Origin: Candidatus Zixiibacteriota bacterium
Lineage (GTDB): Bacteria > Zixibacteria > MSB-5A5 > SM23-73-2
Direction of reading: 5' to 3'
DNA: 29,373 bases
NCBI GenBank assembly: GCA_030615745.1
Contig: JAUWYR010000031.1
Location: 1-29,373 of the forward strand
The position numbers and the translations under genes are program-made. The notes beneath the pieces were generated by a model that did not search any database, had not been told where the DNA came from, and worked only from the letters and a program-made list of their open reading frames with translations. Positions 1 through 29,373 of the stretch are shown here, piece after piece (position 1 is the stretch's first letter; each line of letters starts with the position of its first letter).

Positions 1-1
1 T

Positions 2-283
2 ATCTATAACGTTGAGGTAACAGTCCCTGAGGAGTTTATGGGTGATGTGATGGGCGACCTATCTGCGCGCCGGGGAAAGATCTCAGGTATGGAGCACCAT
101 GCTAATTTTCAGAAAATAAAAGCGCAGGTTCCCTTAACTGAACTATACAAATATTCTACATCTTTGAGGTCTTTAACCCAGGGAAGGGGACTTCACCGTC
201 AGGATTTCTCCCACTATGAAGAGGTCCCAAAGGAGTTAGCACAAAAAATTATTGAGGAGACAGATAAGAAAAAGGAAAGGTAG
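2..283 (+). CDS. fusA: Elongation factor G-type GTPase, C-terminal end only (partial)
   Basis: The window opens inside a gene; the first full codon is at position 2 and the stop is at 281-283. The 93 visible residues match EF-G domain V: a VPEEFMGDV stretch, then SARRGKISGME, then VPLTELYKYSTSLRSLTQGRG and a closing HYEEVP. EF-G catalyses ribosome translocation and takes part in ribosome recycling in the cytoplasm. The block LYKYSTSLRS...GRGLHRQDFSHYEEVP looks more like a second, EF-G2-like paralogue than the housekeeping copy, which usually has a GYATDLRS-type stretch; the G domain that would settle this is outside the window. The tail is Lys/Glu rich. A strong terminator follows about 40 bases downstream, so this gene ends its transcription unit. 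Confidence 0.9.
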   Translation: MYNVEVTVPEEFMGDVMGDLSARRGKISGMEHHANFQKIKAQVPLTELYKYSTSLRSLTQGRGLHRQDFSHYEEVPKELAQKIIEETDKKKER

Positions 284-320
284 TCAAGGGATTGAACGGA
301 TAGCTTTTTTGTTCTTACAG

Positions 321-357
321 GTTGGGGCTGAGGTTAGACCTCAGCCCCAACTTTTTT
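321..357 (+). terminator. Rho-independent terminator of the EF-G-type gene
   Basis: A perfect 14-bp stem (GTTGGGGCTGAGGT and its complement) with a TAG loop is followed by a run of T. It lies 38 bases after the EF-G stop codon. A closely similar GC-rich stem serves as the terminator at 2046-2081. Confidence 0.92.
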
Positions 358-370
358 ATTTTTATCTGTG

Positions 371-388
371 GTGGATGATAACATCCAC
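371..388 (+). repeat. ATAA-loop hairpin, copy 1
   Basis: A 7-bp perfect stem (GTGGATG with CATCCAC) closes an ATAA loop. It sits 13 bases after the EF-G terminator and just upstream of the promoter of the first barrel gene. It is one of at least six intergenic hairpins here with the same loop and different but complementary stems. From 371 to 429 the sequence is identical to 1219-1277. Confidence 0.8.
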
Positions 389-417
389 AACGAACTGGAA
401 GTTCTTAAAAAAAAATC

Positions 418-446
418 TTGACAAAAAAATATTTGCAATATATTCT
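418..446 (+). promoter_or_regulatory. Sigma70-type promoter for the first outer-membrane barrel gene
   Basis: TTGACA at 418-423 and TATTCT at 441-446 are separated by 17 bases. A run of nine A lies directly upstream (407-415), as in an UP element. The implied 5' leader is about 110 bases. Confidence 0.75.
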
Positions 447-479
447 TGGTCAAATTTCAATAGGTTTGTGATACGGAAT

Positions 480-522
480 AACTTCAACGAAAAGAAGAGG
501 GATGTAAGGTTTTTTTGTCAGG
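480..522 (+). promoter_or_regulatory. Conserved 5' leader block with ATG-TAA start-stop element, copy 1
   Basis: This stretch is nearly repeated at 1326-1367, while the bases between it and the promoter have diverged. It contains a purine-rich AGAAGAGG followed by ATG (502-504) and immediately TAA (505-507). Conservation against a diverged background suggests a functional RNA leader; its mechanism is unknown. Confidence 0.5.
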
Positions 523-565
523 TAAATGTTAACTAAAAATTAGCTTTTTAAAAAAGGGTTAAAAA

Positions 566-1144
566 ATGAAAAAGATAGTTTTTACAATTTTAATAGTTTT
601 GATTTTGTTGTTTCTAACTGTAACTGCCAATGCCTTTGATGGTAGGCGAAAAGGTTTCATCTTGGGATTCGGAATGGGGCCAGGACTCACCTCATTTACA
701 CAGAAGACATATTTTGGCTATTATATAAAAAAAGACCGAGAGAACAAAGGGGCGATTATGACTGATTTTAAGATTGGATATGCACCTACTGATTTCTGGG
801 AAATATATTACACTAGCAAAGTCTCCTGGTTTGGGAGAGGAAATGTCACTATAGGAAACGGATTGGAAGCTCTGGGGGCTAGTTATTATTTCAAACCGGC
901 AGCACCCTCTCCTTTTATAGCTGCAGGATTTGGATACTCAACTTGGACCCAGCCCTTCGAGTCACATCCTCCTGATACTTGGTTTGGCTTTGGTCTATTC
1001 GCAGGCGGTGGATATGAGTTTTCCCGCCACTGGAGTGTAGAAGGATACTTGTCATGGGCACAACCCATGATCAAAAAATCTGGAATCGAGACCAGTTTCA
1101 ACGTTTGGTCTTTGAAATGTACCATCAATGTACTTGGTTACTGA
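566..1144 (+). CDS. Exported outer-membrane beta-barrel protein (uncharacterised)
   Basis: 192 residues. A clear signal peptide (MKK start, hydrophobic core to about residue 20, cleavage near ANA-FDG) is followed by alternating polar and aromatic strands rich in Gly, Tyr, Phe and Trp, such as GFILGFGMGPGL and FGFGLFAGGGYEF. This is the look of a small 8-stranded OmpX/OmpA-type barrel inserted in the outer membrane. No enzymatic motif is visible. The ATG has only a weak upstream AGGG. Its promoter region is almost a copy of that of the next barrel gene, so the two are probably co-regulated, although the proteins themselves are not close copies. The specific function is unknown; a porin-like or structural role is inference. 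Confidence 0.8.
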   Translation: MKKIVFTILIVLILLFLTVTANAFDGRRKGFILGFGMGPGLTSFTQKTYFGYYIKKDRENKGAIMTDFKIGYAPTDFWEIYYTSKVSWFGRGNVTIGNGLEALGASYYFKPAAPSPFIAAGFGYSTWTQPFESHPPDTWFGFGLFAGGGYEFSRHWSVEGYLSWAQPMIKKSGIETSFNVWSLKCTINVLGY

Positions 1145-1175
1145 GCTGCAATTTAGGTAATACTCTGATCCCTTG

Positions 1176-1205
1176 TTCTCCGGGGGTGTTATCATCACCG
1201 GAGAA
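1176..1205 (-). repeat. ATAA-loop hairpin, inverted copy
   Basis: A 13-position stem (TTCTC... at 1176-1188 against 1193-1205, one mismatch and one G-U) closes TTAT at 1189-1192, which is ATAA on the minus strand. The core next to the loop, read on the minus strand, is GATGATAACA as in the plus-strand copies. It lies 31 bases after the first barrel gene and 9 bases before the plus-oriented copy at 1215-1240. It has no T-run, so it is not a standard terminator. Confidence 0.65.
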
Positions 1206-1214
1206 ATTCATATC

Positions 1215-1240
1215 CGTTGTGGATGATAACATCCACAACG
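1215..1240 (+). repeat. ATAA-loop hairpin, copy 2
   Basis: A perfect 11-bp stem (CGTTGTGGATG) closes ATAA at 1226-1229. The right part is the start of a 59-base segment identical to 371-429 that runs into the -35 box of the downstream promoter. The distance from this segment to the next start codon (196 bases) almost equals that of copy 1 (195 bases). Confidence 0.85.
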
Positions 1241-1265
1241 AACTGGAAGTTCTTAAAAAAAAATC

Positions 1266-1293
1266 TTGACAAAAAAAATCCATTTTATATATT
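1266..1293 (+). promoter_or_regulatory. Sigma70-type promoter for the second outer-membrane barrel gene
   Basis: TTGACA at 1266-1271 and TATATT at 1288-1293 have a 16-base spacer. An A-run lies upstream, identical to that before the promoter at 418. The implied leader is about 115 bases. Confidence 0.7.
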
Positions 1294-1325
1294 TGGACAA
1301 CTTTTAGTTAGTCAACGGTTGAAAT

Positions 1326-1367
1326 AACCTCAACGAAAGGAGGAGGGATGTAAGGTTTTTCGTCAGG
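1326..1367 (+). promoter_or_regulatory. Conserved 5' leader block with ATG-TAA start-stop element, copy 2
   Basis: This is the second copy of the block at 480-522. Here the Shine-Dalgarno-like AAAGGAGG (1336-1343) is perfect and is followed four bases later by ATG (1348-1350) and TAA (1351-1353). A ribosome could start and terminate at once on this site, about 60 bases before the true start codon. Confidence 0.5.
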
Positions 1368-1414
1368 AGTAGTCAATTTAACTTAAAACATTAAAAACAA
1401 GGGAGTGAAAGAAA

Positions 1415-2023
1415 ATGAAAAAGTTTATTCCGATTGCGATTTTAACGATAGCTCTGTTCTCCTTAACCTCTGCCCAGGATGATGCAAGATTAGCTCAGGG
1501 GCAGATCGAATTCGGGGGGGATGTTGGATTTAATATGACCACATATTCATTTGAGGACGCCGAATATCCTGTGGATAATAGTACGATTTTAACCCTCTAT
1601 CCTCGATTTGGATATTTTGTTATACCTAATCTGGAAATAGAACCGAGGCTAATCTTCTCTCGGATGGCTACCAACTATACAGATGAGTTTAAGTCTGCCT
1701 TTGACGTAGAGGATGCGAGCTTTACTATTTTTGGTGGGGTATTGAATGTTGTCTATAATTTCCCTATGGAGGGTCAGGTCATTCCATTTGTTTTCGCTGG
1801 CGGAGGCTTTCAAACCTATTCATCTTCTGATGAGCCAGAAGATGGTTACGAGACTACCTTAATTCTGCCTGATGCTGGTGCTGGAATCAAAGCTTTCATA
1901 AGCGATCGCGGCGTGATTCGGGCCGAGATTTTCTTTGAAAGACATGATAAAGCAGGTGGTGTAGAAGATTTGACCACCAATAATTTCGGAATCAGAGCAG
2001 GATTTTCGGTATTCTTGAAATAA
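1415..2023 (+). CDS. Exported outer-membrane beta-barrel protein (uncharacterised)
   Basis: 202 residues with a typical signal peptide (cleavage near TSA-QDD). The mature part alternates hydrophobic and polar residues in about eight strands, for example LYPRFGYFVI, LEIEPRLIFSRM, VIPFVFAGGGF and GVIRAEIFFE, separated by acidic loops. This fits an outer-membrane porin-like/OmpW-type barrel (DUF-type barrel folds cannot be told apart by eye). The start is supported by AAGGGAG 10 bases upstream. A strong terminator follows within 25 bases, so with its own promoter it is a single-gene unit. Its leader is a copy of that of the barrel gene at 566. Binding partner or cargo is unknown. Confidence 0.8.
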   Translation: MKKFIPIAILTIALFSLTSAQDDARLAQGQIEFGGDVGFNMTTYSFEDAEYPVDNSTILTLYPRFGYFVIPNLEIEPRLIFSRMATNYTDEFKSAFDVEDASFTIFGGVLNVVYNFPMEGQVIPFVFAGGGFQTYSSSDEPEDGYETTLILPDAGAGIKAFISDRGVIRAEIFFERHDKAGGVEDLTTNNFGIRAGFSVFLK

Positions 2024-2045
2024 GAGTGAGAGCTACTCCTTTTGA

Positions 2046-2081
2046 TTGGGGCTGGGGTTCAACCCCAGCCCCAACTTTTTT
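2046..2081 (+). terminator. Rho-independent terminator of the second barrel gene
   Basis: TTGGGGCTGGGGTT pairs with its complement around a minimal loop and is followed by TTTTTTA. The stem is a close relative of the EF-G terminator stem. The T-rich tail continues TATTTTTTTATC directly into an ATAA-loop hairpin. Confidence 0.9.
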
Positions 2082-2092
2082 ATTTTTTTATC

Positions 2093-2118
2093 CATTGTGA
2101 ACGATAACATGCGCAATG
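2093..2118 (+). repeat. ATAA-loop hairpin, copy 3 (imperfect)
   Basis: CATTGTGAACG and CATGCGCAATG flank ATAA at 2104-2107. Nine of eleven positions can pair, one of them as G-U. It follows the terminator by 12 bases and precedes the YidD-fusion gene by about 40. Confidence 0.6.
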
Positions 2119-2160
2119 AGGGTGATCGTTTAGAATTGCGGTTGGGTTTATCCAAATAAA

Positions 2161-3489
2161 ATGAAGGCGAACGTAATGATACTCGTAACAAGGATAGTGT
2201 TTTCTTTGGCCATAATTTTTTTTGCTAGTGGAGGTATTTCTCATGCTCAAGAGCAAACAAGAGAAAGTGTCTCTGCCCACTCCCTTATGAACTCGAAGAA
2301 TTCAGATATTGAATTGGATTCCAAAACAAGCCCTTATCCCTTTCATCAGCTCATGACGCTTAGCGCTGTTCGAACATACCAGTTACTCGTCAGTCCGTCA
2401 AAGGGAAGTTTTTGCCCTATGCACCCGCATTGCTCACTTTACAGTTATCAGGCTTTTAAACGATATAACCCCATCAAAGCTTTTCTTATGACTGCAGACC
2501 GGCTGCATCGTTGTGGCCATGATCTAGATAATTATGAAACAGTTGAGGTAGATAGATTTGTAAGGTTTCTCGATCCTATCCATCCTTTTTTAGCTGATAA
2601 TGAGTCAAATTCAAATGCGGATACTTGGTCTGAAATACACAGTCAGGTATGGTTGAATACGACCCAAAAGACCGATATATCAGTACAGATATCATCTGAT
2701 GATAGTCTCACCGAAGACAGTCGTCTTTTCCATTTTGCAGAGACTCTGCAGTCTGAAGGCGACTATGATCGCGCCATCACCGAATACCGCCGTTTACTAT
2801 TCTATTTTCCTAATTCACGCTTTCAGAAACAGGCATTGAAATCGCTATTTCACTGTTATTATAAAGCAAAACAGTATTTGATAGCAATCCATTGGGGTCA
2901 AGACATTCTCAGCAAAGATGTAGGTTTAACAGATGAGAGTGAGCTCAAGTTTTTTATCGGTGCTAGTTATTTTAAGCTCGACAATTTTCCTCTTGCCAGA
3001 AATTACTTTGCAGAAGCAGCAACCAGGGATAATGGAGTTATTAAAGAAAAGAGTATTCTTTCACAAGGTTTGTCCTATGCGAAGGAGGCAAGTTGGGAGG
3101 ATGCTGAGAAATCTTTTGCTGGAATTAGCTTGGATTCGAAGTTTTCAGATAATGCCAGAAAATGCAGAAAGCTATGTCAAGAGGGCAAGAAACTCGGACT
3201 AAGAAATCCCACCACAGCTGGAGTTCTTGCTATTATACCAGGACTGGGCTATCTATACGATGGTTACAAGCAAAGCGCTCTATCCTCTTTTATTGTCAAT
3301 GGTCTATTCATCTGGAGCACATTTGAGGCTTTTAGAAAAGACAATCAAGGTGTAGGTATAATGTTGGGCATTCTTAGTTTTGGTTGGTATGCTGGTAACA
3401 TCTACGGATCAGTTATCAGTGCTCAAAGAAGAAACATAAAATTAAGAAATGACTTGCTGCTTAAATTCGATATTGGCTTTCAGTTTTGA
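2161..3489 (+). CDS. Exported YidD-domain / TPR / C-terminal membrane fusion protein
   Basis: 442 residues with an unusual domain order. Residues 1-29 are a signal peptide or membrane anchor. Residues about 63-125 match YidD (membrane protein insertion efficiency factor): YQLLVSPSKGSFCPMHPHCS, then SYQAFKRYNP and RLHRCGHDLD. Residues about 188-345 are TPR-like helices (EGDYDRAITEYRRLLFYFP, YYKAKQYLIAIHWG, WEDAEKSF). Residues 352-420 hold two or three hydrophobic helices starting AGVLAIIPGLGYLYDGYKQ, which resembles DUF5683-type membrane tails. Free-standing YidD is about 70-90 residues, cytoplasmic-side, and helps YidC; an exported, TPR-fused version may act in envelope protein assembly, which is inference. 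ATG 2176 (MILVTR..., with AAGG upstream) is an alternative start. Confidence 0.8.
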   Translation: MKANVMILVTRIVFSLAIIFFASGGISHAQEQTRESVSAHSLMNSKNSDIELDSKTSPYPFHQLMTLSAVRTYQLLVSPSKGSFCPMHPHCSLYSYQAFKRYNPIKAFLMTADRLHRCGHDLDNYETVEVDRFVRFLDPIHPFLADNESNSNADTWSEIHSQVWLNTTQKTDISVQISSDDSLTEDSRLFHFAETLQSEGDYDRAITEYRRLLFYFPNSRFQKQALKSLFHCYYKAKQYLIAIHWGQDILSKDVGLTDESELKFFIGASYFKLDNFPLARNYFAEAATRDNGVIKEKSILSQGLSYAKEASWEDAEKSFAGISLDSKFSDNARKCRKLCQEGKKLGLRNPTTAGVLAIIPGLGYLYDGYKQSALSSFIVNGLFIWSTFEAFRKDNQGVGIMLGILSFGWYAGNIYGSVISAQRRNIKLRNDLLLKFDIGFQF

Positions 3490-3512
3490 ATGTGGGAAGA
3501 GGTGATTATAAA

Positions 3513-3551
3513 ATGTCACAAAAAGCTCGAGATTCTCCTTTGAAAATTTGA
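3513..3551 (+). CDS. Possible 12-codon microORF or start-of-gene remnant
   Basis: A perfect Shine-Dalgarno sequence GAGGTGAT (3499-3506) lies six bases before ATG 3513. The reading frame encodes MSQKARDSPLKI and stops at 3549-3551. Nothing in the peptide suggests a function. It could be a leader peptide for the secreted protein at 3634, or the surviving start of a deleted gene; no attenuator structure is obvious after it. Confidence 0.3.
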   Translation: MSQKARDSPLKI

Positions 3552-3633
3552 TCAGAGATAAAGCAGCTTTTTTCATTTACTTAAACGAAAGTCCGTTTGA
3601 GAGCATCTAAAAACTCAGAAATAGGAGGATACC

Positions 3634-4173
3634 ATGACTGCATTGACAAAAGGGCGGAGCATTGCTTTTCAATTTCTAACAATTGGGACTCTCTTTGCTT
3701 TTATGTGGACTTTTTTGCTTCCACAGGAAGCCATCGCACAACAGAAAGTTCAAATTCCCGCAGGCACAGCTGTGCTTCTGAAAACCAACACAACGTTAAC
3801 ACCAGAACAATTGAATGTCGGCGATACAGTAGATCTTTCAGTTGTTTCTGATATAGTTGTCGATGGGGAAGTCGTTATCAAAGCGGGTGCTACAGCGAGA
3901 GGCGAGATAACGACTTCAAAAGAGAATAACTTTATCGGAATTGCAGCCAAGATTGGTCTTGCGGTTCGAAGCGTTCAAGCAGTCGATGGAACAACGGTTC
4001 CCCTGTCTGGAACCAAGTTAGTTGAAGGCAAAGATAGAATGGTCCTCTCCATCGGACTTGCCCTAGTTTGCTGTATCCTCTTTGGCTTGATGAAGGGTGG
4101 TGATGCATTTCTTCCTGCAGGTACACAAATAGGAACGACAATAGCTGCAACAACAACAGTTACGGTGCAATGA
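3634..4173 (+). CDS. Secreted or membrane-anchored protein of unknown function
   Basis: 179 residues, not recognised as a named family. The start is fixed by AGGAGG at 3623-3628. A signal peptide runs to about AIA-QQKV (residue 35). The mature N-terminal half is a compact beta-rich domain: IPAGTAVLLKT, VGDTVDLSV, DGEVVIKAGATARGEI, then a repeated-looking second lobe. A hydrophobic helix at about residues 135-155 (MVLSIGLALVCCILFGLM) is followed by GGDAFLPAGTQIGTTIAATT, which echoes the first IPAGT motif. The paired PAGT strands suggest a beta-sandwich or surface-carbohydrate-type domain, but that is only a guess. It lies downstream of the YidD fusion and upstream of a strong terminator. Confidence 0.7.
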   Translation: MTALTKGRSIAFQFLTIGTLFAFMWTFLLPQEAIAQQKVQIPAGTAVLLKTNTTLTPEQLNVGDTVDLSVVSDIVVDGEVVIKAGATARGEITTSKENNFIGIAAKIGLAVRSVQAVDGTTVPLSGTKLVEGKDRMVLSIGLALVCCILFGLMKGGDAFLPAGTQIGTTIAATTTVTVQ

Positions 4174-4214
4174 ACGGAGGCTCCAATCTTCAAAATAGCA
4201 AATAATTTTCTCTG

Positions 4215-4230
4215 TTGGTGTTAACACCAA
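4215..4230. repeat. Perfect 16-bp palindrome
   Basis: TTGGTGTTAACACCAA is self-complementary without a loop. It lies 41 bases after the stop at 4173 and before the terminator. It could be a protein-binding site, a weak hairpin or chance. Confidence 0.4.
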
Positions 4231-4251
4231 AAGATAAAAGTTGTTTACTTT

Positions 4252-4282
4252 AAGCTGGGTCTTCTTGACCTGGCTTTTTTAT
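4252..4282 (+). terminator. Rho-independent terminator of the 3634 gene
   Basis: AAGCTGGGTC pairs with GACCTGGCTT (two G-U pairs) around a five-base loop, then TTTTTTATTTT. The T-rich tail leads into TATC and an ATAA-loop hairpin, as at 2046-2118. Confidence 0.8.
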
Positions 4283-4288
4283 TTTATC

Positions 4289-4314
4289 CATTGCGGATGA
4301 TAACATCTACAATG
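4289..4314 (+). repeat. ATAA-loop hairpin, copy 4
   Basis: CATTGCGGATG and CATCTACAATG flank ATAA at 4300-4303; nine Watson-Crick pairs, one G-U and one mismatch. It sits 13 bases beyond the end of the minus-strand glgA gene, in the convergent intergenic gap. Confidence 0.7.
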
Positions 4315-4326
4315 AGCGTGTTGTTA

Positions 4327-5808
4327 TTATTGTGTTATAGCTTTTTTTAGTGCTATCTTATACAGCTCCACATACTTTCTGGCTGACTGTTCCCAGGAGA
4401 AGTCCTTTGCCATTCCTGAAAGCATAAGCTTTTTCCAGACTTTTTTGTTCTTGTAAACTTCCAAGGCTCTTTTAATAGCATATAGGAGCTCATCCGGGTC
4501 GTAGTTTTTGAAAACAAATCCTGTTCCTTTTAAAGTTTTTGGGTTAAAATCCTCAATAGTATCAGCCAACCCCCCGGTTTCTCTTACAATGGGAACTGTG
4601 GCATATTTTAAACTATAAAGCTGATTTAGACCACAGGGCTCATATTTAGATGGCATCAAAAACATATCCGAACCAGCCTCTATCAGATGAGCCAGAGGAT
4701 TACTGAAGGTCAAATTCACCTTGATTTTTTCAGGATATTTTTTCTCAAGATTTAAAAAATATATATGATATTTTTGGTCTCCTGTTCCTAAAAGAACTAT
4801 TTTTAAATCCAGAGATAAAATCTCCTCCCCGACCTTTTCGAAAAGGTCAAAACCTTTCTGATCTGCCAATCTTGAGATTATCCCGAGGACGGGAATATCT
4901 TTTTGATTTTTTGGCAAATTAGATTTTTCCAGAAGCTTTATTTTGTTCTTTTCTTTTCCTGAAAGGTCTTCGGGACTATATCTATATGGAATGTATCTAT
5001 CATTTTCAGGGCTCCATTCGAAATAATCTATGCCATTTAAAATCCCGTACAAATCAGAGCTTCTTGAACCTAAAACCCCTTCCAATCCATATCCGAACTC
5101 TGAAGATTTTTGAATCTCTTCTTTATATCTTTGGCTAACTGTGTTTATCACATCAGCATAAACAATACCAGCCTTCATAAAGTTAAGTTTTCCCCAGAAC
5201 TCAAATGGACTGGTAGGGTAAAAAAGATTTTTAGCTACCCCAATTTTTGCAAATGAATCTTTTGGGAAAATACCCTGATAGGCTATATTATGAACAGAAA
5301 ATACAGTTGCTGTGCCTTTAAAGAATGGGTCACCTGCATGGGTAGTTTTAAGGTAAGCAGGAATCAGAGCGGACTGCCAATCATTACAATGGATTATATC
5401 AGGCGACCAATTCATCTGTTTTAAAATCTCGAGCACACCCTTTGAGAAAAGAATAAACCTTTCATCGTTATCCTTATAGTCTTGCCCTGTTTTCGGGTCC
5501 AAATAGAGATTTTTTCTATAAAAAAATGGTCGGTAGTCCAAAAACAGAACTTCTACATTTGAGTTTTTATCTGAAAAACTTTTAACTTTTATTTTTAAAT
5601 TTTTATCTGCCAATAGGATTTCAGGGATTTTTAAATCCAAATTTTTAAATTCAAATTTTTTTTGTTCAACTATTTTGTAAAAGGGAAGGATGACCTTGAC
5701 CTCGTGCCCAAGCTTTGCGATCTTCTTTGGCAGAGCACCTGTGACATCTGCTAAGCCACCAGTTTTTGCAAAAGGAAAAACCTCTGGAGAGACAAGTAGT
5801 ATCCTCAT
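4327..5808 (-). CDS. glgA: Glycogen (starch) synthase, ADP-glucose type
   Basis: 493 residues, the usual length for bacterial GlgA (GT5). It extends alpha-1,4-glucan chains from ADP-glucose in the cytoplasm. The N-terminus MRILLVSPEVFPFAKTGG carries the KTGGLADV motif (K15-V22) that binds the nucleotide-sugar phosphates. The middle has the conserved CNDWQSAL stretch and SVHNIAYQG. The C-terminal GT-B domain has GIISRLADQKGFDL, MPSKYEPCGLNQLYSL and VRETGGLADTI, which include the acceptor/donor Glu positions. It is the last gene of the leftward block, 46 bases after galT, and probably transcribed with it. Upstream of the ATG there is only AGAAAAAAG as a possible ribosome-binding site. No oddity in the catalytic motifs. 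Confidence 0.95.
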   Translation of the reverse strand: MRILLVSPEVFPFAKTGGLADVTGALPKKIAKLGHEVKVILPFYKIVEQKKFEFKNLDLKIPEILLADKNLKIKVKSFSDKNSNVEVLFLDYRPFFYRKNLYLDPKTGQDYKDNDERFILFSKGVLEILKQMNWSPDIIHCNDWQSALIPAYLKTTHAGDPFFKGTATVFSVHNIAYQGIFPKDSFAKIGVAKNLFYPTSPFEFWGKLNFMKAGIVYADVINTVSQRYKEEIQKSSEFGYGLEGVLGSRSSDLYGILNGIDYFEWSPENDRYIPYRYSPEDLSGKEKNKIKLLEKSNLPKNQKDIPVLGIISRLADQKGFDLFEKVGEEILSLDLKIVLLGTGDQKYHIYFLNLEKKYPEKIKVNLTFSNPLAHLIEAGSDMFLMPSKYEPCGLNQLYSLKYATVPIVRETGGLADTIEDFNPKTLKGTGFVFKNYDPDELLYAIKRALEVYKNKKVWKKLMLSGMAKDFSWEQSARKYVELYKIALKKAITQ

Positions 5809-5815
5809 CTTTTTT

Positions 5816-5852
5816 CTGTTTGCTGTCTACTGTCTACTGCTTACTGTATACT
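5816..5852. repeat. Degenerate heptanucleotide repeat between galT and glgA
   Basis: About five imperfect units of the TGTCTAC/TGCTTAC type fill the whole galT-glgA gap. A similar TGCCTAC repeat lies at 8410-8434. Confidence 0.6.
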
Positions 5853-5854
5853 CT

Positions 5855-6856
5855 CTATACCTCAATCTCTTTTAGATATTTAGCCGCATCCTCAGGGGTG
5901 GTCGGATTGATATAGAATCCAGTTCCCCACTCAAACCCTGCTACCCGGGTAAGTTTGGGCATTATCTCTATGTGCCAGTGATATTCCTCTAAGTGATGAG
6001 TGTCTATCGGGCTGGTATGGATGAGAAAATTATATGGGGGATTATTTAAAGCTTTGGATAACCTTGTGAGCATCTCTTTTAAAAGCTTTGCCAAAAGAGG
6101 AATATCAGCTTTTTTTGTATCCTCAAAATCTGCAATATGACTTTTAGGCAAAACCCATGTCTCAAAAGGAAAGCGGGGTGCAAATGGCTCAATAGCGATA
6201 AAGGCATCGTTTTGGATGACCACTCTCACATTTTCAGATATTTCCTGACGGATTATATCGCAGAATATACAGCGCTCCTTGTACTCATAGTATTTATGCG
6301 CTCCCTCTAACTCCTCCAATGCCCTTTTAGGCACAATAGGAGTGGCAATAAGCTGTGAATGTGAATGCTCTAAAGAGGCACCTGCAGCCTCCCCCTGATT
6401 TTTGAATATGATGATATATCTGAATCGTGGGTCTTTTTTCAAATCCAGAGTCCTTTCCCGATATGCCCACAAAACATCCTCCATCTCCTTATCAGTTAAA
6501 TCGACCATATTCTTGAAATGGTCCGGGGTTTCGATTATCACCTCATGTGCTCCTATTCCGTCCATCTTATCAAATATTCCTCTGCCCTCTCTGTTTAAGT
6601 CTCCTTCGATCTTTAAGGCTGGGTATTTGTTTGAGATAACCCTCAAAGTCCAGCCAGGTTTGTTGGGCTCTGATCCAGGAGGACGAAATGCTAATACTTC
6701 AGGTGGGGTGGCAGATTCGTTTCCAGGACAGAAAGGACAAGCTGAATTCTGTCTCTTTTTTTTGGACAAGGTGGAAAAGTCAGTGGGCCTTTTACCCCTC
6801 TCAGTGGATATTATTACCCACCTTCCGATAATCGGGTCTTTCCTTAACTCAGGCAT
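5855..6856 (-). CDS. galT: Galactose-1-phosphate uridylyltransferase family (HIT superfamily)
   Basis: 333 residues. The N-terminus DPIIGRWVIISTERGKRP and CPFCPGNE (Cys40, Cys43, zinc ligands) are characteristic. The catalytic region reads SLEHSHSQLIATP, giving the HxHxQ nucleophile motif. A second Cys pair (CIFCDI) starts the C-terminal half, and HWHIEIMPK lies near the end. GalT swaps UMP between UDP-glucose and galactose-1-phosphate (Leloir pathway). The short HSHSQ form and the glgA neighbour leave open an ADP-glucose phosphorylase-like activity, as in the related plant enzyme. AGGAG nine bases upstream supports the start. A promoter at 7056-7083 and a 190-base structured leader precede it. 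Confidence 0.9.
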   Translation of the reverse strand: MPELRKDPIIGRWVIISTERGKRPTDFSTLSKKKRQNSACPFCPGNESATPPEVLAFRPPGSEPNKPGWTLRVISNKYPALKIEGDLNREGRGIFDKMDGIGAHEVIIETPDHFKNMVDLTDKEMEDVLWAYRERTLDLKKDPRFRYIIIFKNQGEAAGASLEHSHSQLIATPIVPKRALEELEGAHKYYEYKERCIFCDIIRQEISENVRVVIQNDAFIAIEPFAPRFPFETWVLPKSHIADFEDTKKADIPLLAKLLKEMLTRLSKALNNPPYNFLIHTSPIDTHHLEEYHWHIEIMPKLTRVAGFEWGTGFYINPTTPEDAAKYLKEIEV

Positions 6857-6893
6857 AAAACCATCTCCTAAAAATTCTCTTGATCAAAAGTTC

Positions 6894-6988
6894 GTAGTGT
6901 CCGGGTTTATCCCGGACGTTTCTTTTTCGTCGGGCATATTCGAAGTGCGAAGCATTCTTCGAAAATGCTTCGCAAAGCCCGACGCTAC
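6894..6988. repeat. Compound palindromic element with GTAGTGTC end (MITE-like)
   Basis: Imperfect terminal inverted repeats GTAGTGTCCGGG (6894-6905) and GCCCGACGCTAC (6977-6988) enclose three nested hairpins: GTCCGGG/CCCGGAC at 6898-6916, CGTCGGGC/GCCCGACG (6928-6935 with 6977-6984) and, inside it, GCGAAGCATT/AATGCTTCGC (6947-6956 with 6964-6973). It lies in the presumed 5' leader of galT. Confidence 0.6.
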
Positions 6989-7055
6989 TATCTGCTTCTT
7001 TTTTATCGGAATTTTTTAAAAATTTCATATAAGTTTCTTTGCATAAAATTCAATA

Positions 7056-7083
7056 TTAATACAAGTTTTTAAGATTTTGTCAA
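7056..7083 (-). promoter_or_regulatory. Probable sigma70-type promoter for galT-glgA
   Basis: On the minus strand TTGACA (7078-7083) and TATTAA (7056-7061) are 16 bases apart. The start point near 7048 would give a leader of about 190 bases that holds the palindromic element 6894-6988. Confidence 0.6.
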
Positions 7084-7086
7084 TAT

Positions 7087-8379
7087 TTATAATTTTAAAT
7101 CAAAAAGCCCACTTCTTTCGATTTTGGTCAATTCAAATATTTTTTGAATTAGTTTTTTTTCATTTTGACTCAATTTTTTATCCCTTCTTTGCATAACTAC
7201 CTCTGCGGTTGACAGAAATTTGTCCAGTTTATACTCCTCAAAACCTTTTTCCCCTCCCCAGAAAAAAGAGGGGACAAACTTATTCTCCAGCATTCCTCCA
7301 CCATATACGTTTGTCCCAAAACCGATATTTATTCCAGTGCTGAGGAGAGTTCCTATACCTGTTTTCACATGGTCCCCTAAAAAGCAACCCACTTTGAGTA
7401 TGTTGGTATCTATCATTTTCCCGGCTAAAACGACCTTAACAGATTTATAATTGTTTTTCAAATCCGAGTTAGTTGTCAAAGCTCCTAAGTTCACCCATTC
7501 CCCTATATAGGAGTGTCCTAAAAAACCCTCATGATATTTGTTGGAATGGCCTAAAAATATTGAGTTCTCAATCTCCCCACCTATCCTGCACCCAACTCCT
7601 ATTGAACATCCACCCCTTATTTTCCCTCCAGCTACAAAAGATTTTTGACCGATAAAAGATGGTCCTTCGATCTTAGTATGAGATTGGATAACAACATCTT
7701 CCCCAATATATATCGGACCCTTCCTCGCATCCAGAACAACCTGGGCATCAATTTGGCTTTTTTTCCCAATAAAAACTTTCTCCGAATCATAGATTTTCGC
7801 CTGAGTATCGACTTGGCTGTTTTTGAACATACCTTTGAAATCGAGATTGTGTTTTAATATTTCAAAATCTTTTCTTATCTCAGAGGAGTTCTCTGCAACC
7901 AATTCCCATAAGAAATTCACCAGCTTCAGCTTTACATCCGCAGAGTTTATTTTATTTTTTATCGACTCGATGTTTTTTCCCTCATATAAAGCAAAAACCT
8001 CATTTTTAATCTTTCTAAAGTCAGAGCCTGAGATTGAAAATCCCAAAAGCTCATCTTCGCATAACCATAGCCTTTCCTTTTCTGAAAAAGTGAGTTTTTT
8101 GGGCAAATCATCTTGAGCTAAAATCCTTCCATTCAAAAATAAAAGCTGGTCTTTCTCTTTTATTTCTAAATCATTTACTTTAAAGTGAGTCATATCTTTT
8201 AAAACATCTGAGATATAATCTCTACACAAAAGGATGGTTTCTGAAGAAGGATAAAGAGATAAAAATTTTTCCCTTAATAAAAAAATTCCACATAAAAGCT
8301 CATAAACTGGGCGGTTATAAGTTAAAGGATAGAAATTTTCGAATTTGTCATCTTCAAAAATAAAAAGTTTTTTTGCCAC
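7087..8379 (-). CDS. GlmU-like sugar nucleotidyltransferase / left-handed beta-helix acyltransferase
   Basis: 430 residues, of the Bacteroidetes-type alternative GlmU family (TIGR03991-like). The N-terminal half begins KLFIFEDDKFENFYPLTYNRPVYELL, as in this family's nucleotidyltransferase-like domain, which lacks the classic GxGTRM loop. From about residue 195 the sequence runs as hexapeptide repeats (VFIGKKSQIDAQVVLDARKG, IYIGEDVVIQSHTKI, IGVGCRIGGEI, IGEWVNLGALTTNSDLKNN), i.e. a left-handed beta-helix transferase. It probably makes UDP-GlcNAc from glucosamine-1-phosphate for the envelope, though which steps it performs is inferred. The start codon is GTG (8377-8379) with AAGGAGAG just upstream. 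It ends four bases before the galT promoter. Confidence 0.75.
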   Translation of the reverse strand: MAKKLFIFEDDKFENFYPLTYNRPVYELLCGIFLLREKFLSLYPSSETILLCRDYISDVLKDMTHFKVNDLEIKEKDQLLFLNGRILAQDDLPKKLTFSEKERLWLCEDELLGFSISGSDFRKIKNEVFALYEGKNIESIKNKINSADVKLKLVNFLWELVAENSSEIRKDFEILKHNLDFKGMFKNSQVDTQAKIYDSEKVFIGKKSQIDAQVVLDARKGPIYIGEDVVIQSHTKIEGPSFIGQKSFVAGGKIRGGCSIGVGCRIGGEIENSIFLGHSNKYHEGFLGHSYIGEWVNLGALTTNSDLKNNYKSVKVVLAGKMIDTNILKVGCFLGDHVKTGIGTLLSTGINIGFGTNVYGGGMLENKFVPSFFWGGEKGFEEYKLDKFLSTAEVVMQRRDKKLSQNEKKLIQKIFELTKIERSGLFDLKL

Positions 8380-8409
8380 AGTCTCTCCTTTTGCTTTTTT
8401 GTCTCAAAT

Positions 8410-8434
8410 CTGCCTACTGCCTACTTTTTTACTG
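8410..8434. repeat. Degenerate heptanucleotide repeat between htpX and the GlmU-like gene
   Basis: Two exact TGCCTAC units and a decayed third occupy the gap between the two genes. On the coding (minus) strand the unit is GTAGGCA, one base away from the repeat before glgA. Confidence 0.55.
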
Positions 8435-8441
8435 TTATATT

Positions 8442-9326
8442 TTACATCGACCTCAATCTCCTTATTCTTTCTTCTGCAGGTGGATGGGTGGAGAAAAGGT
8501 CATTTAACTTGCTTCTGTGTTCCAAAAGTGGATTAACAATGTAAAGATGCGCAGTAGCCTTATTAGCAACCTCCAAAGGCTCTCTGTCTTTAGAGATCTT
8601 CTCCAAGGCAGAGGCTAATCCTTCTGGATAGCGGGTTAAAAGAGATCCATTAGCATCAGCTAAGTATTCCCTTTGCCTGGAGATGGCAAATCTGAGTAGT
8701 TGGGCTATCAAGGGAGCTAAAATAGCAAAAATCAAAGCAACAAGAAGGATAATTGCACCTCCTCTTCCAGATACTTTTTTTGTCCTTCTGCTTCTGTAAA
8801 AGAAACTTCTACGCATCCAGTCAGATAAAAGCACAACAGTTCCGACTAAAACCACCACTAAAGTAGCATATCTTATATCATAGTTTTTGATATGTGAGAG
8901 TTCATGGGCTATCACCCCTTCCAATTCCAATCGGTTAAGCTTTGAAAGAAGCCCGGTGGTAACAGCAATTGATGAGTTTTTAGGGTCTTTTCCAGTGGCA
9001 AAAGCATTGGGTGCGGAATCCTCTATAATATAAGTTTTAGGAGCAGGGATGCCCGCTGCTATTGCTATCCCTTCCACTACATTTGCTAAATATGGATTCT
9101 TTTTTCTATCCACAGGTTTAGCACGGCTTATTGCCAAGACCATCTTATCCCCAAAAAAGAAAGTGCTTACAGATAAAAACAAAGCTATTGCGAAAGCAAA
9201 AAATACAAAAATATTACCAGCACCAGAGGTCTCCCCGAAAATCCAGCCCAGAAAACCAATAAAAACTATGAATAGAAATAAAATTAAAAAGCTTTTTCTT
9301 TTATTAGCAGTAATCTGTTCATACAT
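8442..9326 (-). CDS. htpX: HtpX-type membrane zinc metalloprotease (M48)
   Basis: 294 residues, the usual HtpX length. Two N-terminal membrane helices (about residues 12-30 and 37-58) precede the protease domain. The zinc motif is HELSH (141-145) with the third ligand Glu220 in SRQREYLADANG. A further membrane hairpin lies between, at about 152-168 and 190-212. HtpX degrades damaged inner-membrane proteins with its active site facing the cytoplasm. The lemA gene lies 18 bases upstream on the same strand, the common htpX-lemA pairing. The ATG has no clear Shine-Dalgarno sequence, so translation may be coupled to lemA. Substrates are not deducible. Confidence 0.93.
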   Translation of the reverse strand: MYEQITANKRKSFLILFLFIVFIGFLGWIFGETSGAGNIFVFFAFAIALFLSVSTFFFGDKMVLAISRAKPVDRKKNPYLANVVEGIAIAAGIPAPKTYIIEDSAPNAFATGKDPKNSSIAVTTGLLSKLNRLELEGVIAHELSHIKNYDIRYATLVVVLVGTVVLLSDWMRRSFFYRSRRTKKVSGRGGAIILLVALIFAILAPLIAQLLRFAISRQREYLADANGSLLTRYPEGLASALEKISKDREPLEVANKATAHLYIVNPLLEHRSKLNDLFSTHPPAEERIRRLRSM

Positions 9327-9344
9327 AAAAACAAAATGAAAAAA

Positions 9345-9896
9345 CTACTTGAAATCGACTCTGGGAGCTTCTCTTTTCTCCGGTTCCTCGATCTCAAAAT
9401 AATCTTTAAGGCTAAATCCAAAAAGATTTGCGACAATGTTAGAGGGAAAAAGTTGCTGAGTCCGATTAAAATTCATCACCGTATCGTTATAGAACTGTCG
9501 GGCATAGGCTATTTTACTTTCGATACCTGATAATTCCTCTTGAAGCAGAAGGAAGTTCTGATTGGCTTTGAGCTCAGGGTAGTTCTCCACAACAGCGAAA
9601 AGCGATTTTAAAGCGTTAGTGAGCATATTGGTGGCATCAGCTTTTTCCTTTACTGTTCCCGCCTGAGTCACAGAAGCCCTTGCCTTGGTTACATTTTCAA
9701 AAACTTCTCTCTCGTGTTTCGCATAGCCCTTCACCGTCTCAACTAAATTGGGAATTAAATCAGCCCTTTTCAAAAGTTGAACATCGATCTGATACCAGGC
9801 ATTTTCAGACTGGTTGCGAAGATTTACCAAACGGTTGTAGATAAAAATCCCCCCTAAAAAAATCAAAACTAAGATAGTTAAAATTATTATTCCCAT
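9345..9896 (-). CDS. lemA: LemA family protein
   Basis: 183 residues from ATG 9894-9896. This start is chosen because GGAGG lies four bases upstream and the protein then begins directly with its membrane helix, [16 protein letters not shown]. An upstream in-frame ATG at 9920 would add eight residues encoded by repeat-derived sequence and is not favoured. Family signatures follow: [34 protein letters not shown], then the long alpha-helical bundle and the [15 protein letters not shown] block near the C-terminus. LemA proteins are anchored with the helical domain outside the inner membrane and travel with HtpX; their biochemical role is poorly known. The upstream gap holds a heptanucleotide array. 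Confidence 0.93.
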
Positions 9897-9911
9897 TTTT
9901 CCTCCAATGTT

Positions 9912-9957
9912 TAAGGTCAAGGGTCAGGGGTCAAGTAGCAAGGGGCAAGGGTCAAGA
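9912..9957 (+). repeat. Heptanucleotide array, left arm at the four-helix-bundle gene
   Basis: About six units of GGGTCAA/GGGGCAA type on the plus strand, several imperfect. The array overlaps the end of the four-helix-bundle gene and supplies its stop codon (TGA from TTGACCC on the minus strand). It is the inverted counterpart of 10305-10341. Confidence 0.75.
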
Positions 9958-10299
9958 GAGAGATCTGACTAAACCCCTTAATAGTCGACCAACTTCAGAT
10001 CTTAAATTGTTAATTTGATCATATTCCCTCTCGGTTATATAGGATAAATCTTTGACAAGCAAAATATAAGTCTCAAGTTCTCCAAGTGATCCTCTTGCAA
10101 TGCTTAGAAATTGTAAATATTCTTTTCTATGTTGCCTTTCGTATCCTTCAGCAATATTTGCAGGTATGGAGATAGCTGCTTTTTGAATTTGCGATTTTAA
10201 AACAAACTCATCCGATTTTGGGAATTTCTTAGCTATTCTATAAATATTGAGTGTTAATTCGTAAGCCTTCTGCCATACAATTAAGCTCTTAAAACTCAT
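9952..10299 (-). CDS. Four-helix-bundle protein (23S rRNA intervening-sequence protein family)
   Basis: 115 residues from ATG 10297-10299. The sequence carries the family pattern: FKSLIVWQKAYELTLNIYRIAKKFP, then SQIQKAAISIPANIAEGYERQ, and GSLGELETYILLVKDL. Members occur inside intervening sequences of 23S rRNA or free-standing; biochemical function is unknown, with RNA/DNA binding proposed. An upstream in-frame start at 10344 would add 15 residues (MRGARIEGQGARVKK) encoded by heptanucleotide repeats and overlapping purE, so it is rejected. The gene is bracketed by inverted GGGGCAA-type arrays and interrupts a purD-purE to lemA-htpX block, which suggests it arrived as a unit. No clear ribosome-binding site is seen. 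Confidence 0.88.
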   Translation of the reverse strand: MSFKSLIVWQKAYELTLNIYRIAKKFPKSDEFVLKSQIQKAAISIPANIAEGYERQHRKEYLQFLSIARGSLGELETYILLVKDLSYITEREYDQINNLRSEVGRLLRGLVRSLS

Positions 10300-10304
10300 C
10301 TTTT

Positions 10305-10341
10305 TAACCCTTGCCCCTTGCCCCTCAATCCTTGCCCCTCT
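10305..10341 (-). repeat. Heptanucleotide array, right arm at the four-helix-bundle gene
   Basis: Units of GGGGCAA/GGGGCAA/GGATTGA type read on the minus strand. At least 15 consecutive bases, GCAAGGGGCAAGGGT, are complementary to the left arm at 9912-9957 when read along one strand, so the two arms can form a stem around the gene. Confidence 0.75.
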
Positions 10342-10805
10342 CAATTCCGACTCAACTCCTTTTTAAAACTTTCCAGCTTCTTTTTCAGCCTTTTATCGGA
10401 CAGAGCGAGAATCTGGCAGGCTAAAATAGCTGAGTTTTTTGCTCCTGATTTACCTAAGGCTAAAGTTGCTACCGGAACTCCTTTTGGCATCTGGAGCATC
10501 GAAAGAAGGGAGTCTATCCCTTTAAAAGCTGAATTTGGCACAGGGACACCTATGACTGGAAGATTTGTCCAGGAGGCGACTACTCCAGGAAGATGAGCGG
10601 ACATTCCAGCAACACAAATTATGACCTTAATCCCCTTTTTCTCAGCTTCAAAAGCTAAGTTTTTTGTCCTCTCAGGATTTCTATGAGCAGATGAAACCTC
10701 TGTCTTAAAAGGGATATTAAATTTTTTCAAAAGATTTTCTGTTTCCGAGACTATTTCTAAATCTGATTTACTCCCGATTATTACCAAAACCTTTTCTTTT
10801 TTCAT
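10341..10805 (-). CDS. purE: N5-carboxyaminoimidazole ribonucleotide mutase (class I PurE)
   Basis: 154 residues. It converts N5-CAIR to CAIR in purine synthesis. GSKSD (11-15), SSAHRNPE (38-45, with the catalytic-type His41) and AGMSAHLPG (66-74) form the active site, and LGKSGAKNSAILA near residue 118 is the conserved C-terminal motif. Class I (PurK-dependent) is indicated by the GSKSD and SAHR pattern and short length. It starts one base after the purD stop, so the two are co-transcribed. purK is not in the window. Confidence 0.95.
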   Translation of the reverse strand: MKKEKVLVIIGSKSDLEIVSETENLLKKFNIPFKTEVSSAHRNPERTKNLAFEAEKKGIKVIICVAGMSAHLPGVVASWTNLPVIGVPVPNSAFKGIDSLLSMLQMPKGVPVATLALGKSGAKNSAILACQILALSDKRLKKKLESFKKELSRN

Positions 10806-10806
10806 T

Positions 10807-12087
10807 TTAAAAATATCTTCCTTTTACCTTCATCCCTTTTCTACTAATATCTCTTCGAAACTGCATTCCATCAAATCTTATTCTATCCACAGCCAAGTAA
10901 GCTTTTGATCCAGCCTTTTCCAGAGAGCTGTCCACTCCGGTCACCCCTAAAACTCTACCGCCGTCGGTTTTAAACTTTCCATTTTCGAGTTTTGTTCCAG
11001 CATGAAATATTAAAGCATCATTTTCAACTTTGGCTAATCCAAAAATCTCTTTACCTTTCTCATATTTCCCGGGGTAGCCTGCTGATGCTAAGATCACACA
11101 TACTGCGAAGGCATCTTTCCATTTGACACTTTCTAATTCCAACTCCCCTTCAATCACAGAAAAAAGTATCTCTACTAAATCGTTTTTCAGAAGAGGTAAG
11201 ACCACCTGTGTCTCAGGGTCTCCAAACCTGCAGTTGAACTCCATAACCTTTGGTCCAATTTCAGTAAGCATCAGTCCAGCATAAAGTATCCCTTTGAAAA
11301 TTCTTCCCTCCCTTTCCAAACCAAAAATAGTGGGCTCAAGGACCTCATCGTAAATTTTTTTCATCAATCTCTCATCTACAAAATGGGTCGGGGCATAAGC
11401 TCCCATCCCTCCGGTATTGGGACCTGCGTCTCCATCATATATCCTTTTATGGTCCTGGGAAGGAAACATTGGTATTATAGTCTTTCCATCGGTGAAAGCC
11501 ATTATAGTTACCTCTTCACCTTCAAGAAAATCCTCAACAATTATTCTTGAGCCTGCTTCTTTAAATATTTTTTCAACCATTGTTTTTCTAATAGCGTCTT
11601 CAGCTTGCGAGAAATTCTCTACTGGTATACATCCCTTGCCACCAGCTAAGCCATCAGCTTTAACAACTAATGGGAAAGGTGCTTCGCTTAAAAAATCGAG
11701 TGCTTTATCTTTATCATCAAAGATCTTAAAACTGGCAGTAGGAATGTGATATTTTTTCATAAACTCTTTGGCGAAGGCTTTGCTTCCCTCGATCTCAGCT
11801 GCTTTTTTCGATGGGCCAAAAATTTTCAACCCCCTTTTTACGAATTCGTCCACTATTCCTAAGGTTAAAGGAAGCTCAGGACCAACAACGGTTAGATCCA
11901 GAGATTTTCTTTGTGCGAAATCGGCTAATCCCTTCAAATCATCTAACTTTATATCGACACATTCTCCTAATTGCGAAATCCCCGCATTTCCAGGAGCAGA
12001 ATAGATTTTTTTTACCATCTTAGATTGATGGAGTTTCCACACCAAGGCGTGTTCTCTACCCCCTGCTCCGACTACTAATACTTTCAT
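10807..12087 (-). CDS. purD: Phosphoribosylamine-glycine ligase (GAR synthetase)
   Basis: 426 residues, the normal size. It joins phosphoribosylamine and glycine with ATP in the second step of purine synthesis. The N-terminal domain has VVGAGGREHALVWKL and GPELPLTLGIVDEF; the ATP-grasp core has GSKAFAKEFM, VKADGLAGGKG and the DHKRIYDGDAGPNTGGMGAY loop; metal ligands lie in EFNCRFGDPETQVVLP. GAGGAGAG precedes the ATG. It is the first gene of the leftward block, divergent from the QueT-type gene, with a promoter at 12121-12150. No PurR-like operator or purine riboswitch is visible in the 38 bases or so of leader. Confidence 0.96.
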   Translation of the reverse strand: MKVLVVGAGGREHALVWKLHQSKMVKKIYSAPGNAGISQLGECVDIKLDDLKGLADFAQRKSLDLTVVGPELPLTLGIVDEFVKRGLKIFGPSKKAAEIEGSKAFAKEFMKKYHIPTASFKIFDDKDKALDFLSEAPFPLVVKADGLAGGKGCIPVENFSQAEDAIRKTMVEKIFKEAGSRIIVEDFLEGEEVTIMAFTDGKTIIPMFPSQDHKRIYDGDAGPNTGGMGAYAPTHFVDERLMKKIYDEVLEPTIFGLEREGRIFKGILYAGLMLTEIGPKVMEFNCRFGDPETQVVLPLLKNDLVEILFSVIEGELELESVKWKDAFAVCVILASAGYPGKYEKGKEIFGLAKVENDALIFHAGTKLENGKFKTDGGRVLGVTGVDSSLEKAGSKAYLAVDRIRFDGMQFRRDISRKGMKVKGRYF

Positions 12088-12120
12088 ATCTTTTCTCTCC
12101 TCTATTTTTTAAATGCTTTC

Positions 12121-12150
12121 AAAATAAAGCAAAACCAAAAAAAAATGCAA
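12121..12150 (-). promoter_or_regulatory. Possible promoter for purD
   Basis: On the minus strand TTGCAT (12145-12150) and TATTTT (12121-12126) are 18 bases apart, with a T-rich spacer. Both boxes are suboptimal. Confidence 0.45.
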
Positions 12151-12159
12151 GTATTTTTG

Positions 12160-12187
12160 TTGACAAAGAGGATTTAACTTTTAATAT
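12160..12187 (+). promoter_or_regulatory. Sigma70-type promoter for the QueT-type gene
   Basis: TTGACA (12160-12165) and TAATAT (12182-12187) have a 16-base spacer. Transcription would start near 12194, leaving a leader of only about 12 bases. Confidence 0.75.
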
Positions 12188-12205
12188 AGGAAAATAAAGA
12201 AAATT

Positions 12206-12691
12206 ATGTTGCTTTCAACTAAATATTTAGCTCAGGTGGGAATCATAGCTTCTTTATATGCAGTGATAACCATAATCTTTGCTCCGATTAGCTACGGACC
12301 AGTGCAAGTTAGAATATCTGAGGCTTTGACTGTTCTCCCCTTTGTTACCCCCTCAGCTATTTTGGGGCTTTTTTTCGGGTGTGTAGTGGCAAACATATAT
12401 GGTGGCCTGGGATTACCTGATATAGTAGGAGGAAGTCTTTTAACACTTCTGGCTGCAATTTTTACCTATCTTTTATCCAAGACCAAAAAGCCAATTTTAG
12501 CCCCTTTGCCTCCTGTAGTTGTAAATGCCTTGGGTGTTAGTCTTTATTTACACATATTATTTAATCTTCCGTATCTTTTGACTGTTATCTATATCGCCTT
12601 CGGTGAGTTTTTAGCCTGTTATGTTCTAGGATACCCTTTGCTCAAGCTGATTTTATCGAGGGAGAAACTTCTGAACCTGATAAGATTTTGA
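12206..12691 (+). CDS. queT: QueT-type queuosine-precursor transporter (ECF S component)
   Basis: 161 residues, nearly all hydrophobic, with five or six membrane helices. The early segment SYGPVQVRISEALTVLPF is the QueT signature, and the following FFGCVVANIYGGLGLPDIVGG fits the substrate-binding S-component fold. QueT captures a deazapurine precursor of queuosine and works with an ECF energising module (EcfA/A'/T), which is not in this window. The gene has its own strong promoter but only about 12 bases of leader, so the preQ1 riboswitch often found before queT cannot be present. Its Shine-Dalgarno sequence is weak. Substrate assignment comes from family membership only. Confidence 0.82.
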   Translation: MLLSTKYLAQVGIIASLYAVITIIFAPISYGPVQVRISEALTVLPFVTPSAILGLFFGCVVANIYGGLGLPDIVGGSLLTLLAAIFTYLLSKTKKPILAPLPPVVVNALGVSLYLHILFNLPYLLTVIYIAFGEFLACYVLGYPLLKLILSREKLLNLIRF

Positions 12692-12745
12692 TTGAAAAAG
12701 AATGCTTTATATATTTGATTTAAGCATCTTTGAAGGAGATACGAA

Positions 12746-13735
12746 ATGCAATTTTATGAGAGTATACTTCAGCTGATCGGTAACACTCCCCTGCTTAAGT
12801 TGAACAAAGTGGTTGAAAAAGATTGCGCCACTATCTTGGCTAAGCTGGAATACTTAAACCCTATGGGAAGTGTCAAGGAGAGGATGGCTTTATATATAAT
12901 AGAGGATGCTGAGAGAAGGGGGCTTTTAAAGCCAGGGGGAACGATCGTGGATAACACTTCCGGAAATGCTGGGATAGGAGCTGCTTTGATTGCAGCGATG
13001 AAAGGGTATAAAGCTATATTTGCTATCTCAGATAAGATGAGCCAGGAAAAAATTGATCTTTTGAAAGCTTTGGGCGCAGAGGTGGTGGTTACCCCTGCAG
13101 ATGTCCCACCGGACCATCCGGAAAGCTGTATTATGCAGGCTAAGAAAATCGCAAAAGAGATTCCCAATAGCTTTCATTTAAACCAATATCACAATCAAAA
13201 AAACATCGAGGCTCATTATAAAGCTACTGGTCCTGAGATCTGGAAGCAAACTGATGGTAAGCTGGATTGTTTTGTAGCGGGAATAGGGACCGGAGGAACT
13301 CTTTCTGGAGCTGGGAAATACCTTAAAGAGAAAAATCCAAAAATAAAGATTGTCGCAGTAGACCCTGTTGGTTCGATCTTCACTGAGTATATCCAAAAGG
13401 GAACAGTTACAGAGCCTCAACTCTATAAATTGGAGGGAATCGGAACTGATGTTGTTACCCAGGCTCTTGACAAAAGTGTGATAGATGAGGTTATTCAAGT
13501 CTCTGACAAGGAAGCGTTTTTGATGACCAGGAGACTTTGTCTTGAGGAAGGTCTTTATGTCGGAGGCTCATCCGGAGCTTGTATTGTTGCTTCTTTAAAA
13601 GTAGCTAAAGAGCTTGGGGAAGGTAAACTTTTGGTTACTATCATGGCTGATACAGGCTCCCGTTATCTGAGTAAAATATATTCTGATTCTTGGATGAGAA
13701 AAAATGGTTTTTTAGATGAGGATGAAAAGAATTAA
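12746..13735 (+). CDS. PLP-dependent cystathionine beta-synthase / cysteine synthase family enzyme
   Basis: 329 residues, one fold type II PLP domain without C-terminal CBS repeats. IGNTPLLKLN opens it, Lys44 in NPMGSVKER should bind PLP, GIGTGGTLSG (about 177-186) is the phosphate loop and GGSSGA follows later. The SDKMSQEKIDLLKALGAEVV, HPES and NQYHNQKN blocks resemble the cystathionine beta-synthase core more than CysK. The substrate loop reads TSGNAG (71-76) instead of the usual TSGNTG. It therefore condenses serine or an activated serine with a thiol or sulfide; homocysteine versus sulfide cannot be decided. GAAGGAG sits seven bases before the ATG. It lies 54 bases after the QueT-type gene and before a thiol-related trio. 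Confidence 0.85.
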   Translation: MQFYESILQLIGNTPLLKLNKVVEKDCATILAKLEYLNPMGSVKERMALYIIEDAERRGLLKPGGTIVDNTSGNAGIGAALIAAMKGYKAIFAISDKMSQEKIDLLKALGAEVVVTPADVPPDHPESCIMQAKKIAKEIPNSFHLNQYHNQKNIEAHYKATGPEIWKQTDGKLDCFVAGIGTGGTLSGAGKYLKEKNPKIKIVAVDPVGSIFTEYIQKGTVTEPQLYKLEGIGTDVVTQALDKSVIDEVIQVSDKEAFLMTRRLCLEEGLYVGGSSGACIVASLKVAKELGEGKLLVTIMADTGSRYLSKIYSDSWMRKNGFLDEDEKN

Positions 13736-14081
13736 TCTTTTTTCTTTGTCGATATTTTGTATAACTTTTTTTTGTCCTTCAAATTTTTTTAATTCAGTTA
13801 AATGAATTTCGATCTTTCCTTAGAATTAAAGAAGTGAAATATGAGTAATTTCAAGGTTATAACTTAGATTTTGGGAAGTTCTGTTAATAATTAATCAAAT
13901 TATCGAAGTCGGGCATTGAAATATCTGGCTTTTTCGCAAGAAAATGGTGATGGGCCAAGAAGAATCTCCTTTTAAGTTTTCAAAAAAAGGTTTATCCCTT
14001 CTATCCAACTAAAATTGTTATGTAGTCGTAGTAATTTAAAATTCAAGAACTTTTAAAACTTGCTGAAAAAAGAGAAGCTTT
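13736..14081. other. 346-base intergenic stretch without a recognised gene
   Basis: T-rich after the PLP gene, then AT-rich. A 22-codon ATG frame at 13944-14012 lacks a Shine-Dalgarno sequence and resembles nothing. No good terminator stem and no convincing promoter for the gene at 14082 were seen. Confidence 0.5.
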
Positions 14082-14789
14082 ATGCCAAAGGACTTATTGA
14101 AAGTTGGATTTTTGATTGTCGCTTTTCTCTTTTTGTTATCTTCTGCCTATTCGGAAACTAAAAAATCCCCTCAGCCGAAAATTGAGATCCCTGAAAACAC
14201 TTGGGATTTCGGATATATTCCAGAGAATGAGGTTGTGACACATACTTTCATTATCAGAAATGTGGGGGATGATTCTCTTTTCATAACCAAAGTCAGGACC
14301 ACCTGTTGCTGTAGTCATGCACCTCTTTTAAGATCGAGGTTAGGACCCAAAGAAAAAGCAGAGATAGAGGTTAGCCTCAACTCGCGAAGGTTAAAAGAAG
14401 ATGTGCAAAAAGCCATATATATAAGTTCCAACGACACTATGGCTCGATTTTCCAGTATTTTCATTGGTGCAAAAGTGGGAACTCAAAATGAAATGGTTGA
14501 GCTATTTCCAGATAAAGTCTGGTTTAAAGAGGGTGAAAAAAATAAAACTTTGTGGGTGAAAAATATCTCTGATTCTTTTATTCAAATCTCGGTGCCGGGA
14601 TCCCCTAAATCACCTGTTGATTTCAAAATAGATAAGATGAACCTAAACCCTTTTGATAGCACCCGGATAAGTTTTAATATAAAAGAAGATAAATTTTTTA
14701 GACCATTTAAAACCAGCCTGACCCTTGATTTTTCAGGAGCAAAAAAGATCAGATGCACCATCCCGATCAGAACCATCGGAGATAAATAG
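14082..14789 (+). CDS. Exported DUF1573-type protein
   Basis: 235 residues. A signal peptide or N-terminal anchor (LLKVGFLIVAFLFLLSSAYS) precedes a DUF1573 immunoglobulin-like beta-sandwich: TWDFGYIPENEVVTHTF, IIRNVGDDSLFITKV, then TTCCCSHAPL (Cys75-77) and the closing IEVSLNSRRLKEDVQKAIY. The usual family motif is a CGC/CGCT in the same place; here it is three adjacent cysteines. A second, less typical sandwich follows to the end (WVKNISDSFIQISV). The domain resembles ASH-type adaptor folds and is thought to work outside the inner membrane; partner unknown. It is the first of three tightly packed genes, eight bases before the rhodanese gene. A weak AGAGAAG precedes the ATG. Confidence 0.82.
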   Translation: MPKDLLKVGFLIVAFLFLLSSAYSETKKSPQPKIEIPENTWDFGYIPENEVVTHTFIIRNVGDDSLFITKVRTTCCCSHAPLLRSRLGPKEKAEIEVSLNSRRLKEDVQKAIYISSNDTMARFSSIFIGAKVGTQNEMVELFPDKVWFKEGEKNKTLWVKNISDSFIQISVPGSPKSPVDFKIDKMNLNPFDSTRISFNIKEDKFFRPFKTSLTLDFSGAKKIRCTIPIRTIGDK

Positions 14790-14797
14790 TAGATTCT

Positions 14798-15313
14798 ATG
14801 TCTTCACGACCATCCCCTAAAAAGATTTTATATGGCTCATTTTACTTAGTCATTTTGGGAGTGTCCTTGGGGATTTTGTATAATAGTTTCTTTTCAAAAA
14901 AAATCCCCTTAATCGGCTCCTGGGACAATAAGATTGTTTCTGACAGCATCTCTGTTCCAAACTCATATGACCCGCCCTCTGACCCTCCGGCTATTTCGTT
15001 AAGCCAGGCGCAATCTCTTTTTCAAAAAGAGGGGATTTTATTTATTGACTCAAGGTTAAAAGAGGATTTCAATTCAGGTCATATTCCTAATTCCTTGAGC
15101 TTACCTTACGAGGAGTTTGAAGACTATTTCCTTTCAGTAAAAGAAAAACTTTTATCTTACAAGCAGTTGGTTATCTATTGCGATGGAACAGAATGTGAGA
15201 CCAGCCTCTATTTAGCTCGGATTTTGCAAGATGAGGGATACGAAAATATAAAAGTTTTTTTCGGTGGGATTTTGGACTGGAAAAAGGCTGGATTGCCGGT
15301 GGAAAAAAGTTAA
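14798..15313 (+). CDS. Membrane-anchored rhodanese-domain protein
   Basis: 171 residues. One N-terminal membrane helix (about 10-31) suggests that the rhodanese domain faces outward. The domain covers about 66-168: ISLSQAQSLFQ, FIDSRLKEDFNSGHIPNSLSLP and the active-site loop CDGTEC (128-133), then FFGGILDWKKAGLPVE. Cys128 is the expected sulfur-carrying residue. The loop ends in a second cysteine where many rhodaneses have Arg, so it could cycle through a disulfide. It probably handles persulfide or thiol groups in the envelope. It sits between DUF1573 and MauE-like genes in one unit. Confidence 0.87.
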   Translation: MSSRPSPKKILYGSFYLVILGVSLGILYNSFFSKKIPLIGSWDNKIVSDSISVPNSYDPPSDPPAISLSQAQSLFQKEGILFIDSRLKEDFNSGHIPNSLSLPYEEFEDYFLSVKEKLLSYKQLVIYCDGTECETSLYLARILQDEGYENIKVFFGGILDWKKAGLPVEKS

Positions 15314-15317
15314 GTTT

Positions 15318-15794
15318 ATGCTAAGGCAAATTTTTACAGATAATTACACAGTATTATTGTTCCGAATAATATTGGGAACTACATTTGTCTATGCGAGCCT
15401 GGATAAGATAGCTCATCCAGACCAGTTTGCCCATATAGTTCATAATTACAAAATTCTTCCATCTTTTTTAATCAACTTACTTGCATTATCCTTACCCTGG
15501 ATTGAGCTTTTCTGTGGACTTTTTTTGATCGGAGGAATCTTTATCGAATCGAGCGCTCTGGTTTTAAGCTTTTTGCTAATTCTTTTTGCATTAGGTATCT
15601 CCTATAATGTTTTTATCAGAGGAGTAGATATTAACTGCGGGTGTTTCACCACCTCACTTTCAGCAAAAAAACAGGGAGCAGAACTTTTAATCCATGATTT
15701 GATTCTTTTTGGGTTAGGTCTTCACATACTTTTTTTCAACAGAGCTTACTTCACCCTGCCAAATCTTTACCATAGACTTTTTAGAAAAATTTAA
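15318..15794 (+). CDS. MauE/DoxX-like membrane protein
   Basis: 158 residues from ATG 15318-15320, four bases after the rhodanese stop; an upstream in-frame ATG at 15264 lies inside the rhodanese gene and is not used. Four membrane helices are visible (about 13-30, 50-72, 78-100, 122-141). Features of the MauE/DoxX group: RIILGTTFVYASLDKIAHPDQF, the LPWIELFCGLFLIGG helix and the motif NCGCF at 106-110. MauE proteins support disulfide formation in exported proteins, and DoxX relatives work with sulfur compounds. With the DUF1573 and rhodanese genes it forms a likely redox/sulfur unit. It ends convergently, sharing a TTAA with the next gene's stop. Confidence 0.82.
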   Translation: MLRQIFTDNYTVLLFRIILGTTFVYASLDKIAHPDQFAHIVHNYKILPSFLINLLALSLPWIELFCGLFLIGGIFIESSALVLSFLLILFALGISYNVFIRGVDINCGCFTTSLSAKKQGAELLIHDLILFGLGLHILFFNRAYFTLPNLYHRLFRKI

Positions 15795-16918
15795 GTCTTT
15801 AAACTCTCCTCGCTCAATTTATCTTTCAATTCGGGATGAACAAATATACCATCTTTTCTTATCAGTTGATCATCAAAATAGATCTCGCCACCTCCATACT
15901 CTTCTGTCTGAATTAGAACTAAATCAAGATGGATTGCGGATTTGTTTCCATTATCCGCCTCATCATAACAGGAACCCGGGGTTAAATGAATACTTCCGAA
16001 GATCTTTTCATCGAAAAGTATATCTTTTAAAGGCTTTTTTATATAGGGATTTAAACCAATTGCAAATTCCCCTGTATATCTTGCACCTTCATCTGTGTTG
16101 AATAAAGCTTCCAATTTTTCATTATTGGCTAATGAAAAGGATTTAACTATCTTGCCATCTTTAAATTCAAGCCTGACTCCTTCATAGTTTACTCCCTGAT
16201 AAATTGCAGGAGCATTAAAGCTTATATATCCATTAACAGAGCCTCTTGCCGGAGCGGTGTAAACCTCTCCATCCGGCACATTCCTTTTTCCATCACATTT
16301 GACCGCAGGTATTCCCTTTATCGAAAAACTGATATCGGTATCCTTTGCAACTATTCTCACTTTATCGGTTTTTTCCATTAGCTTAACTAAAGAATTCATT
16401 GAATTTGACATCTTTGAGTAATCTAAGTTGCATACATCATAGAAAAAGTCCTCGAATTTCTCCTGAGAGGTCTGAGCCAGCTGAGCCATTGAATTAGATG
16501 GATACCTTAGAACACACCATCTTTTATACTTTATCCTCTCATCTATATGAACAGGTTTATAAAAATGCCTTTGATACCACCTCATTTTCTGTTGGGGCAC
16601 ATCTGCTAAATCAAAAAAGTTATCACTCCCTCTGAGAATAATATAGGCATCAACTGCCTTCATTATCATTAGGTGAAACTCCCCGAATTCCCTCATCTGC
16701 TCCTCTGAAGAGTTAAGTATCCATTTTCTTAGGATGCTATCGTCATTGTAAAACCAGAATGGAATTGCTTCCCTTTTAGCTGTTTGGGTCACCAGCTCCT
16801 TAGCTAAATTTAGAGTCTCTTTTCCCTTAACCTCTATGTAAAGCTTTTCACCTTTTTTTAAATCGAGGGAATAGTCGACTAAATTTTTTGCCAATGAAGT
16901 TAATCTTTCATCTCTCAT
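15791..16918 (-). CDS. M29-family metalloaminopeptidase (aminopeptidase T/AmpS type)
   Basis: 375 residues from ATG 16916-16918, preferred over an in-frame TTG at 16924 because AAAGG sits seven bases upstream of the ATG. The C-terminal metal-binding pattern is complete (numbered from the TTG): Glu220 in NVPDGEVYTAP, Glu286 in TGEFAIGLNP, His313 in GSIHLTPG, and His332/Asp334 in IHLDL. M29 enzymes remove N-terminal residues with a two-metal site, in the cytoplasm. No signal peptide is present. It is the last gene of yjbQ-mtnA-M29. Its stop overlaps the opposite gene's stop in TTAA. Substrate preference is not readable. Confidence 0.92.
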   Translation of the reverse strand: MRDERLTSLAKNLVDYSLDLKKGEKLYIEVKGKETLNLAKELVTQTAKREAIPFWFYNDDSILRKWILNSSEEQMREFGEFHLMIMKAVDAYIILRGSDNFFDLADVPQQKMRWYQRHFYKPVHIDERIKYKRWCVLRYPSNSMAQLAQTSQEKFEDFFYDVCNLDYSKMSNSMNSLVKLMEKTDKVRIVAKDTDISFSIKGIPAVKCDGKRNVPDGEVYTAPARGSVNGYISFNAPAIYQGVNYEGVRLEFKDGKIVKSFSLANNEKLEALFNTDEGARYTGEFAIGLNPYIKKPLKDILFDEKIFGSIHLTPGSCYDEADNGNKSAIHLDLVLIQTEEYGGGEIYFDDQLIRKDGIFVHPELKDKLSEESLKT

Positions 16919-16944
16919 TTTCAATCCTTTTTTAAAAATTTTTT

Positions 16945-17973
16945 CTAATCAATTCTTTTTCCTTTAAGGATTCCCTTATCAGTGATTATTGAGGTAACCA
17001 GTTCAGCAGGGGTAACATCGAATGCTGGAGAAAATACATCGGTTGTTTCAGGAGCTGTCTTTTTACCCCCCCAATTGATCACTTCCTCCTTTGATCTTAG
17101 TTCGATTTTAATCTCTTCTCCTGATTCTACTGAGTTATCCAGTGTGGAGGAAGGGGCTGCAACATAAAAAGGGATTTTATGATATTTAGCCAAAACCGCC
17201 AAGTTATAGGTTCCGATCTTATTGGCAAGATCTTTGTTTTTTGCAATTCGGTCTGCACCCACGATAACGCAGTCAATAAGTTTTTTTTTCATCAGCCATG
17301 CAGAGGTGATGTCGCAGATTAAAGTATGAGCTATTCCTTGCTGTTTAAGTTCCCAGGTGGTTAACCTTGCTCCTTGAAGCACCGGGCGGGTTTCATCCAC
17401 AAACACCTTTATTTTTTTCCCCTGAGCACAGGCTGTGAATATTATCCCCAAGGCCGTTCCAATTCCTCCGGTTGCTAAAGCTCCTGCATTGCAATGGGTT
17501 AAAACAGTGTCATTATCTTTTAAAAACTCAGCTCCATATTGACCGATTTTTTCGCACATCTTTTTATCCTCATGATGAATCTTTTTTGCCTCATTTAACA
17601 AAGTTTGATTTATCTTTTCAAAAGATTTCTCAAGATTATCTTTAGCCACCTTCTCCATTCTTTGCAAAGCCCAGAAAAGATTTACCGCGGTGGGACGGGT
17701 GTTTTTTAAAGTTTCAATAACCAGCTCTAAATTTTTTTGATATTGGTCTTTATCCTTAAAGTCTATCTTTTGCATTCCTAAGACGACCCCATAAGCAGAG
17801 GCGATACCGATAGCAGGTGCACCTCTTATTTTTAGTTCCTTTATTGCAAAAGCTACCTCGTTATAGTCTTGGCAGTCAAAATAAAAAGTCTGTTCAGGGA
17901 GTTTGGTTTGATCTAACAGTCTTAACTTATTTTTTTTCCATTCCAAGGTTTTGAAATTTAACTTGATCTCCAT
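16945..17973 (-). CDS. mtnA: S-methyl-5-thioribose-1-phosphate isomerase
   Basis: 342 residues. It isomerises methylthioribose-1-phosphate to methylthioribulose-1-phosphate in methionine salvage. RGAPAIGIASAYG (50-62), THCNAGALATGGIGTALG (catalytic-type Cys161), DETRPVLQGARLT and VGADRIAKNKDLANKIGT (Asp241) are the family motifs. A related family acts on ribose-1,5-bisphosphate, but the intact HCNAG and DETRP contexts and length fit MtnA. AGGAG eight bases upstream lies in the end of yjbQ, two bases away, so translation is probably coupled. No other salvage gene is in the window. Confidence 0.93.
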   Translation of the reverse strand: MEIKLNFKTLEWKKNKLRLLDQTKLPEQTFYFDCQDYNEVAFAIKELKIRGAPAIGIASAYGVVLGMQKIDFKDKDQYQKNLELVIETLKNTRPTAVNLFWALQRMEKVAKDNLEKSFEKINQTLLNEAKKIHHEDKKMCEKIGQYGAEFLKDNDTVLTHCNAGALATGGIGTALGIIFTACAQGKKIKVFVDETRPVLQGARLTTWELKQQGIAHTLICDITSAWLMKKKLIDCVIVGADRIAKNKDLANKIGTYNLAVLAKYHKIPFYVAAPSSTLDNSVESGEEIKIELRSKEEVINWGGKKTAPETTDVFSPAFDVTPAELVTSIITDKGILKGKRID

Positions 17974-17975
17974 TT

Positions 17976-18395
17976 TTAGTCTCCTATTATCTGGACCAAG
18001 ACCTTCCTTTCTCGCGATCTGGTGTCGAAATCGATTAGAACAATCTGCTGCCAGGTTCCTAAGACAAGCTCTGAGTTAACAAAGGGGACCACAAAGGAGG
18101 TTTTTAAAAGAGCTGATCTCACATGAGCATGCCCGTTATAATCGCCCCAGGTCTGGTGGTGTGCGTATTCGATATTCTGCGGCGCTACTCGCTCAAAGGC
18201 TTCTGGTAAGTCTTTTAAAAGACCTGGCTCATATTCAATTGTGGTTACTCCTGCAGTTGAACCAGGAACAAATACACAGGCGATTCCATTTTTTATCTTA
18301 GCATCCTTTACTGTTTTCCCCACTTTTTTTGTAATATCCAGAATATCCGCATTACCTTTGGTTTTAATCTCAAAAAATTTTGTTTCAACTCCCAT
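17976..18395 (-). CDS. yjbQ: YjbQ / UPF0047 family protein
   Basis: 139 residues. Nearly the whole C-terminal half is the conserved block: PGSTAGVTTIEYEPGLLKDL, then HHQTWGDYNGHAHVRSALL and LGTWQQIVLIDFD. The His-rich segment forms a likely metal site. Members complement thiamin-phosphate synthase mutants as a secondary activity, but the physiological role is unknown. It is the first gene of its operon, with GAAGGTGAT upstream and a near-consensus promoter at 18436-18463. Confidence 0.94.
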   Translation of the reverse strand: MGVETKFFEIKTKGNADILDITKKVGKTVKDAKIKNGIACVFVPGSTAGVTTIEYEPGLLKDLPEAFERVAPQNIEYAHHQTWGDYNGHAHVRSALLKTSFVVPFVNSELVLGTWQQIVLIDFDTRSRERKVLVQIIGD

Positions 18396-18435
18396 ATTAA
18401 GATCACCTTCTTTCTAGCTATTTTTTTAATTGGTT

Positions 18436-18463
18436 ATATTAAAAGAAAAGGTAAGAAAGTCAA
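18436..18463 (-). promoter_or_regulatory. Sigma70-type promoter for yjbQ-mtnA-M29
   Basis: On the minus strand TTGACT (18458-18463) and TAATAT (18436-18441) are 16 bases apart. The start near 18430 gives a leader of about 35 bases. Confidence 0.75.
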
Positions 18464-18574
18464 GCTAAATAATAAATTTGGCTCTACTCAAATCTCTTAA
18501 ACTTCATAATTATACCTTCTCCTTATGGCGAGATATTTATTCAATTCATCTCAGTTTGTGTAAAAACTCTATTT

Positions 18575-18633
18575 TGGTAGCCTGCGAATTAAAATTGAAT
18601 TTCAATTACTTACGCCCATATGGGCGGCTACCA
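18575..18633. repeat. Short palindromic element with TGGTAGCC ends
   Basis: TGGTAGCC (18575-18582) and GGCTACCA (18626-18633) are inverted repeats about 60 bases apart. The right end contains a perfect 14-bp palindrome, CGCCCATATGGGCG (18613-18626). Confidence 0.45.
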
Positions 18634-18657
18634 CTTTAAAACGTGGTTTTCACATAG

Positions 18658-18819
18658 CCTGACGTTGAGGGCAATGTGGGTCTACGTCCAATTTCTTTAG
18701 GCTTAGCAGGGGTTTTAGCTGAATTGATTTCGGTCCAATGGGTGATCTTTTTCAGCGGGATTTTAGTCACTTTAGGTGGTTTAGGAGGATTTTTTGTGAA
18801 AGGGATTAGAAAAATGTAG
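18658..18819 (+). pseudogene. Remnant of an MFS transporter C-terminus
   Basis: An open plus-strand frame reads PDVEGN, then GLRPISLGLAGVLAEL, QWVIFFSGILVTLGGLGGFF and VKGIRKM before TAG at 18817-18819. GLRPxxLxLAGxLAE followed by a WVxxxSG helix is the typical last two helices of drug-efflux-type MFS transporters. In-frame TAG at 18655 and the absence of any upstream transporter sequence or start codon show that only about 53 residues remain. The PD...G stretch next to GLRP suggests an internal deletion too. The 67-codon frame on the opposite strand (18636-18839) is its shadow. Confidence 0.6.
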
Positions 18820-18893
18820 TTTTTTTGACATCCGTTCAATCGTTTTGTTTTTATAGCCTTTAAGCTAAATTTAAAATAAATTTCAGTTTTGAG

Positions 18894-18921
18894 TTGACTT
18901 TTAGGAATTATTTTTTATTTT
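18894..18921 (+). promoter_or_regulatory. Probable promoter for secD-secF
   Basis: TTGACT (18894-18899) and TATTTT (18916-18921) have a 16-base spacer, giving a leader of about 26 bases. TATACA at 18921-18926 is an alternative -10 with poor spacing. Confidence 0.55.
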
Positions 18922-18953
18922 ATACACCCGAAAAAAGTAGTTGAGGAGAAAAG

Positions 18954-20633
18954 ATGAGAAGAGGAAAGACTTGGGTTGTTTTTTTAATTTTATTTTTGGT
19001 CATAGTCTCCTTATTCTATCTTTATCCGAGTATCAAGTATTACTCTCTTTCAGATGAAGAGAAAGATGAGCTTAAATCCGAGGATCCTCAGGAGCTTGTG
19101 AACCTCGAGAAAAAAGCGATAAAGTTAGGTCTTGATCTGAAAGGTGGAATGCACGTGGTGTTGCAGGTGGATAAGTCGAAGCTTTCACCTGCGGAGTCAA
19201 AGGATGCTGTGGATAGAGCTTTGGAGATAATACGGAATCGTGTGGATCAGTTCGGTGTGACTGAGCCTGTAATTCAGAAGCAGGGTAAGGACAGGTTAAT
19301 AGTGGAATTGCCCGGGTTGGAGGATGTGGATAGAGCTCAGGATTTGATCGGAAAAACTGCTCAGTTAGAATTCAAACTCCTCCCCAGTCCAGAGGTCACA
19401 ACAGAACTTATAGTCCAGATAGACAAACTCTTATCTGGAAAAACAGAGAAAGAGACGCCTGAGGAAGAAATTAAGGAAAAAAAGGAAGAAAAAAAAGAGA
19501 AGCCTGAAAAGAAAGTTGAGGATATTTTTGCAACAGATGTTGATACAACAGAAGATATTTTTGAGGAAACTTATGAAGAGGAGGAAGAATTTTTCTCTGA
19601 ACGGCAGTTTTCCTCTCTTCTGGAGCCCTCGAGGTCTTTTTTCTTCTATGTTCCAATGGAATACAAGCTTAAAGTGGACCAGATACTGGATAAACCGGGG
19701 GTCAAAAAAATTATTCCCTCTGATCTTGAGTTTGCCTGGGCAACCAAGACCGAATGGTTAAGGGGTATCGAATATCAGAAACTTTATCTTTTAAAAAAGA
19801 AAGTTGAGTTCTCAGGCAAATATCTCACCGATGCAGAGCCAAGATATGATCAGTTTCGCAAGCCCGAGGTGAATTTCAAATTGACCAAAAGGGGAGGGAG
19901 AAAATTCGCTCTGTTGACTGGCGCTAATATCAAAAAGCCCTTGGCTATAACTCTGGATGGAAGGGTTGAGTCAGCTCCTATAATTCAATCCAAGATAAGA
20001 GATCAAGGAGTAATAACTATGGGCACCGGAAGCACCTATGAGAATGCAAGAGATTTATCCATAGTTTTAAGGGCTGGCGCTCTGCCTGCTCCGGTTAAGA
20101 TTATCGAGAACAGAGTAATAGGACCATCTTTGGGAAAGGATTCTATCAGAAAAGGTATTATGTCAGCACTAATTGGGTTCAGCATTGTTTTGATCTTTAT
20201 GTTTATTTATTATCGGCTCTCCGGTCTTATTGCTGATTTTGCTTTGTTTTTTAATTTATTTTTTGTCATTGCGGCTATGGCGGCATTACGAGCCACTTTA
20301 ACAATGCCTGGAATAGCTGGTCTTATCCTGATTATTGGAATGTCGGTTGATGCTAATGTCTTGATATTCGAAAGGATAAGGGAGGAGCTAAGAACAGGGA
20401 AAACTGTAAGGGCATCCATCGATGCAGGTTACAGAAGAGCTCTTTTAACAATCGTCGATTCACACGTCACCACTTTGATAACAGCATTGGTTCTGTTCCA
20501 GTTTGGAACTGGTCCGATCAAAGGATTTGCTGTATCTTTGAGTTTGGGTGTGGTGATAAGCCTTTTCACTGCGGTGGTCATCACCAAGTCGATTTTCGAC
20601 ATAAGAAAACAGTATAAGAGTTTAAGTATTTGA
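18954..20633 (+). CDS. secD: Protein translocase subunit SecD
   Basis: 559 residues. SecD with SecF uses the proton gradient to pull exported proteins out of the SecYEG channel. One N-terminal helix (8-27) leads to DLKGGMHVVLQV (61-72) and the periplasmic P1 domain; the C-terminal part (about 398-548) has five helices with SVDANVLIFERIREE (464-478), containing the conserved Asp467. Odd: residues about 162-218 are a Lys/Glu-rich low-complexity insert (KEKKEEKKEKPEKK, then EETYEEEEEFF) inside the P1 region. GAGGAG precedes the ATG. secF follows after 12 bases. Confidence 0.96.
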   Translation: MRRGKTWVVFLILFLVIVSLFYLYPSIKYYSLSDEEKDELKSEDPQELVNLEKKAIKLGLDLKGGMHVVLQVDKSKLSPAESKDAVDRALEIIRNRVDQFGVTEPVIQKQGKDRLIVELPGLEDVDRAQDLIGKTAQLEFKLLPSPEVTTELIVQIDKLLSGKTEKETPEEEIKEKKEEKKEKPEKKVEDIFATDVDTTEDIFEETYEEEEEFFSERQFSSLLEPSRSFFFYVPMEYKLKVDQILDKPGVKKIIPSDLEFAWATKTEWLRGIEYQKLYLLKKKVEFSGKYLTDAEPRYDQFRKPEVNFKLTKRGGRKFALLTGANIKKPLAITLDGRVESAPIIQSKIRDQGVITMGTGSTYENARDLSIVLRAGALPAPVKIIENRVIGPSLGKDSIRKGIMSALIGFSIVLIFMFIYYRLSGLIADFALFFNLFFVIAAMAALRATLTMPGIAGLILIIGMSVDANVLIFERIREELRTGKTVRASIDAGYRRALLTIVDSHVTTLITALVLFQFGTGPIKGFAVSLSLGVVISLFTAVVITKSIFDIRKQYKSLSI

Positions 20634-20645
20634 GGATAAAAAAAA

Positions 20646-21566
20646 ATGATGCAGATATTGCCAAAAACCAACATAGATTTCGTTGGGAGAAGAAAATATG
20701 GATTTACCATCTCGGCTGTTCTGATTGTATTTGGAATTTTAGCTTTTGTTATGATTTTTTTAGGAAGAGCAAATTTGGGGATAGATTTTGCTGGTGGGAC
20801 TATGATTCAGGGTAACTTTGAAAAACCTATAAAGGTGGGGGAGATAAGGAAAGCATTAAAAGAGATAGGTTATGGTGATGCGGAGATAAAGGAGCTTAAA
20901 AGGGAGAGGCCTAACTCCTTTTTGATAAGGGTAAAAGCTTCTGTGGAGGAGATAACTACAGTGGGTGAGAATATTTTGGCGAAGCTTAAAAGCACCTTTC
21001 CTGATAATCCTTTTCATAAGGATTCAATGGATGAGGTTGGCCCAGTGGTGGGGAAAATACTCCAGCGTCAGGCAAGGCTGGCGGTTATCCTTGCTTTTGT
21101 GGGGATATTAATCTACATCTGGATAAGATTCGATTTCAGGTTTGGTGTTGCTGCCACAGTTACAACTTTCCACGATGTTTTGGTTGTCTTAGGTCTTATG
21201 TTTATTTTTCAGAAGGAGATAACCCTTCTGGTGGTAACAGCGCTTTTGACCTTAGCTGGATATTCTTTGACTGATACCGTTGTTGTTTTTGACAGAATCA
21301 GAGAAAATCTGAGGTTGTTTAGAAAAAAGGGCGATTTTCCATCTATCATAAATGCGAGCATCAATGAGGTTTTGAGCAGAACCGTGATAACGTCCACCAC
21401 TACACTCCTTGTTGTTTTAACCTTGTTTATATTAGGGGGGGAGGTTATTCACGATTTTGCTTTCGCTTTGATTTTGGGAATAATTGTTGGAACATATTCC
21501 TCTGTTTTCGTAGCTTCTCCGATTATTGTGGAGTGGGAGAAAAAATCACCTAAGAGGTTTAAATAG
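20646..21566 (+). CDS. secF: Protein translocase subunit SecF
   Basis: 306 residues, partner of SecD in the inner membrane. One N-terminal helix, then LGIDFAGGTMIQG (the SecF counterpart of DLKGG), a short periplasmic domain and five C-terminal helices with TTFHDVLVVLG, YSLTDTVVVFDRIREN and SRTVITSTTTLLVVL. Length and motifs are complete. Two ATG codons are adjacent (20646 and 20649); GAGG at the secD stop serves as ribosome-binding site for either, so translation is likely coupled to secD. A terminator at 21707-21750 probably ends the operon. Confidence 0.96.
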   Translation: MMQILPKTNIDFVGRRKYGFTISAVLIVFGILAFVMIFLGRANLGIDFAGGTMIQGNFEKPIKVGEIRKALKEIGYGDAEIKELKRERPNSFLIRVKASVEEITTVGENILAKLKSTFPDNPFHKDSMDEVGPVVGKILQRQARLAVILAFVGILIYIWIRFDFRFGVAATVTTFHDVLVVLGLMFIFQKEITLLVVTALLTLAGYSLTDTVVVFDRIRENLRLFRKKGDFPSIINASINEVLSRTVITSTTTLLVVLTLFILGGEVIHDFAFALILGIIVGTYSSVFVASPIIVEWEKKSPKRFK

Positions 21567-21583
21567 ATTTTCTTAAAGATTTC

Positions 21584-21697
21584 CCAACAGATTGAACGGA
21601 TTAAACAGATTTATGTGCTGTCAGGAGGTAACTCCTGACAGCACGTGCAAAGATTTCCAACAGATTTCCCAACAGATTAAACAGATTAAACAGATTA
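21584..21697. repeat. Degenerate 9-base tandem repeat (AACAGATTA type) split by a hairpin
   Basis: Three exact AACAGATTA units at 21671-21697 and several decayed ones (ACAGATTGAACGGATTAAACAG near 21587, CAACAGATTT near 21658). The hairpin 21615-21644 lies in the middle as if inserted. Confidence 0.65.
21615..21644. repeat. Perfect 13-bp hairpin with GTAA loop
   Basis: GTGCTGTCAGGAG pairs fully with CTCCTGACAGCAC around GTAA (21628-21631). The GGAG-loop-CTCC core resembles the 26687-26702 hairpin and the ATAA-loop family. GTAA is also a GNRA tetraloop in RNA. No T-run follows. Confidence 0.75.
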
Positions 21698-21706
21698 GGG
21701 AGCTGT

Positions 21707-21750
21707 AACTCAATCCTTCCCTGGCCGGGCAGGCAGGATTGAGTTTTTTC
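21707..21750 (+). terminator. Rho-independent terminator after secF
   Basis: AACTCAATCCT (21707-21717) pairs with AGGATTGAGTT (21735-21745) and is followed by a run of six T that starts with the last two stem bases (21744-21749). The loop has an internal CCTG/CAGG pairing. Confidence 0.85.
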
Positions 21751-21824
21751 AAGGCTTGTGCCAAAAGTTGCGCTAATCTATTATTATCTTATCTCTTGAT
21801 GTTCACACATTTTTTCAAATCTTG

Positions 21825-21852
21825 TTGACTTTTAATCATAACGGGTTAATTT
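21825..21852 (+). promoter_or_regulatory. Promoter for the DUF4159 gene
   Basis: TTGACT (21825-21830) and TAATTT (21847-21852) with a 16-base spacer; leader of about 42 bases. Confidence 0.6.
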
Positions 21853-21900
21853 TAGATTATAGACAAATAAGATTTTGAGGTTTTTTGTATATTTTATTAG

Positions 21901-22596
21901 ATGAAGCTTTTTTCTTTTTACATACTGGTCTTTTTTATTTTCTTTTCTAATATTTTTGCTCAGGAAAAGAAGGGTTTTTCCGGGTCTGAAAAGAATGAAG
22001 ACCCAACTTCTTTTACCATTGCAAGGTTAAAATATGGTGGGGGTGGGGATTGGTATTGGGGAAGGTCTGCTATTCCCAATATGCTCGATTTTTTGAAGAA
22101 AAACACTAATATTCCTGTAGGAGAAGAAGTCTGGGTGAGTATTATGGATAAGGAGCTTTTTGAATATCCATTTCTTTTTATCACCGGTCACGGTAATATA
22201 TTTTTCTCAGACCAGGAGGTAAAAAGATTAAAAAATTATTTGACCCATGGAGGATTTTTATTTGTCAACGATTCCTATGGGCTGGACAAGGCTTTCCGAA
22301 GGGAGATAAAGAAGGTTTTCCCTGATAAGGATTTAATTGAGCTTCCTTCTACTTATGGGATATATCATTGTTTTTATGGTTTTCCAAAGGGTTTACCCAA
22401 AATTCACAAGCACGATGGAAAATCGCCCCAGGGATTTGGTATATTTTATGAGGAAAGGTTGGTTGTATTTTACGTATATGAGTCAGACATCTCAGATGGC
22501 TGGGAGGACCCGGAGGTCCACCACGACCCTCCGGAAAAAAGGGAGATGGCTTTGAAGATGGGGGTGAATATAATAACTTGGGTGTTGACAAATTAA
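21901..22596 (+). CDS. Exported DUF4159 protein
   Basis: 231 residues. A signal peptide (cleavage near IFA-QEKK) precedes the DUF4159 domain: ARLKYGGGGDWYWG, LFEYPFLFITGHG, EVKRLKNYLTHGGFLFVNDSYG, a late DISDGWEDPE and ALKMGVNIITWVLTN. The fold resembles glutamine-amidotransferase-like/ThuA-type flavodoxin folds, but catalytic residues are not established. DUF4159 genes often stand beside MoxR ATPase, DUF58 and BatA/DUF4175 genes; only DUF4175 is present here. The ATG lacks a well-placed Shine-Dalgarno sequence (GAGG is about 20 bases away). Function unknown. Confidence 0.88.
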   Translation: MKLFSFYILVFFIFFSNIFAQEKKGFSGSEKNEDPTSFTIARLKYGGGGDWYWGRSAIPNMLDFLKKNTNIPVGEEVWVSIMDKELFEYPFLFITGHGNIFFSDQEVKRLKNYLTHGGFLFVNDSYGLDKAFRREIKKVFPDKDLIELPSTYGIYHCFYGFPKGLPKIHKHDGKSPQGFGIFYEERLVVFYVYESDISDGWEDPEVHHDPPEKREMALKMGVNIITWVLTN

Positions 22597-22686
22597 GGAA
22601 AACAAAGGACAATAAGAAAAAGAGAAAACTTTCCGAAAGAAAAAACAAAATATGTTAGATAATAAGCGAAAAAGTAATGTCCGTTC

Positions 22687-22725
22687 GTCGAGGATGTTAT
22701 CCCTGGCTGGGCTAGCATCTTCGAC
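22687..22725. repeat. Hairpin related to the ATAA-loop family
   Basis: GTCGAGGATG (22687-22696) pairs with CATCTTCGAC (22716-22725), one G-U. The loop starts TTAT and contains a direct repeat of CTGG. Its GGATGTTATCC core resembles the minus-strand form of the family, but the long loop makes membership uncertain. Confidence 0.5.
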
Positions 22726-22738
22726 AAAATTCTAACTG

Positions 22739-22764
22739 CTTGGCGGATGATAACATCCGCCAAG
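22739..22764 (+). repeat. ATAA-loop hairpin, copy 5
   Basis: A perfect 11-bp stem (CTTGGCGGATG) closes ATAA (22750-22753). Compared with the copy at 1215, the outer six positions differ on both arms in a compensatory way while the GGATG core and loop are identical. It lies 39 bases before the 76-residue gene. Confidence 0.85.
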
Positions 22765-22803
22765 AACGAGAGGATAAATTGTAATTGAAAGAGGAGGCTA
22801 AAA

Positions 22804-23034
22804 ATGTTAGACCGTGCTGTTGTTGAGGAGTTTCTTGAAGAAAAATTTAAAGAAGATGAAATGAAAGTTCCTCAAGATATTAAAATGACCGATCTGGTTG
22901 AAACATTCTGTTTATATATTGAAGATGACTATTACCAATGGCTGAAAGATAACTTTAAAAGCTTTTTTGAGAGTTTAGACTGGGATTGGATTCGAGGGAG
23001 AATTGGACATTATAAAAAAGAATATAATTTCTAA
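22804..23034 (+). CDS. Small acidic protein of unknown function (76 residues)
   Basis: The start is fixed by AGAGGAGG eight bases upstream. The protein is acidic and rich in Glu, Asp, Trp and Phe, with a predicted all-helical pattern: VVEEFLEEKFKED, then TDLVETFCLYIEDDYYQWLKDN and FFESLDWDWIRGRI. No signal peptide or membrane helix. I do not recognise a family. It lies 26 bases before the DUF4175 gene in the same direction, so it is probably co-transcribed and could be a cytoplasmic partner. It also could be an unrelated gene inserted between DUF4159 and DUF4175. Confidence 0.7.
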   Translation: MLDRAVVEEFLEEKFKEDEMKVPQDIKMTDLVETFCLYIEDDYYQWLKDNFKSFFESLDWDWIRGRIGHYKKEYNF

Positions 23035-23060
23035 AATAGTTAATTAAAATTGAAGAAACC

Positions 23061-26000
23061 ATGAACAATACTTCAAGCTACTATAACATCATAGAACGAT
23101 TAGAAGACTTAAAGAGCTATTACACCAAAAACCGTCTTCTTTTCGGCATCCTTCTGCTTTTAACCTCTGTTTTCGCCTTAGGAATTTCCGCTTTTTTCTT
23201 AAGCTCGGTTTTTGTTCTGCCAACTTTTATCAGGATTATTTATTTAGGGCTTTTCTTTCTTTTTGTATCTGTTCTGGTCTCTTATTTTTTGCTAAGAGTT
23301 TTGATTTATAAGCCCTCTCTGGAGAGCCTGGCTTTAAAAGTTGAAAAAAAGTATCCCCAGCTCAAAAATAGATTGATCGCCTCTTTACAGCTTTTCGATA
23401 AATTGAAAAAGAATCCTTTTGGATACTCAACTGATATGATCGAGGCTTTATTGAAACAGGCAGATGAAATTTCATCCAGACTCGACTTCAAAAAAGTTGT
23501 TGATAAAAACCCTTTAAAGAAGGTCTCTAAGATCACAGTTGGCTTGGTCTTAATTTTTATAATGTTTGCTTTTGTCTTTCCCGGCTCCTTTAACTTCTGT
23601 TTTTATGTTTTCTCACACCCTTTAACTGAGATAGAGATTCCTCAGAAATTCAATTTTATTGTCTTTCCCGGTGATTTGGTTGTCTCTAAATTTTCTGATG
23701 TCAAAATAAAGATAAAAACAGAGGGAGAAAAAAAGCCTGAAAAAATAAAACTTATCTGGAGAAATGAGGGGGGGAGCTGGAATAAAGAAGATTTGAGGGT
23801 CAAGGGACAAGGGTCAAGGGTCAAGGGTCAAGGGTCAAGGGTCAAGGGGCAAGGGGCAAGGGGCAAGATGCAAGATGCAAGGGGCAAGATGCAAGGGGCA
23901 AGGGGCAAGATGCAAGATGAAAGAAACAAAGATTATGATTTTAGTTATACTTTTAAGGAGGTGAAAAGGAGTTTTTACTATTATGTTAAAGCTGAGGATA
24001 TAAAATCTCAGGAATATAGAATCACAGTAGTTGATAAGCCAAGAGTGATCGGGTTAAAACTTTTATTTGACTATCCATCCTATACCGGTCTTCAGGATGT
24101 TGTCTTGGATGAAAACGATGGGAATATCACAGCAATCTTCGGAACAAAAGTTAAAATAGAAGCTAAGGCTAACAAAAAATTAGATAAAGCCAAATTGGTT
24201 TTCAAAGATTTTTCAAAGAAAATGGAGGTGAAAAAGAACAAGGCTATAAGTGAGATACTGATTAAAAAGGATAACACCTATCACATAGAGCTTCAGGACA
24301 GCTCAGGATATAAAAATGAGGACCCAATAGAGTATCAGATAATCTCAATACCAGATGAGTATCCACAAATCAAGATAATTGAGCCTGCCCAGGACCAGGA
24401 TTTAAACGAGAGGATGGAGCTTTATTTAGTGTTAAGGATCGCAGATGATTATGGATTTTCATCCTTGAATTTAGTTTATCAGATTATATCCGGGGGAGTT
24501 GAAGGGAAAGAAAAAACCTTGGAGATACCACTCGATAAGATAAAAGGTAAAGAGGCAGAAGTTGGGTATTTGTGGGATTTAGATCGGATGGGTCTTGTTC
24601 CAGAGGATGTGGTGAAATACCGGGTGGATGTATATGATAACGATGAAGTCTCAGGTCCCAAAAAATCATCCTCAAAAACATTCAGAGTTCGTCTTCCATC
24701 TTTAGCGGAGATACTTAAAGATTTGGATCGAAAAAGAGAAGAGCAGATTTTGGATATGGAGAAAGTTTTCGAACAGGAGAAAGAGCTTCAAGAAAAATTA
24801 AAAGATTTTTCAAAAAAGATGCTTAAGGATATAGATGTTGATTGGGCAAAGAAAAAACAGATGGAAGAGTTTTTAAAAACTCAAGAAAAGATACAGGAAA
24901 AATTAAAAGAGCTTTCAGAAAGTATCGACCAGACCGGGATTGAGTTAGAAGAGAACAAACTTGCAACTCTGGAGCTTTTTGAGAAGATGCAGGAGTTAAA
25001 AAAACTTTTAGATGAGATAGCCACACCTGAGCTCAAAGAGGCGATGAGAAAACTTCAAGAGGCACTGGACCAGCTCGACCCGGAAAAGGTGAAAGAAGCA
25101 TTAGCTAAAATGGAGTTCTCCTTGGAGGAGATGATAAAAAAGCTCGATAGAACCATCTCCCTTTTAAAAAGGTTAAAAGCAGAACAGAAGCTTGAAAATC
25201 TTATAGAATGGGCAAAAAGACTATCACAAAAACAAAAAGAGATAGGTCAGAATGTGGGCACCTGCGACAAAAAAGGGTTAAAAGAGCTCTCCTTTGAGGA
25301 ATCAGAGCTTTTAGAGGAGCTAAACGAGTTGGAAGATGAGTTAAAAGATTGGGGAGAGCTAACAAAAGAACTTGAACCTGATCTGGAAAAAGAGATTGAT
25401 GAACTTTTGTCCTTTGTAGGTGAATGTGGTGTGAAGAAAGATATGGGGGATTTAGAATCTTCGCTTTTTAAAGGTGAGAAGCAAAAAGCTTTAGAATCAA
25501 GTGGTGTGTGTGAATCAAAGCTTTCTCAGCTAATCGGTCAGATGAAATTGTTTAAAGCGCTTTTGCAGAAGTCCCAGATGGCAGATATTTTAAACCAGAT
25601 GAGAAGAACACTTTTCGACCTTTTTTATCTATCAGATAAACAGGAAAGCCTTTTTAACCAGACCTCAACTTATGAGAATAGAGATTTTGCTTTAAGAGGT
25701 CTGGCTAAGGATGAACAAGATCTGAAATCAGGTGCATTAAGGGTTGAAAATGATTTAGAGGAGCTTTCCAAGAAAACTTATTTTATAAGTTCGGATATAC
25801 GAAGGCAGATGAGTTTAGCTTTAGCCTCAATGGATGCTGCAGTGAAAAGATTAGATGAGATAAACAAAGATGCTGCGGTTTTCTCACAGAAAGATGCAAT
25901 CTACAACTTAAATCAGACTGCAAAAAAGCTTTTAGAGGCTTTTGGATTTGCCTCTGGCTCCTGTTCTTGCTCAGGTTTAGAACTTATGTTTGGGCAGATG

Positions 26001-26528
26001 GAGAAATTAGCCCAAAGTCAAGCAATGATAAATGAGAAAACATTAGGTTTTGGAGACCTTTTCGAAAAGCTTACATTAGACCAACAAAAAGCCCTGCAGA
26101 GGTTAGCTGGAGAACAGGAGGCAATAAGGAAAAGCGTAGAGCAATTAGCCAAAGAGTTCGGGGACAGAAAAGAGATTTTAGGAAGCTTGGAGGATCTGGA
26201 GAAGCATCTAACAGAAGTTGTGAAAGATATGGAAAGCCAAAATGTTTCCGAGAGGACTATAAGACTTCAGGAAAGGATTTTATCGAGGCTTTTAGATGCT
26301 GAGAAATCACTTGCAAGGCGAGATTATTCAAAAAAGAGAAAAGCAGAGATTGGGGAGGATATATATAGCCCAATTTCTGATAAACTACCCTGGGATTTAG
26401 CAGAAAGGGATAGATTGATAAAAGAAAACCTTCAAAAGATTTTGAAAGAAAGCTATCCAAAAGAATACGAGAAGCTTATCTTAGAGTATTTCAGAAGGCT
26501 TTCAGAGGGGCAACGCCTCGAAAAATGA
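23061..26528 (+). CDS. DUF4175-type membrane protein with large coiled-coil region
   Basis: 1155 residues. Membrane helices at about 28-52, 57-80 and 158-178 follow a short cytoplasmic N-terminus (KNRLLFG). LESLALKVEKKYPQLKNRLIASLQL (about 88-112) is typical of DUF4175. A beta-rich outer domain covers about 185-560. Residues about 560-1155 are long charged helices, largely coiled coil (LKELSESIDQTGIEL, MEEFLKTQEKIQEK and similar). Residues 246-289 are encoded by a heptanucleotide array (VKGQGSR repeated, then RGKMQ units) and look like an insertion in the outer domain. Cysteines cluster in GSCSCSG near residue 971. Function is unknown; DUF4175 genes travel with DUF4159 and BatA/MoxR-type genes. 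The ATG has only GAAGAAA upstream. A terminator follows at 26563. Confidence 0.85.
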   Translation: MNNTSSYYNIIERLEDLKSYYTKNRLLFGILLLLTSVFALGISAFFLSSVFVLPTFIRIIYLGLFFLFVSVLVSYFLLRVLIYKPSLESLALKVEKKYPQLKNRLIASLQLFDKLKKNPFGYSTDMIEALLKQADEISSRLDFKKVVDKNPLKKVSKITVGLVLIFIMFAFVFPGSFNFCFYVFSHPLTEIEIPQKFNFIVFPGDLVVSKFSDVKIKIKTEGEKKPEKIKLIWRNEGGSWNKEDLRVKGQGSRVKGQGSRVKGQGARGKMQDARGKMQGARGKMQDERNKDYDFSYTFKEVKRSFYYYVKAEDIKSQEYRITVVDKPRVIGLKLLFDYPSYTGLQDVVLDENDGNITAIFGTKVKIEAKANKKLDKAKLVFKDFSKKMEVKKNKAISEILIKKDNTYHIELQDSSGYKNEDPIEYQIISIPDEYPQIKIIEPAQDQDLNERMELYLVLRIADDYGFSSLNLVYQIISGGVEGKEKTLEIPLDKIKGKEAEVGYLWDLDRMGLVPEDVVKYRVDVYDNDEVSGPKKSSSKTFRVRLPSLAEILKDLDRKREEQILDMEKVFEQEKELQEKLKDFSKKMLKDIDVDWAKKKQMEEFLKTQEKIQEKLKELSESIDQTGIELEENKLATLELFEKMQELKKLLDEIATPELKEAMRKLQEALDQLDPEKVKEALAKMEFSLEEMIKKLDRTISLLKRLKAEQKLENLIEWAKRLSQKQKEIGQNVGTCDKKGLKELSFEESELLEELNELEDELKDWGELTKELEPDLEKEIDELLSFVGECGVKKDMGDLESSLFKGEKQKALESSGVCESKLSQLIGQMKLFKALLQKSQMADILNQMRRTLFDLFYLSDKQESLFNQTSTYENRDFALRGLAKDEQDLKSGALRVENDLEELSKKTYFISSDIRRQMSLALASMDAAVKRLDEINKDAAVFSQKDAIYNLNQTAKKLLEAFGFASGSCSCSGLELMFGQMEKLAQSQAMINEKTLGFGDLFEKLTLDQQKALQRLAGEQEAIRKSVEQLAKEFGDRKEILGSLEDLEKHLTEVVKDMESQNVSERTIRLQERILSRLLDAEKSLARRDYSKKRKAEIGEDIYSPISDKLPWDLAERDRLIKENLQKILKESYPKEYEKLILEYFRRLSEGQRLEK
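23797..23929 (+). repeat. In-frame heptanucleotide array inside the DUF4175 gene
   Basis: About 19 units of seven bases: GGGTCAA (five consecutive), GGGGCAA, GATGCAA and decayed forms. Three units are 21 bases, so the peptide repeats every seven residues. No unit combination creates a stop in any plus-strand frame. The same unit occurs in the arrays beside the four-helix-bundle gene (9912-9957, 10305-10341). Confidence 0.9.
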
Positions 26529-26562
26529 GTTTGTAAAACCAAATAAGAATTAACTCGCGCAG

Positions 26563-26607
26563 GGGCGAAGTCGTCAAGGTCCTTCGGACTTATCTTCGCC
26601 CTTTTTC
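26563..26607 (+). terminator. Rho-independent terminator after the DUF4175 gene
   Basis: GGGCGAAG (26563-26570) pairs with CTTCGCCC (26594-26601), with a smaller inner AAGG/CCTT pairing, followed by TTTTTC. Confidence 0.75.
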
Positions 26608-26611
26608 TTTT

Positions 26612-26717
26612 TGGATGGAGATGAACTCCACCCTACGCGGAAACTTTGGGGGGGAGATAAACTCCACCCCTACGCGGAAATTTCGGGTGGAGATAACTCC
26701 ACACATACCTGAAAGAC
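26612..26717. repeat. Three decaying 36-base tandem units with ATAA-type hairpins
   Basis: Units spaced 36 bases apart start near TGGAG (26616), GGGAG (26652) and TGGAG (26688). Each holds a small stem-loop: TGGAG/CTCCA with loop ATGAA, GGAG/CTCC with loop ATAAA and GTGGAG/CTCCAC with loop ATAA (26687-26702). Between them lies a TACGCGGAAA-type spacer. Confidence 0.7.
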
Positions 26718-26798
26718 TTTTTGTTACTTCAGGACACCTGATTATTTTCGTTACTTCGGGGTACCTTATTATTTTTGTTACTTCGGGGTACCTTACCC
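26718..26798 (+). repeat. Three 27-base tandem units
   Basis: Units 26718-26744, 26745-26771 and 26772-26798 share TTTTTGTTACTTCGGGG followed by TACCTTA; the first unit differs at several positions and the last two are nearly identical. Confidence 0.8.
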
Positions 26799-26803
26799 CG
26801 AAG
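26781..26803. repeat. Perfect 10-bp hairpin
   Basis: CTTCGGGGTA pairs with TACCCCGAAG around CCT. Its left arm is part of the third 27-base unit, so the hairpin arose partly from the repeat. Confidence 0.8.
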
Positions 26804-26813
26804 TTAAGAGATT

Positions 26814-26837
26814 GTCAAGGGTAGGGGTACCCTTGAC
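26814..26837. repeat. Perfect 10-bp hairpin
   Basis: GTCAAGGGTA (26814-26823) pairs with TACCCTTGAC (26828-26837) around GGGG. It lies 10 bases after the hairpin 26781-26803. The arm contains GTCAAGGG, which recalls the heptanucleotide unit. Confidence 0.8.
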
Positions 26838-26861
26838 TAACGGTTAAATTCCGCTCATACG

Positions 26862-26889
26862 TTGAAAGATTTTAATATAGATTTATATA
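26862..26889 (+). promoter_or_regulatory. Probable promoter for the TPR gene
   Basis: TTGAAA (26862-26867) and TATATA (26884-26889) have a 16-base spacer. TTGCAC (26910-26915) with CATAAT (26934-26939) is an alternative with an 18-base spacer. Confidence 0.5.
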
Positions 26890-26983
26890 ACTTTCTGTTT
26901 AGTTTGCTTTTGCACGTTTTTTTCTCAGTCAAACATAATCCTTAGAGATTCGATATAGATTTAAAGCCTTTGAGGTAAGCTTG

Positions 26984-28783
26984 ATGAAACGCTCATTTTT
27001 TTTATTTACAATTCTGTTTTTGCTCTCATTTAATCTTTTATTTTCCCAACCAACAGATGAATATCTGAAAACCTTGAAAACTGCTGAGGCTTTGATGGAT
27101 AGGGGTATGTATAAAGAGGCGACATCTTTGCTTGAGCCCTGGTATGAGTCTTTTCCCTATGATCCATATTTAGTCTCACTTTTGAGAAAAGGGTATTCCC
27201 AGACAAAATCATATGAGAAATTGAAAAAACTTTTTTTAAGACAAATAGAGAAAAATCCCAATGATTGGATGTCCTGGTGCATTGTCGGGGATGCCCAATT
27301 AAAATTAGACCAGCAGGTTTCTGCTGACACAAGTTTCCAAAAAGCAATAGATGCTGGGAAAGAACATCCTGATGTTTACCAGGCGGTGGCGAATTTCTAC
27401 CTTCTCAATGGCTTGACTTACAAAGCTATTGAAGTATACTCTCAAGGTAACCTAAACTTAAAATCCAACCTCTTCTCAAAGGATATTGCACACCTTTTTG
27501 AGGCTTTAAAGGAGTATGGCTTTGCTGTGGAAAAATATTTTGAATTTATGGGAGATGACACAAATAAATATAATATCATTGAATCTCAGATTTTGAACTT
27601 GATCAATGAAGGTGAGGATTTAGATGGGATAGAGCTTGCATTAAAAAAGATATTAGAGAAAAAAACTTCGGATAAGTGGGTCTATCCTTTGTATGGAGCA
27701 TTGTTTCTTAAAAGAGGAGAGCTTAAACCCGCTTTTCAGATTTACAGGAAAGTGGATTTTTTATGGGAAGGTAAAGGTGGCTATGTTTTATTTTTTGCCA
27801 AGAAGTGTTATCAGGACAAAGCCTATGATTTGGCAATTTCAGTATGCGACTATCTTTTGTCAAATTATCCTGAAAGCCCTATTTTAGCTCAAGCAAAGCT
27901 TTGCAAAGCGAAATCTCTGATGGAGAAAAAAAATTATAAGGAGGCGATCTCAGAGTATCAGGAAATTATCGAGACTTACAAAAAGACTCCAGCGGCTTTT
28001 GAGGCGATATTTCAGATAGGGGAGATGGAATTTAGTTTTTTGTTTAATACTTTTGAGGCGAAGATTTGGTTCAAAAAGATATTGGATTTTCCTCGGTCTG
28101 GAAGATTCGATGATGCTCTGATTCGTATTGGTGATTGCTTTTTAGTTATAGGAGAACTTGATTCAGCTTATCTTTGGTATAATAGGGTGCAAAAAGATGT
28201 GCGGGCAAAAGATAAGTGGGAGGAGGCAAAATTTAAATTAGCAGAGATCGATTTTTATAAAGGAGAGTTCGATGAGGCTGAGAAGGGATATAACTTGGTG
28301 GTTTTAGAATATCCCAAGGGATTTTTTGTGAACAACAGTCTCGAAAGATTAGCACTTTTAAAGGAGAACAAAGCCTCGAATCTATCCTTACTACTCCTTT
28401 TTTCTGAGGGTTCATTAGAGAAGACAAAAAGAAACTACAAGAAATCGACTGAGATCTTTCAAAAAATTTTAAATTTTGAAAACCAGAAGCTTTCCGATTT
28501 ATGTGAGCTTGAGATAGCATTGATCCAAAAGGAGGAAGGTGAATTTGAAAATTCTATTTTCTCTTTAGAAAAACTTCAGCAAAACTATCCTGAAAGTCCA
28601 TACTCACCTCTGGCTCAGAAGTTGATCGGAGATTTTTATTATTACCACTTAAACGATAAAGTGGAGGCAGAAAAATCTTATCAAGTTCTTTTGAAGAATT
28701 ACTCCAACTCCTTATTTGTTGAGGAGGTGAGAGAAAAATTAAAAAAGCTTAAAAAAGAAAAGAGTAATATCAGCTCACCTTAA
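26984..28783 (+). CDS. Exported tetratricopeptide-repeat protein
   Basis: 599 residues from ATG 26984, preferred over the TTG at 26981 because GAGG (26972-26975) is eight bases from the ATG. A signal peptide (cleavage near LFS-QPTD) is followed by helix pairs in many TPR units with typical AxxxY/xxxP spacing, for example YKEATSLLEPWYESFPYDP, YLLSNYPESPILAQAKLCKA and YKEAISEYQEIIETYKKTP. The C-terminal region (about 480-590) resembles YbgF/BamD-type repeats (LQQNYPESPYSPLAQKLIGDF). It probably acts as a periplasmic scaffold; partner unknown. The position right after DUF4159/DUF4175 suggests a shared complex. It overlaps the opposite-strand gene by 14 bases at its end. Confidence 0.88.
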   Translation: MKRSFFLFTILFLLSFNLLFSQPTDEYLKTLKTAEALMDRGMYKEATSLLEPWYESFPYDPYLVSLLRKGYSQTKSYEKLKKLFLRQIEKNPNDWMSWCIVGDAQLKLDQQVSADTSFQKAIDAGKEHPDVYQAVANFYLLNGLTYKAIEVYSQGNLNLKSNLFSKDIAHLFEALKEYGFAVEKYFEFMGDDTNKYNIIESQILNLINEGEDLDGIELALKKILEKKTSDKWVYPLYGALFLKRGELKPAFQIYRKVDFLWEGKGGYVLFFAKKCYQDKAYDLAISVCDYLLSNYPESPILAQAKLCKAKSLMEKKNYKEAISEYQEIIETYKKTPAAFEAIFQIGEMEFSFLFNTFEAKIWFKKILDFPRSGRFDDALIRIGDCFLVIGELDSAYLWYNRVQKDVRAKDKWEEAKFKLAEIDFYKGEFDEAEKGYNLVVLEYPKGFFVNNSLERLALLKENKASNLSLLLLFSEGSLEKTKRNYKKSTEIFQKILNFENQKLSDLCELEIALIQKEEGEFENSIFSLEKLQQNYPESPYSPLAQKLIGDFYYYHLNDKVEAEKSYQVLLKNYSNSLFVEEVREKLKKLKKEKSNISSP

Positions 28784-29006
28784 CTCTTTCCTGGGTTTTA
28801 AGCTTTTCTTCTAAAGCCTGTATCCTGTCCTCGTAAGATTCCCTTTTTCCTTCCTTTATTTTAGTGCTCACCCGTATCAAAAGCCCTAAGGAGATCAACA
28901 TAAAAAAGATGGAATTTATAGTTCTGAATATCTCCCCAAAAGTGAATAAGCTATCAAGAAAAGCAGCAACGCCCAAAAAGAAAAGCACTGCACACCATGT
29001 TAACAT
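28770..29006 (-). CDS. Small membrane protein with a C-terminal coiled-coil segment (78 residues)
   Basis: AGGAGG five bases or so upstream of the ATG makes this a real gene despite its size. Two membrane helices (about 2-20 and 28-46, with FFMLISLGLLIRV) are followed by a charged helix, YEDRIQALEEKLKTQER, with a heptad-like coiled-coil pattern. The family is not recognised. The 3' end overlaps the TPR gene by 14 bases on the other strand, so the two transcripts are partly antisense. It has no partner in the same direction in this window. Confidence 0.75.
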   Translation of the reverse strand: MLTWCAVLFFLGVAAFLDSLFTFGEIFRTINSIFFMLISLGLLIRVSTKIKEGKRESYEDRIQALEEKLKTQERVKVS

Positions 29007-29063
29007 AATCCCTCCTTTTATGATTTTTATCGGTTAAATTTAAAAAAATTCCACATTTTTTAA

Positions 29064-29090
29064 TTGAAAACAAAAATAATTTGTTATATT
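29064..29090 (+). promoter_or_regulatory. Possible promoter upstream of the DUF2723-type gene
   Basis: TTGAAA (29064-29069) and TATATT (29085-29090) have a 15-base spacer; TATTTA at 29087-29092 would give 17. The transcript would then carry the palindromic element 29097-29219. Confidence 0.4.
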
Positions 29091-29096
29091 TATAGT

Positions 29097-29219
29097 GTGG
29101 TGTCTCTAACATTTCTTTACACTGTCATTGCGAGGGACGAAGTCCCGAAGCAATCGCTTACCGAGATTCCTCGCTTTGCTCGGAATGACAGGATAGTAAA
29201 GCTATTTGTGAGACACTAC
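29097..29219. repeat. Nested palindromic element, about 123 bases, GTAGTGTC-type end
   Basis: Ends GTGGTGTCTC (29097-29106) and GAGACACTAC (29210-29219) are inverted repeats. Inside lie CTTTAC (29115-29120) with GTAAAG (29196-29201), then TGTCATT with AATGACA (29123-29129 and 29184-29190), and a smaller GGGAC/GTCCC hairpin near 29134-29145. The TGTCATTGCGAG...CGGAATGACA core is a kind often seen dispersed in bacterial genomes. Confidence 0.75.
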
Positions 29220-29249
29220 AATAGGTCAATTTCTTAAAGGAGGAGAGAT

Positions 29250-29373
29250 TTGCAAAAGAGTTTGAGGTTGTGGTGGAGGTCACAGGACAGGTTGAGTTTA
29301 GTATTAATGTTTTTGGTATTTTTGGTAAGTTTTTTGGTATATTTGCGCACTATGGCACCTACGGTTTCATTTT
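29250..29373 (+). CDS. DUF2723-type membrane protein, N-terminal start only (partial)
   Basis: TTG start at 29250 with AAAGGAGG (29236-29243) six bases upstream; the frame stays open to the window end (41 codons). The residues end LSLVLMFLVFLVSFLVYLRTMAPTVSF: one membrane helix and then the APTVSF that opens DUF2723 proteins (typically continuing WDCGEF). These are large multi-pass, O-mannosyltransferase-like glycosyltransferase-type membrane proteins. Only the start is seen, so function rests on that motif. Confidence 0.65.
   Translation, partial: MQKSLRLWWRSQDRLSLVLMFLVFLVSFLVYLRTMAPTVSF

Follow-up and report, generated by a model that had tools for sequence, protein, structure and literature searches.

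GATAAC hairpins of Zixibacteria: putative REP-type elements with variable but complementary lower stems

Introduction

The window considered here, a stretch of 29,373 nucleotides from a Candidatus Zixiibacteriota bacterium (contig JAUWYR010000031.1, assembly GCA_030615745.1), carries short hairpins between its genes. They share an ATAA loop, and their outer arms differ from copy to copy yet pair within each copy. What has kept these stems complementary when their sequences have varied so widely? A preliminary description of the window proposed selection on a hairpin in RNA or DNA, or a copying mechanism that needs a hairpin.

That interpretation is partly supported. From comparison of the sequences, the hairpins, named here the GATAAC family, are very probably REP-type elements, single or in BIME/REPIN-like pairs, which are now, or formerly were, mobilised as single-stranded DNA by a cognate REP-associated tyrosine transposase (RAYT).

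Number and distribution of the hairpins

The genome to which the window belongs (G000; 2.28 Mb in 74 contigs) contains 50 exact copies of GGATGATAACATCC, compared with none of the reversed control pattern. A covariance model of the kind suggested in the preliminary description, built from 19 copies and run against G000, gave 111 matches at E ≤ 1 and 81 non-overlapping hairpins at E ≤ 0.01, with an excess of compensatory changes. These counts exclude a chance origin of the repeated hairpins. As had been proposed, the copies lie mostly between genes: 46 of the 50 exact copies are outside simple open reading frames of at least 90 amino acids, which served as gene calls, at loci where coding cover is about 75%. 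The gaps holding copies are tandem, convergent and divergent in 31, 11 and 3 cases, compared with 101, 19 and 15 for all gaps at the same loci.

Exact copies are also present in other genomes of the order (70 in G002, 39 in G008, 29 in G006 and few in others), with none in the same-genus relative G001. Beyond the order, a single copy was found across 87 searched genomes of the same class. Paired units are present as well in metagenome bins of Dehalococcoidia/Chloroflexi and Latescibacterota, the occurrence in other phyla depending on these bins, taken as binned.

Hairpins in the window

All of the copies first listed are present (Table 1). Those at 371-388 and 1215-1240 do not count as two independent copies: they belong to the two parts of a duplication (363-574 and 1211-1423; 77% identity). 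This duplication spans the hairpin and the upstream region of the neighbouring beta-barrel-like ORFs 566-1144 and 1415-2023. There are two inverted-pair units in the window, 1175-1243 and 22683-22767. The copies at 1176-1205 and 1215-1240, initially regarded as separate, form one element with the order GTTC-hairpin-spacer-hairpin-GAAC, and the copy at 22739-22764 proved to have a left partner with an enlarged loop. Two forms thought to be related were not assigned to the family: that at 21615-21644 belongs to a different REP family, and that at 26687-26702 is a single hairpin of no clear family.

Table 1. Hairpins and associated features in the window, with the positions of the family centres
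Feature	Coordinates	Strand	Centre
Right-type single hairpin; arm GTGGT, tip GGATGATAACATCC 373-386, arm ACAAC, foot GAAC 392-395	368-395	+	exact GATGATAACATC, 374-385
Left hairpin of complete inverted pair; foot GTTC 1175-1178, arms TCCGG/CCGGA, core GGGTGTTATCATCA	1175-1202	-	minus-strand copy, ~1179-1202
Spacer between hairpins of 1175-1243 pair	1203-1215
Right hairpin of 1175-1243 pair; arms GTTGT/ACAAC, core GGATGATAACATCC 1221-1234, foot GAAC 1240-1243	1216-1243	+	exact GATGATAACATC, 1222-1233
Degenerate single hairpin CATTGTGAACGATAACATGCGCAATG; foot decayed; directly past intrinsic-terminator-like hairpin 2046-2074	2093-2121	+	variant AACGATAACATG, 2100-2111
Single hairpin ATTGC-GGATGATAACATCT-ACAAT; foot GAGC 4314-4317	4289-4317	+	exact GATGATAACATC, 4296-4307
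Hairpin of another REP family, CAGGAG-GTAA-CTCCTG; related copies in relatives flank other RAYTs	21615-21644
Left hairpin with enlarged GC-rich loop (GTCGAGGATG...GCATCTTCGAC); foot GTTC 22683-22686	22683-22725	-
Right hairpin of 22683-22767 pair; TTGGC-GGATGATAACATCC-GCCAA, foot GAAC 22764-22767	22740-22767	+	exact GATGATAACATC, 22746-22757
Short GTGGAGATAACTCCAC hairpin, not assigned to the GATAAC family; core seen once among sequences examined	26687-26702

The GC-rich enlargement of the loop, a CCTGGCCGGGCAGG-like insert, recurs in left hairpins of G000 (that at 22683-22725, and those in L024, L036, L040, L044 and L086), and such hairpins form a sub-type of the inverted-pair unit. Strong intrinsic-terminator-like hairpins followed by T runs (319-353 and 2046-2074) stand directly upstream of two GATAAC hairpins.

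Structure of the hairpin and variation of the stem

Each hairpin consists of a constant tip, GGATG-ATAA-CATCC, a variable lower stem of about 5 bp, and a foot, GARC, directly 3' of the stem, equivalent to GYTC ahead of the hairpin on the opposite strand. Copies were selected by the 14-base tip only, which leaves the outer stem and foot unselected; the constancy of the tip is uninformative, since it was the selection criterion. At the first five positions outside the tip, the 50 exact copies in G000 have Watson-Crick pairs in 94, 86, 88, 80 and 56% of cases, compared with 32, 42, 31, 30 and 24% when partners are shuffled. The corresponding values in 97 distinct copies from other genomes are 92, 90, 90, 82 and 71%. 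Past position 5 pairing is at the chance level, and it stops at the fixed foot. The 50 G000 copies have 33 different five-base arms, and hardly any position of the lower stem lacks one of the four pair types. The observation that unlike arms each pair with their own partner thus holds throughout the genome. The lower stem appears to be under a demand to pair, without a demand for sequence.

The foot, as GCTC or GTTC, is present on the left of 42 of 54 paired units and on the right of 38. It is followed by a purine run of about six bases, and the AG/GA cleavage-site dinucleotide by the foot shows no enrichment beyond base composition, the purine run being the only signal.

Inverted pairs and their surroundings

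Many copies stand in inverted pairs of the form GYTC-hairpin-spacer-hairpin-GARC. There are 15 inverted close pairs in G000, in which many copies are single, and 54 non-redundant units overall. They share with REPINs and BIMEs the arrangement of two inverted REPs around a short spacer. Predicted DNA folding gave two separate hairpins in 43 of the 54 units and one in 3, the latter being the only units that form the single long hairpin of a REPIN doublet. Left and right arms within a unit match at 1.28 of 5 positions, compared with 1.71 on shuffling, and 0.15% of shuffles were as low. Keeping the two arms different would allow each hairpin to fold on its own. A Bacteroidales unit (L152) was excluded from the family, as it is without a proper foot.

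A search for empty sites at a G002 locus, by comparison with G006, G008 and G004, gave no clean site, other repeats replacing the intergenic sequence. In the comparison of a G000 locus (C69) with G001, of the same genus, the orthologous intergenic spot that has a GATAAC hairpin in G000 (L037, about 1500-1540) is occupied in the relative by a GTAG-type hairpin (L222). Homology breaks off abruptly near the hairpin foot, next to other repeats, in about half of the comparisons between orthologous loci (L069 vs. L130/L132, L077 vs. L126, L055 vs. L068, L064 vs. L066). From these alignments, the ends of the element seem to behave as if they were rearrangement points.

RAYT genes and their remnants

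An intact gene for a 185-aa RAYT was found exactly between left and right GATAAC hairpins in the same-order genome G008 (L063), in the order GCTCCCGCTGGATGTTATCATCCAGCGG, RAYT gene, GGCGGATGATAACATCCGCC, GAGC. The protein scores above the cut-off for Pfam Y1_Tnp; with NCBIfam REP_Tyr_transpos it gives an E value of 5e-20 and a score of 71.9, below the cut-off of 80. The best PDB match of an AlphaFold2 model (pLDDT 90) is 4er8, in which E. coli TnpA-REP is bound to a REP hairpin, and the HuH motif (H60, H62) and Y136 are invariant in the RAYT alignment, so that the protein has the HuH and catalytic tyrosine of a predicted Y1 fold. Residues E100, H101 and R104 of the E. coli enzyme are reported to read GTAG (PMC6006769). 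In alignments judged by eye, the L063 protein differs from it in having I, K and I at the equivalent positions, and a G000 RAYT that has GTAG REPs keeps D, H and R; the substitutions would be in line with the non-GTAG foot of the GATAAC hairpins. The G008 element lies between two copies of a 194-bp direct repeat of the end of a GTPase-like gene (L063 1214-1407 and 2084-2277; 98.5% identity). The repeat would be due either to a tandem duplication around the element or to an artefact of assembly.

C-terminal remnants of the same type of RAYT lie between or beside GATAAC hairpins in Latescibacterota bins (L211, L197 twice, L182 and L181), and their distance to the right hairpin matches wherever the right end is present. 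Thus inverted copies flank a RAYT both in G008 and in these remnants. Between homologous copies of the remnants, both sides of the lower stem have changed, CGCTGT/ACAGCG compared with CGATGT/ACATCG (C-G to A-T).

There are 23 RAYT-like matches in the order, and GATAAC hairpins bound L063 only; most other Y1/RAYT loci are without such a hairpin, and the few that have one have it at a distance. The intact cognate gene was found once among 132 genomes of the class. In G000 no cognate RAYT was found. Its own three RAYTs were rejected as mobilisers of the GATAAC family, each being flanked by its own different REPs, and a Dehalococcoidia RAYT near a GATAAC pair (L209) was rejected as cognate, since its own REPs are of the GTAG type, with the pair located outside them. 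A RAYT family with 43-45% identity has REPs of the same design, with the tip TTGGT-AGGA-ACCAA and a shared AGC in the foot. Genomes of the order are rich in RAYTs (L104, L105, L111, L115, L117, L118, L120 and others). With several RAYTs flanked by hairpin families of their own, several REP families coexist between the genes.

Origin of stem complementarity

That hairpins bound a RAYT gene, together with the strong compensatory variation throughout the genome, supports a copying mechanism that needs a hairpin. The cognate RAYT, a HUH/Y1 endonuclease, would mobilise the hairpins as folded single-stranded DNA, presumably recognising sequence in the loop or upper stem and in the foot, and in the lower stem pairing alone. 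Such a filter would act on copies during movement and not while they are resident. Those in G000 are probably left over from a RAYT since lost or unassembled, or were supplied by it in trans. In Stenotrophomonas TnpA-REP (TnpA-Sm) a loop base is essential and the bottom three stem pairs can be exchanged, while a mismatch is harmful (PMC8266576); by analogy, this biochemistry fits the behaviour suggested for GATAAC hairpins.

The stems could instead belong to RNA elements, such as terminators, stabilisers of mRNA 3' ends or protein-binding sites, kept by host selection, with covariation reflecting RNA folding. Their intergenic location and rarity in divergent gaps would suit such a role, as would the different hairpin at the orthologous spot in G001, as if some hairpin were useful there. 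However, G.T and A.C mismatches are equally common in the stems (27 and 26), so no transcript strand is favoured, and the few differences in the stems of aligned orthologous units each weaken or abolish pairing, with no compensating change (a small number, judged by eye). These two observations argue for DNA mobilisation over a resident RNA role. Moreover, the hairpins of the window match no Rfam family, two of its copies come after a separate terminator-like hairpin, and the linkage to a RAYT would be left unexplained. Selection on an RNA hairpin, one of the original suggestions, is therefore not favoured, and we consider it quite improbable. The palindrome might also be a double-stranded operator or chromosome-organising site, in keeping with the perfect symmetry of the tip arms in many copies. 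A site of this kind predicts arms that are conserved or random, not random yet paired, and the asymmetric loop (ATAA vs. TTAT) holds a fixed orientation relative to the foot; this explanation is extremely improbable. Replication template switching, in which one arm is copied to the other, could by itself produce most of the complementarity with little selection, mobility being secondary. A single such event can create and repair stems (PMC8794818), and the arms are extremely diverse. Yet pairing of any length is then expected, in place of the limit at 5 bp and at the foot, and the uncompensated changes in orthologous copies also stand against it, so that this too is improbable. Template switching may still supply new arms on which mobilisation by the RAYT then acts.

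A bolder extension is that whole REPtrons transpose between bacterial phyla in the manner of a true transposon, shedding internally deleted copies down to two bare hairpins. The RAYT would recognise the sequence of tip and foot but only the shape of the lower stem, and the two ends of the unit would be driven to differing stems that avoid pairing with each other. We regard this as a tentative proposal, somewhat more likely to fail than to hold. According to the literature, REPtrons do not appear to transpose as units (PMC6006769), a question on which the RAYT remnants found between GATAAC hairpins in the Latescibacterota bins have a bearing.

Significance and comparison with known systems

The GATAAC family is itself new, as are a foot of GYTC and stems that vary this freely in their lower part only, complementary variation of REP stems as such having been described before (PMC2817692; PMC3733652). 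Also new are the unlike stems carried by the left and right hairpins of a unit, and the RAYT remnants found in bins from a different phylum. In a literature search no paper was found that names both Zixibacteria and repetitive extragenic palindromes, and the present case brings this group, and a foot that is not GT[A/G]G, into REP biology. The copies amount to a natural selection experiment on RAYT specificity, separating bases that are read (tip, foot) from those that need only pair (lower stem), a pattern directly testable in vitro.

The preliminary description knew of no named family with this loop. This stands with respect to Rfam, but the architecture is that of the known REP/BIME/REPIN-RAYT class; the match to REP and BIME elements extends to kind, but not to sequence or foot motif. 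Like the GTAG-superfamily REPs, BIMEs and REPINs and the RAYT/TnpA-REP of E. coli, Pseudomonas and Stenotrophomonas, the hairpins are short extragenic palindromes in many copies, with a tetranucleotide foot, inverted doublets and an inverted pair flanking a RAYT gene. They are extragenic palindromes in tens or more copies, as the strict definition of REPs (Nunvar et al.) requires, but fall outside it because their foot, GCTC or GTTC, lacks its GT[A/G]G. They have the fixed tetranucleotide foot of REPs in the broad sense, and by architecture and enzyme the family would seem to work like a REP. It differs from the superfamily in the range of its lower-stem arms and pair types, and from E. coli REPs, in which the upper stem-loop is structural only and lower-stem bases are read, in a lower stem apparently recognised by pairing alone.

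Atypical REPs without a GTAG foot are known in TnpA-Y1 subclass 2.6 (RAYT group 5; PMC6006769), which resembles the present family in its flanking hairpins without GT[A/G]G, its copies elsewhere in the genome and its non-conserved GTAG-reading region. That subclass is described as mostly from Bacteroidetes, with weaker structures, and its HuH-Y spacing has a median of 82 aa compared with 74 in L063. In TIRtrons, genes for Y1 transposases (TIRYT) likewise stand between inverted repeats that are not REPs and may recur in the genome (PMC3733652); many of these share a GGGGWSAS motif. The ends here are compact hairpins in which tip and foot are fixed. The HUH/Y1 fold, hairpins read as single-stranded DNA and a tetranucleotide at the hairpin foot are shared with IS200/IS605 elements (IS608, ISDra2). 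In contrast to the same-strand subterminal hairpins of the latter, the ends here are inverted, and the L063 protein is closer to TnpA-REP.
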